From the NCBI RefSeq assembly GCF_013368755.1, contig NC_049561.1:4216001-4280000 (forward strand): 64,000 bases of DNA, read 5' to 3'. Both the position numbers and the translations under genes were made by a program. Under the pieces are notes generated by a model. That model saw only the letters and a list, made by a program, of their open reading frames with translations. It ran no database searches and had not been told where the DNA came from. Of this stretch, positions 1 to 64,000 are shown in pieces. Position 1 is the stretch's first letter. Each line of letters starts with the position of its first letter. Origin of the DNA: Talaromyces rugulosus (lineage: Eukaryota; Ascomycota; Eurotiomycetes; Eurotiales; Trichocomaceae).

Positions 1-668
1 CCATGCTTGCCATAGCGCTTTGCCGTCTCGTCGGCCAATATCCAGTTGGCTGCCTTGGAAGTTGCGTAGTTGACGTGTGAATCATTGGTCCCCCCTTTCT
101 CGATGTCCTCTAGCTTGTAGCCACCCGCAGGAGCTTTGCTTTCCATCAACCAGGAGCTAGACCAAATAACGCGCACGGAATTCTTGGAGGAAATCGCAGC
201 GGCTGCTTGCAGCCTAGGGAAAAGAAGTTGAGTCAGGAGAAGTGGCGCGATTACATTAACTCCCATGTGTGCCTCAATGCCCTGCTTTGTCTTGGAACCG
301 ACCGGCACAGCACCTATAGCGGCATTGTTCCACAGAACGTCCAGGCGTGACTCCTGCTCGGAAAACGTCTTGGCAGCGCTGCGGACGATATCCAAATCAT
401 CGAGATCAAGATGAAGGAACTTGAGACGCGCGGCACCAGATGGGTCAGTCGCGATAACTCTCTGGATAGCTTCTTCAGTGCGGGATCTGGAACGGCTCGC
501 CATGTAAATCACTGCACCGGTTGGGTAGAGCATCTTGATAAGCTCGAGTCCAACGCCCTGATTACCGCCAGTAACAATAAAGACACGACTGGCCTGGGAG
601 TCGACATCCTTTTCGGTGAAGGTTGGTGCAGGAGGCCAGTACTGCGTCAACATCGATCTGAGTGCCAT
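1..668 (-). CDS. Short-chain dehydrogenase/reductase, WW-oxidoreductase-like (partial, runs off left edge)
   Basis: Reading the minus strand from the ATG at 668 gives an uninterrupted frame to the window edge, about 222 residues, so the 3' end is missing. Seen: an N-terminal Rossmann strand with the glycine motif TGGNQGVG (about residues 33-40), the NNAAIG motif that follows strand 4, a serine-rich WSSSW strand and the catalytic Tyr-x3-Lys as YATSK. This is the classical SDR layout, and the long N-terminal leader and spacing resemble fungal WW-domain-oxidoreductase-like/retinol-dehydrogenase-like proteins. Substrate is unknown; such enzymes use NAD(P)(H) to oxidise or reduce alcohols and ketones. 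It is in the same family as the SDR at 48437-49442 but clearly distinct from it. No intron is needed in the visible part. Family call is strong, function is not. Confidence 0.88.
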   Translation of the reverse strand, partial: MALRSMLTQYWPPAPTFTEKDVDSQASRVFIVTGGNQGVGLELIKMLYPTGAVIYMASRSRSRTEEAIQRVIATDPSGAARLKFLHLDLDDLDIVRSAAKTFSEQESRLDVLWNNAAIGAVPVGSKTKQGIEAHMGVNVIAPLLLTQLLFPRLQAAAAISSKNSVRVIWSSSWLMESKAPAGGYKLEDIEKGGTNDSHVNYATSKAANWILADETAKRYGKH

Positions 669-3472
669 AGCGTATAAGTGAATTGGATGGGGGATTTGTT
701 CTGTTGAAGGTGGAAGGTGGGATTGATAGAAGAAAGCTGGCAGAGCGGCTAGCTGGTATTATGTATTCTATTCACTCTAAGGCGCCGTAGTCCGCTCTAA
801 CCCTAATCCGACCTCCATGCGTGGTATTAGGTAAGTCGGTAGTCGGTATTATTTTGTGTTATTTTAACATTTGATCAAATATTCTAGCCACCAAGTGTAC
901 ATTACTAGAGCTGTACCCCTATTTACGTATTATTATCTACTTCGTACTTGACTCTGGATGATATTGCCAAAGTTATAAGCAGAATAGTGCCTTAAAACAA
1001 TCACTTATAAATTACTCCGTGATATATATATATCTTACACTCCAGGTGTCATTGTTAGCACGTATGTTACAGATTCTGCTGGGTTTTTATAATAAATTAA
1101 AATCTTAATATATTTTAAACCTTTACAATCATTCTACAACTATCAATTGATATAATTTGTATAGAAAGTTAATAAAAATAGATTTTGTAAATTGATCTAA
1201 AAAATAAATTAACACCTAAGACGTGCTAACATATTTCTTCTAGACATCTGGAGGGTTCAATGTTACATATATATATATATACATACTAACATCATCCGTA
1301 GATATATATATCATCACATCAACCTCTTTAAAGTCTCCAGAATACCAGTCATCAAATCCACTTTAAAAGGCCGATTAGCCTGAATATCTTGGTAAGCACT
1401 GTCGGTTTACGAAGGATGTGATTCATGGCTAACGTCTAGCAGATTCGGGCAGGATCAAGGTGAAGGGAATCGTAAACAAGACATTCGGGGCTCATGAATG
1501 GCACGAATCCATTCAGAACAAATCTGTAATCGTCTTGCTCTAAGCCAGACTACTAGGATTCTAACCGAAGGGATGCGGCAAACGGATAAAAAGTAGAAAG
1601 TTAACAACAAATCAGTATATCGATTCAAGGGTTATACAAATGCATTGATCAAGTTGATTAATTTGCACTGTTTATTTGTTTTCCCCAAAGTTTCCAGCAG
1701 CACCTGACATGCAACAAAATTGCACCCACTGCGGAGTGAAATAGTTCCAGATATGTTGCAATTCAGCTTATAAATAGTTTGTAAATTTTGTTCTACATGC
1801 TAAGATATCGGTGTTTACTATGCATCTACACGAGGTCATCACAAGACCCAAGAGAACCACCGAGTTGCTTACTTTCGGTACTTTTCGACGCCGTTGTTCT
1901 TGTTGTCGGTGCCGGTGATCGACTAGGCCAATCTGCTCTACTTCTACTGCATCTACGGACTCGCCAGCATTGTCAGCACGCACCCGCGTCTGTGGCTGGC
2001 CGAGCTTTATTTCAGCCGGCTGGTGGCGCCATCTAGCCTAGTTTTCTTTACGATGGTGATCTGGTGGCGGCGCCATCTCGACTAGGTGTGGAAGTTCAAA
2101 AGCCGACTTGTACTGGGCAATCCTTCCAGAACAAATAAAAATATACGAAGTACGGAGTCACGAGTACGTAGTTGGTTTCTCCGACTATTTCTCCGAGTGC
2201 AAACCATGCAAACCATGCAAACCGCAAACCATGCAAACGCGCCTGAAACGGCGTTTACACTTTACACGTGATGTGTCACATGGGCAGCCGAGCCAGCCAA
2301 TGGCAACACGGTCTAGTGCGGGACTAGGCCCAGAGAGTGCTAGCGCATATCTCCCCGGAGGGCCAAGCCCCCCGCCAAGGCCGACCGGCCGGGGTCTCCA
2401 GAGTCTTGCCTTGTTTCTCCTCTCTCGCACCGCCGGTGAGCCACGCCATCACAACATGGCTTCTGCATGCGGACAAGCATGGCTCTCTCGCAATGCTCAC
2501 GCGCTCATTATTTTCCCAGATTGATTCTCAGGCCACTGGGGGCTGGGCACCGCGCGGTAGGACAGAACAAAGGGCAATAATAACACGAGTCAACGTACGC
2601 GTCTAAGGATTCCGCCCATGTGACGCATCTAAGATCTGTGTCGCCGCGACAATAAATAACCCGGTACTAGCCAGAATCCTTCGTCGCAGGAATCACCATG
2701 AGCCTGTCGCACAGGCGCTGTCACCCTCCAGCCTCAGGGTGACAAACACATGGTTTGCGGGCCCACACGTCCACTTTGCAGACCTTACCAAGGCTGTGCG
2801 CGCCTGTCGCTTGAAGAGGCACTATTTCTCCAAATCGTCTGACCGGCCGGACAACGAAAAGAGAAAAGAAGAAAGCCGCATTTTATACATAAAATCAATC
2901 ACTCAATCAAAAAACGCGCACACAAAGAACCTGTCGCTCCGCCCCCTCCACCGGATTTCCGCAGGACCATGTAACAAATCCGCGCTACGATGCATGGCGG
3001 CATACTCTAGTCCGGTCTCAGCATGCTCACTTCGTACTCCGGCGAGAAATAATAGTACTAAAATACCCAAAATCCCTTGTTCCGTCTGTGTCCATTGGCT
3101 GGGCGAGCCTGAGCGTGCCGCTTTGGGCGTCGGCGGCCGCTGATTAGCCTGGACGCCACCAAAGGCTCTCTATAGTAAGTAGTCAATAAGTCTATACTCG
3201 TCCGCAGGCCAGCCCCGCCAATGAGTATTGGTTCTAGAAGCGAGCTGAATGGCACCAAACGGGGCCAATTTGCGCTAGCCCTTGCAACCCTCCGGCAAAA
3301 ACACTCCAAAGCTTGACCACATGTGGATCCTGGGGATGTGCGGCCACCCCGGGGTCGAATCCGGAGAAAAAGCAGTGGTCGCCCCTTTAAAACCAAGCCG
3401 ACTCGCTCTGGCTTTGCAATTTTCTTCTTCTTCTCACCCTTCTTCACCTTCTGCTAGCCCGTCAGTTACAAG
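669..3472. other. Intergenic region, AT-rich near 780-1330, with a short tandem repeat
   Basis: No gene is supported. The stretch 780-1330 is strongly AT-rich with short TA runs, then composition rises towards the MFS promoter. A (GCAAACCAT)n repeat sits at 2199-2238. The last 150 bases before the MFS start are pyrimidine-rich (TTTTCTTCTTCTTC...), usual for a fungal core promoter. Open frames here have no recognisable domains. Confidence 0.6.
2199..2238. repeat. Short tandem repeat, 9-bp unit GCAAACCAT
   Basis: About four copies of GCAAACCAT lie head to tail, one of them shortened by two bases (GCAAACC). It lies in non-coding DNA. It could be a simple satellite or a cluster of protein-binding sites; nothing in the sequence decides. 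Confidence 0.8.
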
Positions 3473-5710
3473 ATGGCGCAATCTAAAGTCGACGCGAGCC
3501 CGGTTGAGTCCGTTGGCGCGTATGAGCTTCCCTCCCACCTCTGTCCCACCTCTGGATTGGACTACTGATGCTGACCCAATCTGCTTAGGAATGTGCCCGA
3601 CGAGACCGAAAAGGGCTATGAGGTGCAGCACGTCAACCTCAACGCAAACGTTACGGCACAGTGAGTGTAGTCCTGGATTTAGCCGCGTCTCACTACGTCC
3701 CAACAGAGAAAGCCGTGTGTGTTGCTGACAGAGATACAGAATCGAAAACCCTCTCGCCCACATTCCCCGTTCTGTGCTCTTGTCCAATGTCGACAAATTT
3801 GCCGTGGAAAAGAACTTGACCGAGTACACCCATCTGCTGAAGAAGGGTGCCTTGGTGGCTCAAGACCCTGCTAGCTACGAGGCCATTTCCGGGGAGTTCG
3901 CCTTGACTGATACCGAACTCAACGTTCTGCGCCGAGAGGTCACGCACAAATGGAGTCACCCTGGAATGCTGTACTTTACCATCATCCTTTGTTCAATTGG
4001 TGCCGCTGTCCAGGGCTGGGATCAAACAGGCTCAAACGGTGCAAACCTGAGCTTTCCTGAAGTCTTTGGTATCGGCGGAGACAGCAACCGCGACCAGCTC
4101 CTAGTTGGCCTAGTCAATTCGGCGCCGTACCTTGGGACGGCATTTATCGGCTGTTGGGTCTCCGATCCACTGAACAACTATATTGGTCGTCGTGGTACCA
4201 TCTTCATCTCCGCCATCTTCTGTCTCCTCCCTGTCATCGGTTCCGCCTTCACCCAGACATGGGGACAGCTTTTTGCTTGCCGTATTCTCCTGGGAATTGG
4301 CATGGGCGCCAAAGCCTCGACAATCCCCATTTTTGCCGCCGAAAACTCTCCAGCCACCATTCGAGGTGCTTTAGTCATGTCGTGGCAGCTGTGGACAGCC
4401 TTTGGCATTTTTCTCGGCTATACCGCTAACTTGGTCGTTGCTCACGTCGGCACGATTGCATGGAGGCTGCAGCTTGGCTCCGCTATGATCCCGGCTATTC
4501 CGCTGCTTTTTGGTGTTTACTTCTGCCCCGAGTCCCCACGTTGGTTGATGAGTATGTCGTCTTGCTGCATCTGAACATGTCCTTTTATTGATACTGACCC
4601 GAACTTTACAGAGAAGAACAAATACCCTCAAGCGATGCAGTCTCTCCTCCGGCTTCGGTTCGAACCTATCCAGGCTGCGCGAGATCTGTACTCCATCCAC
4701 AGTCAGCTCGAACTGGAATCCGAGATTATTGGAAATAACAACTACTTTTCCAGATTCAGCCAACTATTCACCATTCCTCGTGTTCGACGTGCCACTCTTG
4801 CCTCGTTCACGGTGATGATTGCCCAGCAGATGTGCGGAATCAACATCATCGCATTTTACTCCTCGACCATCTTCGCCAACTCGGGCTTTAACCCGTTCCA
4901 GGCCCTGTGGGCTTCGTGGGGCTTTGGTTTGATCAACTTTCTGTTTGCCTTCCCTGCCATTTGGACAATCGATACCTATGGACGACGGACCTTACTTCTC
5001 TTTACTTTCCCTAACATGGCCTGGTCCCTCTTGACTGCCGGGCTCTGTTCATTGATTAGCGAAAAGCTGACAGCCCATCTGGCGCTGGTGGCAATGTTCG
5101 TTTACATCTTCGCTATCTTCTACTCACCCGGAGAAGGCCCAGTTCCATTTGCATACTCGGCTGAAGTATTCCCCTTGTCGCACCGTGAGATTGGAATGGG
5201 TTGGGCGGTCGCCACTTGTCTCTTCTGGGCTGCTGTCCTCTCTATCTTCCTTCCTCTGATGCTGAACACTATGCAGACTGTTGTAAGTTTCTCGCCCGCT
5301 CATTGAAGAGTGCAAATGAATTCCTACGAGATATACTAATATTTACTTCTCCTACAAAGGGTGTGTTCGGGTTCTATGCTGGTACGAACGTGGTTGCTTT
5401 GGTCATGATCTTCTTCTGGGTTCCCGAGACCAAACAACGCACTCTGGAGGAGCTTGATTACATTTTCGCCGTTCCTACTCGCACCCACATGCGGTACCAA
5501 ATGACCCAGGCGCTGCCTTATTTCATTAACCGCTGGATTTTCCGTCGCCGCGATGCTGTTCTCGAGCCACTTTATCATTTGGATAAGGTCCAAGCACGCG
5601 ACGATTTGGACACTGACGAGGTTCTCGCGAATAAGAACCTTGACCTTTCGGTAGGAAATGAGATTAGCACCGTCACTGGTGAGGTGGTTGATGATAAGAG
5701 GGTTGAGTAA
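3473..5710 (+). CDS. MFS sugar/polyol-type transporter, five exons
   Basis: Predicted exons 3473-3519, 3589-3660, 3740-4551, 4612-5282 and 5360-5710 join in frame to 650 residues. Seen: a hydrophilic N-terminus of about 125 residues, then twelve likely membrane segments with sugar-porter signatures: a GRRG loop between TM2 and TM3, PESPRW before the central loop, the [10 protein letters not shown] helix in TM7 and [11 protein letters not shown] after TM12. This places it in the sugar porter family (TC 2.A.1.1), which moves hexoses, disaccharides or polyols by proton symport at the plasma membrane. The exact sugar cannot be told. Two short 5' exons were chosen because they have clean GTATGA/TTAG and GTGAGT/ACAG splice sites and keep frame. 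The N- and C-terminal tails are longer than in most hexose permeases. It stands alone, without an evident cluster partner. Confidence 0.9.
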
Positions 5711-6644
5711 ACCTGTCTGAATTAGCATGTGGTGATTTATGGACGTTGGCTTTAAGCCGATGCCTGATTTTGTTATGGAGATCGTTCGTGTCTTTGGTGG
5801 GTAATGCTAGCACTTGTAGTAGTACAATGTGTTTGTCCGTTGGAATCAGCTTCTATAGTCGCTATCCTTTTAGCTCTAGAGTGTCTGTGATAGACTTAAT
5901 CTTTAAATTCAACACATTTTGATCTTCAATGTTCAATGTTGAGTCGAGTTCGTATATATTTCAAATATCTCGACCTATTGTGCCAAGCCAGGCTGTCAAT
6001 AACATGTCCTTGGGTAACATTTAAAATAGACGACATAGTACAATATCAGTTCAAGCCATGAACTATAAACAGCGTCTAGTGCTACTAATGTTTACTCTGC
6101 TACAGATGCTGCTTGCGAGACCACCGAGTTTACGACCTTTTAGCTCATGTAAGCATGGATCAAAATCCCAAACACAATTTTCGTAAACACCATACATAGA
6201 TTGTTGAAAGTAAGTTATAGAACCATTTCTCTTTGTTCAAGTGTTCTTTGTCCGACTTTTTTTTTTTCGCATTTTACTCCACTGGGTCGCTTGGAAAACA
6301 ATGCGCCCTACTCTACTTCTTGATATAAAGATTAATCCTATCTAGAGCTCCTTTTTTTCCTTACCGCCCTCAAGTGCTGTAAACAATATTCGCCTTTTTT
6401 TGACGTTATATTTATTACCTCTGGTGGATCTGCCCATGTTATACCGGCCAATCTTCATCAGAGGTACGGCAGTACGGCGAGGATAGGACCAAATGTGCTC
6501 GGCCTTGTCGACCCAGAGCTCATCAAAACCGTATATAATATTAGTAATCCTTGGAAAAGGTCGGTGGATTATCCCTATTTTTTTTTTAAAAAAAAAAAAA
6601 AAAGAATAGAGGATGAGGTTACTGAAAGTTCCCAATAGAGTCGC
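5711..6644. other. Intergenic region
   Basis: No gene is supported. It includes an AT-rich 3' flank of the transporter and a T run followed directly by an A run near 6579-6603, which can form a simple hairpin. Small frames here show no domain. Confidence 0.5.
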
Positions 6645-8079
6645 ATGTATCAGTTGGAAGACTCAATAACCCCAGGTGGAAAAGGATTGCCCAATCTCTT
6701 TTCCTCGTCTAATGAAAAAAGGCACGGCATTGTTTTGAAACCAATTGGCCCCTATTTCTCAGCTGGTGGTATTAACAGTCTAGATAGCCATCTAGCCAAT
6801 CCAATCGATATATTGATCAGTGAATTGAAGGAATTTGTCAACACGGGCCGTCACTGTGATATCGCAGACTATTTCCTACGTTGTAGGTGGGAAATCTTGA
6901 ATTCTATAGGGTTAATCCCCCCCCCTCCTAAATAATGTACAGTTTTGCGGGACGCCATGTTTAATGTCACATTTGGTACTTTTCTTGGGTTTCTCCAGGA
7001 CACTTTCAAGAACGCAGGAAAGTTACTTGCAGACGCAGATCGGGACTTTGATTATTTTTCGATGGTTAGTACACCATGATAGATGATATAAACGTCGTCT
7101 GATTCGAACCTTCGTTACGCTACTAGTGTTCACAGCCCCCAGAGCTTCATTACCTTTTAGAGGTTAAGCCCATAAACATAAAACTCCGCTCACCCCAACG
7201 GGAGGGGGGGTACTAAAGCTCAGCTTTGATTATTACCAAGGGCGGAAGCTACAAAAGCCACACCTGTCGGATAAAAAGAGAGACTTTTCGGACAATCACC
7301 ATGAAGCGCAGAGAACAAGGCCGGGCTTGATTGATGACAGACAGATGGTGAGCGATTTGCTAACCAACACCGTTGTTGGATGCCACCCCACAGCCTAAAC
7401 GTTGACAGCTATCGTCTACTATGTTTTGAGGGTCCCTGGGGTGTCCCTGGGTGTATTCCTGACTAAGTCGGGAACTTGACGAGTCTCAAGTCAATCCCCT
7501 TCCAGTTAGTTGGGAAGCTGCCAAGAAACTACAGTATATGGAAGCCGTCGTCCGAGAAACGATCCGAATACATCCTGAATTTGCCCTAACTCTAGAGCGA
7601 GCCGTGCCAGATGAAGGGTTTCACTTACCCGACGGAGGTTACGTGGCGGGGGAAACTATAGTTGGGATGAATCCATGGGTTATCAATCAATCGTAGCAGC
7701 TATTTGATCCGCAATGCGACAAATTTACACCAGAACGCTGGCTTCCAGATTCCGGAGAATCAGCAAAGAATCTTGAAAGACGTCGGAAGAAGATGCTGAA
7801 CAGTGTTCTGTCGTTTGGTGCAGGGCCGCGTACGTGCATCGGGCAGCACCTCGCTGTAATGGAGGTTTCAAAAACTGCGGCGAGTTTTTTCATGGAATTT
7901 GATGTACGTCTGTTTCTCTGCTACATTATTACGTATTTACTGCATACTTATGGAATATCTATTGCGCTAGGTAGGGCTTGCATGCCCGGATCAAGAGTGG
8001 AAAGTAAAGAATTCGTGGACGCTCCGGACTGGGGGTGTGCCCATCGTTGTGCGCCAAAGGAGACGGTGCTCAGGGGATT
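6645..8079 (+). pseudogene. Cytochrome P450 relic (pisatin-demethylase-like), 5'-truncated with stops and frameshifts
   Basis: Collinear pieces of one P450 can be read across three frames. From 6645 comes the B-C helix region (SAGGINSLDSHLANPIDIL, then FVNTGRHCDIADY). Around 6950-7070 follows FGTFLGFLQDTFK and DFDYFSMV. Near 7330-7420 is the I-helix zone (DDRQMVSDLLTN) without an intact AGSDTT. Near 7538 is the K helix VRETIRIHP (ExxR), then GMNPWVIN, PERWLP and the haem loop FGAGPRTCIGQHLA at about 7810-7850. After an intron-like gap the C-terminus reads KNSWTLR...GVPIVVRQRR to a stop near 8079. An in-frame TAG at 7694 and stops around 7390-7500 break it, and the first hundred or so residues are absent. 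It cannot make a working enzyme. Confidence 0.88.
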
Positions 8080-9303
8080 GACTGTATATCACGATTCGTC
8101 ATTTCGACTGGAAGGATCAATGTTGAGCCTTTGATTAGCTTTTTCAGTGATTTTTTAAGTCTTCATCGATGGGCTCTTGAAGCGTAGAGGGAATGATACA
8201 TACCCATCTCTATAGTGGCTACTCAATGCGTCGACAGCAAAAAGAAACACGACAGAAATTAATATTCCCCGTCTTGATCACTAATAATATTTTCCCCTGT
8301 GGAGGGAACAAATTATTGTACGAAGTAACGGAATAGGATAGGCGCCCCCCTAAGCCCTCTGCCAATCGGCGGCTGCCGGCAGTCTCTCGAAGTAACACAG
8401 TCACAAAAAGTTTGATAAATCCGGCGTTCGACCGCTGGATTCAGAATTTATCGGCTTCGGATTATTTTTAGCTGGCCGTGGCGCACGAAGAATGCTGGTA
8501 CAGGGGAACTTTGTTCGCCTAACTAAGCTTAACCAAAATACGCCCCTTACTTTCAACAGCGGCATTAGGCCACAAGGCCGCACCGTAGATACTAACCAAG
8601 TACTTTCTAATTACAGATACTACCGGAAAAGGCCGAAAGGATTCACTCGAATCTCGGCATTCTGGGCAGGATCTGTGGAGTCATTGCAAAATTATCGCAC
8701 TTGGCTGCTCGGAGCATAAATTCTATTGGTTGCTAGGTTCGCAAATGTTGGTGGTTTGCGCGTCTATCCACAGGAAACCCTTGACACCGCCATTCGATCT
8801 TTTCGCGACAAGCAAGAAGACGAGATACGTAGATACCCCTTGCGTTGTATTAGTAGATCTGGGGTCTCTAAACCCACCCCTTGTGTCCGCCATGTGCACG
8901 GAGTATTCACGGTACATTTACCCGCATGCTCTTCTGGAGTCTGGCTATGCCGATCACCATGGGCCTGTGTCCCTCGAAGCAGTCGACAGCTAGTAACTAG
9001 CCCATGCCTAGCTAACTACTGGGCCGTTTGATGTAACCATACGTGTCCCCACAGTCCCGAGAAGGAAATTGATGAGCAATTCCCGACTCACGCCATATGA
9101 TATGCTTCTCCAGAGCCATGCCGAATGCGGGGATACTGATGCGGGGGAGGTAACGAGCTGCAAGCCATGTGCACAGCTCAGGGTCCTCGTCTCGACGTAT
9201 CCATTGATAAATTGTAAATTATAAATTGCGGGGACCGCCGCCTTCGACTGGGCAGAGTTGGTCCTTGTTTTCTCTCAGCTTTAGCATCTTGCAGGCCTTC
9301 GCC
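8080..9303. other. Intergenic region
   Basis: No gene is supported. It lies between the P450 relic and the glycoside hydrolase. Several overlapping frames exist on both strands, but none shows conserved motifs or splice structure. The last 200 bases should hold the hydrolase promoter. Confidence 0.5.
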
Positions 9304-11608
9304 ATGAAATTGAACGCGAACATTTTATTGCTGCTGGCAACGCGCGCCGTTGCTAGCAACGCTGGCTCTGGGAATTCCAGCTATGCCGTCCAGAAGCCTC
9401 CACTGACGACGAAGTGGACCTATACTGCTGGCACTAATCCGTGGCCAGAGTATCCTCGGCCGCAGCTCGAGCGCTCCGAATGGAAAAACTTGAATGGAAT
9501 TTGGAGGTATGAGAGTGCCTCTGATTTGGCTGCTGCCAACAACCCGCCCTTCAACTCGACTCTGTCACACGAGGTCTTGGTGCCGTCCTGTCTCGAGAGT
9601 GCCTTATCTGGTATGTTCAAAACAACACGCTCTTGGTGATGGCGCGCTATTAACACAAGGCCATAGGAATCCAAGGGAACAACACCCTTTACTCCTGGTT
9701 CTCCACATCTTTTACTGTGCCGTCCGAGTGGGACGACAACGTTCTACTCAACTTCGGAGCAATTGACTACGAGGCCACGGTATTCGTTAACGGCCACAAT
9801 GCTAGTTTTCACCGTGGCGGCTATTTTCAATTCACTGTGGATGTGACTAAGTATCTCACCAGTGGGGAAAACGAACTGTGAGTGTCACTCGAATAATTGA
9901 ACCATTAAAAAAAAGCTTTCGCTAAAAGGTGCTTTCATCGTCAGCCTCGTGTTTGTTCACGATCCGACCGACAGTGGCGACTACGTGATTCCCATTGGGA
10001 AGCAGACACTAAATCCTTCTCACATTTTTTACACCCCCTGCAGCGGTATTTGGCAAAGTGTTTGGATTGAGTCGGCTCCGGCCAACCATGTGGTGCAGCT
10101 CGATCTAGCTGCTGATATGCACGGTGTTGGTATGGCGAGCAAATCCAAGGTCTCACATAGGACGGCTACTGACTTTTACATTTTGTAGTAAATACCACAG
10201 TTTACACGTCACAGAAGAATGCAGAGAAGGTTGAGGTGGCTATCATTGATGCCAAGTCTGGCAAGTCTGTAGCCTCTCACCAAGGTCTCTCCAATGAGCC
10301 ATTCCACTTTACAGTGTCATCACCCAAACTCTGGTCCCCAGACTCGCCAACTCTATACAATGTTACCGTCACCTTCGGAAAAGATAAGATCCAAAGCTAT
10401 ACGGGATTCCGGACAGTTTCCAAGGGAACCGTCGACGGCGTGGTTCGACCTCTCCTGAACGGGGAATTTATCTTCTGGTTTGGCACACTTGATCAAGGAT
10501 ATTGGCCGGATGGTCTCTATACCCCCCCGAATCGCGAGGCAATGGTGTACGATATTCAAACGTTGAAGAAGCTGGGCTTCAACATGCTTCGGAAGCACGT
10601 ATGTCTCCCGAATCTTTTGTTGGTACACAGAAAATCTAGCTAACGACCGCGATAGATCAAAGTGGAAACGGCACTGTTTTACCGAGCATGTGATGAGCTT
10701 GGTTTGATGGTCATCCAGGATATGCCAGCCCTTCGGCCCCTGCAGTCCATTCTTCCCAACGATGCGCAACAACAAGAATTCGTGCGCCAACTTGAGGTTC
10801 TTGTAAACCAACTCAAGAGCTACCCAAGTATTGTAACATGGGTAAGTGAATCAACATATCAATTCACTATGATCGATATTGTTACTAATGAACCATCTTA
10901 ATCTAGGTTATCTACAATGAGGGTTGGGGCCAGTTGATCGAGGGGTACCCTGAATTTGCCTTGACCGATCTAGTCAAGCAGCTTGACCCAACACGACTCG
11001 TTGATTCCACCACTGGTTGGTATGACCACGGAGCTGGAGATTTCAGCGTAAGTACTCGTTAAGATGATAACACTTGAGACATCTACTAACCCCAACACTT
11101 TAGGATAACCACCATTACGCCAACCCCCAATGTGGTACGCCATTTTACTCGATTAGCTCGAGTCCTTTTGACCCTAAGCGGATTGGATTCCAGGGTGAAT
11201 TTGGGGGGATCGGAAACAATGTCTCCCTTGAGCAGTGAGTTTAGCATGAAATGAATGGAAGTGCGCGACCTTGCTTACTGACTGCTCTCAATCAGTCTTT
11301 GGAACAACCAGGCGGCCATTAATTCAATCAACCAGACCTACGAAATCGACGAGACAATAGACAGTTGGAATTATCGAAGCCACTACCTTCTTTCCGAATT
11401 GAAAGACCAAATCGAGCTATTTTCATGCAGTGGTGGCGTGTGGACTCAAACAACAGACGTTGAAGGAGAGGTCAATGGTCTCTTAACCTATGACCGTAGA
11501 GTGCTGAGAACAGATGAGAAGCAGTGGAAAGCTGATATTCAAGCACTGTACGATGCTGCTACTGCCAGGCAAAACTCTACGGTGTCAGCTCGGAGTCTCG
11601 GTATCTGA
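9304..11608 (+). CDS. Secreted glycoside hydrolase family 2 (beta-galactosidase/beta-glucuronidase fold), eight exons
   Basis: Exons 9304-9610, 9667-9877, 9945-10129, 10189-10598, 10656-10841, 10907-11047, 11104-11234 and 11296-11608 join in frame to 627 residues. Seen: a signal peptide (MKLNANILLLLATRAVAS), a sugar-binding jelly-roll domain with FGAIDYEATVFVNG, an immunoglobulin-like middle domain, and the TIM barrel beginning at GFNMLRKH/IKVE and followed by GLMVIQDMP. The acid/base glutamate is in YNEGWGQ and a second conserved glutamate is in FQGEFGGI, the usual place of the nucleophile. Family 2 enzymes remove beta-linked galactose, glucuronate, mannose or related sugars. Several NxS/T sites fit secretion. 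Substrate cannot be told. It probably acts in plant cell-wall breakdown, like the pectin methylesterase at 46.7 kb. Confidence 0.93.
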
Positions 11609-12036
11609 TGATTATCGTGAATTTTGGAGACCAACACAGGGCCTGTACAAAACGTGACGGTTTATTCAACTCGTCAAATAAACAAATATTACTAAATAAC
11701 GCAAGTACTGTAATTGGAACCCAACATTGAAGTTTTATGAATTTCGCAATGCCACTTTTTTGAAACATTGAAACGTTAGTGGATGTGCTTTTCCATGTTT
11801 CTATTGTTATTACTGACTGATTTATTTTATACCTCAGTGTTTCAGATGATATGAATAATATTCCCGATTTTATTAATCTTAGAATTTAGTATTCTTGTTT
11901 TCCTAGATACGGCCACCATTGCAAAAGAGTATGTGAATATCAACATCTAGTGTCTCATTTATTCGGGATTTTATGACTTCGCTAGTGTGGGTTATTTCAA
12001 GCATAGCCTACCAAAAATCCCAGGTAACATGACACG
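11609..12036. other. Intergenic region
   Basis: AT-rich 3' flank of the glycoside hydrolase. I see no gene or repeat. Confidence 0.5.
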
Positions 12037-12429
12037 TCATGCTGCTAGGTTACTCAAACATTTCGAGAGTAGCCAGCTACATGTAGAGTAGATCATACTG
12101 TCCGGGCCACAGGTAGTCTTCCGATTGCCTTTGTAATAGTTGATGATGCCATCCTGTTGTCCACCAGCGGCTGCCCATCCGGCATGGCCGCCTTTAATAG
12201 CGCCGACAGCGTTTTGTGCAGCTTTAGCAACTGAGCGAGCGGGCGCGCCTCCGGCACCGCCAACAGGAACAAAAACTGCTTCTCCTCAAGGAACTAAAGA
12301 CATAACCATAAAATAGTGCTCGAATAGCATCAAGAAAACCTAGACAAACCTTTATAGTCCGACCACTGCAACACCAGCATCCTCGGTCTTACTGAAATGC
12401 AGAACGGGAATTGGGAGAGGGAGGGACAT
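12037..12429 (-). pseudogene. Probable broken small two-exon gene, unknown protein
   Basis: On the minus strand an ATG at 12429 starts MSLPLPIPVLHFSKTEDAG and reaches a TAA after about 25 codons, next to a plausible donor (GTTTGTC). After a possible acceptor (CTTTAG) the frame has one more TGA and then stays open for about 78 codons. That part is rich in Gly and Ala (GGAGGAPARSVAKAAQNAVG, later a GIINYYKG stretch) and ends at a stop at 12037. The two halves look like one protein with two stops inside. I do not recognise the family. It could instead be a live gene with a splice pattern I have missed. Confidence 0.4.
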
Positions 12430-14342
12430 AGTTCGATATCGCTGAATTTGGTGTGCTGGAATTTTAGAAAAGACTTTTGGCTTGGGATTTTTCTAGCTCT
12501 TGAGGTATGCAGAACGAAATGTTCGAAGAGACAGACCTTTTATAATTATTCTTAAGGCCGCTCGTCTCTAATTTCCTGTTATGAAAACCCCCGATGAAAA
12601 ACACGCAAATGTAGTGCATAACAGAAACAAATATAGGCCTAAATGATTGATAGAGAGGTGAATGCGTGCTTTACTTTCGATTTCAGCTACTTGATATGAA
12701 GCCTGGGTAGATGCTTGTCAAGAGCTCAGGGGCAGGGGTAGCCAATACCTCGGTCTGACCGAGGACTGCAGCCTCTACGTCTCTACCAATTTTCCTTGTC
12801 AATTTAGCAGAAGACATTCTTAATTTACTGTGGCGAACCGAAAGGAACGTGCAATTTCGATGGGAATACTATCTATTTCAGTTGAGAAGTGTTCCGGTTT
12901 GGTCCTTCTAAAACAAACACCCAAACAAAATAGTCGAACCAAATATACTAGGGGATAATATACATCGACATTATATCATTAAATTTCCTGATGTCGTCAC
13001 AAACTTTTCCCATTAAGGAAAGCTTACCTATTTTTTTGTATGTAAGCTCCAAGGCGTGCTTACACAATGTGAGATAAAACTGTCTTACCTATAATTAGCA
13101 TTATTTTACGAGACATACCGATCCCTGCAAAATACACGCCATTTGATTTGTTTTTACTCCACAGATGGGCGAGGTGGCGATTTGCCCTATGTTCGTGAGT
13201 GAAGTGAGACCTATCGACAAGGCGCATGGTGGCCAAGCCGCGCGAGCTGTATTTTCTTCATTTGCATTGCTACCATTATTACTATTCGCTGCTTGTTTCT
13301 CTGGGAGAGTGTAAATCATCCGTTTTATTCATTGCCATTGGCTCGCCCACATTCCAAACCTGGTCCGGATGCTCGGCTGCATAATAATACCCACACACAG
13401 GCGCCAACTCGATTCGTCCACGTAGGGCATAGGGTAAGACACTATTTTTACATTTTCTTTACTGGAGCAGGTTTCACTCCAGCGACTGCGGCCGTAGATC
13501 TTGTCTTTTCTTTTTCCCATATAGTGGCTCGAGCACCACATCGCTTTCCGAAATTATGACCGGAACATTAAAGGGACAAAGACGATGCGATGGTGCTCCA
13601 TAGCCAAGGGAATTCTGTTTAGCGTCTAGGATACTTCGACTGGATTTGAGAGATCGAAGAAGAAAAAATAGGAGCTAGCTCTCGTAATCCACAACGGTTC
13701 TTCTTTCTTTTTTTGTGTTTTTAGGCCGGATTGTTATTAATTGCGGTGGGCAACATATTATTGATCCCCTAGTAATTTAAATTCAATAGCCCCTCGCTTG
13801 GCATCTCATTTGTCCCAATCCCTCCGAGGCTGCATAGTCAGTGATTTCCTTTTGTAGAAATCTTGCAGCAATGTAGAAGAACAAGAAGAAAATAAACAAA
13901 CGCAAACACCAAAAAATTATAGAACCCCAGCGCCACCCAGGGACCAATTTTGTGATCTACACGTGGAGAAGAGACGATGTCTCAGCCTTAGCTCGTTGAT
14001 CTTCGCGGCGTCCACGTCATTGGGATTCACGGCGCAGCATCATTGTCTTTGATCCGCAGCTAGACGGGAGAAAAAGCCACTCTCGATCGGAAAGATGATC
14101 GGTGAATAATGCGGAGTCGTTGGGCGGGGATTGCCGTGACTCGTTGGGTTCTGCGCAGTTGTTAAATTTTGCTGTCATTGTGCTTCTGAGTCAGGTCCAC
14201 TGCCTGGCTGGACTATTAAAGTCTCCTTGATTCCAACTCAGACTGATACACAACGCACACTGTCCGACATACAGATTCAACTTAATTCCAAAGCTTACAG
14301 GATCGATCCTCTTTTGCTCTCGTTCGTTCCAAATTTTTCAAT
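12430..14342. other. Intergenic region
   Basis: No gene is supported. A 44-codon minus-strand frame at 12683-12817 has an ATG but no recognised domain. The last kilobase should contain the promoter of the small secreted protein, with a TATA-like GACTATTAAAG about 130 bases before its start. Confidence 0.45.
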
Positions 14343-14877
14343 ATGATGAAATCCGTATTCGCCCTCGGCCTTTTCGCCACCACGGCCCTAGCTCAGTCTG
14401 CCAAAATTGGTCTTCCCCAAAAGGGCGCCCAGTTAACAGCAGGGTCAAACGAAACCGTTCAAGTCCAGCGCCCAGTAAGTCTCCCACAGTGCTGCTTCGG
14501 GTGTTTCCAGTTCTCACTAGTGTTAGGATACGTTGACCGGCTCGAACGAAATCGCGGTTGTGATCGGCATCTCGCCGTGCAAAGATGGAAAATGCACTTC
14601 CCCAAGTGACAGCCTGGGTACTGTTTTGTACCAGGGAGGATTTGACCCAGAGTTCCATAACGGTGTCCAACCTCCGTATCAGAACTTTACTGTCGAGATT
14701 CCTGATGAGATTTCTGGCCTCGCCGTGCTCGGCGTCTCGCACTTTTCGCTTGTCGGGGTAAATCCACTTGCCTTTCTTTCGATTTGTGATAAAGAGTGCT
14801 AACTAGTTGTTCGTTTTATATAGGCCAGTACCTATCCCTTGATAGAGTTCCTCAACCAGACAGTTACTGTCGTATGA
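14343..14877 (+). CDS. Small secreted protein of unknown function, three exons
   Basis: Exons 14343-14474, 14527-14757 and 14824-14877 join in frame to 138 residues. The N-terminus MMKSVFALGLFATTALAQS is a clear signal peptide with a likely cut after Ala-Gln or the preceding Ala. The mature part starts with a strand-rich segment (KIGLPQKGAQLTAGSNETVQVQRP), then VVIGIS, a Cys pair in SPCKDGKC and several possible N-glycosylation sites, and ends at TVTVV. The layout resembles small fungal secreted proteins annotated only as hypothetical. No enzyme motif is visible. The 3' end is supported by a clean acceptor (ATATAG) and an in-frame stop 54 bases later. Confidence 0.8.
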
Positions 14878-15634
14878 TCCTTGTCTCGACACACGCACGA
14901 CTTATGACACTCCAATATTCCCTATACTATCCCAAACAGCAGTTTAATTTGGCTCTCAAGCTGATACGCCTTGGTTTATTCCTTTCCCCGAACCCGGCGC
15001 TGCAAAACTAAGCATAGCTAGGATGGTTTTTTTTTTTTTCAAGCAATTTTGTTTTCTTGTTTTTTGTATCCATTATCGTGGAGTTTTCACTCATCGCAGA
15101 ATAGATTTTAATATAATACCAATCATTGCCCAAGGCTCAAGCTTCAAATGCCATATCAACATGGACATCACAAATAAGATCACCTTCCGTCTAAAACAAT
15201 GTAGACCTAGTGAAGAATCTCGCCTTTCTATAATGCCCAAGTTGTCTACTAAAGAAAAAGTGTGGTACATCTATTGCCAGCAGTTTAATTATCCATGTGC
15301 ATAACCCCAACCCTAAACAATACTTCGTGTCCAAATCAGCCACGCCAGAGCATCATTTTGAAAATCGAGCCCAAAAATTCCCTCCTCTCTCTGAAAACCA
15401 TACAAAGCACAGGGTAATGACTTCCAAATGAGACAGTGTAGCTATCGCCCCACTGGCCAACAGGGTTATTTTATTGGCGGGGGTTCAAATAAAGACTAAG
15501 AGGCTGGTCTACTTAATCGGATGGTCGGAGGGTCGGAGAAAGCTTTCTGTTATCTCCGACGCCCGTTTATAGCAGCAGGAAAATCCTCAGCCCTGGTGAT
15601 TGCACAGAGAAGTGCCAGTAAATGCACCATCCGA
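14878..15634. other. Intergenic region with promoter of the Zn2Cys6 regulator
   Basis: No gene is supported up to 15520. An in-frame upstream ATG at 15521 would lengthen the following regulator by 38 residues. Because a promoter-like 13-bp element lies at 15526-15538, I prefer the inner start. Confidence 0.5.
15526..15538 (+). promoter_or_regulatory. 13-bp element CGGAGGGTCGGAG upstream of the Zn2Cys6 gene
   Basis: Two CGGAG halves stand as a direct repeat separated by three bases. Zn2Cys6 proteins commonly bind paired CGG triplets. The identical 13 bases recur at 18614-18626 before the neighbouring SDR. Site function is inferred. Confidence 0.45.
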
Positions 15635-18136
15635 ATGTCGTTATCACAGGGCCATAATGTATCGTCCGAGCCGGCGCAACCTGTTCCGCCCCTCAGTCAG
15701 CGAAGAGACAAGCCGCAGCTGTCGTGCACTCGTTGCAGGAAAGCGAAGTAGGCTTCCCTTTGTTTATTGAGTCTAGTCCCTGATTACCTGCTCAGATTGA
15801 AATGCGACCGTGGCTTGCCGTGCGACTCTTGCGCACGCCGCGGTCTTTCATTGTCGTGTGCATACCAACCCTCTGCCCATTTGCAGAGCGGAAAAAGGGT
15901 CATACAGCCTTCGCTTGCGATGCACGAAAGAGTCGCCAAGCTAGAGAAACTAGTATTGTCATTAAAGCACCAGCATGGGTCTTCTGCACGATACCTGCCG
16001 CAAGATTCCGTTGCAGGCGTTTCGCAGTTGTCCCAGAGTTTCGGAAGAATTAGTCTGGAAAACACCGGGACAACTTATGTTGAAGGATCACACTGGACAG
16101 CTATCCTTGATAATGTAAAGATCTTTCCAGTTCATGTGCTGTCGGCTTATTGCCTCTAACCTACCTCGTTTGCGATGAACAGATTGCTGAGCTAAAGGAT
16201 TACTTTGACGATAGCGACGTCCCCGTGACTGTTGACACCGTGGACAGTGATAGCCTGGGAATGGAGCCAAGTTTTCAAGGTAGTGGACCAGCACTGATTC
16301 TAGGGCATTTCCAGCCTATTGATAGGCCGAGTATAATAGCAACTATTCCACCACGCCCAACAGCAGACATACTGGTGGCCAAATACTTTAATTCGAAAAA
16401 TATCAACTCGCGTCAGTTATCTCGTATGACTACATAACAGCCCTTTAACTCACCAATAATACAGTCTTAATTCACGGCCCAACCTTTCTAGAAGAGGTCG
16501 GATATAGCAACTTTGTTTTATAGTATGAATGTTCGCTAATGAATGATTCTAGTACCATCGATTTTGGGAATATCCACAAAAGACATCTACCATGTGGATC
16601 GGTCTTTTATTTGCCGTGATGTGCTTGGGGGCCTCAACCGAGAAGTTAGAAAGGTCACTGTCAGGCCCAAGTACATCTGATATTCTTGACATGAAGCTGT
16701 CAGACAGTATCCAGACTTACCGCGTTCGAACTGCCCAGTGCCTTTCTTTGGCTGACTATACCAAATGCGTGCCGTATACAGTGGAGACTCTCTTACACTA
16801 CTTGTCTATAGAATATTTAAATGCTGCCGATAGCCAAACTGGTACATGGATTTTGATGGGCATCATCGTGCACATGGCGGTTCGAATGGGCTATCATCGC
16901 GACGGATCCCAATCTCCACGGCTTTCTCCATTTCAATCTGAGATGCGACGCCGAGCCTGGGCCGTTATCTTCCAAATTGATTCGGCTGCTGCAGGGCAGT
17001 ATGGTCTTCCCCGAATGATTAACGACTCTCAAGCAGATACAAGGGAGCCTAGAGACGTCAACGACGACGCACTCGATCGTGATATGTCTGAATTACCCCC
17101 GCCTAGGACCGGTTTCGAGCCTAGTAGCATTCAATTTCTGGTGATGAAAAATAGGCTGGTATCAACCTTTAACATGATCATAGACCTCATTGGGTCGCCG
17201 ATGAAGGTGGCTTCATACGACGAAATCTTGAAACTGGACAAGATACTCGAAGAGCAATTTCAAACGATGCCGGTACCCCTGCGCATGCGGCCGATGAGCA
17301 GATCCCTGACAGATACCCCTGAAGTGGTTGTGAATAGGATATTCCTAGCTTTATCCTACTACAAGTCTCGCTGTATTCTGCATCGAGGGTATATGTTAGC
17401 AGCACAATCAAACGACCGCTATCTATACTCCCGGAAATCATGCATTGAATCTGCATTGGAAATTCTCCATATCCAGCTCAGTTTACACGAAGAATCCCAG
17501 GAGGGAAGGCGTCTTTATCATGAAAAGTGGAAATATTACTCCTTGATAAAACATATCTGGCTCCTAGCGACCACGATTTTATGTGCCGACCTAGACAATA
17601 GCCATCGAGAAACCCCAATCCGAGCTCAATACGAAGGAAACATGCCAGAGAAAATAGTTCAAGCTCTGAGACAGTCTTATTTTATCTGGATTGAATTGAG
17701 TGATATGTCACGGGACGCACAAAAGGCTGCTCAAATGCTGCGAGTTGTCCTGAAAAGGGCACCAGAGCCACAGCTACAAACAGGAAATTCACCGTCAGGA
17801 GGTGTGTCTGGAGCAAGTAACGATTCCGCCTTTTTCTCGATAGGTTGGTATACACCTTTCTCTCGTCCACGAAAATTCTAACTCTCCTCAGACCCTAAGT
17901 CACTGACGTGCAATCAACCTTCATTCGTAAATTCTTCCATAGTCGGATCCGATTTAAGTCGTGACCCGTCTCTTTCACTACCACTCCTCTGTGGTGACAC
18001 ATTGAATCAGATGCAGGTTGGTACTCTTGGAATTTATCATTCATTTTGCTAATGGTCAGTCCAGGGCCTATGGGACTTCGGTGACTGGACCGGCCAATCT
18101 ACTATGGACGACATTATAAGGCAGTATAAAGACTAG
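15635..18136 (+). CDS. Zn2Cys6 transcription factor with fungal-specific domain, seven exons
   Basis: Exons 15635-15747, 15796-16114, 16183-16423, 16465-16496, 16553-17843, 17892-18016 and 18065-18136 join in frame to 730 residues. Seen: the binuclear cluster C-x2-C-x6-C-x5-C-x2-C-x8-C starting CTRCRKAKLKCDRGLPC (split by intron 1), a following coiled linker (MHERVAKLEKLVLSLK) and the middle homology region with LIHGPTFLEE, GIIVHMAVRMGYHRDG and MRRRAWAVIFQID, typical of PF04082 regulators. The end is acidic and aromatic (GLWDFGDWTGQS). The longest exon alone seems to stop at 17881, but a donor at 17844 and two more exons give the conserved tail. It probably regulates the neighbouring SDR/MFS genes. 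The start could instead be 15521. Confidence 0.88.
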
Positions 18137-18706
18137 TCTGAGTTGGATCTGTCATAAAACACTTGTTTCGACATCGGAATTAACCGCTGAATGCATTCCA
18201 GCGTTTTGAACGTGAATATAAATAGTCTTGGTCGCACCGAATGGGATTCGATCATACCAGCTATCGATTGGGCGTTATATGTAAAGATATCAAAATATAC
18301 ACATTATAGAAATACCAGACAAAATATGATAATATGTACATCTATATGACGCAATGTTGTTTGTGTCAACTGCACTCATGCATGCGTTATAGTACCAGAA
18401 ATTTAGATCTCGTGGTGATTACATCAATTTATCAATGGATCAATGATGCCTGGTAGCAACGAGCGTGTGGAAGATAAAACGGCGGAAGTCTTTGAAGCCG
18501 ATCACAGGTTTATCGAGTCAAAACTGGCTATTTTGTTAGTACGGTTGTCGGGAGATAATTGCTTCTAAAGTCCGAGATCGAACTAGAGAGTCCATTTCAC
18601 ATATGAATAGTGACGGAGGGTCGGAGTTTAAAAGAAATATAAAATGACCATGACATCAATGCTTTTCTTATCCTTATTCTGCTTGATGAATACAAACCGT
18701 TACAAA
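18137..18706. other. Intergenic region with SDR promoter
   Basis: AT-rich non-coding DNA. An in-frame ATG at 18644 would add 21 hydrophobic residues to the SDR, but the inner ATG fits the usual SDR start. Confidence 0.5.
18614..18626 (+). promoter_or_regulatory. 13-bp element CGGAGGGTCGGAG upstream of the SDR
   Basis: Exact copy of the element at 15526-15538, here 81 bases before the SDR start at 18707. It is a candidate binding site for the adjacent Zn2Cys6 regulator. Confidence 0.45.
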
Positions 18707-19471
18707 ATGCCTTCTATCTCAGGTCATTCACTCCTCGTCATCGGCGGCTCCTCAGGAATAGGGTTTGGGGTCGCACAACTTGCCTTACAACAGGGTCTCA
18801 GCGTGGCGATTGCTTCATCGAATAAATCTCGTGTCGATAATGCTGTCAAAAGATTGAAAGATGCTTCCCAACCCGAACCGATCAAGGTTGCGGGATACAC
18901 GGTTGACTTGAGCAATTCAGACGTGGAATCCCAGTTGGAAAGGCTTCTTATCGATGCGAAAAAAGGATTTTATGACCAGCCGCTCGATCACATAGTATTT
19001 ACCGCCGGCGACTCACTTCAGCATCGCGAAACAAGCGATATCGACTTGGAATTTATCCAGCGAAGCGGGATGGTACGATTCGTGGCACCATTACTTCTCG
19101 GGAAACTTACCTCTCGGTTTCTCAAGAACCACTGGACCTCTTCCATAACCTTGACGGGGGGCAAAGTCGCTGATAGACCGATGCCGCAATATACAGTGCT
19201 CACATCATACGCGGCTGGAGTTGAGGGTATGACGCGGAATCTCGCACTTGATCTGAAACCTATCCGGGTCAACCTTGTCAGCCCTGGAGCAGTAAAGACG
19301 GAAATTTGGGGACCTGCTCCCGCCTCAATAGAGGACACTCTTAGTAAAAAGATTGCTTTGGGGAAGGTAGGGAGTGTGGAAGAGGCAGCAGAAGCATATA
19401 TTTATCTGATGAAGGACACGAATTCAACAGGAAGCATCATTCCTACAAATGGAGGAGAGCTTTTGCTATAG
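18707..19471 (+). CDS. Atypical short-chain dehydrogenase/reductase lacking the usual Tyr-x3-Lys pair
   Basis: A single exon of 254 residues from MPSISGHS; starting at 18644 would give 275. Seen: the nucleotide-binding GGSSGIG at about residues 12-18, VDLSN after strand 3, FTAGD in place of NNAG, the SITLTGG strand and the RVNLVSPGAVKTE segment that follows the active-site helix. At the place of YxxxK the sequence reads SYAAGV, so the lysine is replaced. This is also known from a subgroup of fungal SDRs that keep ASYAAG. It may still bind NAD(P)H, but the mechanism must differ or it may be structural. It lies between a Zn2Cys6 regulator and an exporter and shares a promoter element with the regulator. 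Confidence 0.85.
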   Translation: MPSISGHSLLVIGGSSGIGFGVAQLALQQGLSVAIASSNKSRVDNAVKRLKDASQPEPIKVAGYTVDLSNSDVESQLERLLIDAKKGFYDQPLDHIVFTAGDSLQHRETSDIDLEFIQRSGMVRFVAPLLLGKLTSRFLKNHWTSSITLTGGKVADRPMPQYTVLTSYAAGVEGMTRNLALDLKPIRVNLVSPGAVKTEIWGPAPASIEDTLSKKIALGKVGSVEEAAEAYIYLMKDTNSTGSIIPTNGGELLL

Positions 19472-19661
19472 CATACAATGCAGTAATTAATTGAAATAGC
19501 ACCGACGCCACTCGACACATAGAGAAGAAAATTTTCAAGTATCAATATTGATATTGTGGGGTTATTGCATGTATTTGGCTGACAGACATGAGACAAGGAT
19601 GTTTGTTTTCCCGTGTATATTATATACATTTATTCGCTTGATAGAGGCTAATAACATGTTT

Positions 19662-21660
19662 TCAATGTTCTAACTGTTTCGATAATTGCTAAATAAACGG
19701 TTAGTAGATAAACGTCACGTTTAAAAAAGGGTTACTCACGCTGGCAAATTTTGATTTAGCACGGATGCGAGTGCCAAAGAACAGCAGAACCCAGGGGACC
19801 AAGGTCAGAGCAGCGCCCTAAGCCAGGTCAGCATTGAAACTGAAAGTAGGTGTTTTGTAGCAACTTACAATACCGCCCAGTAGACTCGAGGCGCCAGGAT
19901 ATCCAAGATTTTTGAACATAATTTGTGTCACCAGTGGAAACACGCCACCGAGCATGTTACGACCTATGCAGCGTCAGTACATGAGACGCCGGGGAGAGAA
20001 GTCATCTTACAAAATGATTGTGCCGCAATAGCTGAACTGGCATAACGATGATATGTATCGGCTAAGTAGTTGAAGACTGCTAGATAGATGGATAAAATAC
20101 CAATTGTGGCACAGCCAACGGCAAGTGTTGGGACAATCCACGGTGTCGATGAATAAGAAGTCCATCCAAACCAGAAAAGGCCGGCTGGCATCAGGGTGGA
20201 TATCACACAAGCAAAATGGAGTCGAGTTTCGGGTGTCCTCACACGGGTGCCAAATCGGAAAGCAAGTATATCTTGACAAATGCTCAAAACGGTTCCAAGG
20301 ATAGCTCCCACACATATAGCTGGAAAAACACTCAGCACGATTTTTTTTGTTGTTTGCTTGTTTAAGCAGTAGATACGTACCAGCGAATACCGCTCCTGTT
20401 TCCTCAGTGTCAAAGTGGTGGTTGGTGCTAAAGATGAGTGTGATAGAACCAAATTGAAGGTATAATATGGCCCAACTGAAAGCGGCCCAAAGTGAAAAGA
20501 AAAAGACCACAGGCTCTGTCAGGAGCATATCTATGGCAGTGTTAGTGGCAAAACCCGTACTTGTGGACCAAATGAGTTATTTGTATCCGCCAACGACCGA
20601 ACGAGATTGAGAACTTACGAAATGGGCGATAAACCGATATACTTATCATCATTGCCAAAGAATCACGCTCTTCATCGCTTTTTACTCTCCATCGAATACG
20701 TTTGATAATTCTACTCTCACCCTTTTCGTCCATTGACATGATCACCCCAAAATACCCAGTTTTCTCCCGCTCCTCGTAGTATTTGTTTAATGCTCGTGCT
20801 TTCCTGCTGAGAAGCACACTCCCTCTGGTCTCCTCGAAAAAGAGATAGATTATGACGGTAAAGATGCCGGCTGCAATAGCGTGTGAATAATAGATCCAGC
20901 GCCAAGATATGCGAGTCTGAATAATGCTGGAGATGAGCGGACTCAAACCGGTCCCGAATAGAGCCGACCCAGCAAACAGGGACATGGGTGTGTTGCGATC
21001 ATCAGCGTGATAAATATCACTGATAACGCCGCCAACCATGGTTGAAAAAGTTGCTAGGGCGGTATATTAGCCAATGCTGATTCGTTCATACTGGGGCATT
21101 TCGACATACATGAAGCAATGCCCTCGAACACCCTGGCGACGAGAAGTCCGGCAAATGACCCAGTCCCTCCGCAGCCGACCAAGCTTGCTATGAGTATTTC
21201 TATTAGAGTCAACATTCAGACCAGAGATAACAGGACACTAACCAACAAACAAAATGCCACTGGCAATGAATATAGGCCTCCTTCCATTGATCTCGGAAAA
21301 TGGAGCGAGGACCATCGGTGCCGCGGCAAACCCAATACAGAAAAGGGTAATATTGAGCTGGTAGACAACATTACTAATGCCCCATTTCTCTGTCAGCTCA
21401 GCAGCAGCAGGTCCCATCTCACCCGCCGCATAGCCCGCAAGAGCTGTAACGGAGCAGGCAGTGGCAGTCATCATGGATTTCCTCGATTTTGCCCAGGCGA
21501 AAGGTGAAGTGTATTTTTTGAGATCAGGACATTCTGGCTGTGGTCCTGGATTCAATATGGAGGGGGCTGCGATATCTGAAGGTATTGGTAAAGGAGTGTC
21601 CATCTCTAGATAGAGATACTCGATGCTTTGAGCATCGCTACTGTCGGTTTCTAGGCTCAT
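19662..21660 (-). CDS. MFS drug/metabolite exporter (DHA1 type), eight exons
   Basis: Minus-strand exons 21243-21660, 21110-21187, 20619-21053, 20381-20530, 20011-20319, 19869-19963, 19740-19817 and 19662-19688 join in frame to 529 residues, and every junction keeps phase. Seen: a soluble N-terminus of about 65 residues, a TM1-TM2 region with NITLFCIGFAAAPMVLAPFSE and the NGRRP loop, LLVARVFEGIASS, a long cytosolic centre, LLTEPVVFFFSLW in TM7 and AIAAQSFCRNMLGGVFPL near TM11. These are hallmarks of the fungal H+-antiporter DHA1 family that exports drugs and secondary metabolites. The last exon codes for only eight residues. A single CGGAGG half-site is 20-odd bases upstream. It is probably the efflux pump of the small cluster. 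Confidence 0.92.
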
Positions 21661-22346
21661 CGTGAACCTGCAGATTGGGGCGCCTCCGATAAAATCTGTC
21701 TTCTGCAGCAGATAACCACGTGTAAAATTTTGATATCCTTTTTTACAACGTCTTGTTATCTTTTATCGTCTCGAGTGTAACATGTTGAAAATCGTTGTAT
21801 TTGAAGATTTTAGGCCGCATTTCCTTTTTTTTTTTTTTTTTTTTTTTTTTTTGGCGTTTCGGAGATGCCGAGATGCAAACCTGATTGAGTAGAATTATTG
21901 GAGAAAGGATTCGTTATCTCCTCAGCGCATTATTATTAATCGCAGCATATGCGACTTTATCGACAGAAGAATTGAGTGCTTCTCCAATTTGGAGGTGGGG
22001 TCGCCAAGGGAACCCCAATTCGGGGATCTCCACGTCGCATCGTGAGTCTCACAGAAGTTTTAGTCAATAATAATAATAACAGAGATAATAATAATAATAA
22101 TTCTTAACTAATTATTATTTACTCTTAAACATTTTTCTGCAGTTTTTACTCACAATCCAAAAAGGGAAGGCGGTCAGTACTTTCTGCTGTGAAAACCGGG
22201 CCTTTCCGTTTCCGGAGTCTCCGGCCTCTTCTTCTTCTTACCTAAAGCGAAAAGGTGATGGCTAGACTTGTTACAGAAGGCCATGCGTGATGCTTCGGTA
22301 GTAATAAAATAGTAAACACTATCAGGCCCTACTATCAGATCACGAT
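21661..22346. other. Divergent intergenic region between MFS exporter and C2H2 regulator
   Basis: It contains a run of 28 T at 21825-21852, (AAT)n simple repeats around 22067-22101 and an inverted repeat CCGGAGTCTCCGG near 22208-22220 about 130 bases before the C2H2 gene. Both flanking promoters must lie here. No coding frame is supported. Confidence 0.6.
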
Positions 22347-24777
22347 ATGCCCAAGGTGGCTAGGACATACCAGTGCCAACGTTGTTCCAGATCGTTTGCC
22401 AGATTAGAACATTTGCAGCGTCATGATCGATCACGTTAGTCCATTATCCCTCTGTCAGACAATGGCATCGCATAGACCAATCTTGCTTAATGTTCATTAG
22501 ATACCAAGGAGAAGCCTTTTGCTTGCCAACGCTGTGAGAAGTCTTTTACCCGAAAGTGAGTGATGGTTAGTTTTTAGCTGCATCCGGGTATTGATCTATC
22601 TCTGTAGAGACCTATTGGCGCGTCATGAGCGGCTGGCACATGCAACCTCACTTATAGAGGAATCACCCGCATTATTGTCTCCAAATTCGACATTTCAGGC
22701 CCTGAATACGCCTTCCTCCACGATCTCTAAGGACCATGCTCTCCCTATCACCCCTGCTTTCGCAGGGCAGAGTCCCAGTCGTCTTTCTCCGTCTTCGATT
22801 CATCCTAGAGAAGATCATTTGATGTCCTATCAGGGGTCGGTATCCAACCCTGACCATGCCCCGTTAGAGAACTTCAGTCCTCATTTTCGAATGCCCGATT
22901 TGACCCCATATGACGGAAATGATTTTTCTTCCTTCTTGGATAGTGTCTCACTTCCAAGCAATCCGTACTCACCAACGTACCAGCCTTTGCCCCTTTTCCC
23001 AGCAATCAACTTGCACTCTCTAGTCCCAAATCACACAGCAGACAGAACGGCATTATCCGAAACCATACCTCCCTCTACTGGCAACACAATTCTACCTCGG
23101 TTGGGTTCAAATTTGCCCTCACTTCAGCCGGATCGGCTCAACCCTCCCCATTGGGGTCCGCCTAAAGGCTGCATTACTGTCACAACTGACTGCCGTGACC
23201 GATTGGTTTCTTCCTTGAATCACTATGGAAACGTCCTCGACAATCCAAAGCTACCGTCTCGCCATGCTTTATCGCGATGTTTAACGGGGTATTTCACTGG
23301 CTTTCATGACTATTACCCTTTTCTTCACCCGCCGACTATGAATATCGACGAGATCTCGGCCGAGTCATTGCTCGCCATGGCCTCTCTCGGATCTCGTTAT
23401 TACCACGAAGTTGAAATGAGCATGAATTTGTATGAAATCTCCAAAGCTATGACGATGGAGCGCATACGACGGTATTCCAACTCGGCAGGCCACAGGATGC
23501 GAGCCTCCTTGAAAGAAAACCCTCCTCACGTTGAGGAAGGGTCGCGGTTTATTGCTAACAATAATGACGATTATGAAGTTTTGCTGGATATGATCCAATC
23601 GCTTACGTTTCTCATCGCAGTGAGTGGGTGGTCGGAACATACTCCTCCATATTTTGAAGCGTTGTCAATGCGAAGTTCCATCGAGGCACTGCTGAGGATG
23701 GGTGGTTTAAACACTTTACCTCGGGTAGAAGACTCTTCGTGGAGGAGCTGTACAAAGCGGGAAATTGCAAAGCGAACAAAACTTATCGTATTTTGCTTTC
23801 TTAACCTCCACACTATTGTCTATGATCTCCCACCTGTCATTCTAGCTGAAGAGATCACAATGGAGCTCCCTTGCACTGAAACGGAATGGCAAGCCACTGG
23901 ACAGGCATCCTGGCTCGAGGCAAGAAAGCAGAGTCAAGGAGAGCCGAAGCTCACTGATGCCCTTGGTTTTCTTTTTAACGGCGATACAGACGCACGCCCC
24001 AAAGGTGTGAATGTGAATAGCTTTTCGACGCTCGGTGGGTATGTCTTGATCCACGCAATCATCCAGCATCTTTGGTTGGTACGGAAGTCATCTCGACTAT
24101 CATATCCGCAAACTGACGGCGTAATATCACCTGATATTGCTAACTTAGAACGCGTCCTGGAACGGTGGTGCCAGTGTTGGGAACACAATCAGGAATCTTC
24201 CATGAACCCCTTTAGCCCACACGGCCCTGTATCTTTCACGTCAATGTCGCTCTTGCGACTAGCCTATATTCGAATAAACATGGCTACTGGTTCTATCCGG
24301 CGTCTTGATACATGGGATCCACATCAGATTGCATTATCATTGAGGAATAGTCTACCTGCCCAGCGAAGTGACCGGCTCACTCGAGCGGCACTTCATTGTG
24401 CTCATGCATTGAGCATTCCGGTAAAACTTGGCATAAGCTATGTTGCACATACGCACGTTGCACTATGGTCTAACCAATACGCACTATGTTCTTTGGAGAG
24501 TGCAGTTCTTCTCGCTAAATGGCTCGAGGTAGTCACAACACCTGGGTTGTATCCTGTAGTAACAGAGCATGAGCACAAAATCCTCGACTTTGTCATAGAA
24601 ATGGTCCAAGAAACCCAACATGGAGCGAGCAGGAACTGGTTGCTAGAAAATAACATGCGGCTTTGTGCGATTGTCACTAGGCTGTGGTCACGACTGTTTG
24701 GAGGTGACAATATTTGGGAAATGCCAGATTTGATCGGGCAATCACTAAGTGAATACGCGGATCTCCTGGAAGCTTGA
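22347..24777 (+). CDS. Transcription factor with two N-terminal C2H2 fingers and a fungal-specific domain, three exons
   Basis: Exons 22347-22434, 22501-22555 and 22608-24777 join in frame to 770 residues. The first two exons are tiny and carry the DNA-binding part: finger 1 (YQCQRCSRSFARLEHLQRHDRSH), linker TKEKPF and finger 2 (CQRCEKSF...ARHERLAH). The region after about residue 210 is the fungal-specific domain (LTGYFTGFHDYYPFLHPPT, then YFEALSMRSSIEALLRMGGL). The same architecture occurs in fungal regulators that combine C2H2 fingers with PF04082. The middle is Ser/Pro-rich and probably disordered. It lies between an exporter and an acyltransferase and is a second possible regulator of that group. 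Finger 2 has the less common H-x4-H spacing. Confidence 0.9.
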
Positions 24778-24934
24778 TGATGATGCTCTTATTGGGTAAT
24801 TATAATTTTTGAGCTATGTACGATAGACCTAGCAACAGCCGTTGGGAGAAACTTACATTTCGCTTTGACTTCTTACAAATGCAGTTGCATGTAGGTGAAT
24901 ATATCAATGATTGTTCTCCCAAAATTCTACCATT

Positions 24935-26308
24935 TCATCCAATATATAGGCCAAAGTTGGCGAACCCCTTGTCATCTTTCAACCGCTCCATGTCATCCTC
25001 TCGTAAGCATATGCCGATCACAATCTCACCGTCTGGCTTCTTCGGTAGGAAATAGACTAGCCCTTCTCTCGCCCCAACGATGAACTGTGGTCTTCTAACC
25101 GCTGTTGGCTTTCCAAATCCAAAGTCAAGATCGTAGAATTTCTCTTTGGCCCATGAACTAAGTCTAACATCCAATTCAGGGACACTACCAGAAACAAAAC
25201 TTGGCTTCTGTGCATTCTCAGCAGTGCTGATTTGCGTTGCCAAAATGCGGGTCTTGTACTTTAACGATTCTAGGTCAAGCGCAGAGCGAAGGTCGTTTGC
25301 CAGGATACCCAAAGGCTCATCCATGACGGCGTTCATCGCATAGGTGTGGATTGTTGCGTTTGTCACTAGTCCTGGATATGAAGAAGGAATAGAAAGGTGG
25401 TGTCGGACATCAACATTGCGAAAAAGTGTTGACTTGAGTACATTTGGCGCCGTAAAACGCGGAAGACGTGCTCGGGTCATTGCTTTCCAGACAAAAACAC
25501 TTAGCACATCGTCTGTGGAGACGAAACCATTTCCTGGTACAGTTTCAGTCGCACTCGACTTTAGACAGGCTAGAGATGTGCTAGAGAAGACGAAATATGC
25601 CCATACGATTGGCGATTCTTTATCTTCTTTTTGAATAGGCTGGTTCTGACTATTGTTATCGACGACTTGGGGCTCCGAAACAGGCTCTGGCGTGTAGAAA
25701 TCAAGTAATGGAATGACACTCCTTCGACTCATGTTCCCAATACGTACTTCAGCAGCGGTAAACTGCTCCCCACGGCTGGCCTTGGTGAGAAGCTGCATCA
25801 CCTGCCCCTGGCCCGCCATGTCCATCGAACCATGCTGGCCATTGATTGTCAATAGGAGCCCCCCGGAAATGAAATTTGCCTGAACAATAAACACCGGTAG
25901 GTCCAAGTCTGTTATAGCTGAGGATACAAGAGTATTGTACGGTGCTATGTCTGACTCTTTCAACATGCTGAATGGAAATTGGGCTTTTTGGAGTGTGTCC
26001 CAGTCCGGCAGTGAGACGTCGTGTTTGCAATCCTTGACAACTATGTCAGGGCAACTCTCAAGAGGCCGTATCTGGAAACAGTCATTTTCCTTGATGACCC
26101 TTCCTGCTGTCCATGGAAAAGTAGATGACAGTACTCTAATGCCTTTTCTTAGGATATTGATGGTTTTTTGCTCCGTGACCGGGCCGCTACCGGGAAGTGC
26201 AAAGCAGAGTGTGATTTGCGTATACAACCTATTAATGCGCGGTTGCTGACCTAGAATGTCTAAAGGGAAACAATCCGACTTTTGTGAGCATTTTTGTAGG
26301 GTTTCCAT
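24935..26308 (-). CDS. BAHD-like / trichothecene 3-O-acetyltransferase-like acyltransferase
   Basis: A single exon of 457 residues from the ATG at 26308. Seen: the catalytic HxxxD motif as HGSMD at residues 159-163 and the structural DFGxG motif as DFGFGKP near the C-terminus, in the correct order and spacing for the family. The N-terminus SDCFPLDILGQQPRINRLYTQ matches the usual opening of fungal relatives of Tri101. These enzymes move an acyl group from CoA to a hydroxyl or amine of a secondary metabolite in the cytosol. The gene ends 158 bases from the end of the convergent C2H2 regulator. Acyl donor and acceptor are unknown. It could tailor or detoxify the product handled by the neighbouring exporter. 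Confidence 0.9.
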   Translation of the reverse strand: METLQKCSQKSDCFPLDILGQQPRINRLYTQITLCFALPGSGPVTEQKTINILRKGIRVLSSTFPWTAGRVIKENDCFQIRPLESCPDIVVKDCKHDVSLPDWDTLQKAQFPFSMLKESDIAPYNTLVSSAITDLDLPVFIVQANFISGGLLLTINGQHGSMDMAGQGQVMQLLTKASRGEQFTAAEVRIGNMSRRSVIPLLDFYTPEPVSEPQVVDNNSQNQPIQKEDKESPIVWAYFVFSSTSLACLKSSATETVPGNGFVSTDDVLSVFVWKAMTRARLPRFTAPNVLKSTLFRNVDVRHHLSIPSSYPGLVTNATIHTYAMNAVMDEPLGILANDLRSALDLESLKYKTRILATQISTAENAQKPSFVSGSVPELDVRLSSWAKEKFYDLDFGFGKPTAVRRPQFIVGAREGLVYFLPKKPDGEIVIGICLREDDMERLKDDKGFANFGLYIG

Positions 26309-27041
26309 GTTTGGGCACGATATAATATTCTGGGCGAGCCAGTGATGTAAGTTCTGCGATTATGTCGTTCCCCATTCCCGGTAGCGGATCGTCAGATCAC
26401 GTTAATACCCTAGAAAGGTATCCCAGGGCCAATCGCATCGCGTCGTCGATGCTGCTGGAAATATATTTTTCCTACTAGATTATTGCGTAAAGACGCCTGC
26501 CCTAGTTGACCTTTATGCTTGATCTGGCAGAATCGACGCGTGAATTTCGAAGAAATAAACGGGCCGTTGTATGCCAGAATAGTTTAAACATTTAGAATTT
26601 GCTCTTAAAAAGGGTTAGAATGGCATTGTATAATATATGAAGGTAGTGGACCAGTATTCGCACACAAATATACAGCCCTAAGAAGGAGGGAAAAAAGGAT
26701 CTCTCGTGGCGAGTGCACCGTTTCTTGATGGATTGAGTGAGTTCCACCTCAAAATTATGTTCTGGAATGTGTAGATGCGCGTGAACAACTAATGGGATCA
26801 AATAGGTCTTGTTGCGTCATTACTTAACTCCCTGTGCGCACCCCGAAAGCGGCGGAAAATTGCCACAAATATTATTTGGATGTCAAATTTGCCGCGTACA
26901 GCTAGCTCATCATGACATATCTCAAGGACAAAGTGATTCTGGCTTTACAACAGTTCAACCCCAGATCTTTCTGTTGCGCACATAGACTAAATGCTCAACT
27001 AGCTTTAGTATTTCTATTTAAAAGAATCCAGGGCTTTCACC
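26309..27041. other. Intergenic region
   Basis: Divergent promoters for the acyltransferase and the HHE gene must lie here. No GATA element of the kind found at 30.4 kb is present, and I see no gene. Confidence 0.5.
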
Positions 27042-27670
27042 ATGACGCAACGAATCAGCGACGTGATAAAACAAGATCACAAGGAAATAATAGCATGCTA
27101 CCATCGCATTGTGGACGCAAATTACCACGATGAAATAATCCGATTTCAGAACCTTTTCATCTGGGAGCTAGCACGGAATGTCGCTGCAGAAGAACTTGTC
27201 GTTTATCCAGCTATTGAAAAGGCTGTCCGTGGAGGGCTTATGGTAGCTGAAAAAGATCGCCAGGCGCACCAACGCGTAAGATGATCCCTTTTGAGCGAAT
27301 ACAACGTGTATTATTAACTCTTGTGTATTTAATTTAGATTAAAGCGCAGCTCAAGACATTTCAACACACGCAGCCATCTAACCCGCAGTTTATTCCCATA
27401 ATCAAAGCCTTAATGGTAGATGTGTCTCGGTATATCGATGACGAAGAAACCAACGATCTCATGAAACTAGAGGAGTCATTGAGCGAAAAGGACAGCAATG
27501 CTCTTGCCAATTCTTTCGTGAGAACCAAGGCCTTTGTTCCGTCACGATCTCACCCAATAACTCCAAGCAAACCGCCACTGGAGACGGCTTTTTGCTTGGT
27601 GACTGCGCCCATTGACCAGGTGGCTGATATGTTCCGAAAATGCCCTCATAGAGACCAAGCTGTTAAGTGA
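27042..27670 (+). CDS. HHE (hemerythrin-like cation-binding) domain protein, two exons
   Basis: Exons 27042-27275 and 27338-27670 join in frame to 188 residues. Seen: an N-terminal helix with ISDVIKQDHKEI carrying the first metal-site histidine, a second helix with WELARNVAAEELVVYPAIE supplying acidic ligands, and RQAHQR at the exon junction giving a further histidine. This is the PF01814 four-helix pattern that can hold a diiron centre. Fungal HHE proteins are small and cytosolic, and their role is mostly unknown; iron binding or oxygen/nitric-oxide sensing is known for the wider family. It sits at the edge of the siderophore genes, which makes an iron-related job attractive but unproven. 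Confidence 0.87.
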
Positions 27671-28112
27671 ATGGAGGGCTTGCTCCCGTATATTATAAAT
27701 TTAATGGCATCCCTAGTTTTTTTTATAGTGGTTGATAGTATCCGTTTGATTATAATGTGGAATACTTCAAAGGATCAATTAATAACTTAGCATGAAAAGT
27801 TTTAACTACTCTCGATCACCAGTTACATGGAACTATAACAGGCAGTGCTCACATAAATGTTAGTTTGTATGAACAAAACATAGTTTACTTCTTTGGTATC
27901 GCTTGTATAGTTATTCTTTGAAGCTTCAATACTATCGGTCGATAGTAGATTCGATTTATTAATACATATCAATACCTTCCCTCTAGCTTGGGAATTGGAA
28001 GTATCTATACGTAATACCCATCTCCATTTTTTAACATACAATGTATACTTTTCAAAATGCTAGACTTTAACGAAGAGAACACGATCCTCCCTTCAATGTT
28101 GTCAACAATCCC
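27671..28112. other. Intergenic region between convergent genes
   Basis: AT-rich 3' flanks of the HHE gene and the acyl-CoA ligase. I see nothing else in it. Confidence 0.5.
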
Positions 28113-30041
28113 TTAGTCAAGGGTTACCTTGACTTCACCTTCTTGTACCAACTTCCAGCCTAGCTCTCGAAGGATTTGTTTCTGAATCTTTCCGCTTCCA
28201 GTTTGGGGGAGCGAGGTAGGAAGCAAAGCATGCGATCCGCAGACGAAGAAATATCTCGGAGCCTTGTGGCGGCCCAATGTCTCCCGCATCCAGTTTCGGA
28301 GATCTTCGGCACGTAGTGTATCGCTGGTAGTGGCATCTTTTGGAATTTCTAGAAACGCACCGACAACCTCTCCATAGTGTTGATCGGGTATACCAACCAC
28401 AGCAACACGAGAGATGGCGGGATGAGTAACCAGCCTCTCCTCAATCTCCAGGGGATAAATATTCTCGCCACCACGGATGATGATGTCTTTGAAACGACCA
28501 GTGATTGTACAATATCCATCCGCACTAAAAACTGCTTCATCTCCTGTCCGGAGCCAAACTCGGCCGTCCTCATCTTTAAGAAGTGTGTCTGACGTCTTTT
28601 GTGGGTTTTTCCAATATCCGCTATGTACTTGATAGCCACTCATGCAAAGTTCACCACGCTCCCCAACTGGAAGAGTGTGACCGGTCTTAGGATTAATAAT
28701 CTTGGAGCTAGCATGTGGCATAACCTTTCCGACAGTTGTAAGTCGGCGATCAATGGTATCATAAGTGAAGGCATTGAAGCATGTCGGTGATGCTTCGGTC
28801 AGCCCATAGCTACTAGTGAATTCTGACATGTTCAATTCATTGACTAAGCGCTGCATCAGAGTGTATGGGACTGGAGAACCAGCAATAATTCCGGTTCGTA
28901 CTTGAGAACAGTCAAAATCCTTTGGTCGGGGTAAGCTAAGGATGGACTCAAACATGGTTGGGACACCATGCACTGCTGTGCATCTTTCGCTGGAAATAGC
29001 CTGTAGAACAGCAGCAGGTTCAAACGTCTCACTAGGATAGACAATCTTTGCACCATGAGTAATACACGCGAGCAAACCGAGAACGAGACCAAAACAGTGA
29101 AATAGTGGTGGTGGGCAACAGAGGATGTCTGACGAAGTCAGGTCCATGCGATCGCCGATAAATCGGGAGTTATTAACGAGATTACTAGAGAGAACCTGGG
29201 TCAGCAATTCCTACTAAAACGAATTGTTGATATTTAGCTGACTTACTGGTGTGTCAACATCGATGCCTTTGGATTTCCCGTAGAGCCACTTGTGAACTGT
29301 AAATTACAGACATCATACGGGCTTATTACATTTGCATGTCGATAAGCAGCTTTTCTGGGTATGGCCTCTCCCTCGCAGATGATGTCATGATATGTTTTAA
29401 ATGACTTGTACTGACCACGGATGATGACAACGTCGAGGTCCGGAAAAACATGTTGTCGATCTCGAGAGTCGAGGTGATCAATCGCATCCTCTAGTGAATG
29501 GCGGCCAATGGTAGGGGATATAAAGAGAAGCTTGCAAGCTGTGGCAAAGATCAGAATTGATAATAATATATTGCTTAGAGGGACTGCCTGTATTGCCAAA
29601 CCTACATGTGTGCTCCAAGGCGTACAGAAGCTCTGCTTTTGTATAGGTATTATTGATGACTACCAGAATAGCACCGACTGCAGCGGCTGCAAAGAAAAGA
29701 GAAGCGTATTGTTCACAATTACCCGCCATAATTCCTATACGATCGCCATGCTGCACGCCCCGGGCAATTAGACCGCGAGACAGCCTTTCGCTTTCCTCTT
29801 GGAGTTGTCCATACGTCCACCGGATACTTGTCCAAGGCACAACGAGGCATTCGGAATCGCGATACCGTAGGCACTGAAGTTCGAGCAGTTCGCTCAAAGT
29901 CAGCTCCCACAAAGGAGAGGTTGTAGGGCCGTGAACAATCGACAGTCTCTCAACCTCACGATGGGGAGCTTCCGGGGCGATGTGGTTTTGTGTTTGCTGA
30001 AGCCGCGTAAGGGCGATATCCGACTGAGCGCCCACCACCAT
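28113..30041 (-). CDS. sidI: SidI-like acyl-CoA ligase (ANL superfamily), three exons
   Basis: Minus-strand exons 29606-30041, 29247-29538 and 28113-29184 join in frame to 599 residues. Seen: the P-loop-like A3 core FTSGSTGNPK, YGLTEASP (A5), WLRTGDEA (A7), GRFKDIIIRGGENIYPLEIEE (A8, abridged here) and the catalytic C-terminal lysine in QTGSGKIQK (A10). The enzyme should activate a carboxylic acid with ATP and CoA. SidI activates mevalonate for fusarinine-type siderophores; here the acid is inferred from the SidA/SidF neighbours. Residues 13-21 (RLQQTQNHI) nearly fit the peroxisomal PTS2 pattern R-L-x5-H-L. The second intron ends at CTCTAG, which restores the family sequence THHNLVNN. It shares a divergent promoter with the SidA-like gene. 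Confidence 0.88.
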
Positions 30042-30726
30042 GATGAAATAAAAGCTGGATGCTATTATACGGGTTTTAAAGTGAGCGAGAAAATACCAGT
30101 CTTCTCAAAATCTTTATGTTCAATTGGCTTGGTGCGATCCCATTCCAGCGGAGCCGAGGTAAGAATTTTACTCGGACTTCAGTCCTTTTTTTGATTGCCT
30201 GGCATGAAATATTTTCTTTTCTAGGCTAACGTATAAGTTTCATGGGTTACCGAAATCAGGCCTTCTGCTGTTTGCGGACCGATCGTGGCTCCACGTGCAA
30301 GACAATAAACATGTTTTACATACTGTCACGTCACGCCGTCGTAACATGGTATTTCACGGAAAACAAGGACCACCCCACCAAAATAGCGCAATACGAGCAG
30401 CTCCACCGCTCAAAGTTATCTGATCCGCAACGCCAGCTTTATTGGCGTTTGTGATCAGCCAACTATAGCTCCTAACGGCCCCTCTTCAAGGTAGCTTACG
30501 AGTCAGGGTTGCTAGCTCTTGTGCTATAGCTGCAGGATCGATATCGGCGCACGAGACAAAATCCGAATCGGCGTTTGATCGGCTTGATCATCGAGAGCTC
30601 TAGGTTGCATCTTAAGAGACTAGCCACCAGAATTTTCATTTTCATCTGCAATCTCAGGCTGTGGCATACTCTGTGTTCAGTTCAATCCACACATACACAA
30701 ACGATAACAGAAGGAAACAAGTCATC
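30042..30726. promoter_or_regulatory. Bidirectional promoter between SidI-like and SidA-like genes
   Basis: 685 bases of non-coding DNA serve two divergent siderophore genes. A GATA element at 30416-30428 lies nearly in the middle, 375 bases before one start and about 300 before the other, so one site could control both. Confidence 0.6.
30416..30428 (-). promoter_or_regulatory. SreA-type GATA element TTATCTGATCCGC
   Basis: The reverse complement contains ATCAGATAA, which fits the published Aspergillus SreA iron-repressor consensus ATCWGATAA. The extra CCGC is shared with the three copies at 40.2 kb. Binding is inferred. Confidence 0.75.
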
Positions 30727-32270
30727 ATGGAGCAATCCCAGAACATTCAGGGAGCAGAATCCCCATTTGAAGGCAAATCCATATCCTCTCCCCACAGCCA
30801 GCAATATGACATTCTGTGCATTGGTTTCGGGCCAGCAGCACTGGCAATTGCTATTGCTATTCGGGAGAGGGGACTCGCGGACAAAAACATTCTCTTTCTC
30901 GAACGTCAGGCCGAATTCGGCTGGCACACAGGCATGTTGCTGCCGGGAACAAAGATGCAGATTTCCTTCATGAAAGACCTGGCGACAATGCGCAATCCGC
31001 AGTCATACTTCACTTTTGCAAACTACTTGCACAAACACGATCGCCTCGCCCACTTCATCAACCTTTCAACTCATACGCCTTTTAGAGAAGAGTTCAATGA
31101 CTACATGAAGTGGTGCGCGTCGCATTTTGGAGACTGGGTTCAATTTAACCAAGAGGTGGTAAAAGTGGCCCCGGTGAAAACAAATGCTCCCAACCAGGCA
31201 GTCGAGTCTTTCAATGTGACCGCACGAGATGTGAAATCTGGTAGCACTCGACACCTCTACGCCAAACACGTTATAGTTGCGAATGGTGGTGAGATGTCGG
31301 TTCCAGACGGATTAAGGAGCCCTCGGTTCAATGGACAGATAATCCATTCGTCTCAGTACTTGCATACAGTACCTCGACAATTCAAAGATGAGAATGCTAA
31401 GTACCGTTTTGCCGTCGTGGGAGGTGGGCAAAGCGCGGTGGAAATTTCCGAAGATCTACAATCGAGATACCCTAACTCGCGTGTTGCTCTGATTTTCCGG
31501 GACTCTGCTTTGAGGCCAAGCGACGATAGCCCTTTGTGAGTAATTAACTGCCATACCGAGCTAATTCAAGCTTCTAATCGTCAAATCCCTCTCATAGTGT
31601 GAATGAAATCTTTGATCCTGCCAGCGTCGACGAGTTCTACTCCCTCAATCCCGCGAACCGCAAAGAAAGCTTGGCCAAAAACAAAGCGACGAATTATAGT
31701 GTCGTTCGAATGCATCTGATCGAAGGAATATATGAAAAACTTTACAGACAAAAACTGTTGTACCCGGATTCCCGCGATTGGGCTCTGTCGTTGATGCACA
31801 ACACTGAAGTTACCGGAATACAGGAGTCGGATCAAAAGGCAATAAAGCTTCAATTGAAGAACACTATTACTGGAACAAATAGCACAACCAGTGAAGCTTT
31901 CGATATGGTGGTTGCCGCTACTGGATATCGGAGAAATCCTTTCCTTAGTATCCTAGAGGAATTGAAGCCACTTTTGCTGTCGGGTCCAGGGAACAACGGC
32001 CATTTGGTCCAAAGGAACTATCGCGTACTGTTCCAACCGGGTTCTGTCGTCCGTGATGCCGGCGTATGGCTTCAAGGATCATGCGAGAATAGTCATGGGG
32101 TGAGTCTTAGTCAATTCTTCATCGTAGATCATCTGAGAGCTCGCTAATCCTAATTCCTCTTTCACCTACAGATCAGTGATAGTCTACTTTCCATTCTTGC
32201 TGTACGTGCAGATGAAATCCTGGACTCCCTGATGGCTAGTCGGAAAGCAATCAACAGAGCTAGACTGTGA
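30727..32270 (+). CDS. sidA: L-ornithine N5-monooxygenase (SidA family), three exons
   Basis: Exons 30727-31535, 31598-32099 and 32172-32270 join in frame to 469 residues. Seen: the FAD fold with GFGPAALA near the N-terminus, the substrate region QISFMKDLATMRNPQSYFTF, the NADPH motif VVGGGQSAVEI, SALRPSDDSPFVNEIF across intron 1 and the ATGY motif (VVAATGYRRNPF). This set is diagnostic for ornithine/lysine N-hydroxylases. The enzyme uses NADPH, FAD and oxygen to hydroxylate the side-chain nitrogen of ornithine, the first committed step of hydroxamate siderophores. It is a little shorter than A. fumigatus SidA. Whether it is the main SidA or a cluster paralogue cannot be decided here. An upstream in-frame ATG (30661) lacks homology. 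Confidence 0.95.
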
Positions 32271-32417
32271 CACCGGTCTTCGGTATGAAGATGGAGTTGT
32301 TCGTTTCCTAAGTGGTGTGGGCGTATATCAATTTATTCCCCCATCGATTGATGGGGATAAAACAAGATTGTGTCGTTGATTTTCTCATCTATCATTTTTG
32401 AAAAGCAAATATAATTT

Positions 32418-33502
32418 CTATAGTTTCGCACTGTTCTGCCTTGTCTCCAACAAAGCCCTCCCATTGGATAAAACCGTTCGGTTACCAACTTTGATATTGA
32501 ATCGAATTTCATTGAGACAACAATCCTCGTCAATGCCAGTCGATCCCTCAACCGGCCCCATATCCCACAACTGTATGTTGAGTGTGTTCCCCGGGCATAC
32601 AGGTGATGTGAATCGAGCCTCAAAATCACGGAGAGCTTTCCCGTTACTACGTCCGTAGTGCTGCAAGACTACTTGTGCAGCAACATTCCAGCTGAAAAGA
32701 CCGTGGATAATGATACCGCCGTACCCGAGCGTCTTTCCAGCCTCAGGTGATGCATGGAGAGGATTATAGTCCCCATTGAGTCGGTAGAGGTGAGCCGTTT
32801 CGAGTGTCGTCTGTAATATCTGTACAGTATCTGGTTTGCGACCAGCGGGGGGCCGATATTCATTCATCCTTGGGCCTTCCATATATGAATAGTTAGAAAT
32901 TTTGCTTATGCTAGGCCTAGGAGACAAACCTCTATTACCACCCCACCCTCCGGCTCCTAAGAAAAAGCAGTTTTCCCAGGAGCTTGTGTAAACTTGACCA
33001 GTTTCTGCGTCTACCAGATCGTGCACGCGTTCCATTACGGTTCCTTTACCAATCCCTTTATCGTATATACCGACCACTCGCGAACGGACCTCCCAAGATC
33101 TGCCAGCAGAAGAAACAGGAAGTTGCTTCAGAATTTTAATTCGTCTTCGACCATCTACTGCTCGTGTCCAATCTAGTTTGGGGTACCCAGGGGGGTTAGG
33201 TGTGTCCGTATTGCGCTCTAGAAAGTCAACGACATCTTCGCTGTCATACTTGAACGTCAAAACAATAGGGTATGTTGGGAATATTTGAAAATGCGGATGA
33301 GCCTCCTAACATATATATCATGGTATCAGTCTAAAGCTTCTGGATTCTCACGAGGGAAGAAAACGAGGATGTTGCTAACATAGAGAAAGTGAAGCTGGCT
33401 AGATGAATTGCAACCGATTGAATTCGCGAATAGGAGAGCGTCTCGTTTTGTCCATGATACCTTTTGGGGTGGGTATTCAAAGCTCAATTCTAGGACTGCC
33501 AT
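32418..33502 (-). CDS. MaoC/hydratase-2-type (hot-dog) dehydratase with peroxisomal AKL end, two exons
   Basis: Exons 33380-33502 and 32418-33305 join in frame to 336 residues. The first exon, absent from any single open frame, gives MAVLELSF...VSWTKRDALLFA and LHFLY, joined to EAHPHFQIFPTYPIVLTFK, the classical opening of fungal multifunctional-enzyme-type hydratases. The active-site motif reads YRLNGDYNPLHASPEAG, with Asp and His of hydratase 2, followed by GGIIIHGLFSWN. The protein ends NSAKL, a good PTS1. Such enzymes hydrate or dehydrate enoyl/3-hydroxyacyl-CoA. In fusarinine synthesis SidH, a crotonase-fold protein, dehydrates mevalonyl-CoA. Here an unrelated fold may take that step between the SidI-like ligase and the SidF-like transferase. 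That role is inferred from context. Confidence 0.9.
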
Positions 33503-33878
33503 TATTATTCCTGAAGCTTGTCAGGCAGATAAATGCATCATTATGTGTCAGGGTCTAGAAAAACATAGCTAATTGTGATGTTGTTTGTGCTTCGGCCCTT
33601 GCGCATTACTGCGGCAAATCGGCACGACATTATTACTGTGTTTCTCTCCCCCCAATTTTGTGGTTGAATATTAGCCCAATAATTGATCCAATGCCCAGAA
33701 CTGATCGACGTCCACTTTTGCCCTTTTGTCTTTGCGAGTTTCTTCATGCGGTATAACCGCTCCTTGAGCCATTCCAAACATTCCATGCAAATTGCGACAG
33801 TGAGGGTCGGTCTAGAAAATCGAAATACGTGGCGCCACGACTAACACCAAAGCAGGAAGAGGAAGAGAAGAAAATTTT

Positions 33879-33887
33879 TTATCTGAT
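33879..33887 (-). promoter_or_regulatory. SreA-type GATA element TTATCTGAT (core only)
   Basis: Core match to ATCWGATAA on the reverse strand, about 380 bases before the MaoC start. The CCG extension is absent. Confidence 0.65.
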
Positions 33888-33951
33888 GGAGGGCATTTAC
33901 ATGATTTGCTCGTCACAAATGCATTAATTGCTTACGGTGGGGCTTGTAATC

Positions 33952-33963
33952 TTATCTGATCCG
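33952..33963 (-). promoter_or_regulatory. SreA-type GATA element TTATCTGATCCG
   Basis: Second copy, 65 bases beyond the first and about 450 bases before the MaoC start. It has the CCG extension. Confidence 0.7.
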
Positions 33964-34434
33964 TGGCGGGATGTTACCGTTTATTAACGTGGTAATATAC
34001 GTACTAGGTAATACGCTGACTCCGATTACGGACAGGCATCTCAGGTTGTATTATTAGGCCTTAGCAGGTAGCTATACGAATATAAGCCAGTGGGTGGAGA
34101 CAACTCCCTTTCCTTCTCCGACGCATCTTTTCGTTGTGCTACACAGAGCAGTCCAGCTAGCTGTTGCTCCTAGTAAATATATGCAAGCTAACGCAGCAAG
34201 CTTGCAGCTTAAAAAGTGCTGTGCAGTTTCTTAGAGTTCGAGCTTGGTCGTGGTGGGAGTATATCTTTAAGCAACTAGGAGGTAATACAAGGAGGGGAAA
34301 GGTATGGTCAATCCAAATACATTAAATTTTTATTTTTTCCATAATTGCTGAAGGCATATATAATTTTGTGTTATCTTGTTTTTATTCTTGCCATAATTTC
34401 AAATGCTGTTTGCTCAATCTTATTACGAGCTTTA

Positions 34435-35787
34435 TCACAGCTTCACAGCCCGGTCTGGGTTTCCCTGTCTCACCAGCTTCTCATCTTCCGCCGAAAATGA
34501 AAACGACGAAATCTGGAAGAATTTGGCTCGGGGACACCTGACAAAGGCTGATCGCTTGTGAGGCAAGTCAATCAACTTCTCCACGTTAAACCCGTGAGCA
34601 AAGTCATATGCGAGTACCGTCGCGTTGGTATACTTCGGCTCGCCAACGACATACTCGGTACGCGGGTCATCGAGAAAGATGTAATGCATCAGGCTAGACC
34701 ACCATGCCATGACGCGATGAGCGCCACGAAACCGTACATCTCCAACTAGTGAGTGTCGACCGCGATCGTAGTCGCCCGCGTCATAGTATGCTCCTAGATG
34801 GTCTTCCTTTGCCCAGTATATCTCAAAATACGCAAAGTAAATGTCGTTGAACTTGGCCAGCACTGCCATCTGGTGGGGATCCTCGTGGATTCGACGCAGA
34901 TACTCGCGATGCTGGTCCAGTGTCCCTGTCTCATTCCAACCCTTGGCCACACGGGGATCGTTCTGCCATTTGTTGAACAGTCTCAGATGTTCATCATTGG
35001 TATAGTCGAGTAGGTCCATAGAAAAGAACTCGTCCAGGTGAGGAATATACCGGCTGTAGATCAATGCTCCAGGCGCTGGCTTGGCCAGCCTAACAGGATG
35101 AAGAGCATGGACTCTGGTTTCCGGGAACCCCGTTGTCATCGTCTGCTGTAGAGGTCGGACTGGAAATTCACAAACAGGTGCCCTGCGTGCTCCATGCAGT
35201 GTCGGACTCGCGACCCACGCCGGTCGTGATCCAAAGGGCGAGCCTGCGCCTTGCCAGAATGTCGCTCTTGACACAACCAATTGTCCATTACCTAACTTGG
35301 CATCATGAGTAGGTAGTCCGGGTCGAGGACAGGGCACTGGATGATTTACTGCAAGGCCGACACTTTGTAGTTCCTCGCCCACCAGCACCTCTTTCTGTCC
35401 CGATAAAGATAGCCGGAACAGCTCGAGTTCGGGTCGTAAAGAGACAATAGCGTATACAATCGCCCACACTTGGCCAACATCGGGAGGCACTGAACCCCTC
35501 CAAGCCAGGTGTACGATTGGAGCCCGCTGCGCGATCGCCCATACCGTATTATCATGTTGCGAAAGTGTATGCGCAGAGTTGCTTTCAATGGGCTCCGTGA
35601 AGGTGGCCGTCTCATGATGTAGCTGTCGCGGTGGAGTCTCCCCTCCATCCTGTCGCTGCGCGAGTACAAGACGAAAAAGGCGGTTCTTCCTTTCTTTGTG
35701 AGAGATTATCTCCAATTCGTAGCAAGTTTTCCACGGTTCGGGAAGACGAACAAGTGGCAAGCCATCCTTGATGATATTTCGCGACAT
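34435..35787 (-). CDS. sidF: SidF-like N5-hydroxyornithine acyltransferase
   Basis: A single exon of 450 residues, close to the length of A. fumigatus SidF. Residues from about 240 on form a GNAT-fold acyltransferase domain of the IucB/AlcB type (PF13523): YSRYIPHLDEFFSMDLLDY, then FNKWQNDPRVAKGWNETG, FAYFEIYWAKEDHLGAYYD, RGRHSLVGD and VVGEPKYTNATVL. The first 240 residues are a poorly conserved N-terminal domain also seen in SidF. SidF transfers anhydromevalonyl from CoA to N5-hydroxyornithine, giving the hydroxamate that chelates iron. The acyl group here depends on what the ligase and MaoC protein supply. The end AVKL is only a weak PTS1. No GATA element was seen in the bases upstream of its start. 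Confidence 0.9.
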   Translation of the reverse strand: MSRNIIKDGLPLVRLPEPWKTCYELEIISHKERKNRLFRLVLAQRQDGGETPPRQLHHETATFTEPIESNSAHTLSQHDNTVWAIAQRAPIVHLAWRGSVPPDVGQVWAIVYAIVSLRPELELFRLSLSGQKEVLVGEELQSVGLAVNHPVPCPRPGLPTHDAKLGNGQLVVSRATFWQGAGSPFGSRPAWVASPTLHGARRAPVCEFPVRPLQQTMTTGFPETRVHALHPVRLAKPAPGALIYSRYIPHLDEFFSMDLLDYTNDEHLRLFNKWQNDPRVAKGWNETGTLDQHREYLRRIHEDPHQMAVLAKFNDIYFAYFEIYWAKEDHLGAYYDAGDYDRGRHSLVGDVRFRGAHRVMAWWSSLMHYIFLDDPRTEYVVGEPKYTNATVLAYDFAHGFNVEKLIDLPHKRSAFVRCPRAKFFQISSFSFSAEDEKLVRQGNPDRAVKL

Positions 35788-36769
35788 TTTGATTTAATAT
35801 CTTCACATCAGACACTCATTCAAAGTAAACAGGCTACGCCACCATGGTAGAACGAGTCAACTTCACGTGCGGGGAATTTACGCTAAAAAAATGGCCAAAA
35901 TGGTCATTCGGAGCTCATATGAAAGGCGAGGCAGTGTTCTCGCTAACGAATCCTTGTCTGAAGTATTATTGGCCTTTCTCCTCCGTGCATATCCGATGCA
36001 ACTCTTGGCGATTGTACTACTCCAATGTATCAGGTCTTTCTGGTAGAACCATTCGCCAAAAAAGAAATTTATTTCGTGTTTCTCCACTGCAAGTAGCGCG
36101 AGACGGGCGAAGAAATAGTACCCGCTGTACCGTAATATTTTACTTACCATACATATCAATACGGCACATGCGAAATTACGCACTGGCTGACGAAACGCTT
36201 GCGTGCTTTATTGATTTAGTAGAAAGATGGTGGCTGGTTGTCGGCATGAACCGCGGATTAAATGTTTCCGAGGTCGTCTTACTCTTTGTCTGTCAGCAAT
36301 CATGCATACTTCAAAAATGCTGACTTGGGAGGGGCTGGCAAGATCTACAAGTCGAAAAGCGGTGTAGATAGGAACAGTATTTTCTGACCCCTGCATGTGT
36401 CTTCAAATATTTTCATTGACGTCAACATTTAGAATAGTAAGAGATGATTACATGTACATATGGATGTAGTAGCTAATTAATATATATATTATGTCACGTG
36501 TCACTTTGCACCAATTGGTTCGCTTAAATCTACTAGGATAAGTATGTAGACGTACAGTCACAAACAAAACTGCATAATCATCAAATAATACATGCAGTAC
36601 ACCCTTCCCCTATTACATGATCTTGACTCCATGTGCATGCTTGGATTTATCTAATGATTAATCACCTAGTGGTTAGTGTTGATGCGGTAAGACTCGTTTC
36701 TCTCTACCAACTCCCATGCGTGCCCCGATCCACGTAGCGACCTTCATCGATCAAGATAATTACGTCTGT
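35788..36769. other. Intergenic region
   Basis: AT-rich non-coding DNA upstream of the SidF-like gene. Frames on both strands show no domain. A TTAATATATATATTA-like run lies near 36478. Confidence 0.5.
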
Positions 36770-37770
36770 TTTTTGTCTAGTATGCAGGCGATGGCATACA
36801 TATAGCAATTACAGTGACGTTGCCACACGCTGTGATGCGACCAAGACTCTGTTGAAAAAGCCGTTCCCACTCGGCGTCTAGAGCACTGGCCGACTCGTTT
36901 AACAGGAGAAGACGAGGTTTGCGTACCAAAGCTCGTGCAATCGCAAGTCTCTGCTTCTGTACACCCGAGAGTTGGCCTCAATCTGGTCCAATGGAAGTAT
37001 CATACCCTTGGGGCATAGCCATTATTGTATCATAGATATTAGCTAGTCGACAGTGTGCCCACTGATTTTTGTGATATCCAGCCCATCTATCTGACTCTCC
37101 ACAAGGGATAAAATTGTTGACTTTCCAGCGTCCCCAGGACCAATTAAGGTAGTAAACCGGCCTTGTTTGACAGTTATGCTCATTCCATTTGAGTACTCGA
37201 CTTTAGAGCCGCCAGTATATGAGAACCAAACATCCCAGAAATTGACCCGAACGCCTAGGGGATCGTTAGTCGATGGGGGGTTAACAGAAGTGCCCGCCGC
37301 AATATCATAACCCCGAAATGTAGGTCACTGCGTGGATACTCTTGCTCGTCTCCAGCCAAAATTTCCGCAATTCGATACATCGCGGCATATGCTTGTGACA
37401 CGTCAGGTGCAAGGGTAAACATAGTAGCCCAGAGCTGAGCAATGACAGTAACGACATCAAGACAATGGAGATTTGTGTTTGAGGGTACTCCTGTGATTAT
37501 CTGCATTGTGCTCCACCAGTAGGATAATGCGTAAAGGAAATGACCCATGGCGTAGGCTACCGCTAACCATAATGTGGAATAAGCACTGTGAAAGGTAACC
37601 TCCTTGATTGGCCCTTGCAGCGGTGTTCAAGTGAGTAAGAAGCCACCAGTTTAATGGAGTTGATAGCCTCGACGGTAATTCCGAGTGTCTCAAGGTACAT
37701 ATTTCTACGTACTTGATCGATAGCGACATTGGAACATTCGTTCATAGACCCTGCGATCTCGATATCCAAA
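36770..37770 (-). pseudogene. ABC transporter relic (ABCB/MDR type, last membrane and nucleotide-binding domain)
   Basis: Minus-strand pieces in changing frames are collinear with the C-terminal half of a full-length MDR-type ABC transporter. From about 37770 down come ITVEAINSIKLVASYSLEH (intracellular loop), then MGHFLYALSYWW and FTLAPDVSQAYAAMYRIAEIL (end of the membrane domain). VNFWDVWFSYTG, Walker A as GPGDAGKST, IYDTIMAMPQGYDTSIGPD followed by a stop, [19 protein letters not shown] (signature) and [16 protein letters not shown] (Walker B) follow. The stop before the signature, frameshifts and the missing first half mean no working pump. In A. fumigatus the fusarinine cluster contains an ABC transporter gene, so this may be its decayed counterpart. 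Confidence 0.85.
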
Positions 37771-38345
37771 CGATGATGCCATTTGGATCAGCTTTCGTCA
37801 AATTCATTTTTCCACGTACGAAGAGGAATAGTTATCTTGAAATAATGCGTATGTCACATGCTCAGTACGATTAAATAATCGCCCGGTTATGTTACATCAC
37901 CCCTCTGCGCTTTATGAATGCAGGGACATAATCCCCTCTGTCCCATTCTTGGCTTATGTCTACCAGACTATCATAGAAAATATCCCCCAGAGTATTCCTT
38001 ACTGGTGTCACCTCCTAAGGGATTTAGAAAACTAAATGCTAGTGATATTTAACTGCGATCTTCTTTTCATCATACTAATAGGAATTTGATACTTCACCTC
38101 ATTGAATCATCAATATATGGATAGTTTAATTTAGTTACAGAACCGCAATGAATTAGACAATAACAGTTAAAAAATCTATGCGCATCTTCCAATTAGCCTA
38201 TGTTGATTCCTATCACTTAAAGGCCGTCGTAAACATCCTCAGCGCCGAAGCGACAAATGTAAACAAGTTCTTAGCTGTCTCGCTCAAGACTGCAAAAGTT
38301 AAGCGAAAGGGAAATCTCAAGCTAGCCACGCGACTATTCGTGGTA
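37771..38345. other. Intergenic region
   Basis: No gene is supported. It may contain unrecognisable remains of the missing N-terminal half of the ABC transporter. Confidence 0.45.
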
Positions 38346-39930
38346 TCAGGCGCAGATTGGCTCGCTGGCTAGAGACTGGGTCAACCTACAGTCCTCTTCT
38401 GGGGCGAAAAATGTAGGTTCTACCTTGAAGGGAGCATCTCCGAGGTGCATATAGTTCCAGCAGACTAGAGTATTGATGGTCAAAAAGGGTAAACTATCTG
38501 GAGGGGTGTGTTTCAATGTATAGACTTACTGGTAAAACCAAGATCATTTCCAAAGAACATTTGCATCACATCCTCTCCTGAAGAAACGCTGTTATCAGGA
38601 GGTCCATACGAAGCGGCCTGCGTGCCGACTGCAAGCCCCATCATAGGCGGTATGTCGGAAGCTAATTCTTTGTATACTGGCGTGATATTTCGAATATTTG
38701 CTAGCATCTTCTGGTGTATATTTGCGGCCGTGTATAGACCTTGATGCATAGCAGTACCACAACGTTTAATGCCAGACCAGGATACGATATCGCCAGTGGC
38801 GTGATGGTAATAGGCATTTGGAATGTCGCTGTTGAATTGCAAACTGCAAATTATTTTGTCGTTAGTAGGATGTCCAGGGAAAAGGACCCAAAATGCAGTC
38901 TTTGTGGGTATGCATTCACCTCGGTGTAATCTTCACGTAGCCATCATCATCCAGAACCGTAGATGGGAGGTATGTAGTGGTTGGGTGGAATTTAGAAACA
39001 GCATTTATGACCAAGTCAGCTTTGACCCGACGGCCATCAGAAAGTAGAACCTCGGACCCAGAGGTCTTATTCTCTATCGTATCAACGACCCGAACACCCA
39101 GGATTGTTCTCACTCCTGCCTCATGCACCAGCTGTAGTGCACGATCCTTGAACTCATCGGGCAGTGGCTCGGATGAGAGTAGTTTCGATCGTGAGTGTAT
39201 CAAAGTGACGTTTACATCAGGCATGAGAAGTTTCAACTCCGCGGCTATTTCAATGCCGACGGCGCCTAAGAAATAAGTCAGTTGCCCAGTGTATGGTCTT
39301 TTGGACAGGGTATACTTACCAGCACCGACAACAATGACCCCCTCCGTCGCTGCCTGGGCGGTTCGTATATGATTCGTCGTCTCTACAATGTATTGCTTTT
39401 TGGAGAGTGTCTGCGGTGCCGCTGGTGCCTCTCGTCGCAGTCCAGTGGCGGCGACAAAGTAGTCGTATGGAATTTGGACATCTCGCTGTGAGCCGTGCTC
39501 AGCAATTGTCGCGAACTTTTTCTCACTGTCGACGCCAGTTATGCTGCCCCGGACAAACTTGAAAGCAGGTGTTTGGAGAGCGGGAATGTCTTGGAAGAGC
39601 GTCCAAGCCTTTGTAGCGTATTCCGTAGATGCAAATGCCAGCGGAGTGCCGATTAAGTGGTCTGTCCACGGGGAGTTGATGTCAGCTCGCTCGATCATCC
39701 CAACTAATATTAACAATCCGGCGCAACTTACAGAACCCATCGCGCTCGTCTACTATTGTAATTTCGAGTGGTACTTGCTTGGAGGTATCCGGAGCTGCTT
39801 TTTCTCCAGTAAAGCGAGACGGCAAGCCATTACAGAGATCGAGAAGATTCAACGCAACCGATAGGCCGGCGTACGAGCCTCCGCTCACGAGTACTCGTGA
39901 TGGCTGCTCCACAAGGCGTGCAACGGGCAT
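38346..39930 (-). CDS. AIF/FSP1 (AMID)-like FAD-dependent NAD(P)H oxidoreductase, five exons
   Basis: Exons 39732-39930, 39320-39661, 38920-39265, 38530-38843 and 38346-38497 join in frame to 450 residues. Seen: an N-terminal FAD motif VLVSGGSYAGLSVALNLL, then VDERDGF joined to YHLIGTPLAFAS across intron 1, the central NAD(P)H motif VVGAGAVGIEIAAELK completed across intron 2, VADLVINA-like strand and a C-terminal domain ending in PFLTINTLVCWNYMHLG. This is the two-Rossmann pyridine-nucleotide-disulphide fold without the redox cysteine pair, as in AIF, AMID/FSP1 and NDH-2 proteins. Substrate is unknown; quinones and small metal chelates are possible. Three GATA elements 277-362 bases before its start tie it to iron control, so ferric-siderophore reduction is a fair hypothesis. 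Confidence 0.9.
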
Positions 39931-40590
39931 AGTTGGTCGATCAGACTGAACACTCAATGAGAAACCGGGGTTTGTCTGCACAAAAGAAAAAAAGCAGAAA
40001 TGGTATCGATTTTAGGCTGAGAGTTAGTGCAGAGGCAGTGGTGAAGCTAATGCGGGGAAAAGGGCAACGGAGAGTATATCGAAGCTGGCTTGGGCAGCGC
40101 CGGTCACGGAGTCGCTTGAGGATACCTCGGAAGTGCTGGTGCCGTGTTGCGCGTTTCCATGCCCCACCGTCATTTCGCTGTGGGCCAATGGAGGAGTGCC
40201 GTGCCGTTATCTGATCCGCCGCCCCGCTTCTTTGAGTTTATCTGATCCGCTGTATCGCTGTAACGGGTCCGTGCGATTCTTATCTGATCCGCGCGTGATA
40301 CCTTACCGAGACAGTATTTTATGACGGTAATTACACTCTTCGTGGGGGTGAAACGCGCTATTTCCAACAAGGCCACAAAAACATAAAAAGAAAGATAAAA
40401 AAGACACGGAAGAAAAGAAAATTATGAATGCAATGTCACATTTTTCTTTGCCGAGTCCTTGGCACTAATTTACCACTGCTGTCGCACCATTCTGCTTTTC
40501 TGGAGCCAGGCCACTGCACATCAGAGGGGACTCATACAGCACTCGACCATCAAGTGAAATCAACAAACTGTTTGGAAATACGTAATCGAT
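39931..40590. promoter_or_regulatory. Promoter region of the FAD oxidoreductase with a GATA-element cluster
   Basis: Non-coding region between the oxidoreductase start and the first recognisable piece of the siderophore-permease relic, so once probably a divergent promoter. The GATA cluster is at 40207-40292. Confidence 0.6.
40207..40292 (-). promoter_or_regulatory. Three copies of TTATCTGATCCGC (SreA-type GATA elements)
   Basis: Identical 13-mers at 40207-40219, 40238-40250 and 40280-40292, all in the same orientation, spaced 31 and 42 bases apart. The same 13-mer is at 30416. Each contains the reverse complement of ATCAGATAA. Confidence 0.8.
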
Positions 40591-41401
40591 ATAGATCTTC
40601 TGGGAATTATCCTGCTGGCCGGTGGAATGACTCTTTCCCTACTACCTTTCAGTCTCTTGCCATACTAGGAACACCGGTGGCATTCTCCTCTAATTATTTG
40701 CATGGTCGTTTTTGGTGACTTGCTCCTCGTTCCTTTTATTACCTGTATGAGAAATTTTCTGCCCCGGCGGTATTGATACCTTCCATCCTCCTCCTCAATG
40801 GCACTATTTTCTTCGGCGGGTTGATATTGACGTTTATGTTTTTCCAATCCACTGCCTGAGAGGTATTTTTCATCTATGCTCCAAAGAACGTGTAATATTA
40901 GTGACACGCATGCCTCGTACGTTTCCACGTCGGTCCTTGTTTGTGGACCACTGTTGTCAGGGTTTCAATCTAGCAAAGCGGACGTTTCAAGTGGTTAAAT
41001 ATGTACTTTGCCATGCCCTTGATGATATTCGCTAAAGCTTTATTGCTATGCTTCCGCGAACCGGGTACCCACATTAGATACATCGTGATAGCCCAACTCC
41101 TCGTCGCATTCGTATGCGGTACGGCCGTTATATGAGGTGAGATGGCCATGATGGCCCCGTCGGGCCAGCAGCATATTACCGTGGTCCTGGCGGTTCTCGA
41201 TCTCTTTTGCAGAATACGCGGATCTGTTGGGTCCGCCATTGCTTCGATGATTTGGACAGATGGTTTTCCAGATACCTGGCTAAATACCTGCCAGCTGAAG
41301 CACCGCTTGATAGATTCTACGAGTCCCTTGACGTGCAGATCTCGTATCTAATCGGTACTTCAATCCGAGATGGCATCAACCAAGCATATAGTTATTCGTA
41401 A
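40591..41401 (+). pseudogene. Siderophore-iron permease relic (Sit1/Mir MFS family), 5'-truncated
   Basis: Frames on the plus strand give in order IDLLGIILLAGGMTLSLLPFSLLPY, HSPLIICMVVFG, SILLLNGTIFFGGLILTFMFF, GRFKWLNMYFAMPLMIFA, FREPGTHIRYIVIAQLLVAFVCGTAVI, GSVGSAIASMIWTDGFP, AKYLPAEAPLDRFYESLDV and SYLIGTSIRDGINQAYS, ending at TAA 41399-41401 (parts quoted abridged). These match transmembrane segments 7-12 and the large last loop of fungal siderophore-iron transporters. At least four stops and frameshifts interrupt it (for example near 41140 and 41265), and the first half is missing. It would have imported ferri-siderophore with protons. It lies next to the GATA-controlled oxidoreductase. 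Confidence 0.88.
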
Positions 41402-41798
41402 CGTCTAGTGCTTATTACTAGTATATGTGGCCTAGCCGCTACCTTGCTATGTGTTGCTTTGTGAACGGATATTCAAATTAAGGACTTTAAGCAGACAAAT
41501 GAACTGGTCATATAGCCTCTTATTATACATGGCCGGGCTTTAACACGTCTAAATATTACGTAGTATGGACTACGTGAAAGGTTGATTAACACGGGTTCAA
41601 TTGAGGACCGCTTCTACAGGTATATCAACTATCCTTACAAAGGGTAATAATTAACAAAAAGATTATAATAATCCTTGTCTGAGACACAGTCATTAACCTT
41701 CACTATGGCTTCAATCATTTTGACCCGTGGGTGAGTTCCCATTATCAAGCGGCAGTAGCACGTACGGACTCGAAAGATACGTGATCGTAGACTTAATT
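41402..41798. other. Intergenic region
   Basis: AT-rich 3' flanks. I see nothing else in it. Confidence 0.5.
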
Positions 41799-43322
41799 CT
41801 AAGTATTTCGATGACTAACTGGTAGATGATCAACGACGTATGTTGATGACACCTCCAAATACCGAAGAAAGACGACGAAAATACCAGCCAGCAAAATAAT
41901 TGATAGAATCATACGTCGTCGAAATGACTGGAATAATCCTGCTAAAAGGTCACTCACACCCTCGGCTCCAAGTCTGTAGTATATCAAACCCATAAGGGCG
42001 ATGCCGTATCCGAAAACTTGCGTCATCGTGACTGGGTCTCGGAAAATGATTAGTGATGCAACAACAAGTAGAATGTCCTTGAGAACACCAGATAGTGTCA
42101 TTACGAGAGCGGACGTTTTTCCAATCTAATAGGCGCATTAATCATTAGCCAGCAGGTCTTAGATGAATAGAATGACAACATGTACCAAGAACACAACTGC
42201 CACATTGAGTGCAAATGCCACCGACGCGTTAGCCAGAAGGGTGCCGAAGCCAATTTGATAGACGTCTGCCATCGTCATCTTGGGTATCTCTACCACAAGA
42301 GCCGCAGCAATGTTCATAGCCATGCAGGCAGGAGCAAAGTAATATAACGAAACCAACGGGTCCATCTTGAACTCCGCAGAGCTAAGCAGGCGTTGAACCA
42401 TAACAAGCCGAACTGACTCGAAAACCGTGGCACCGAATTGGTCTAGTTGGTAAATCAGCAATATGTCATTTTGAATTAGTCTTCGAACGGAAAAAAACAC
42501 ACAGAGGAATCCGATAATACTGAATTGGATCTCACCGATAGAAGCGATAATCACACCGACAACTATGATGGAGACCTTGGCTAATACATCAAGACGAACG
42601 GGGGCGACGCCTAAAACCCAAGTCGCGATCAAAGTCGCAACCGAGTTCGTTGCCTAAGTCCTAGTATCTTAGCATGCTATATAAAATTGAATATGAACTG
42701 TAAAAGTCGAACAGACCTTTAACATCTGGATAAAAGAAACACTCAAATGCAAGTAAGCAAGGTTGCCGCAGATAAGACTGAGACTGAAAAAGGCGCCGAT
42801 AGGGACAATTGCGCGGCTGGATTTGATTAGCAACAGTGGAACAAAATATCAAATAATAGGAGCTTATCTAACAAATACACAGCTCTTGTCATAGGGACAT
42901 TATGACGAGAGTCAAGCATGGTAGTGTATCGTGCCATGAGCTGGGTCATGACAGTCCCAAAAACCAGGTGCCATGTTGTAAGAAACAAGGCTAGTATCTA
43001 GGGTTAGTACTGAATATACACTAGTAGCAGCATTAAACTTACGGAAAGCTGCAGTTGAAAGTAAAAGTATTAGTTTGTGCATTGCGAGATTTAGCCAGTT
43101 GTGAGAAACCTACCAAAGCCAGCAGTATGAAGAATCCACTTATTGAATATGATAACTCCTGAGCTCAGGGTAATCCATGTTCTAAAAAATCATGAGACGG
43201 GAAAATAATGTTAGGTCTACCCACTACAAGACATACACAATGAAGAAAGCCGGATGCAAGTTAGACTGTGATTGCGCAGCGTTCGATGTTGGTAATACCG
43301 ATGTTTTACCGGTTGCAGACAT
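41799..43322 (-). CDS. Triose-phosphate-translocator (DMT superfamily) membrane protein with a 6-bp microexon
   Basis: Exons 43237-43322, 43114-43181, 43043-43048, 42873-42990, 42717-42816, 42503-42653, 42186-42442 and 41799-42125 join in frame to 370 residues. Seen: [17 protein letters not shown] (TM1), [88 protein letters not shown] and [18 protein letters not shown], all characteristic of the TPT/nucleotide-sugar group (PF03151). Ten membrane segments are expected, probably in Golgi or another inner membrane. The CTTTCC microexon was inferred because it restores TAGFAFPLFLTTW; the fit with family sequence is good. Substrate is unknown. Confidence 0.87.
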
Positions 43323-43960
43323 GTTTTCCAATTTGTAGGCAGACAATAGTGTGTAAAAGGGTAAAAACAGAATAAAATATAATAGCTAAACGAGTGACTT
43401 GAGTTTTAAACCGAGAATTTGCGAAGAATCAGACAGAGCTGGACGGCGGCATCAACAATTAATAGGAACTCGAGCAGAGAGACGATAGCCTTATACAGTT
43501 GATTCATCTTTTGCGCTAACCAAAAGTCGTACACTAAGCTTCTTACGGCCGGGGTTATTCCCTACTTGGATTGATGTGCTTACTTTCGCTATTTGTGATT
43601 CGCTATGTCTTTGCCGGGTTCAAGGAATATAATATCCGAGGACAAACTGGCCTGAGGCAGTGCAATATAGATCTGTTGGGTACATGGTAGGGTTGTCTTG
43701 TCGATTAGGGGCTTTTTGCTGTTTCACGGTGAAACCTACTCTATTACCTTATCAATTGGTACTAGTATTGAAGATGCTACGTTGTGTCAGCCGAAGTCTT
43801 CCATCACTCCATTATCATGACGCCTAGTGCTGTTACAAAGGGGCTATGTATCTCTCTACCCGTGATTCTCAACACTAGATAGCCGTTATTACCAGATTCG
43901 AAGGCTCCATCTTGGCAGCCGTACATATTCTTTTAGAATTACCGAGACATCACATACTTG
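43323..43960. other. Intergenic region
   Basis: Promoter of the TPT-family gene and 3' flank of the dioxygenase. No gene is seen. Confidence 0.5.
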
Positions 43961-44959
43961 TCAGTCCAGGTCGGGGACTGGCAGCCCGTTGATGATCTTC
44001 GCCTTCACACCCAAACCGTCTAGTGCCTCTGTCGCTTTAGATGCCCGTATATCCAAAGCCTCTTTCTCAGAGGGGAGGACGAAGTTGTACTGTAGCAGCT
44101 TGGTGCCAATTGCAACTTGATATTTTTGCGATATCACCGCGTCGACTTCGCCCAGATCCACAATCAATGACTCCTTCACGCCGAAAACCGGATCGGACGT
44201 CTCATAAGGGTCCCCACGTGGATACAACGCGGTGATAAGTTTATCGTACCCTAGTTTCTCAAACATGAAATGCACATGGCCCGGGCGGTTGGGATGGCGG
44301 TTGAGGGCTTTCAGCATCTTACCAACGGGTCCGTCGTCCGGAATCGGGTATGGCACTGGAACAACAGCATTGAAGAAGAAGATCCCATCTTCATTAGAGC
44401 GCAAAACAGCGCGTCCATCTGGCTCCATTCGATTCGGATTCTGAATGTCGTAGAAGCCCTTTGAATCGCCTTCCCAGACGTCGCACTTTACGTCACGAAT
44501 CGGGCTCCCCTTGGAGTCCGTAATGCTACATAGCACAAAGAGCCTCGTCGCGTCTGGGTCGCTATGCAAAACGAAGCCATTATCGGTGACGGGGGCATCG
44601 TGTGTGTGAAATGGCCCGAGTACGGTACCCTCGGTGAACTGTGATGTCCGTGGATGGTCGATCGAGTCAACCAGCATGCTCAACCCCAACGTATCTGATA
44701 GCAAAATCATTTCTGCACGAAGATCTGTGCTAATTTGCCCAACTGCTACCAAAAAGTCAATCCCAGCTTGCCATTCTTTGCTGGACAATCTGGTTTCGCG
44801 TGCGAATGCGTGCAAGTGGACGACCAGCCGTTCAACGAGAAAACGAGTACGAGGGTCATCGCATTGACTGTTGAGCAAGTTCACATTTTCTGTGATGTTT
44901 TCCGTGGTTAAATCCTTCATTGGGGGAATACTGTGCAAGACTGGCTTAGCTCTAACCAT
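43961..44959 (-). CDS. Intradiol ring-cleavage dioxygenase (catechol/hydroxyquinol 1,2-dioxygenase type)
   Basis: From the ATG at 44959 the frame gives 332 residues; the open frame continues upstream to 44998 without another ATG, so a further 5' exon is possible. Seen: the N-terminal helical domain PPMKDLTTENITENVNLLNSQ, SIDHP, EGTVLGPFH, CDVWEGDSKGFYD (first tyrosine), VPVPYPIP (second tyrosine) and RHPNRPGHVHF (two histidines). These four residues bind non-haem Fe(III). The enzyme should open a catechol or hydroxyquinol ring between the two hydroxyls to a muconate or maleylacetate, using oxygen, in the cytosol. The substrate cannot be fixed. No other ring-catabolic gene lies nearby; the adjacent transporter is of a different kind. 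Confidence 0.9.
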   Translation of the reverse strand: MVRAKPVLHSIPPMKDLTTENITENVNLLNSQCDDPRTRFLVERLVVHLHAFARETRLSSKEWQAGIDFLVAVGQISTDLRAEMILLSDTLGLSMLVDSIDHPRTSQFTEGTVLGPFHTHDAPVTDNGFVLHSDPDATRLFVLCSITDSKGSPIRDVKCDVWEGDSKGFYDIQNPNRMEPDGRAVLRSNEDGIFFFNAVVPVPYPIPDDGPVGKMLKALNRHPNRPGHVHFMFEKLGYDKLITALYPRGDPYETSDPVFGVKESLIVDLGEVDAVISQKYQVAIGTKLLQYNFVLPSEKEALDIRASKATEALDGLGVKAKIINGLPVPDLD

Positions 44960-46730
44960 CGTGATTGTGGCGGCATCCGACGTCTCGTGCGATATCAATT
45001 GATCGATTCTTCGATTGCTTGCAAAAGGTGCTACTAAGAAAATGATCGTAGAATCTAGGCTGAAGGGAATTCAAAGTCAAGAGGAACAGTGCGAGCACTC
45101 ATGTTGTACAAGCCCCTCCCCCTTATATACGTCTTTCTCCGCGTGTGGGGAATCTTATGGTGATTGAGTATACCAAGTTTTTTCCGGTCTGGTGTTTGTG
45201 GGGAGCTTGCTCTTGCGGGGCATCTTACCTCCACAATTCCGACCATAATGATTTCATTATTTTGTTACCGTTGGTATTTCTCTCCTCACGAATTTCCTAG
45301 AACTTCAAGTCAGGATATACTAGGCCGCAAGTAGCGATCGAGAGACATGTTACTTACTATGTCGGAGCTTTGGGCCCTTTTATTGATTTTGTAACTTGGG
45401 CGAATGGCAAATTTTCTTTTTCTTTTCTTCTTTTTTAAAGCCTCCAAGAAAAAATACTTGGTACAGTATGGACAACCAAAAAACGAACAAATTTAAAGAC
45501 AAAAAGCCTCACGAGAGGGAAATCTTGCTTTGAAAGGCGATCAAGAACCTAGTGATTGGCGTCATGATTTTAAGAGCTGGTACCGGACTAAGGTTGACCT
45601 TATAAGCACCCTATCGGCACTATAATAGGCCTCGCTCCTTACTTTCACCAGGTTCACCCTAAAATAATCCGTCATTATTTATTGCCATGCATCAATCAGA
45701 TATGTACAACCGTGCTTCCAGTTGCCAAAATGATATATGTAGATGCCTGTTCCGTCACTAATAAGACCCCGCTAACCGTCAGATTGTAAACCCAGTGATA
45801 GGAAAGCTCATCGATTAGCGTGCCCAGTTTCCAATGTTGTATCTTTCCCCCGCTCGAGACCACTGCCATAATGCTATCTAAGATGGGATATGAATAATTC
45901 ATCTTGGAAATAACGCCAAGTACCCAGATGTCTCTAGTTGGTGGCCCCACATAACACTCTAATCGGGCGGAACAATAAATACTCTTGCCTAGATTTACAG
46001 AATGAACCAGGAGTAAACAGATTTGTCGACCATTTTTAGGTGGAAGAATAAAGGTTTCATGTCATTAACACCGATCAACGTGAAACGATTTTCCCCAGTG
46101 GAACACGCCGCGGCCCATGTTTTACCCAAACAGGCAAGTAGAAGCCACCTTGGCTCCCCACAATAAGCAGGAGAGACAGCCCGTAAAATCACGCTTCTTG
46201 AGCTCCTCATTCGCGGAAATATCAAGCACTATTTCCGTCTTCGTATGGTCTTTGGGTTTTGATCCCGGCCACTATTACTCAGAAGGGGCATTTATGCTTA
46301 ATTGTGGGCGGGGGAGACGCCTCTTTATGGGGATTGACCCGATCACTTAACATACTGGGCGAGCCCTTATGCGCTGAATCTATATCGGATGCCGGTAGCC
46401 AAGTATTAATAAAATTAAATTAAATAGATTTTCCCATTAGTATGGTTTGTGTCCGGGATTTTCCCCACTAGTCCTCCAATCAATACTAGTAGTACCTTGG
46501 AGCCGTTTCTAGTATATTGAAAACGATCTGAATGGCGGAAAAAAGTAATAGTTGTTGTGTTTAAACTATTTATCCTATGTTTGATGAATCTACCACGACG
46601 ATTCCTATTGTAGCCTCTACAATACGTAAGCTTCAAACGCAACTACAAAAGCCGTTGATTCCTTCTATGTTTTTCACATTACAAGAATATGACACGCAGT
46701 ACCATAGCCTTTTCTTAGTCAATCACCATA
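44960..46730. other. Intergenic region
   Basis: No gene is supported in 1.8 kb. Frames at 45055-45246 and 45696-45950 (minus) have no recognisable domain. The last 150 bases form the promoter of the pectin methylesterase. Confidence 0.5.
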
Positions 46731-48077
46731 ATGAAGCATATCTATGCCTCGTTCTTATTTTTCCTCTCTGTCGCAGCGACAAGTCGTTTGACCGCCCCGT
46801 CGGGCGCCATTATCGTTGCAAAATCAGGAGGAGACTATGAAACTGTATCCATCCCAACTTGTTTACAATTGTCTTGACGGTTTTCTCATGATTCAACACA
46901 GATAAGTGATGCAGTTGACTCACTCAGCACGACAACTACCTCGGATCAAACTATTTTCATCGAAGAGGGCACGTACAACGAGCAAGTCTACATTCCTAGT
47001 TTGGGCGGAAATCTCATCATTTACGGACAGACTGAGGAGTAAGCATCGCATCGAGAAAATCACTAGTCAAGTTTTTGTTTCTAAGTGGATTCCCAGCACG
47101 AGCGACTACTCAGCGAATCTCGTCACGATCGCGAATGACATAGGCCTCTCCAGCGTCGACAATGACGATGAAACTGGTATGCAAATCAAGAATGATTTTA
47201 CCTCGTATTAAATTTCACAGGCTAATCTATGTAGCAACCTTGCGAAATTACGCGGAGAATTCCAAGGTCTACAACATTAATGTCGCCAATACCTACGGAG
47301 AAGGAGAGCAGGCTCTAGCGTTGAGTGCCTATGCGAACAACCAGGGATACTACGCTTGCCAGTTTACAGGTTACCAAGGTTAGTCGTTTTACCTTATAAT
47401 CTGCCGGACTTTGTCCGGTTAAAACTGTCCCAGATACCGTTCTCGCCGAAACAGGCAACCAAGTTTACGCCAAATGCCTCATCGAGGGTGCAGTGTGAGT
47501 TGGTTCATTTTCACAACATTTGAAAACTCCTTCTGTGGTAAATTAACTGGTCACCAGTGACTTTATATTCGGCCAGCATGCTACTGCCTGGTTTGACCAA
47601 TGCGATATCCGTGTCCTTAGTGCTAGTCTGGGGACTATCACTGCCAACGGGCGTTCGTCTAGCTCTGATGCGTCTTTCTATGTCATCAATGAATCGACAA
47701 TAGCTGCTGCAGATGACAATTCTGTATCTGCTGGCGCCTATTATCTAGGTACTCCTATGTCTATAAACACAATAACAAAATGGTAAAGCCCAGAAACTAA
47801 TTTTTTCTTCAAAATAGGTCGCCCATGGAGCGAATATGCTCGCGTTGTTTTTCAATACACGTCCATGACCGACGTGATAAACAGCGCGGGCTGGGAAGAA
47901 TGGTCATCGAGTGATCCACGAACCTCAGACGTGTATCTTGGCGAGTACGACAACAGTGGCGATGGTGCTTCTGGAACGCGTGCTAGTTTTGCGACAGAGC
48001 TTACTTCGCCAGTTGAGATCTCTTCGATATTGGGAAGCGATTACACAGACTGGGTTGATACAGAATATGTCTCTTGA
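46731..48077 (+). CDS. Secreted pectin methylesterase (carbohydrate esterase family 8), seven exons
   Basis: Exons 46731-46844, 46902-47038, 47097-47176, 47235-47378, 47434-47494, 47558-47748 and 47818-48077 join in frame to 328 residues. Seen: signal peptide MKHIYASFLFFLSVAATS, then the beta-helix with GNLIIYGQTEDTSDYSAN, TLRNYAENSKVYNINVANTYGEG, and the active site: QFTGYQDTVLA (Gln and Asp), DFIFGQHATAWF (Asp) and GRPWSEYARVVF (Arg, Trp). It hydrolyses methyl esters of homogalacturonan, releasing methanol and pectate outside the cell. All six introns are 55-69 bases. With the family 2 hydrolase at 9.3 kb it points to a plant-associated or saprotrophic life. Confidence 0.95.
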
Positions 48078-48436
48078 TTAGATATGCCAGCCCTATTCTT
48101 ACCCCCATTGTATGCCTAACGGATCTTCAATGCTGGTATAAGAAACAAACCCAGAATGGGAAAAAGTGACAACATTGAAAAGATCACAATTTATCTTCTA
48201 GCCCATCACCAAATCACTATTTGTCATTAAGGACCCCAGCATGGCAGGCGATGTACCTTTAACTAACATACCATTTACCTAAACGTACGAGAATTTAAAT
48301 ATATCAAAACTCCTCGAAGCCAAATACACAGCATATCGGCCGTTTCGCCACACGACAACATTCACCAGTTGCAATCGAAGGAAAGAAAGAAAAAGGAAGA
48401 AAGCGTAAACAGTACACCTGAAAACCATATTCACGG
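48078..48436. other. Intergenic region between convergent genes
   Basis: 3' flanks of the pectin methylesterase and the SDR, with a purine-rich GAAAGAAAG run near 48380. I see no gene. Confidence 0.5.
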
Positions 48437-49442
48437 TCAACTCCATTTGTCCTGGATCACATAAGGCTCAAGTTCTGTCTCCGTCCATTCCCATAGCTTC
48501 CGTCCCAAGTCCTGATCCTTCGCCCATCGTTGAACATCTTGCCGATTGCCCACCGGCTCATAGTACGACCCATTCTTTATGTTGACTTTGTCCGTAGTCG
48601 CGGCCCAGAGCGCGTTCTTGGCTCCTTCTTCGGGGGTGATCGTCTTACCAAGGGTCGTAACTCTGAGAAACATTCTGTCGGGTAATGATTGACCGGTCAT
48701 AAGTTCTGTTTCAACAATACCAGGATGAACGGACACGGAAGTTATCTGCGGATATCTTTCCGCGAGTTGTGCAGCGTAAAGGACGTTGGCAAGTTTGCTT
48801 TGACCGTAAAGTTGGTATCGAGCTAGCCACAAGTTGTCTTGTTTCGTACGAAGCTGGTCAAATAAAATTCCACCAGATGGATGCATCATGTAACCCTGTG
48901 AGGTGAATACAACAAAGCGCACGTCACTTCCCGGCTGTTTGGCAGTATGCAGCAAGACAGGCAAAACCGACTTGACCAGCAGTGCATGGCCAAGGTGATT
49001 CGTTCCGAATTGAATTTCGTACCCATCTTCTGACAAGCTTGGAGGTACGGTCATTACTCCAGCACTGCATATCACAATATCTAAACGAGACGCTTGGCTG
49101 CGAAATTCTTCTGCTGCCTTTCGAACCGTAGCGAGTGATGACAAGTCACATTGCAGAAGGGTGATTTTTGCTCCCGGAGCATGAGATTTGATATCTTCGA
49201 CTGCTGCTTGAGACCGTTTAAGGTTGCGTACGGTCATAAATATCTGTTGGGGATTTTTCTTCGCAATTGCCAGCACGACTTCTTTTCCCAGTCCTCGGTT
49301 GCCTAAGGTGGTAGTGAGCACGAGTGTCTCCAGACCAATGACATGACAGGAGAAACAAACCGCCAGTTACGAGTACGACCTTGCCTGAGAGATCAGGTAC
49401 GTCTTTCTCTGTGAACCATCTGACCTGCTCCCTTGGACCCAT
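48437..49442 (-). CDS. Short-chain dehydrogenase/reductase (WW-oxidoreductase-like), two exons
   Basis: Exons 49361-49442 and 48437-49302 join in frame to 315 residues starting MGPREQVRWFTEKDVPDLSGKV. Seen: the cofactor motif TGGNRGLGKE completed across the intron, CDLSSLATVRKA (Asp-Leu after strand 3), a CSAGV variant of NNAG, the NHLGHALL helix start, the catalytic YGQSK and SVHPGIVETEL. The C-terminal part ENGSYYEPVG-like segment (KNGSYYEPVG) is common in fungal retinol-dehydrogenase-like SDRs. It is probably an NADP-dependent alcohol/ketone oxidoreductase; substrate unknown. It has the same general family as the partial gene at the left edge, but the sequences differ strongly. Confidence 0.92.
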
Positions 49443-51324
49443 ATTTACCAATCCCAAGCTGATTCGATTTCGGCCGAGTAATCAATCACTTGCAATAGTT
49501 TGGGCTATAAACAGACATTTGGACGGGGGAGTTGAGCCAGCTTTTTATAGAGAACTCTCTCCTAAATTAGGTCAAACCAGATAATCATCTCCCATCCCTC
49601 AGAAGGGAGAGTAAATTCCCAAAACGGCAATAGATGCCATGTTGGCCCCACCGATGGCCCAGTTAAGCCAATGGTAAAACGAGAATTGCGACCCAGCCAA
49701 TAGCAAGCACGAACAGCGCTGTCAATTGTCAGTGGGTCTAGTCGCAAAACAAGCGTCATGGTTGGCCGCTGGGTGGAAGACGGATCTTGCTTTCGCCATG
49801 TTGCGTCGGACTTGAACATTATTATGTTGGAAGCCAATGGCCAGGCATTGTTTGCGAGGTCTTTGTAATCACAATCTGACAAACCCATTTGCATCGTGTT
49901 CTATCGAAGGAACCATAGTCCACGTTCTCTCGACTCGCGTGGCCACTGTCGTATCACAAGCGCCAACTCGCTCTCCAACACCTCAAGTGTCGTTGCAATA
50001 ATCCTGATTCGACACTTTTTCCTAGGCAATATCTGAATTCAAAACTGGGATGCTTGTCAAAAGGTCTTTGTATTTGGAGGATTAGACGTCTCCAACTTGG
50101 TCCGCAACATCGAAACGCAGACTACTGGTGAAGTTGGAGTACAGAGCGTATGCAGTTCGGGGCTCGCAAGTCGTCTCGCTGGGGCACTTTGATTACCCAT
50201 GGGCCCCGTTGAGGAGATCGCCAGCTGCAATACGAAGACTCGACTAGATGGGCTCGTGACTCTGACCCAATCACCGACATTCTGGTCTGGTTAATGCCAA
50301 TCCCGGTGGTGAGTTCGCTATTCAGCAATTGGCTGTGTTTGAATTGTTGCTGATTTTTGTTGTGCAGGTATAGCAGATGCGCATGCCAATCACCCAGAAG
50401 CTTGGTGTCATTGCCATTCTGATTCACGCCGCTGTGTAAGACGATTGACCCAAGATATATTTATAAAAAAATACGGTGTTTACGAAACACCAGATCTCTA
50501 GCAGCAGCAATTAACCGCCTTAGTGTGCAGTGGATTTCAAATGGCGGCTAAGCTGCTCCAGATGTCATACCGATGTTGACCGTAAGCCTGCAAATTCGAT
50601 CACCAAAAAGTGAACGTTCAAGCTAATACTTGGGGCAACGTTAACTATTCTCTTGTATTGGAGTATGATCGAGACTGGTCTCGTATTGATCGCGTCTTGT
50701 CTGCCGACACTGCGGCTTGTGTCCTTCCAAGCACACCTGTTATGCGCAATCAGCAAGGGATTTGCTGGACTGATGTCGAAATATTGGTCCTCTTCTAGTC
50801 GCAGGGCGCAGGAAAGCTCACAATCAAACAGTACCAGCATGGGCAGCAGTCGCACACGAAGTTCGTTGCGCGTGCCAACAAACATCTTAATGACTAAATC
50901 CAGTCGTCCATCTCAAGACATAGAATTCCGCTAGTCGAAATACAGTATATTAAGCGCATCAATATGTAGTAATTACTATTGTCACCACGATATCTGGGTT
51001 CTGTAACGCGATGCGATGTTGAAATGCAGGAGGTTGTCTTCATAAGCCTATTAGTCCTATCAGCAACACTTCACCAATTGGCCCGGAGGGCAGGACAGGG
51101 ATCTCGACACAGCTGGGATAAATCCCTGCCAGTGAGTGATGACAAATACTCGCTAGCACTCAAGTACTACCTACATGTGTCCTACATGTAGTCTCTATTG
51201 CGGCGTATTCTCCTCCATTAATACATGCTCTCATGCGGTGAGGTTCTGTTATATATAGTAGTGCTACTATATAAACCAACTAGTTGCAGCTATACGTGTG
51301 TCAACTGGTAATTTCTGAGAATCC
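49443..51324. other. Intergenic region
   Basis: 1.9 kb with no supported gene. Frames at 49562-49894 and 50122-50885 show no motifs and overlap each other on both strands. It may hold decayed sequence. Confidence 0.45.
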
Positions 51325-52176
51325 ATGGCGCAATATTCTACTCCAGTTAGTTTCAAGCTGGCCGATGGCCATGGCTACGTCCTCGACAAGAGCCATCTGG
51401 AGGCGTGCCGGCTAAACCTGCAACACATGCTATTTCGGAATGTTTTCCAATTCAGCATCCATCCAGGCGTCAAGCTTCCTGCCAGTAACCCGATTATCGT
51501 CGATGTTGCAGCTGGAACATGTCTCTGGATACTTGACGTTGCGCGTGAAATCCCTACCGCACAGCTAGACGGGGCCGAAGTTGACTTTACCAAAGCACCG
51601 CACGCTTCGTGGCTGCCGCAAAATGTCACATTACAATCGTGGGACATTTTTGAGGATCCACCGCCGAGTTTCATTGGAAAATACGACTTCGTTCATGTGC
51701 GGCTTCTCGTGTTGGTCCTGTCTGGGCTCGATGCCAAACCCGTTCTTCGCCGCTTGCTGCAGCTTCTCAAGCCTGGCGGCACGCTGCAATGGGATGATCT
51801 AGATTGCATGAATATGCACGTCAAAAAGGTCGACCCGTCCGTGTTAGCGCCAGCTCTCGACGAGATTTGTACTTTGTCTTACTCCTCCGGCCGCCATGAC
51901 TGGCTCCTCAGCCTTCCGGAGATGTTGGAGGCGGAGGGGTTTCAGCATGCACAGCTGCATCATTACAGCGAGGGGCCAGCTATGACGCGGGCCTTCAACG
52001 ACCTACATATGCTTACCATGGACGAATTTGCCGGCTCGCTGATGCGCCTTGGTAAGACGGAAGCGGCAGAAAATCTGTATAGGCTCATTAGGGAAGTCTA
52101 TCAAGAAAGTGTGGGCGGCGCTGCGCTCTGTATCCCTCGGATTGTAGTCGTGGCGCGACGCGGAACAATGCATTAG
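51325..52176 (+). CDS. Class I SAM-dependent methyltransferase
   Basis: A single exon of 283 residues. Seen: motif I IIVDVAAGTCLW (residues about 57-68, a relaxed form of DxGxGxG), an acidic residue at the end of strand 2 (QLDGAEVD), DFVHVRLLVLVL (motif II region) and LLKPGGTLQWDD (motif III). This is the UbiE/LaeA-like fold frequent in fungal secondary metabolism, where it methylates small O, N or S acceptors; the N-terminal LNLQHMLFRNVFQFSIHP is also shared by that group. Acceptor is unknown. Neighbours are a broken RidA gene, an NmrA-like protein and an AflR-like regulator, so a small remnant cluster is possible. Confidence 0.88.
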   Translation: MAQYSTPVSFKLADGHGYVLDKSHLEACRLNLQHMLFRNVFQFSIHPGVKLPASNPIIVDVAAGTCLWILDVAREIPTAQLDGAEVDFTKAPHASWLPQNVTLQSWDIFEDPPPSFIGKYDFVHVRLLVLVLSGLDAKPVLRRLLQLLKPGGTLQWDDLDCMNMHVKKVDPSVLAPALDEICTLSYSSGRHDWLLSLPEMLEAEGFQHAQLHHYSEGPAMTRAFNDLHMLTMDEFAGSLMRLGKTEAAENLYRLIREVYQESVGGAALCIPRIVVVARRGTMH

Positions 52177-52676
52177 CCTCTTTAATACTCAATAATCAAG
52201 TTTTCCATGTTAGCTTGACTACTGCAATAATTAATAATGATTCGCCGGCGCTGAACAGGCGGAGGAGAGTTGAGTAGTGTGCCCTCGTAGTTTGCCGATA
52301 CTAAAAGCTCGCATGTGGTCGGTGTCTTCGCTACTTGCTTAGACTACATTGAACTACATAACTATCACCCGCTAATACTTTAAGACACAGTTGGTAAGCA
52401 CCAGGGTGCCGCTTATCCGGACAGACAAAGAAACATGTTGGAGATAGTTCCGTGTTAGTGCGCAGTTGGCAGGGGTAAATATACCAGTTTCTGTTCCCAA
52501 ACAAAGAAAATATTGCTCCGGTTTCCCGTTAAGCAATTGGTTCAACAACCTCCCTATTAGCTTCTATTCAACTGACGTGCCTTTGAATTAAGAATTCGAA
52601 GTCATTGCTGGGATCATACATTCATTCTAGTGTTTCTCCTAGATATTAACCCTCGTGACTGAGTTTGGAATAAGCC
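52177..52676. other. Intergenic region
   Basis: AT-rich non-coding DNA. No gene is seen. Confidence 0.5.
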
Positions 52677-53234
52677 ATGACGTCGCAGAAATACTACTCT
52701 CGACCGGGGCGAGGCCAGAATTTTCAAGAAAAATATGGCTTCAGCGAGGCCGTTATCATTGATCAGAGGATGGAACTAGCTGGGCAAAGTAAAAAGCCCC
52801 TCTTAACTTGAGTTAAAAGACTCTATTATGCCTTCAATAACGTCCCACTTTTCCGGGTGTTGATATATACTAACCAAGTGAAATTAAATAAATAGCTAGC
52901 ATGAGCCCCGACACAATGAAAGTGCCTCCTACCCTCAAAGAAGAAGTCGCCCAAGCGTTCACCAACATCAACGAAGTGATTATCTACGCTCTAGAAAAGG
53001 CTAGTCATCCTGCCGTCGCAGAAAACAACAAAAACGGGCTGGGATAGGATCATAAAGTTGCGAACATACCACGTTAATCTGCCGCAGACTTGCGATCAGG
53101 TTATTGAATTGATGGTGCAACATGTTAAGGAGTGGTGTCCGAATCATACGCCTACTTGGACCATGTTGGGCGTGCATTCGTTGCCGTTTTCCGAGCAGAA
53201 TTTGGAGATTGAGGTGGATGTGTATCTGGGGTAG
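52677..53234 (+). pseudogene. RidA/YjgF-family gene with a one-base frameshift
   Basis: Exon 1 (52677-52788) codes for MTSQKYYSRPGRG...YGFSEAVIIDQRMELAGQ, the usual opening of fungal RidA-like proteins. An intron (GTAAAA...AATAG) leads to exon 2 from 52896 with PPTLKEEVAQAFTNINEVI. Near 53036 the frame runs into TAG at 53045, but the next frame continues at once with GWDRIIKLRTYHVNLPQTC, MVQHVKEWCPNHTPTW and a C-terminus NLEIEVDVYLG ending at 53234. So one extra base in the run AAAAACGGG breaks the gene; it may be a real pseudogene or a sequencing error. RidA proteins hydrolyse reactive enamine/imine intermediates; fungal secondary-metabolite clusters often contain relatives. Confidence 0.85.
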
Positions 53235-53931
53235 ACAGAGCTGGTGTGGCGATTATGCTTTTATCACAACTGACAAGACAAGAATATACCACAATTCTAA
53301 TCTTTGAATATGTCAATACTTGTAGCATAGACTTAATACCCGAGATGTCTTTTGAAGCCTTGGATAATCATTCAATACTGGTAATCTGAGTAATCTTAAA
53401 CTCGACGGAGAATATGGAGAATGTTACAATTCTAGTTCGAACTTTTTTCATTTTAAATTTGACTTAATGAGAAGTATGTGTACCCCCAATATAACTAATT
53501 GGTAGTGGTATTCAAAAGTTCGGCCGAAGATACTGGGCGGACAATCGGCCTTGGTCGGAGGTAAGGGTCGGACTCGGCCAATGACTCCGAATACAGAAGG
53601 TCAAATCTATGCGCCTTTCCCCTTTTAGCAGTTGAACCCGCTAACCCGTTTTTCGAGCATAGATCATCTCGACGATTATACATTTGTCATTATTCGGAGC
53701 TATCAGTAGTTTTGATGATTTCAAGCAGTTGAATAGCCCGAACGAAAAAAAAAAAAAAGGCGATCATTCTACATAAATAGCCATAGATTCTAGACATTCA
53801 AATAGACAGTTAGGCCACAACGTTATTATCTTGCGCCAACATTGAATTGATCGTGCTTCACATTGATAAAGTTGAATTATATTCAAGTAATACTCCCCCG
53901 TGATCCAAAATTCTACTCTCACATCAACAAC
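53235..53931. other. Intergenic region
   Basis: Contains a GC-rich stretch with repeated TCGGA/CGGCC words near 53520-53600, and otherwise AT-rich DNA. No gene is seen. Confidence 0.5.
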
Positions 53932-54647
53932 ATGCATGTATTCATTGCGGGGGGCAGTGGCCAAACGGGCAGTCTAGTTATTGAAAATCTGATCGAACAA
54001 GGTATGTCGCTTGTTAGACATCGCGAATAGCAACATATGTCGCTAATTATGGGGGGGGGAAAATAGGTTATACTGTTACGGCATTGGTCCGTAACCCATC
54101 GGCTGTTTCAAGCAAAGTTGGCCTAGACCTTGTCCAGGGGACACCAGTCAACAAAGCCGATATCGAGAAATCCTTTGCGCGCCGCCTACCAGATGCCGTG
54201 ATTGTGACACTCACACCCGCCAAAGAAACGTTTGAAAACGGATCCTCATTTATCGCACATGTAACACGAAACACCGTGCAGGTAATGGAGCAGTTTGGTA
54301 CAAGCAAGATCATTTATTTGTGCGCATTTGGGGTTGGGGAGTCGTATGCCAACCTCAACTTCATGATGAAGGGTGCCGTGTGTGCCACTCCGCTAGGGAA
54401 GAAGTTTGCTGATCACAAAGAGGCCGAGGAAGTTATTAAGAAAGCAAGTGGAGTTCAATCTGTGATTGTGAAACCAGCAATGCTGAAGAATGGGGAACCT
54501 AAGCAAATTGAATATCTCGGCGAAGCTGGGGAGGAGGCTAGCTTTATGCCAAGTATCACCAGGGCAAGTGTGGCCAAATTCATGGTTGCGGCTCTAAGTA
54601 GCGAGGAGTGGGATGGAAAGACGCCGGTTATTGCGAATGTACAATAG
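53932..54647 (+). CDS. NmrA-like/atypical SDR NAD(P)-binding protein, two exons
   Basis: Exons 53932-54001 and 54067-54647 join in frame to 216 residues. The N-terminus MHVFIAGGSGQTGSLVIENL is a Rossmann glycine motif (GGSGQTG), and the first strand-helix unit is completed across the intron by GYTVTALVRNPS. Later strands read AVIVTLTP, IIYLCAFGVGESY and VIVKPAMLKNGE. It has the fold of atypical, NmrA-type SDRs, which often lack a catalytic tyrosine and act as redox sensors or NAD(P)H-dependent reductases of quinones or flavin-like substrates. No clear YxxxK is visible; a lysine in GKKFADHKEAE may replace it. It lies about 2.2 kb before the AflR-like regulator in convergent orientation. Confidence 0.88.
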
Positions 54648-55557
54648 AATATCTGTAAAAATTTCTCTTTTTTTTTACCCTGTCTTTGTGTGTTTACCTT
54701 TACATCATTCAAAGTAACAAAGACTGAAACCCTTGGACGTTACAGCCGAGAGAGTGTGGAGAGTGTACTTACAGGTAGTAAATGACAAATTTCCAGGATT
54801 GCTGAAACCATATTAATTAATATCCTTGAACAATATAACTATGTAGCCTGGAATTCGCCTGACGGTAGCTCGAAAAGTGTCGATTTCACAGTAAAACAAT
54901 CCCACATAATTTCACCACACTAATGTCAGTATGGTCTTTCGACTCAGATAATGAATAGTACAGAAAATAGAACTCTTTAGTAACGTGTGGTTGAACTATA
55001 TAAGCCAACGTATTCCGCTTCTACCATTTTAGGGAATTGCATGATCCCCATTCCCAGTGCTACCGTTCTTCCGACGGCAGTGCCCCCGTGGTAGCTCGGG
55101 TTGCAGTACGGGTTGACATGTTTGATTGATCTACCCAGCCCTAGTGACAAGGTATGTAAAGTGATGGTACGTTTGTACGAGGAGATTCAATTTTCAGATA
55201 ACCGTGTCGGTTGTCAAAAATGTTTGTTTCAATGTTTTGTAGCAGTCTTCAGCCACCGCTTCAGCTTGGACTACGTAATATCAATTCGATAACGCAGTCA
55301 TACTATGGTTACATGTTGAATTATGTATCTTGCACGTTTCACGTTGAGGTCAATACTCACGCGGAAAAAAAAAGAATCAAAAAAGTAAAAAAATGCCATA
55401 CCCAGTCATTAGTCGTTGAGAGCGTAAATAAACCGCGGAACCCTTCACCTCGCTATGCTTTGTTGAAAATTCACCCACACCAAAAAAAAAACGCACGAAA
55501 AAGAAACCCCAGAGGCCAGCTCAAGGATACCAAACACTAAGTCTTTAAATAAGACGG
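54648..55557. other. Intergenic region between convergent genes
   Basis: 3' flanks of the NmrA-like gene and the AflR-like regulator, with A-rich runs near 55365-55500. No gene is seen. Confidence 0.5.
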
Positions 55558-56847
55558 TTATGGAGACAGCTTCGACTGCAGTTCATCGATGGTGCACTGC
55601 AGGCGATTCTGCACAAATGTGCCCATGGTCGAAAAAACTTGCATCGAGCTGACGGCAGGTTTGGTATCAGAGGGCGACGGGTAGCTTCCTGAAAGAGCGT
55701 AGGTGTCAAGGAACTGTTGAATCGGCTTGGACATCATTCGCAGACGGCTCAAAACGAGCTGGATCTTCATCAAGCCACAAGACTCGTCATCCAACTCGTA
55801 GCCGCCGACGGAGATGGGCCGGTGCACGATTTCTTCGGCGACGTGGTTGAAAAGCGTCGTATTGCTGGTGGCACTATCAAGCAAACTGACGTCGTTGAAG
55901 TCGACAGCTGCTTGGTACCAGGCCAGCGTTTTAGAAAAGATAGTAGCAAGGAGCATGGGAAAGGACGAGTCCTTGGGGCAGCTACACGCGAGCATGGTGG
56001 ACACGTTCTTCATCGCTTCGCTGTTGGCTTTGAGGACCTGGTCCATGGTCGGACGCGGCTGGCCTTGGGTGGTTTTCTGCACTGTTGAGGGCAGACTCAA
56101 GGCGACCAGCGACTCGAGAGCAAGTTGGGTGCAATCGTGTGGTTTGGTCTGGGGTACCATCAGCATGGCTGGGCTGAGCCCATCGGGCGGAGTGCTGGGA
56201 TTTGTGGTTGTCGCTGAAGTCACACCGGTTGAAGGCGCTGACGAGAACATTCCGGCGTCGAACGAGGGCGCATTGTAACTGCTGGGCGAGAGATAGACGT
56301 TTTCCGGGTCGTCTTTGATCAGGACATTCGGTCCGGAGGACGCAGGCGACTGCGATTGCGACGACGTGGAGGCGGCGAGAAACGAATCATCGGCCTGCTG
56401 GCTGTACGCAGCAGACGAGTCGGCGAAGAGAGGTTGCATTAAGTCGCTGGAACCGTGGCTGCTGCTGCTGGGCTCGCTGCCAGCCAGCACGCTGTCAAAA
56501 CTCCAGTCGGCTGACCAGGGATGGCCCAGATGCCAGTCGCCGGGCCACATGGCGGTCGCATTTTCGGTCTTGATCGCTTCCGGGCTGTTGCTGCTGCTGC
56601 TATTGGGACTTTTATTGTCGTTATTGCGGTTGTTCTCCATCGCCTTCGCCTTGGCCGACTTGCGCGGCTTGCCCATTCGCATCGACCGGCTGTAGTGGCA
56701 CGGCACCCCGATAGTCTTGCATCGCTGGCATTCAGGCTTGTCCTGGCTGCATTTGATCTTGTTCAGCGAACATCGATCGCACGCCGACCGTAACTTGATG
56801 CGCTGAGGAGCTTCGTTGCGGGGAACGGCCGGGACGACGTCGGTCAT
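55558..56847 (-). CDS. AflR-type Zn2Cys6 transcription factor
   Basis: From the ATG at 56847 the frame gives 429 residues without an intron; an open extension upstream to 57102 is not homologous. Seen: Zn2Cys6 cluster at about residues 23-50 (CDRCSLNKIKCSQDKPECQRC, then VPCHYS), a basic region MRMGKPRKSAKAK right after it, a long Ser/Pro-rich acidic middle, and from about residue 245 the AflR domain (PF08493): HDCTQLALESLVALSL, DQVLKANSEAMKNVSTMLACSC, LATIFSKTLAWYQAA and LVLSRLRMMSKPIQQFL. This family controls polyketide clusters such as aflatoxin and sterigmatocystin. No polyketide synthase lies within the window, so its targets may be beyond the edge or elsewhere. Confidence 0.92.
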   Translation of the reverse strand: MTDVVPAVPRNEAPQRIKLRSACDRCSLNKIKCSQDKPECQRCKTIGVPCHYSRSMRMGKPRKSAKAKAMENNRNNDNKSPNSSSSNSPEAIKTENATAMWPGDWHLGHPWSADWSFDSVLAGSEPSSSSHGSSDLMQPLFADSSAAYSQQADDSFLAASTSSQSQSPASSGPNVLIKDDPENVYLSPSSYNAPSFDAGMFSSAPSTGVTSATTTNPSTPPDGLSPAMLMVPQTKPHDCTQLALESLVALSLPSTVQKTTQGQPRPTMDQVLKANSEAMKNVSTMLACSCPKDSSFPMLLATIFSKTLAWYQAAVDFNDVSLLDSATSNTTLFNHVAEEIVHRPISVGGYELDDESCGLMKIQLVLSRLRMMSKPIQQFLDTYALSGSYPSPSDTKPAVSSMQVFSTMGTFVQNRLQCTIDELQSKLSP

Positions 56848-57689
56848 GATCAGGATATCGTACTCGGAGACGCAGCAGCAGAAGGAAATCAAAGCAAAAA
56901 GAATCAAAAAACACACCAAGATCCTCAGTTGGGCAAGGTGTCCAAATATAACACCGCCCTCTTTTTGTTTTCGGACCGTTTTGCTAGAAGCCTCACAGTT
57001 TGCTATTCTCCGACTGAAAACTCCGCCGAGCGAAGCCCTCACCTCACTCTCCCCACTGTTTACAGCCCACTTTTGGCTAGGGCCGGAGCCAGAGAGTGGC
57101 ATGCTGCGCAGTCCAATGACAGCTGCACCACGCGCCGCCTAGAGGCGCTGCTAATGCATACTAAGCTGTATAGTGCTTAGGTCCGGCGCCCACTCGACCC
57201 AATGGGTGCCCGTTAGGTAAGTTTAGCGGAAGCACTTTGCCATTTTCTACTGTAGCGCTTGTCTACTTCACGGCTCTCGCCCATCTGAGGCCAGCACTGA
57301 GGGCATGTGTGAGTCTGTCGTTGACTCGTTGGTGATGGGGGGCCGAACCATTATTACAGACAGTTGAGTTAATCTTTCCAGAAACACTCGGAACCACTTT
57401 ATTGATGTTAAATGAAGAGGCCGAAGCACCAACCGCTCAACAAAGCAAGCCACGAGCAGTTGAGACCGTCCATTAATTATTGTTGTTGTTGTTATTATAT
57501 TAATAAAACGTCAAATAATCTCGGCGCAGCCTATTACACCCCCAACACACCGCTTCATGTGGAGATCACGTCAGATCGTCAGACAGATACATTGAACAGC
57601 TGTAACCCAGAGTAAACCAGCGGCCAATACTAACAACCCCCCAGGATTCCCTCTTAAGCCAGACAGAAACACCCCGGATTACTCGCAGC
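56848..57689. other. Intergenic region with AflR-like promoter
   Basis: Promoter and 5' leader of the AflR-like gene, then non-coding DNA. No gene is seen. Confidence 0.5.
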
Positions 57690-58017
57690 TCCGTGTGCAA
57701 TCGGCCTATTACCAACAGTTCAATCGGGTATAGCCCATCTTATTTTCCGGCTGGAGATCCACGTGGTGGCGGTGAAGAAACATGTGAACACGTATTATTT
57801 GATTGTTTGATTCTGCGAAATGGCTACACCTGGCCATTAGAAGGTTTCAAATACGTGAGTATGCATGTAGCGATTTGTTGTCAGAACGAAAGCTGCCTGT
57901 AGAACTCCCGGCTCCTTTCGGCGACATCTTCGCAATGCCGATGAGATGGCGCCGAATCCTTTCCCGATCAGGCGGCAGGGGTCGTTATTGGATCTTAGAT
58001 TCTGGGCATCCAGAATA
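57690..58017 (+). mobile_element. Possible relic of a non-LTR (LINE-like) retrotransposon 3' end
   Basis: Short frames contain EETCEHVLFDCLILRNG followed by FGDIFAMPMRWRRILSRSGG. The Cys/His pattern C-x2-HVL-x3-C resembles the reduced zinc-knuckle near the end of Tad/I-clade LINE reverse transcriptase proteins, and the second piece resembles the segment that follows. It is only about 100 codons, in two frames, with no polyA tail or target-site duplication seen. Confidence 0.4.
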
Positions 58018-58543
58018 ATTATTTACGAGGCCAACGCCCGACTCCGTGGAATTTCCGCAGAACTCGCCGTCGTTCCGTACTGACTCCCGAGACGGAGCAC
58101 GGCCCAATGAGCCAGTTTACTCTTCATACTTCGGGTGAATGTACTCCAGAGTCCACGGAGACAATAATTACCAACAAGGAAATTGGAATTTGATTCCTTC
58201 CTGGTCCAACGTGTTGGGTATGAGCAGCAGGTGCGGACTAGTAATCACTTATCCGCGCTGTCAGCTGGATGCGGAAGTTCATCCTTCTGGAAGATGTAGC
58301 GAGCTGACAATCCGTAGGCTGATTGGATGCTAATACATGGTTATTGAATTGAGTCGTATACAGGAAATCAACAGACTCGATAAGATTTAGCTGCCTGTGT
58401 TGAATGGGCAGTGGTCATGGTAGACGAGCCTTCATCTAGGGTAAGCCACGCCCCGTGACTGCACGTGTTCCCCGACCCACGGCAAGAAAGATATATGGAT
58501 TAGTCTATGTACATATATACACGCCAAGTGACGCAAAATCAGA
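58018..58543. other. Intergenic region
   Basis: Non-coding DNA between the possible LINE relic and the mitochondrial carrier. I see no gene. Confidence 0.45.
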
Positions 58544-59610
58544 CTATGTCCCCATCAAGACAGATGCCACCTGCTCATACACACTAAACACGATACCCCC
58601 ACTCAATATCAAGCGCCCCAGCCTCATCGTACTCCCCTTCCAGAAGCCCTTTACTCCAAAATCCTGGAATATTCCGCCTACGGCTTCTGCCAAGGGGGCG
58701 CCTTGTACACTTTGGCTTCTTGTTTTGACGACATCGAATGGCTGGGTAGCATAGACGGTGACCGTACCGGCGAGCGCGCCCATGGCGAACGTTGTCGTCG
58801 CTGTTGTGGGCATATCGTACTTTTTCACTGTCTCTTTGAGAAAATTGTAAGAGCCCATCCGTACAGCCGATGTAGCCATTTGTTTCATGGTCGTTGACAC
58901 GCAGCCTTTGTAAATATCGGCCAGGCCATTCTCGTGGATCAGCGTCCTAGTTGCGTGCAAACTCGAGCGAAACCGCCTATTCGGCGACTTGGCATCATCA
59001 ATCAATGCCGTTTTGATGCGCTCCGTCGGTGTTACTGCCAGAACGCTCTCAGTGGCACCAGCACACATGCCTGCCAGAATGCCTCTGCCGGTCGACAGCG
59101 AGCCATCTTCGTCCGAAAGTAGGTTTTTGATGCTGTCAAAAGACAAAAATCTAACTCCAGCCTTTGCCGCCGTTCCCTATATTTCCCCTAATCATAAATC
59201 CACACATATAAAAGACACAGGGTGGAGCTTACCACAACTAATGTCGAGCAGCCAGTGTACAAAGCCGCCGGGCCCTCAAGTTTGGCAACTTGATATATCA
59301 GCGTGAACGGATTTTTGGGCATCTCCATCGCGCCTTGTTGCGACCGTAGTTGAGCTCTAGTTTTGGCGAATTCGAATGGATACTAAAGCATGGTATTAAT
59401 TCCATGCTTCTTGTGTAGATGCTGTTCTTGAAACTTACCGTGATTGTAGCTTCCACAGCCCCAGCCGTTGCCCCAGACAACAAAGATACCCATGGCGGAA
59501 TAGTCTTTTTATCCTTATATTGAGGCTATTAACCGTCTAATTAGTCTTGGTCATTGGAAGTGCCCCGATATATGCTTGCTTACCCGAGCCTTTTGAGCTA
59601 CTGTACTCAT
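58544..59610 (-). CDS. Mitochondrial carrier, tricarboxylate (Ctp1/MttA-like) type, four exons
   Basis: Exons 59584-59610, 59439-59525, 59233-59382 and 58544-59176 join in frame to 298 residues. Seen: the three-fold repeat of the mitochondrial carrier family with Px[DE]xx[KR] signatures YPFEFAKTR, TPTERIKTA and QPFDVVKTR, and six membrane segments (LLSGATAGAVEAT, GILAGMCAGATESVL, FAMGALAGTVTVY among others). The second signature and GTAAKAGVRFLSFD are typical of the citrate/tricarboxylate subfamily, which includes Ctp1 and the cis-aconitate carrier MttA. It should exchange tricarboxylates across the mitochondrial inner membrane. It differs from housekeeping Ctp1 in its first signature (FEFAKTR), which points to a paralogue. 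It is followed by a divergently oriented gap and another Zn2Cys6 regulator. Confidence 0.92.
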
Positions 59611-60585
59611 TGCGACAGACTCCCAAGTACCACGTGCAGCACTGGCTATATTTTTTTTTGTCTCCTTGAAAAAGCTGCAAGCTTAGCGAGATTAAAGTTT
59701 GCCCAAGGAGCTCCAAATATAATGTATATATGTCTGTCACACCGACAATCGCAAATGACTAGATATATGTAGCAATGAATCCCTCGGCTATCGCGACTTG
59801 CCGATTAACGGAGGGTTACGCTCCGGCGGCCGTTGGTCTCAGTCGGGTGGAACATGGAAACAACCATGTTAACATGGCAATAATTGATATATTTTATTAT
59901 CAAGCTATATTGAACAATATTTGATGCTTTTTTGCTATTTAGGCCTATAGGTATATGAGTAACGTCACATCAATTTACGGATCAATAAATACAATATATA
60001 TCTTCAGGATTCATGATACATTGGTATCAATCACAATTATATCAATTGATGTCAACAGTCTCACCTTTTATACAGTGAGGTGGGAAAATCAAGGGGAGAA
60101 GCTGTAAAATCTTCACGTAAATATTTACATACGAAGTTGATTATGGAGAATCGGACTGCTAACAAAATTATCATAACGGATGACCCTCATACTAAATCCA
60201 TTGCGAACAGGCCAGCACGTGCCTATCTTTTTGGGGTTCGTGCTATACCGAATAGAGCGATACGACATGGAAGCAGAAGCTTCGATTCTAAGGTGATGGC
60301 CGGCTTGCCCCGCTGGAATAGGTTATTAGAGGCTTCAAATCGAGTCGAGCTAGTGATAATATAATGGGATAAAATAACATTTTACAGAGTAACTAAGCCA
60401 CGCTTATTCAATGCTGTGTAGGAAGAAGGTGGGGACTGATCTGTTCTGTTAATTTAATATTTGATGACTTGTACGTAGTAAGGCCATTCTTCCTCTGGTA
60501 AATCTATATTAGAAGAAGGTAGAACTTCTAACATGAATTTTGGTTCTATAATATAAGAATAATAGGTGCTGTACAGTCAAGCTGC
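59611..60585. other. Intergenic region
   Basis: Promoter of the mitochondrial carrier and the 3' flank of the Zn2Cys6 gene. A 94-codon plus-strand frame at 60080-60364 has no domain and is not called. Confidence 0.5.
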
Positions 60586-62009
60586 TTACGTGTCAACATA
60601 TTTAGCGCTCTCTCTGATCAACCACGCCTTTAAAGCTCGCTCAGACGCTACTGCACGTGTATGTGCCCACCAGCATTTGTCCAGGGGCATGAGGATTCTG
60701 ACAGCACGATAGAAGTGATAGAGCAAGACTAGAGCGTGTGGGTCGCTTTCCTGGACCATCGAGATATACGGGCCATGGCAAGCAATAGGAAACGAAAGGA
60801 TGAACCTTGACAGAGCTGAAAATAGACTTGAATCTACGTTGACCAATTCCGGTGGTCGTGTCTCAGGAAGAAAAGATAGTATGAGGCAAAGTTGAGTGAT
60901 GACGGGCACGTATCCATCCTCAACGGGATTAGTCGTGTCCGCTGATAGTCGAGGGACGTGACTTTGCCATACATTTGAAATGACTGAATACAGACTTCGT
61001 TGGTATGGGAACGATATTTCAAGTAAATCCGGGCTAATTGGACGATCCCAGGAGAAAAAGCTTTGACACTGATCAATGGTGTCACAGCTGATCCGAGCAG
61101 CTTGCACAAGAGCATCCTTTGGATCGTGTCGAAGCTGGGGTAGAATGACGGAGAGCTGACCGGACTTGACAGATATGCCCTTTAAAAAGACCTGCTTTAA
61201 ACTAGAACAGAACGTGAATAGGTGGTCTCTTGGCGGTTGATCAAAGGCGATCTCGCCAGCATCTTCTGGCGGCGAGGTTATGTCAGCATTAGTCCATAGT
61301 TCGTATTGAAGCAGGAGCGAAGTAGCGATGAAAGTATCAATATGAGTCGAGGTCAAATCTTTAGAGAGTGCGGTGCGAAATTGGGATAACGCACGGCACA
61401 GATGGCTGGTCGCCGCTGTTGGATATGTCGGATCGTGTGGCTGCAAGACGGCCAGGTGTCGAGCAGCGATACACAAGATGGCGTCCATCAAGAAATCAAA
61501 CTGAAAGCACAGCTGAATCGTATATGACCAAACATCGGGGCCGAGCAAGAGGGTTTGCTGCGTGGATGTCTGGAAGTGGTGGAACAGTTTGAGATGTCCC
61601 AGGTTCACGGCTGTATTCGTTGATGTCGGGTTGGGTAGGAGCTGGGTTGGCATTGAACGGGGCATCGAAGTCAATACGGGAGCCCAATTGCTTCTAGTAG
61701 AGGGATTGCAGCGCTCTCCCCTGCGAGAACAATTTGCACATGGCACTCCTTGGCCGCACTATTAGCCAGTCACGTTGATTAATTCCGGGCGAGCAATAAC
61801 CAGAGGTACAAGGGTGAACTAACTTTGACCCGTCTCTTTCTGCAGTTCTCACATCCTGTCCTAGATTTTTGATGGGCTCTTCGTCGCCTCGCCGGATCAA
61901 AATTCCATGCTTTGGGAATCTTGAAGAGGGATTGTTCCGAATTCGGCGTGGGGGAGAGGATAAAAGTATTGGTGTAGTCGTTCAGGGATGCGCTTTGGGA
62001 ATTGGCCAT
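60586..62009 (-). CDS. Zn2Cys6 transcription factor (UPC2-like), two exons
   Basis: Exons 61824-62009 and 60586-61758 join in frame to 452 residues. The intron cuts the zinc cluster, which reads CENCRKRRVK then CGQGVPCANCSRRGERC, giving the six cysteines. An N-terminal basic stretch ARRRRAHQKSRTG precedes it. The rest resembles the C-terminal domain of sterol-uptake-control (UPC2)-type regulators: LKLFHHFQTSTQQTL, CFQFDFLMDAILCIAARHLAVLQP and ALSQFRTALSKDL. In such proteins this all-helical domain can bind a small ligand. It transcribes towards the tricarboxylate-type carrier in the same orientation, about 1 kb apart, and could regulate it. Target genes are not known. Confidence 0.9.
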
Positions 62010-64000
62010 TTTAAGGCACACTGAAAGAGAAATCACAGATTTTCCCCGGTAAAGCTCGTATTGTAGCTTTGAGCGAAGTAGGAATGGAGTCGCATAGGAA
62101 GAGGCACCGAATGACGTACAGTGAGGAGAAAAATGTTATCGCCGCGTATCTCCGGTGAGACCCTAGTCCAAGAACAGTGATACGAGGCTGAAGAGGTATA
62201 GCGTGAACGATGTAGAAGCATAGAAAAAAACGACAGAGCTTTCCTTCATCTTTCTACATACATTCAAGAGTGAATAATAAGTATACCAGTGATGTCGTAT
62301 TTCTACACATGACTATCAATAGTAGAGGACACGTGATACCGTCTTGCAAGCCGGAGACGATTTTTTTATGTGATTTAGTAGATAATCTTCACTGGCTAGA
62401 TACTAGTTGACTAGTTAACCGACTTCAAATGTATTTGAAAAACATGTTATGCAAATGTTTCCATCCAGATTGTATGCGACTCGACATTGAAGAAAAATGG
62501 GCCCGTCCGTGTGGACATGGATTCTCGTTGTTTATAAAACTCTATACCTTGGGGGAAGACAGCATTTACAAAGCCCCCATAAAACTCTGGATCCGTAATT
62601 CTGGAATTATTGCTTGACAAATATCATAATCGACGTGAAATACCATTATTGACGGCCTACGGGGTACTAGAAGAAGAACGAGATCACACGGCACATTGAT
62701 TACAATAATTATGATTTACGCGAAACCATACGAAACACCAAGCTGACTATGTAGTATACATAGTGATGTACTCAATTAAGTTGCATATGCTATAAAACAT
62801 GTCAACGCAATTATCGGCGCGGAGTTAAGTAGTAGATATTTGATCCTACCTTCGCCCTGAGACCACAGCCCAGAAGACCCGATTGGCCAGCTGGTTTGCA
62901 GGGATATCAATACATTAAGTTCTCACTGTTCTCACTGCCGAATTGCGAGGAATTTGAACATTCCCTTAAAATTTAATGTGGGAAGCCTGACAGTTGACGT
63001 AGCATCCGGCCTAATATAGCAGCAACTAACGGGCTTAGCCCGCCTTGGCTCCTAAAAAACGGGGTATGCGTTTTCAAAACGACATGAAACGGCCTAAAAA
63101 GGAGGAAACTTGAAAGGCAGGCACATTTACAACTTTACATATTATTATTATTAGGTACATGCTCCGGGGAAAGCAAAAGCTGAAATCGCTGAAGCCGAGT
63201 ACAAAATGCTGCGGATACAGCTTACGAATACAGCTTACGACGTTGTTGGTCGCGTTAATTTGAGAGAACAAAACAAACACCTCCTAAAATGAGTGACCAA
63301 CAGCTGAGGACGAGCGCGTCAGCTTGTTTGGAACTTTTTGAGACCCTGAATATGCCTGATGTCAGCTATTATTGGGCGATCCTACTTCGCGAATGAAGCA
63401 TTTCCCGTTTGGGCACTAATCCTGGTCAGCATCGCATCACGGACTCTGCACAGCCGTCCACGCGCGCAAATAGTTCCGGAATTAGCAGAGTCGGGGATTG
63501 GTAGCCACATACGCGCTTTACAGACCGTATCGCGTATTGCTGAGGTCTTGCGAATGCGCAGAACCAATTACTATTACTACTCTGTATAGTACCATGATGA
63601 GGAGAACATTTGTAGCGCGCAATCTGATTGGCTGGCGGAGGATTTATAGTTGCAGCCCTGTTTCTCCGTGATATTTGGACACTGGACACCGTGTACTCAG
63701 CAGTTGTTGTTTCTTGTTATTCTTATTATTGCGTATTCTTTCTTGAGCCCTAACGAATCGGGATTCGGCAGTCCTGCTTCAAAATTAACCTTACTCTGGC
63801 TACGTAACATCGCCTGGAAGCCCGATCGGAACGTTGTTCCTTGCTAGTCTCCTACTTCAAGGGGTATTGATCATCTCACCATGCTCATCCTGCATCTGGG
63901 CAAGTCGGAATTGTACCATTGGCCCCCGATACAGCGTTGACCCATCTGCTGACCGTGGGACTGTGTCATCTGGGTGTCGTTCTATATTTAATGTGTGATG
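62010..64000. other. Intergenic region at right edge
   Basis: 2 kb with no supported gene. Short frames (for example 62429-62617, 63359-63589 and a 35-codon ATG frame from 63289) have no domains. It may contain the promoter of a gene beyond the edge. Confidence 0.5.

Follow-up and report, generated by a model that had tools for sequence, protein, structure and literature searches.

Genes for the building blocks of hydroxamate siderophores have been known to cluster since 2008, when SID1, SID3, SID4 and the dehydratase gene NIT22 of Histoplasma were described as clustered and iron-regulated in the available parts of PMC2275787. The members of that SID1 cluster are SID1, SID3, SID4, NIT22, OXR1, ABC1 and NPS1, and the same portions of the paper give (G/A)ATC(T/A)GATAA as the Histoplasma Sre1 consensus. 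In excerpts of two further papers, the PTS2 is RLQQTLNHI for Histoplasma Sid4 (PMC10470777) and RLQQTLSHL for A. fumigatus SidI (PMC3709128, table 1).

Gene content of the locus

The window, the whole 64 000 nt stretch of Talaromyces rugulosus DNA that was analysed (C1:4.22–4.28 Mb), carries a comparable locus at 28113–39930 (Table 1). The four genes named in the original prediction, encoding SidA-like, SidI-like, MaoC and SidF-like enzymes, are all present where expected and give open proteins when spliced by hand, and their family assignments are consistent with its proposal that the locus would cover the steps to an N5-acyl-N5-hydroxyornithine. The gene list itself was incomplete, as the unexplained 36.0–39.9 kb region holds an ABC transporter relic and an oxidoreductase gene of 405 aa. 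Five enzyme genes (SidI-like ligase, SidA-like, MaoC, SidF-like and oxidoreductase) look intact, with open frames and GT–AG splice sites, and four of them carry targeting-type signals or variants of these.

Table 1. Features of the locus, numbered by position in the window
Feature	Position	Strand	Details
SidI/Sid4-like acyl-CoA ligase	28113–30041	-	3 exons (30041–29606, 29538–29247, 29184–28113); 599 aa
SidI/SidA divergent promoter	30042–30726		685 bp; Sre1-type site GGATCAGATAA at 30416–30424, - strand
SidA-like L-ornithine N5-monooxygenase	30727–32270	+	3 exons (30727–31535, 31598–32099, 32172–32270); 469 aa
MaoC/hydratase-2 dehydratase, Onygenales (NIT22) group	32418–33502	-	2 exons (33502–33381, 33305–32418); 336 aa
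Two Sre1-type sites ATCAGATAA	33879–33887, 33952–33960	-	0.38–0.46 kb upstream of MaoC start
SidF/CopB/Sid3-like N5-hydroxyornithine transacylase	34435–35787	-	single exon; 450 aa
ABC transporter relic	36669–37757	-	tblastn with open ABC frame C1:2510010–2514053
Pyridine nucleotide-disulfide oxidoreductase	38513–39930	-	4 exons; 405 aa; end of last exon uncertain
Three Sre1-type sites GGATCAGATAA	40207–40288	-	0.28–0.36 kb upstream of oxidoreductase

The ligase combines an AMP-binding domain (Pfam, 1.3e-43, last exon) with a SidI-type PTS2, its N-terminus containing RLQQTQNHI. No second SidI was assigned; the nearest other ligase, at C6:1.01 Mb (46–58 % by piece), showed no RLQQT-type signal in the frames inspected, this check covering two other ligase loci, C6:1.01 Mb and C5:2.14 Mb. 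The SidA-like protein matches Lys_Orn_oxgnase (5.1e-80 for the first exon, with both large exons matching the family), and its first exon finds the L-ornithine N5-monooxygenase chains 5cku (1.8e-80) and 4b63 (1.9e-80) among PDB sequences. It ends in the PTS1-like ARL; a second sidA on contig C3, 46 % identical to it, ends in AVL.

The SidF-like protein belongs to Acetyltransf_8 (1.5e-50) and matches a PDB chain named sidF, 7qf6, at 2.9e-138 over residues 11–436. We take 7qf6, like 5cku and 4b63, to be an A. fumigatus enzyme. The C-terminus, VKL, falls outside the PTS1 consensus, and P0001–P0020 all end in LKL. The nearest relative, a predicted protein, is 90 % identical over the full length. 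The suggested SidF tree was built; the window protein pairs with a Monascus protein (support 98/96), and the pair stands beside Onygenales and Aspergillus/Penicillium groups. The other PF13523 gene, at C1:1.54 Mb, sits on a very long branch of this tree and was left uncounted as a second SidF; presumably it is SidL-like.

The MaoC protein (Pfam MaoC, 2.7e-21) ends in AKL, a PTS1. In a tree it falls in the Onygenales group, taken here as that of NIT22, with support of 100/100, apart from the common hydratases; Histoplasma and Emmonsiellopsis proteins are in the same group. Its nearest relative, again a predicted protein, is 95 % identical over 83 % of the window protein. Four of the five PF01575 matches in the genome lie outside the window. 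The SidH hydratase of A. fumigatus is of the crotonase family, and the crotonase profile (PF00378) gave 18 genome matches, none of them in the window; these occupy 13 places, which might include a SidH. The name NIT22 is also borne by P0317, a protein outside the top identity group.

Matches to the ABC relic are confined to roughly the final 440 residues, spread over several frames and interrupted by stops; about two thirds of the transporter is gone. Against the open ABC frame on C1 it forms four pieces that are 28–44 % identical, and for the piece at 37255–37626 this open gene is the only other match in the genome. The oxidoreductase is CopD-like by family and position, judged against table 1 in the available part of PMC12278577.

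An acyltransferase at 24938–26359 was considered for a SidG-like role. In the PDB it is most closely related to trichothecene 3-O-acetyltransferases. Exact GATA sites come no closer to the gene than 19402 and 30416, and no paper in the open-licence literature searched joins sidG with trichothecene 3-O-acetyltransferase; the gene was left out of the cluster.

Sre1-type sites and described clusters

The motif ATCWGATAA occurs 7 times in the window, compared with a mean of 1.6 over 100 shuffles (largest 5). Six of the seven sites lie within 28113–40300, where the genome rate (604 in 35.76 Mb) predicts 0.21 (Poisson 9e-8), the stretch having been picked after the genes were known. Genome-wide the motif is not enriched, with 604 matches vs 807 for the backward-read control pattern, and there is no exact match within 1 kb upstream of SidF. 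From these motifs we infer iron regulation of the window genes.

The original prediction took A. fumigatus as its sole comparison, and thereby overlooked monomer clustering in Histoplasma; a grouping of the monomer genes is not unusual, given the cluster in PMC2275787. As in the window, SidA-, SidF- and SidI-type genes lie side by side there, with SID4 and SID1 divergent and a NIT22-type dehydratase in the cluster. The Sid4 PTS2 and the Sid1 ARL, as given in the accessible text of PMC10470777, are nearly identical to the window signals. OXR1 corresponds to the window oxidoreductase by name only. The Histoplasma cluster also contains NPS1 and ABC1 as genes, whereas the window has no NRPS found and only an ABC relic.

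A SidF-like gene, an ABC transporter and a pyridine nucleotide-disulfide oxidoreductase (copB, copC, copD) are shared with the cop cluster of Penicillium roqueforti and its counterpart in Metarhizium robertsii, and the gene order in the window follows the lettering copB-copC-copD used in P. roqueforti. In the seven-gene table, within the part of PMC12278577 available, cop has the NRPS gene copA without sidA, sidI or MaoC; the window is the reverse. The presence of both the oxidoreductase and the ABC relic suggests a pared-down form of a known full cluster. The A. fumigatus TAFC enzymes, as described in the available portion of PMC3709128, include the SidI and SidF families with a PTS2 on SidI. 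The differences are a SidH hydratase where the window has MaoC, a PTS1-like ARL on the window SidA, and an A. fumigatus SidF ending in AKL where the window protein has VKL.

NRPS genes elsewhere in the genome

The predicted absence of an NRPS from the locus was borne out. None of the 77 condensation-domain matches of the genome falls within the window, and among the best 40 tblastn matches of NRPS pieces to the window, every one better than E 0.007 is the SidI gene itself. The suggested genome search for SidC and SidD yielded a SidC-type and a SidN-like NRPS, and no SidD was recognized in comparisons with these two.

The SidN-like gene is a type II ferrichrome-like NRPS at C1:2.51 Mb, on the window's own contig and 1.7 Mb off. 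Its three A, five T and five C domains form three A-T-C and two T-C units, as in SidN. The open ABC frame C1:2510010–2514053 is divergent from it, with a GATA site, ATCAGATAA, between them; the same arrangement has been reported for sidN-abcI and for NPS1-ABC1. The likeness to Epichloë festucae sidN-abcI (available text of PMC3642064) extends to domain order, divergent ABC gene and the third A domain (A3), through which alone the sequences were compared. Unlike in Epichloë, the monomer genes here form a cluster of their own.

The top PDB chain for A3 of the C1 NRPS is SidN A3 (3ite, 478 bits), against which A3 of the SidC-type NRPS in this genome reaches 277 bits; similarity to 3ite alone would mark the ferrichrome family, and only its strength would speak for N5-anhydromevalonyl-N5-hydroxyornithine (AMHO). 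SidC A3 likewise matches 3ite best when single domains are scored, since the gramicidin chains ranked above it owe their totals to two stretches (205 and 182 bits). Hand mapping shows differences between the pocket residues of C1 A3 and the ones in SidN A3. An AMHO-activating role like that of SidN A3 is predicted. Searched against the genome (71 matches), C1 A3 finds SidC A3 best among other domains (331 bits), then SidC A1 (186 bits), then its own A2 and A1; no NRPS other than these two exceeds 170 bits.

The dimodular NRPS at C3:4.0 Mb was considered as a SidD candidate, and comparison with the two ferrichrome-type NRPSs led to no assignment. Among at least 120 listed NRPS relatives, the 25 of 1850–2420 aa were screened as possible SidD references; all match SidC or the C1 NRPS best, and none qualified. 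The query spanned 2145 residues out of an open frame of 4561, and the length rule thereby shut out full-length ferrichrome synthetases.

Proposed function and history

The genes, motifs, split layout and domain order are read directly from the sequence, whereas enzyme activities, product, regulation and history are inferred. Of the two products originally proposed, a building block for an NRPS elsewhere is the one best supported by the genome, and a free monohydroxamate is rated low. The locus is probably an AMHO-supply module that feeds a SidN-type ferrichrome synthetase, its own synthetase and exporter lost, beside a separate ferricrocin route. SidA would hydroxylate ornithine at N5, the SidI-like ligase would yield mevalonyl-CoA, the NIT22-type MaoC protein would, as a putative assignment, remove water to give anhydromevalonyl-CoA, and SidF would join the latter to hydroxyornithine, producing AMHO. 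The PTS2 of the ligase and the PTS1 signals of SidA and MaoC may place most of the pathway in the peroxisome, by analogy with Histoplasma. The C1 NRPS would then join AMHO into a secreted siderophore similar to ferrirhodin, ferrirubin or epichloënin, and a Sre1/SreA-type repressor would keep the genes off in plentiful iron. The ancestor may have been a full Histoplasma/cop-type cluster, from which the synthetase and all but the end of the ABC transporter were lost. Counterpoints are the 1.7 Mb between the loci, the low identity of relic and open ABC gene, the differing A3 pocket, the SidF gene with neither an exact upstream motif nor a consensus PTS1, the dimodular NRPS on C3, and a SidH that might be among the crotonase places.

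A further, doubtful step would be that the secreted siderophore was swapped: a complete, largely peroxisome-targeted AMHO cluster was kept, synthetase and exporter were discarded, and supply was plugged into a SidN-type synthetase that lies 1.7 Mb away and has an exporter of its own. In the supply cluster, MaoC would perform the step for which Aspergillus uses the unrelated SidH, and might also determine whether the anhydromevalonyl double bond is cis or trans. If true, a single genome would keep supply and assembly of its hydroxamate siderophore at separate loci, the former layout still partly visible, and exchanging one secreted siderophore for another would become testable by gene removal. 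Clustering of monomer genes being already known, the novelty lies in the SidN-like NRPS on the same contig; no fungal AMHO-supply cluster without an NRPS appeared in titles and abstract starts of the open-licence literature.

It is unlikely that the monomer instead feeds an unrecognized SidD/CopA-type NRPS elsewhere, giving an ordinary fusarinine or coprogen. The SidF grouping with Monascus, beside Onygenales and Aspergillus/Penicillium, would fit this, as would the use of CopB-type enzymes for coprogen (PMC12278577, in the part available) and the A-T-C-A-T-C NRPS of fitting size at C3:4.00–4.01 Mb. However, ATCWGATAA is absent from the 30 kb surrounding that gene, its carrier motifs are GGNSL vs G(L/I)DS in both ferrichrome-type NRPSs, and its A-domain pieces reach at most 63 bits each against the AMHO-type A3, introns splitting the gene and lowering the per-piece scores. 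Very improbable is an end product consisting of a free monohydroxamate (AMHO or one of its derivatives): the locus lacks an NRPS and free AMHO is reported from broths of several fungi (available part of PMC12278577), but the C1 NRPS, with its SidN-like A domain and a GATA site like those of the window, is a suitable synthetase, and AMHO in Epichloë sidN and A. fumigatus sidD mutants is described as an accumulating precursor. Least probable is that the locus is decaying, left over from a lost cluster and with no present function, which the broken transporter and missing synthetase might suggest, but against which stand the five open enzyme frames with their splice sites, targeting-type signals in four, the surviving GATA sites and the 90 and 95 % identities of SidF and MaoC to their nearest predicted proteins.

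Should AMHO supply to the SidN-type synthetase be the correct reading, the NIT22 dehydratase, iron-regulated in Histoplasma, becomes a candidate for the anhydromevalonyl-CoA step. In the open-licence literature searched, NIT22 is tied to siderophores in PMC2275787 alone, and MaoC occurs with siderophore terms in none. Relatives of MaoC and SidF carry close locus tags in Blastomyces silverae (EMPG_12886/12883) and Polytolypa (AJ80_04005/04009), in both cases on same-sized contigs.

Gene content of the window locus

The search covered 35.76 Mb in six contigs of Talaromyces rugulosus, with the window at C1:4216001-4280000; introns and closest relatives mark a filamentous ascomycete. The original prediction that the monomer genes lie side by side without an NRPS was borne out: five genes were spliced manually with GT-AG introns, all yield open proteins, and none of the 77 condensation-domain matches found genome-wide falls in the window. 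In a tblastn of NRPS pieces against the window (best 40 rows), E < 0.007 was reached only within the SidI gene, whose product is itself an adenylating enzyme. The spliced proteins contain the hydratase-2 motif NGDYNPLH as well as GFGPA and GGGQSA.

Features of the window locus (28113-39930) and of the C1:2.51 Mb locus
Feature	Position	Strand or orientation	Size and basis
SidI-like acyl-CoA ligase	leftmost gene	-	599 aa, spliced by hand; Pfam/PDB sequence search
SidA-like ornithine N5-monooxygenase	2nd from left	+	469 aa; Pfam/PDB sequence search
MaoC dehydratase	3rd from left	-	336 aa; Pfam/PDB sequence search
SidF-like transacylase	4th from left, 34435-35787	-	450 aa; Pfam/PDB sequence search
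ABC transporter relic	5th from left	-	tblastn pieces with stops
Pyridine nucleotide-disulfide oxidoreductase	rightmost	-	405 aa; Pfam/PDB sequence search
C1 NRPS	C1:2515566-2529248	divergent from ABC frame	4561-aa open frame
Open ABC frame	C1:2510010-2514053	divergent from C1 NRPS	1348 aa
GATA site ATCAGATAA	C1:2514692	between C1 NRPS and ABC frame	motif search
Second such GATA site	C1:2520420	inside C1 NRPS	motif search

The relic corresponds to residues 907-1343 of the open C1 ABC frame in four tblastn pieces with stops, and that gene is the sole other genome match of a relic piece. Given an identity of 28-44 %, it is an old homologue rather than a fresh copy. Each of the enzyme families, and their clustering, is already known; what varies here is that the supply cluster lacks its synthetase and has a broken exporter, in a genome with a candidate fitting synthetase elsewhere.

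A candidate synthetase and two possible routes

The proposal that the locus makes a building block for an NRPS encoded elsewhere gains a fitting candidate, on sequence grounds, in the C1 NRPS, with 3 A, 5 T and 5 C domains in SidN-like order. The top PDB chain for its A3 is SidN A3 (3ite, 478 bits); activation of anhydromevalonyl-hydroxyornithine (AMHO) is reported for the SidN domain. As a control, A3 of the SidC-type NRPS (C3:3.87 Mb) scored 277 bits against 3ite, outranked by gramicidin synthase chains solely via two summed stretches (205 + 182 bits). 3ite is thus the best single-domain match of SidC A3 too, and what separates the two domains is the strength of that match (478 versus 277). 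A genome scan with C1 A3 (73 of 81 candidates scored) gave 71 matches, the best after C1 A3 itself being SidC A3 (331 bits), SidC A1 (186) and its own A2 (185) and A1 (173); no other NRPS among the 71 exceeded 170 bits. The ten pocket positions were mapped by hand onto gramicidin synthetase, giving DPASSGAIGK for C1 A3, DVGGGGVIGK for SidN A3 and DVLDIGGIGK for SidC A3. C1 A3 and SidN A3 carry small residues where SidC A3 has L, D and I; the codes nevertheless differ. Among the matches listed, the first 2145 residues of the C1 NRPS have relatives at 56-61 %, including Aspergillus brasiliensis and Fusarium falciforme.

Two clear SidA genes account for the best 4 of 17 PF13434 matches in the genome profile search, the remaining 13 scoring <= 41 bits. 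The C3 SidA ends in AVL, adjoins the SidC-type NRPS and is 46 % identical to the window SidA, which ends in ARL. PF13523 matches twice, at the window SidF and at a C1:1.54 Mb gene that appears SidL-like. With two SidA genes and two PF13523 matches, family membership suggests two putative parallel routes: one to ferricrocin (C3 sidA, SidL-like, SidC) and one via AMHO, combining the window with C1:2.51 Mb.

The divergent NRPS/ABC layout at C1:2.51 Mb is that of sidN-abcI in Epichloe and NPS1-ABC1 in Histoplasma, and sidN with only its ABC gene adjoining is already the case in Epichloe (PMC3642064). A hydratase-ligase fusion is possible at C1:2878414-2880675 (-), where adjacent AMP-ligase and crotonase matches are each assigned an 828-aa open frame.

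Related clusters and C-terminal signals

The Histoplasma cluster (PMC2275787) comprises SID1 (SidA), SID3 (SidF), SID4 (acid-CoA ligase), NIT22 (a low-iron-induced dehydratase), OXR1 (oxidoreductase), ABC1 and NPS1, with SID4/SID1 and NPS1/ABC1 as divergent pairs. The window matches this set except for NPS1, an intact ABC1 and RTA1; OXR1 and the window oxidoreductase are matched by name alone. The ligase N-terminal signal is RLQQTQNHI in the window versus RLQQTLNHI in Histoplasma Sid4, and a C-terminal ARL is shared by window SidA and Histoplasma Sid1, whereas A. fumigatus SidA is without it (PMC10470777). The P. roqueforti copA-copD genes encode an NRPS, a SidF-like protein, an ABC transporter and a pyridine nucleotide-disulfide oxidoreductase (PMC12278577); copB-copC-copD, taken in letter order, correspond to the window SidF, relic and oxidoreductase.

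The window MaoC ends in AKL. Among the best 120 of 902 database matches, those most alike include proteins from Onygenales, Thermomyces (61 %) and Monascus (57 %), under names like putative dehydratase nit22 or peroxisomal dehydratase, and hydratase-2 proteins from many fungi reach 45-51 %. As one of the latter, P0317, carries the NIT22 label too, the label is insufficient to mark the group. In a maximum-likelihood tree of 29 rows hand-picked from these 120, the window MaoC groups with the Histoplasma protein (100/100 support), with Monascus and Thermomyces adjoining. The locus tags of the MaoC and SidF relatives differ by three in Blastomyces silverae and by four in Polytolypa, and their contigs are equally long; the pair therefore appears clustered there too.

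The window SidF ends in VKL. All 20 of its best database matches (P0001-P0020) end in LKL, and 33 of the next-ranked 40 (within P0001-P0060) in SKL, AKL or PKL; neither VKL nor LKL fits the PTS1 consensus (S/A/C)(K/H/R)(L/M) of PMC3709128. A Monascus protein is its partner (support 98/96) in a 32-row tree of 30 from the 120 matches listed, the window SidF and the second PF13523 gene.

Iron-type GATA sites and neighbouring frames

The Histoplasma Sre1 consensus has the core ATCWGATAA, a motif that occurs 7 times in the window versus a mean of 1.6 in 100 shuffles, none of which reached 7. Six of the seven lie within 28113-40300, where 0.21 are expected from the genome rate (604 per 35.76 Mb). 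The SidI and SidA genes have one between them, MaoC has two upstream, and the oxidoreductase three. The SidF gene has none within 1 kb upstream, and the seventh, at 19402, falls within a short-chain dehydrogenase frame. Over the whole genome the motif has 604 matches, fewer than the 807 of its backward-read control. None lies between C3 sidA and sidC; two near sites stand directly past the C3 sidA stop (C3:3862273-3862291).

An open acyltransferase frame at 24938-26359 (-), close to trichothecene 3-O-acetyltransferase (PDB 2zba, 335 bits), adjoins the cluster, and the 3.9 kb to either side of it hold no exact GATA site. Further along, a Zn2Cys6 regulator with an AflR domain (55561-57138, -) and weak methyltransferase, short-chain dehydrogenase and catechol-dioxygenase-type frames at 43.9-52.2 kb perhaps form another metabolite cluster.
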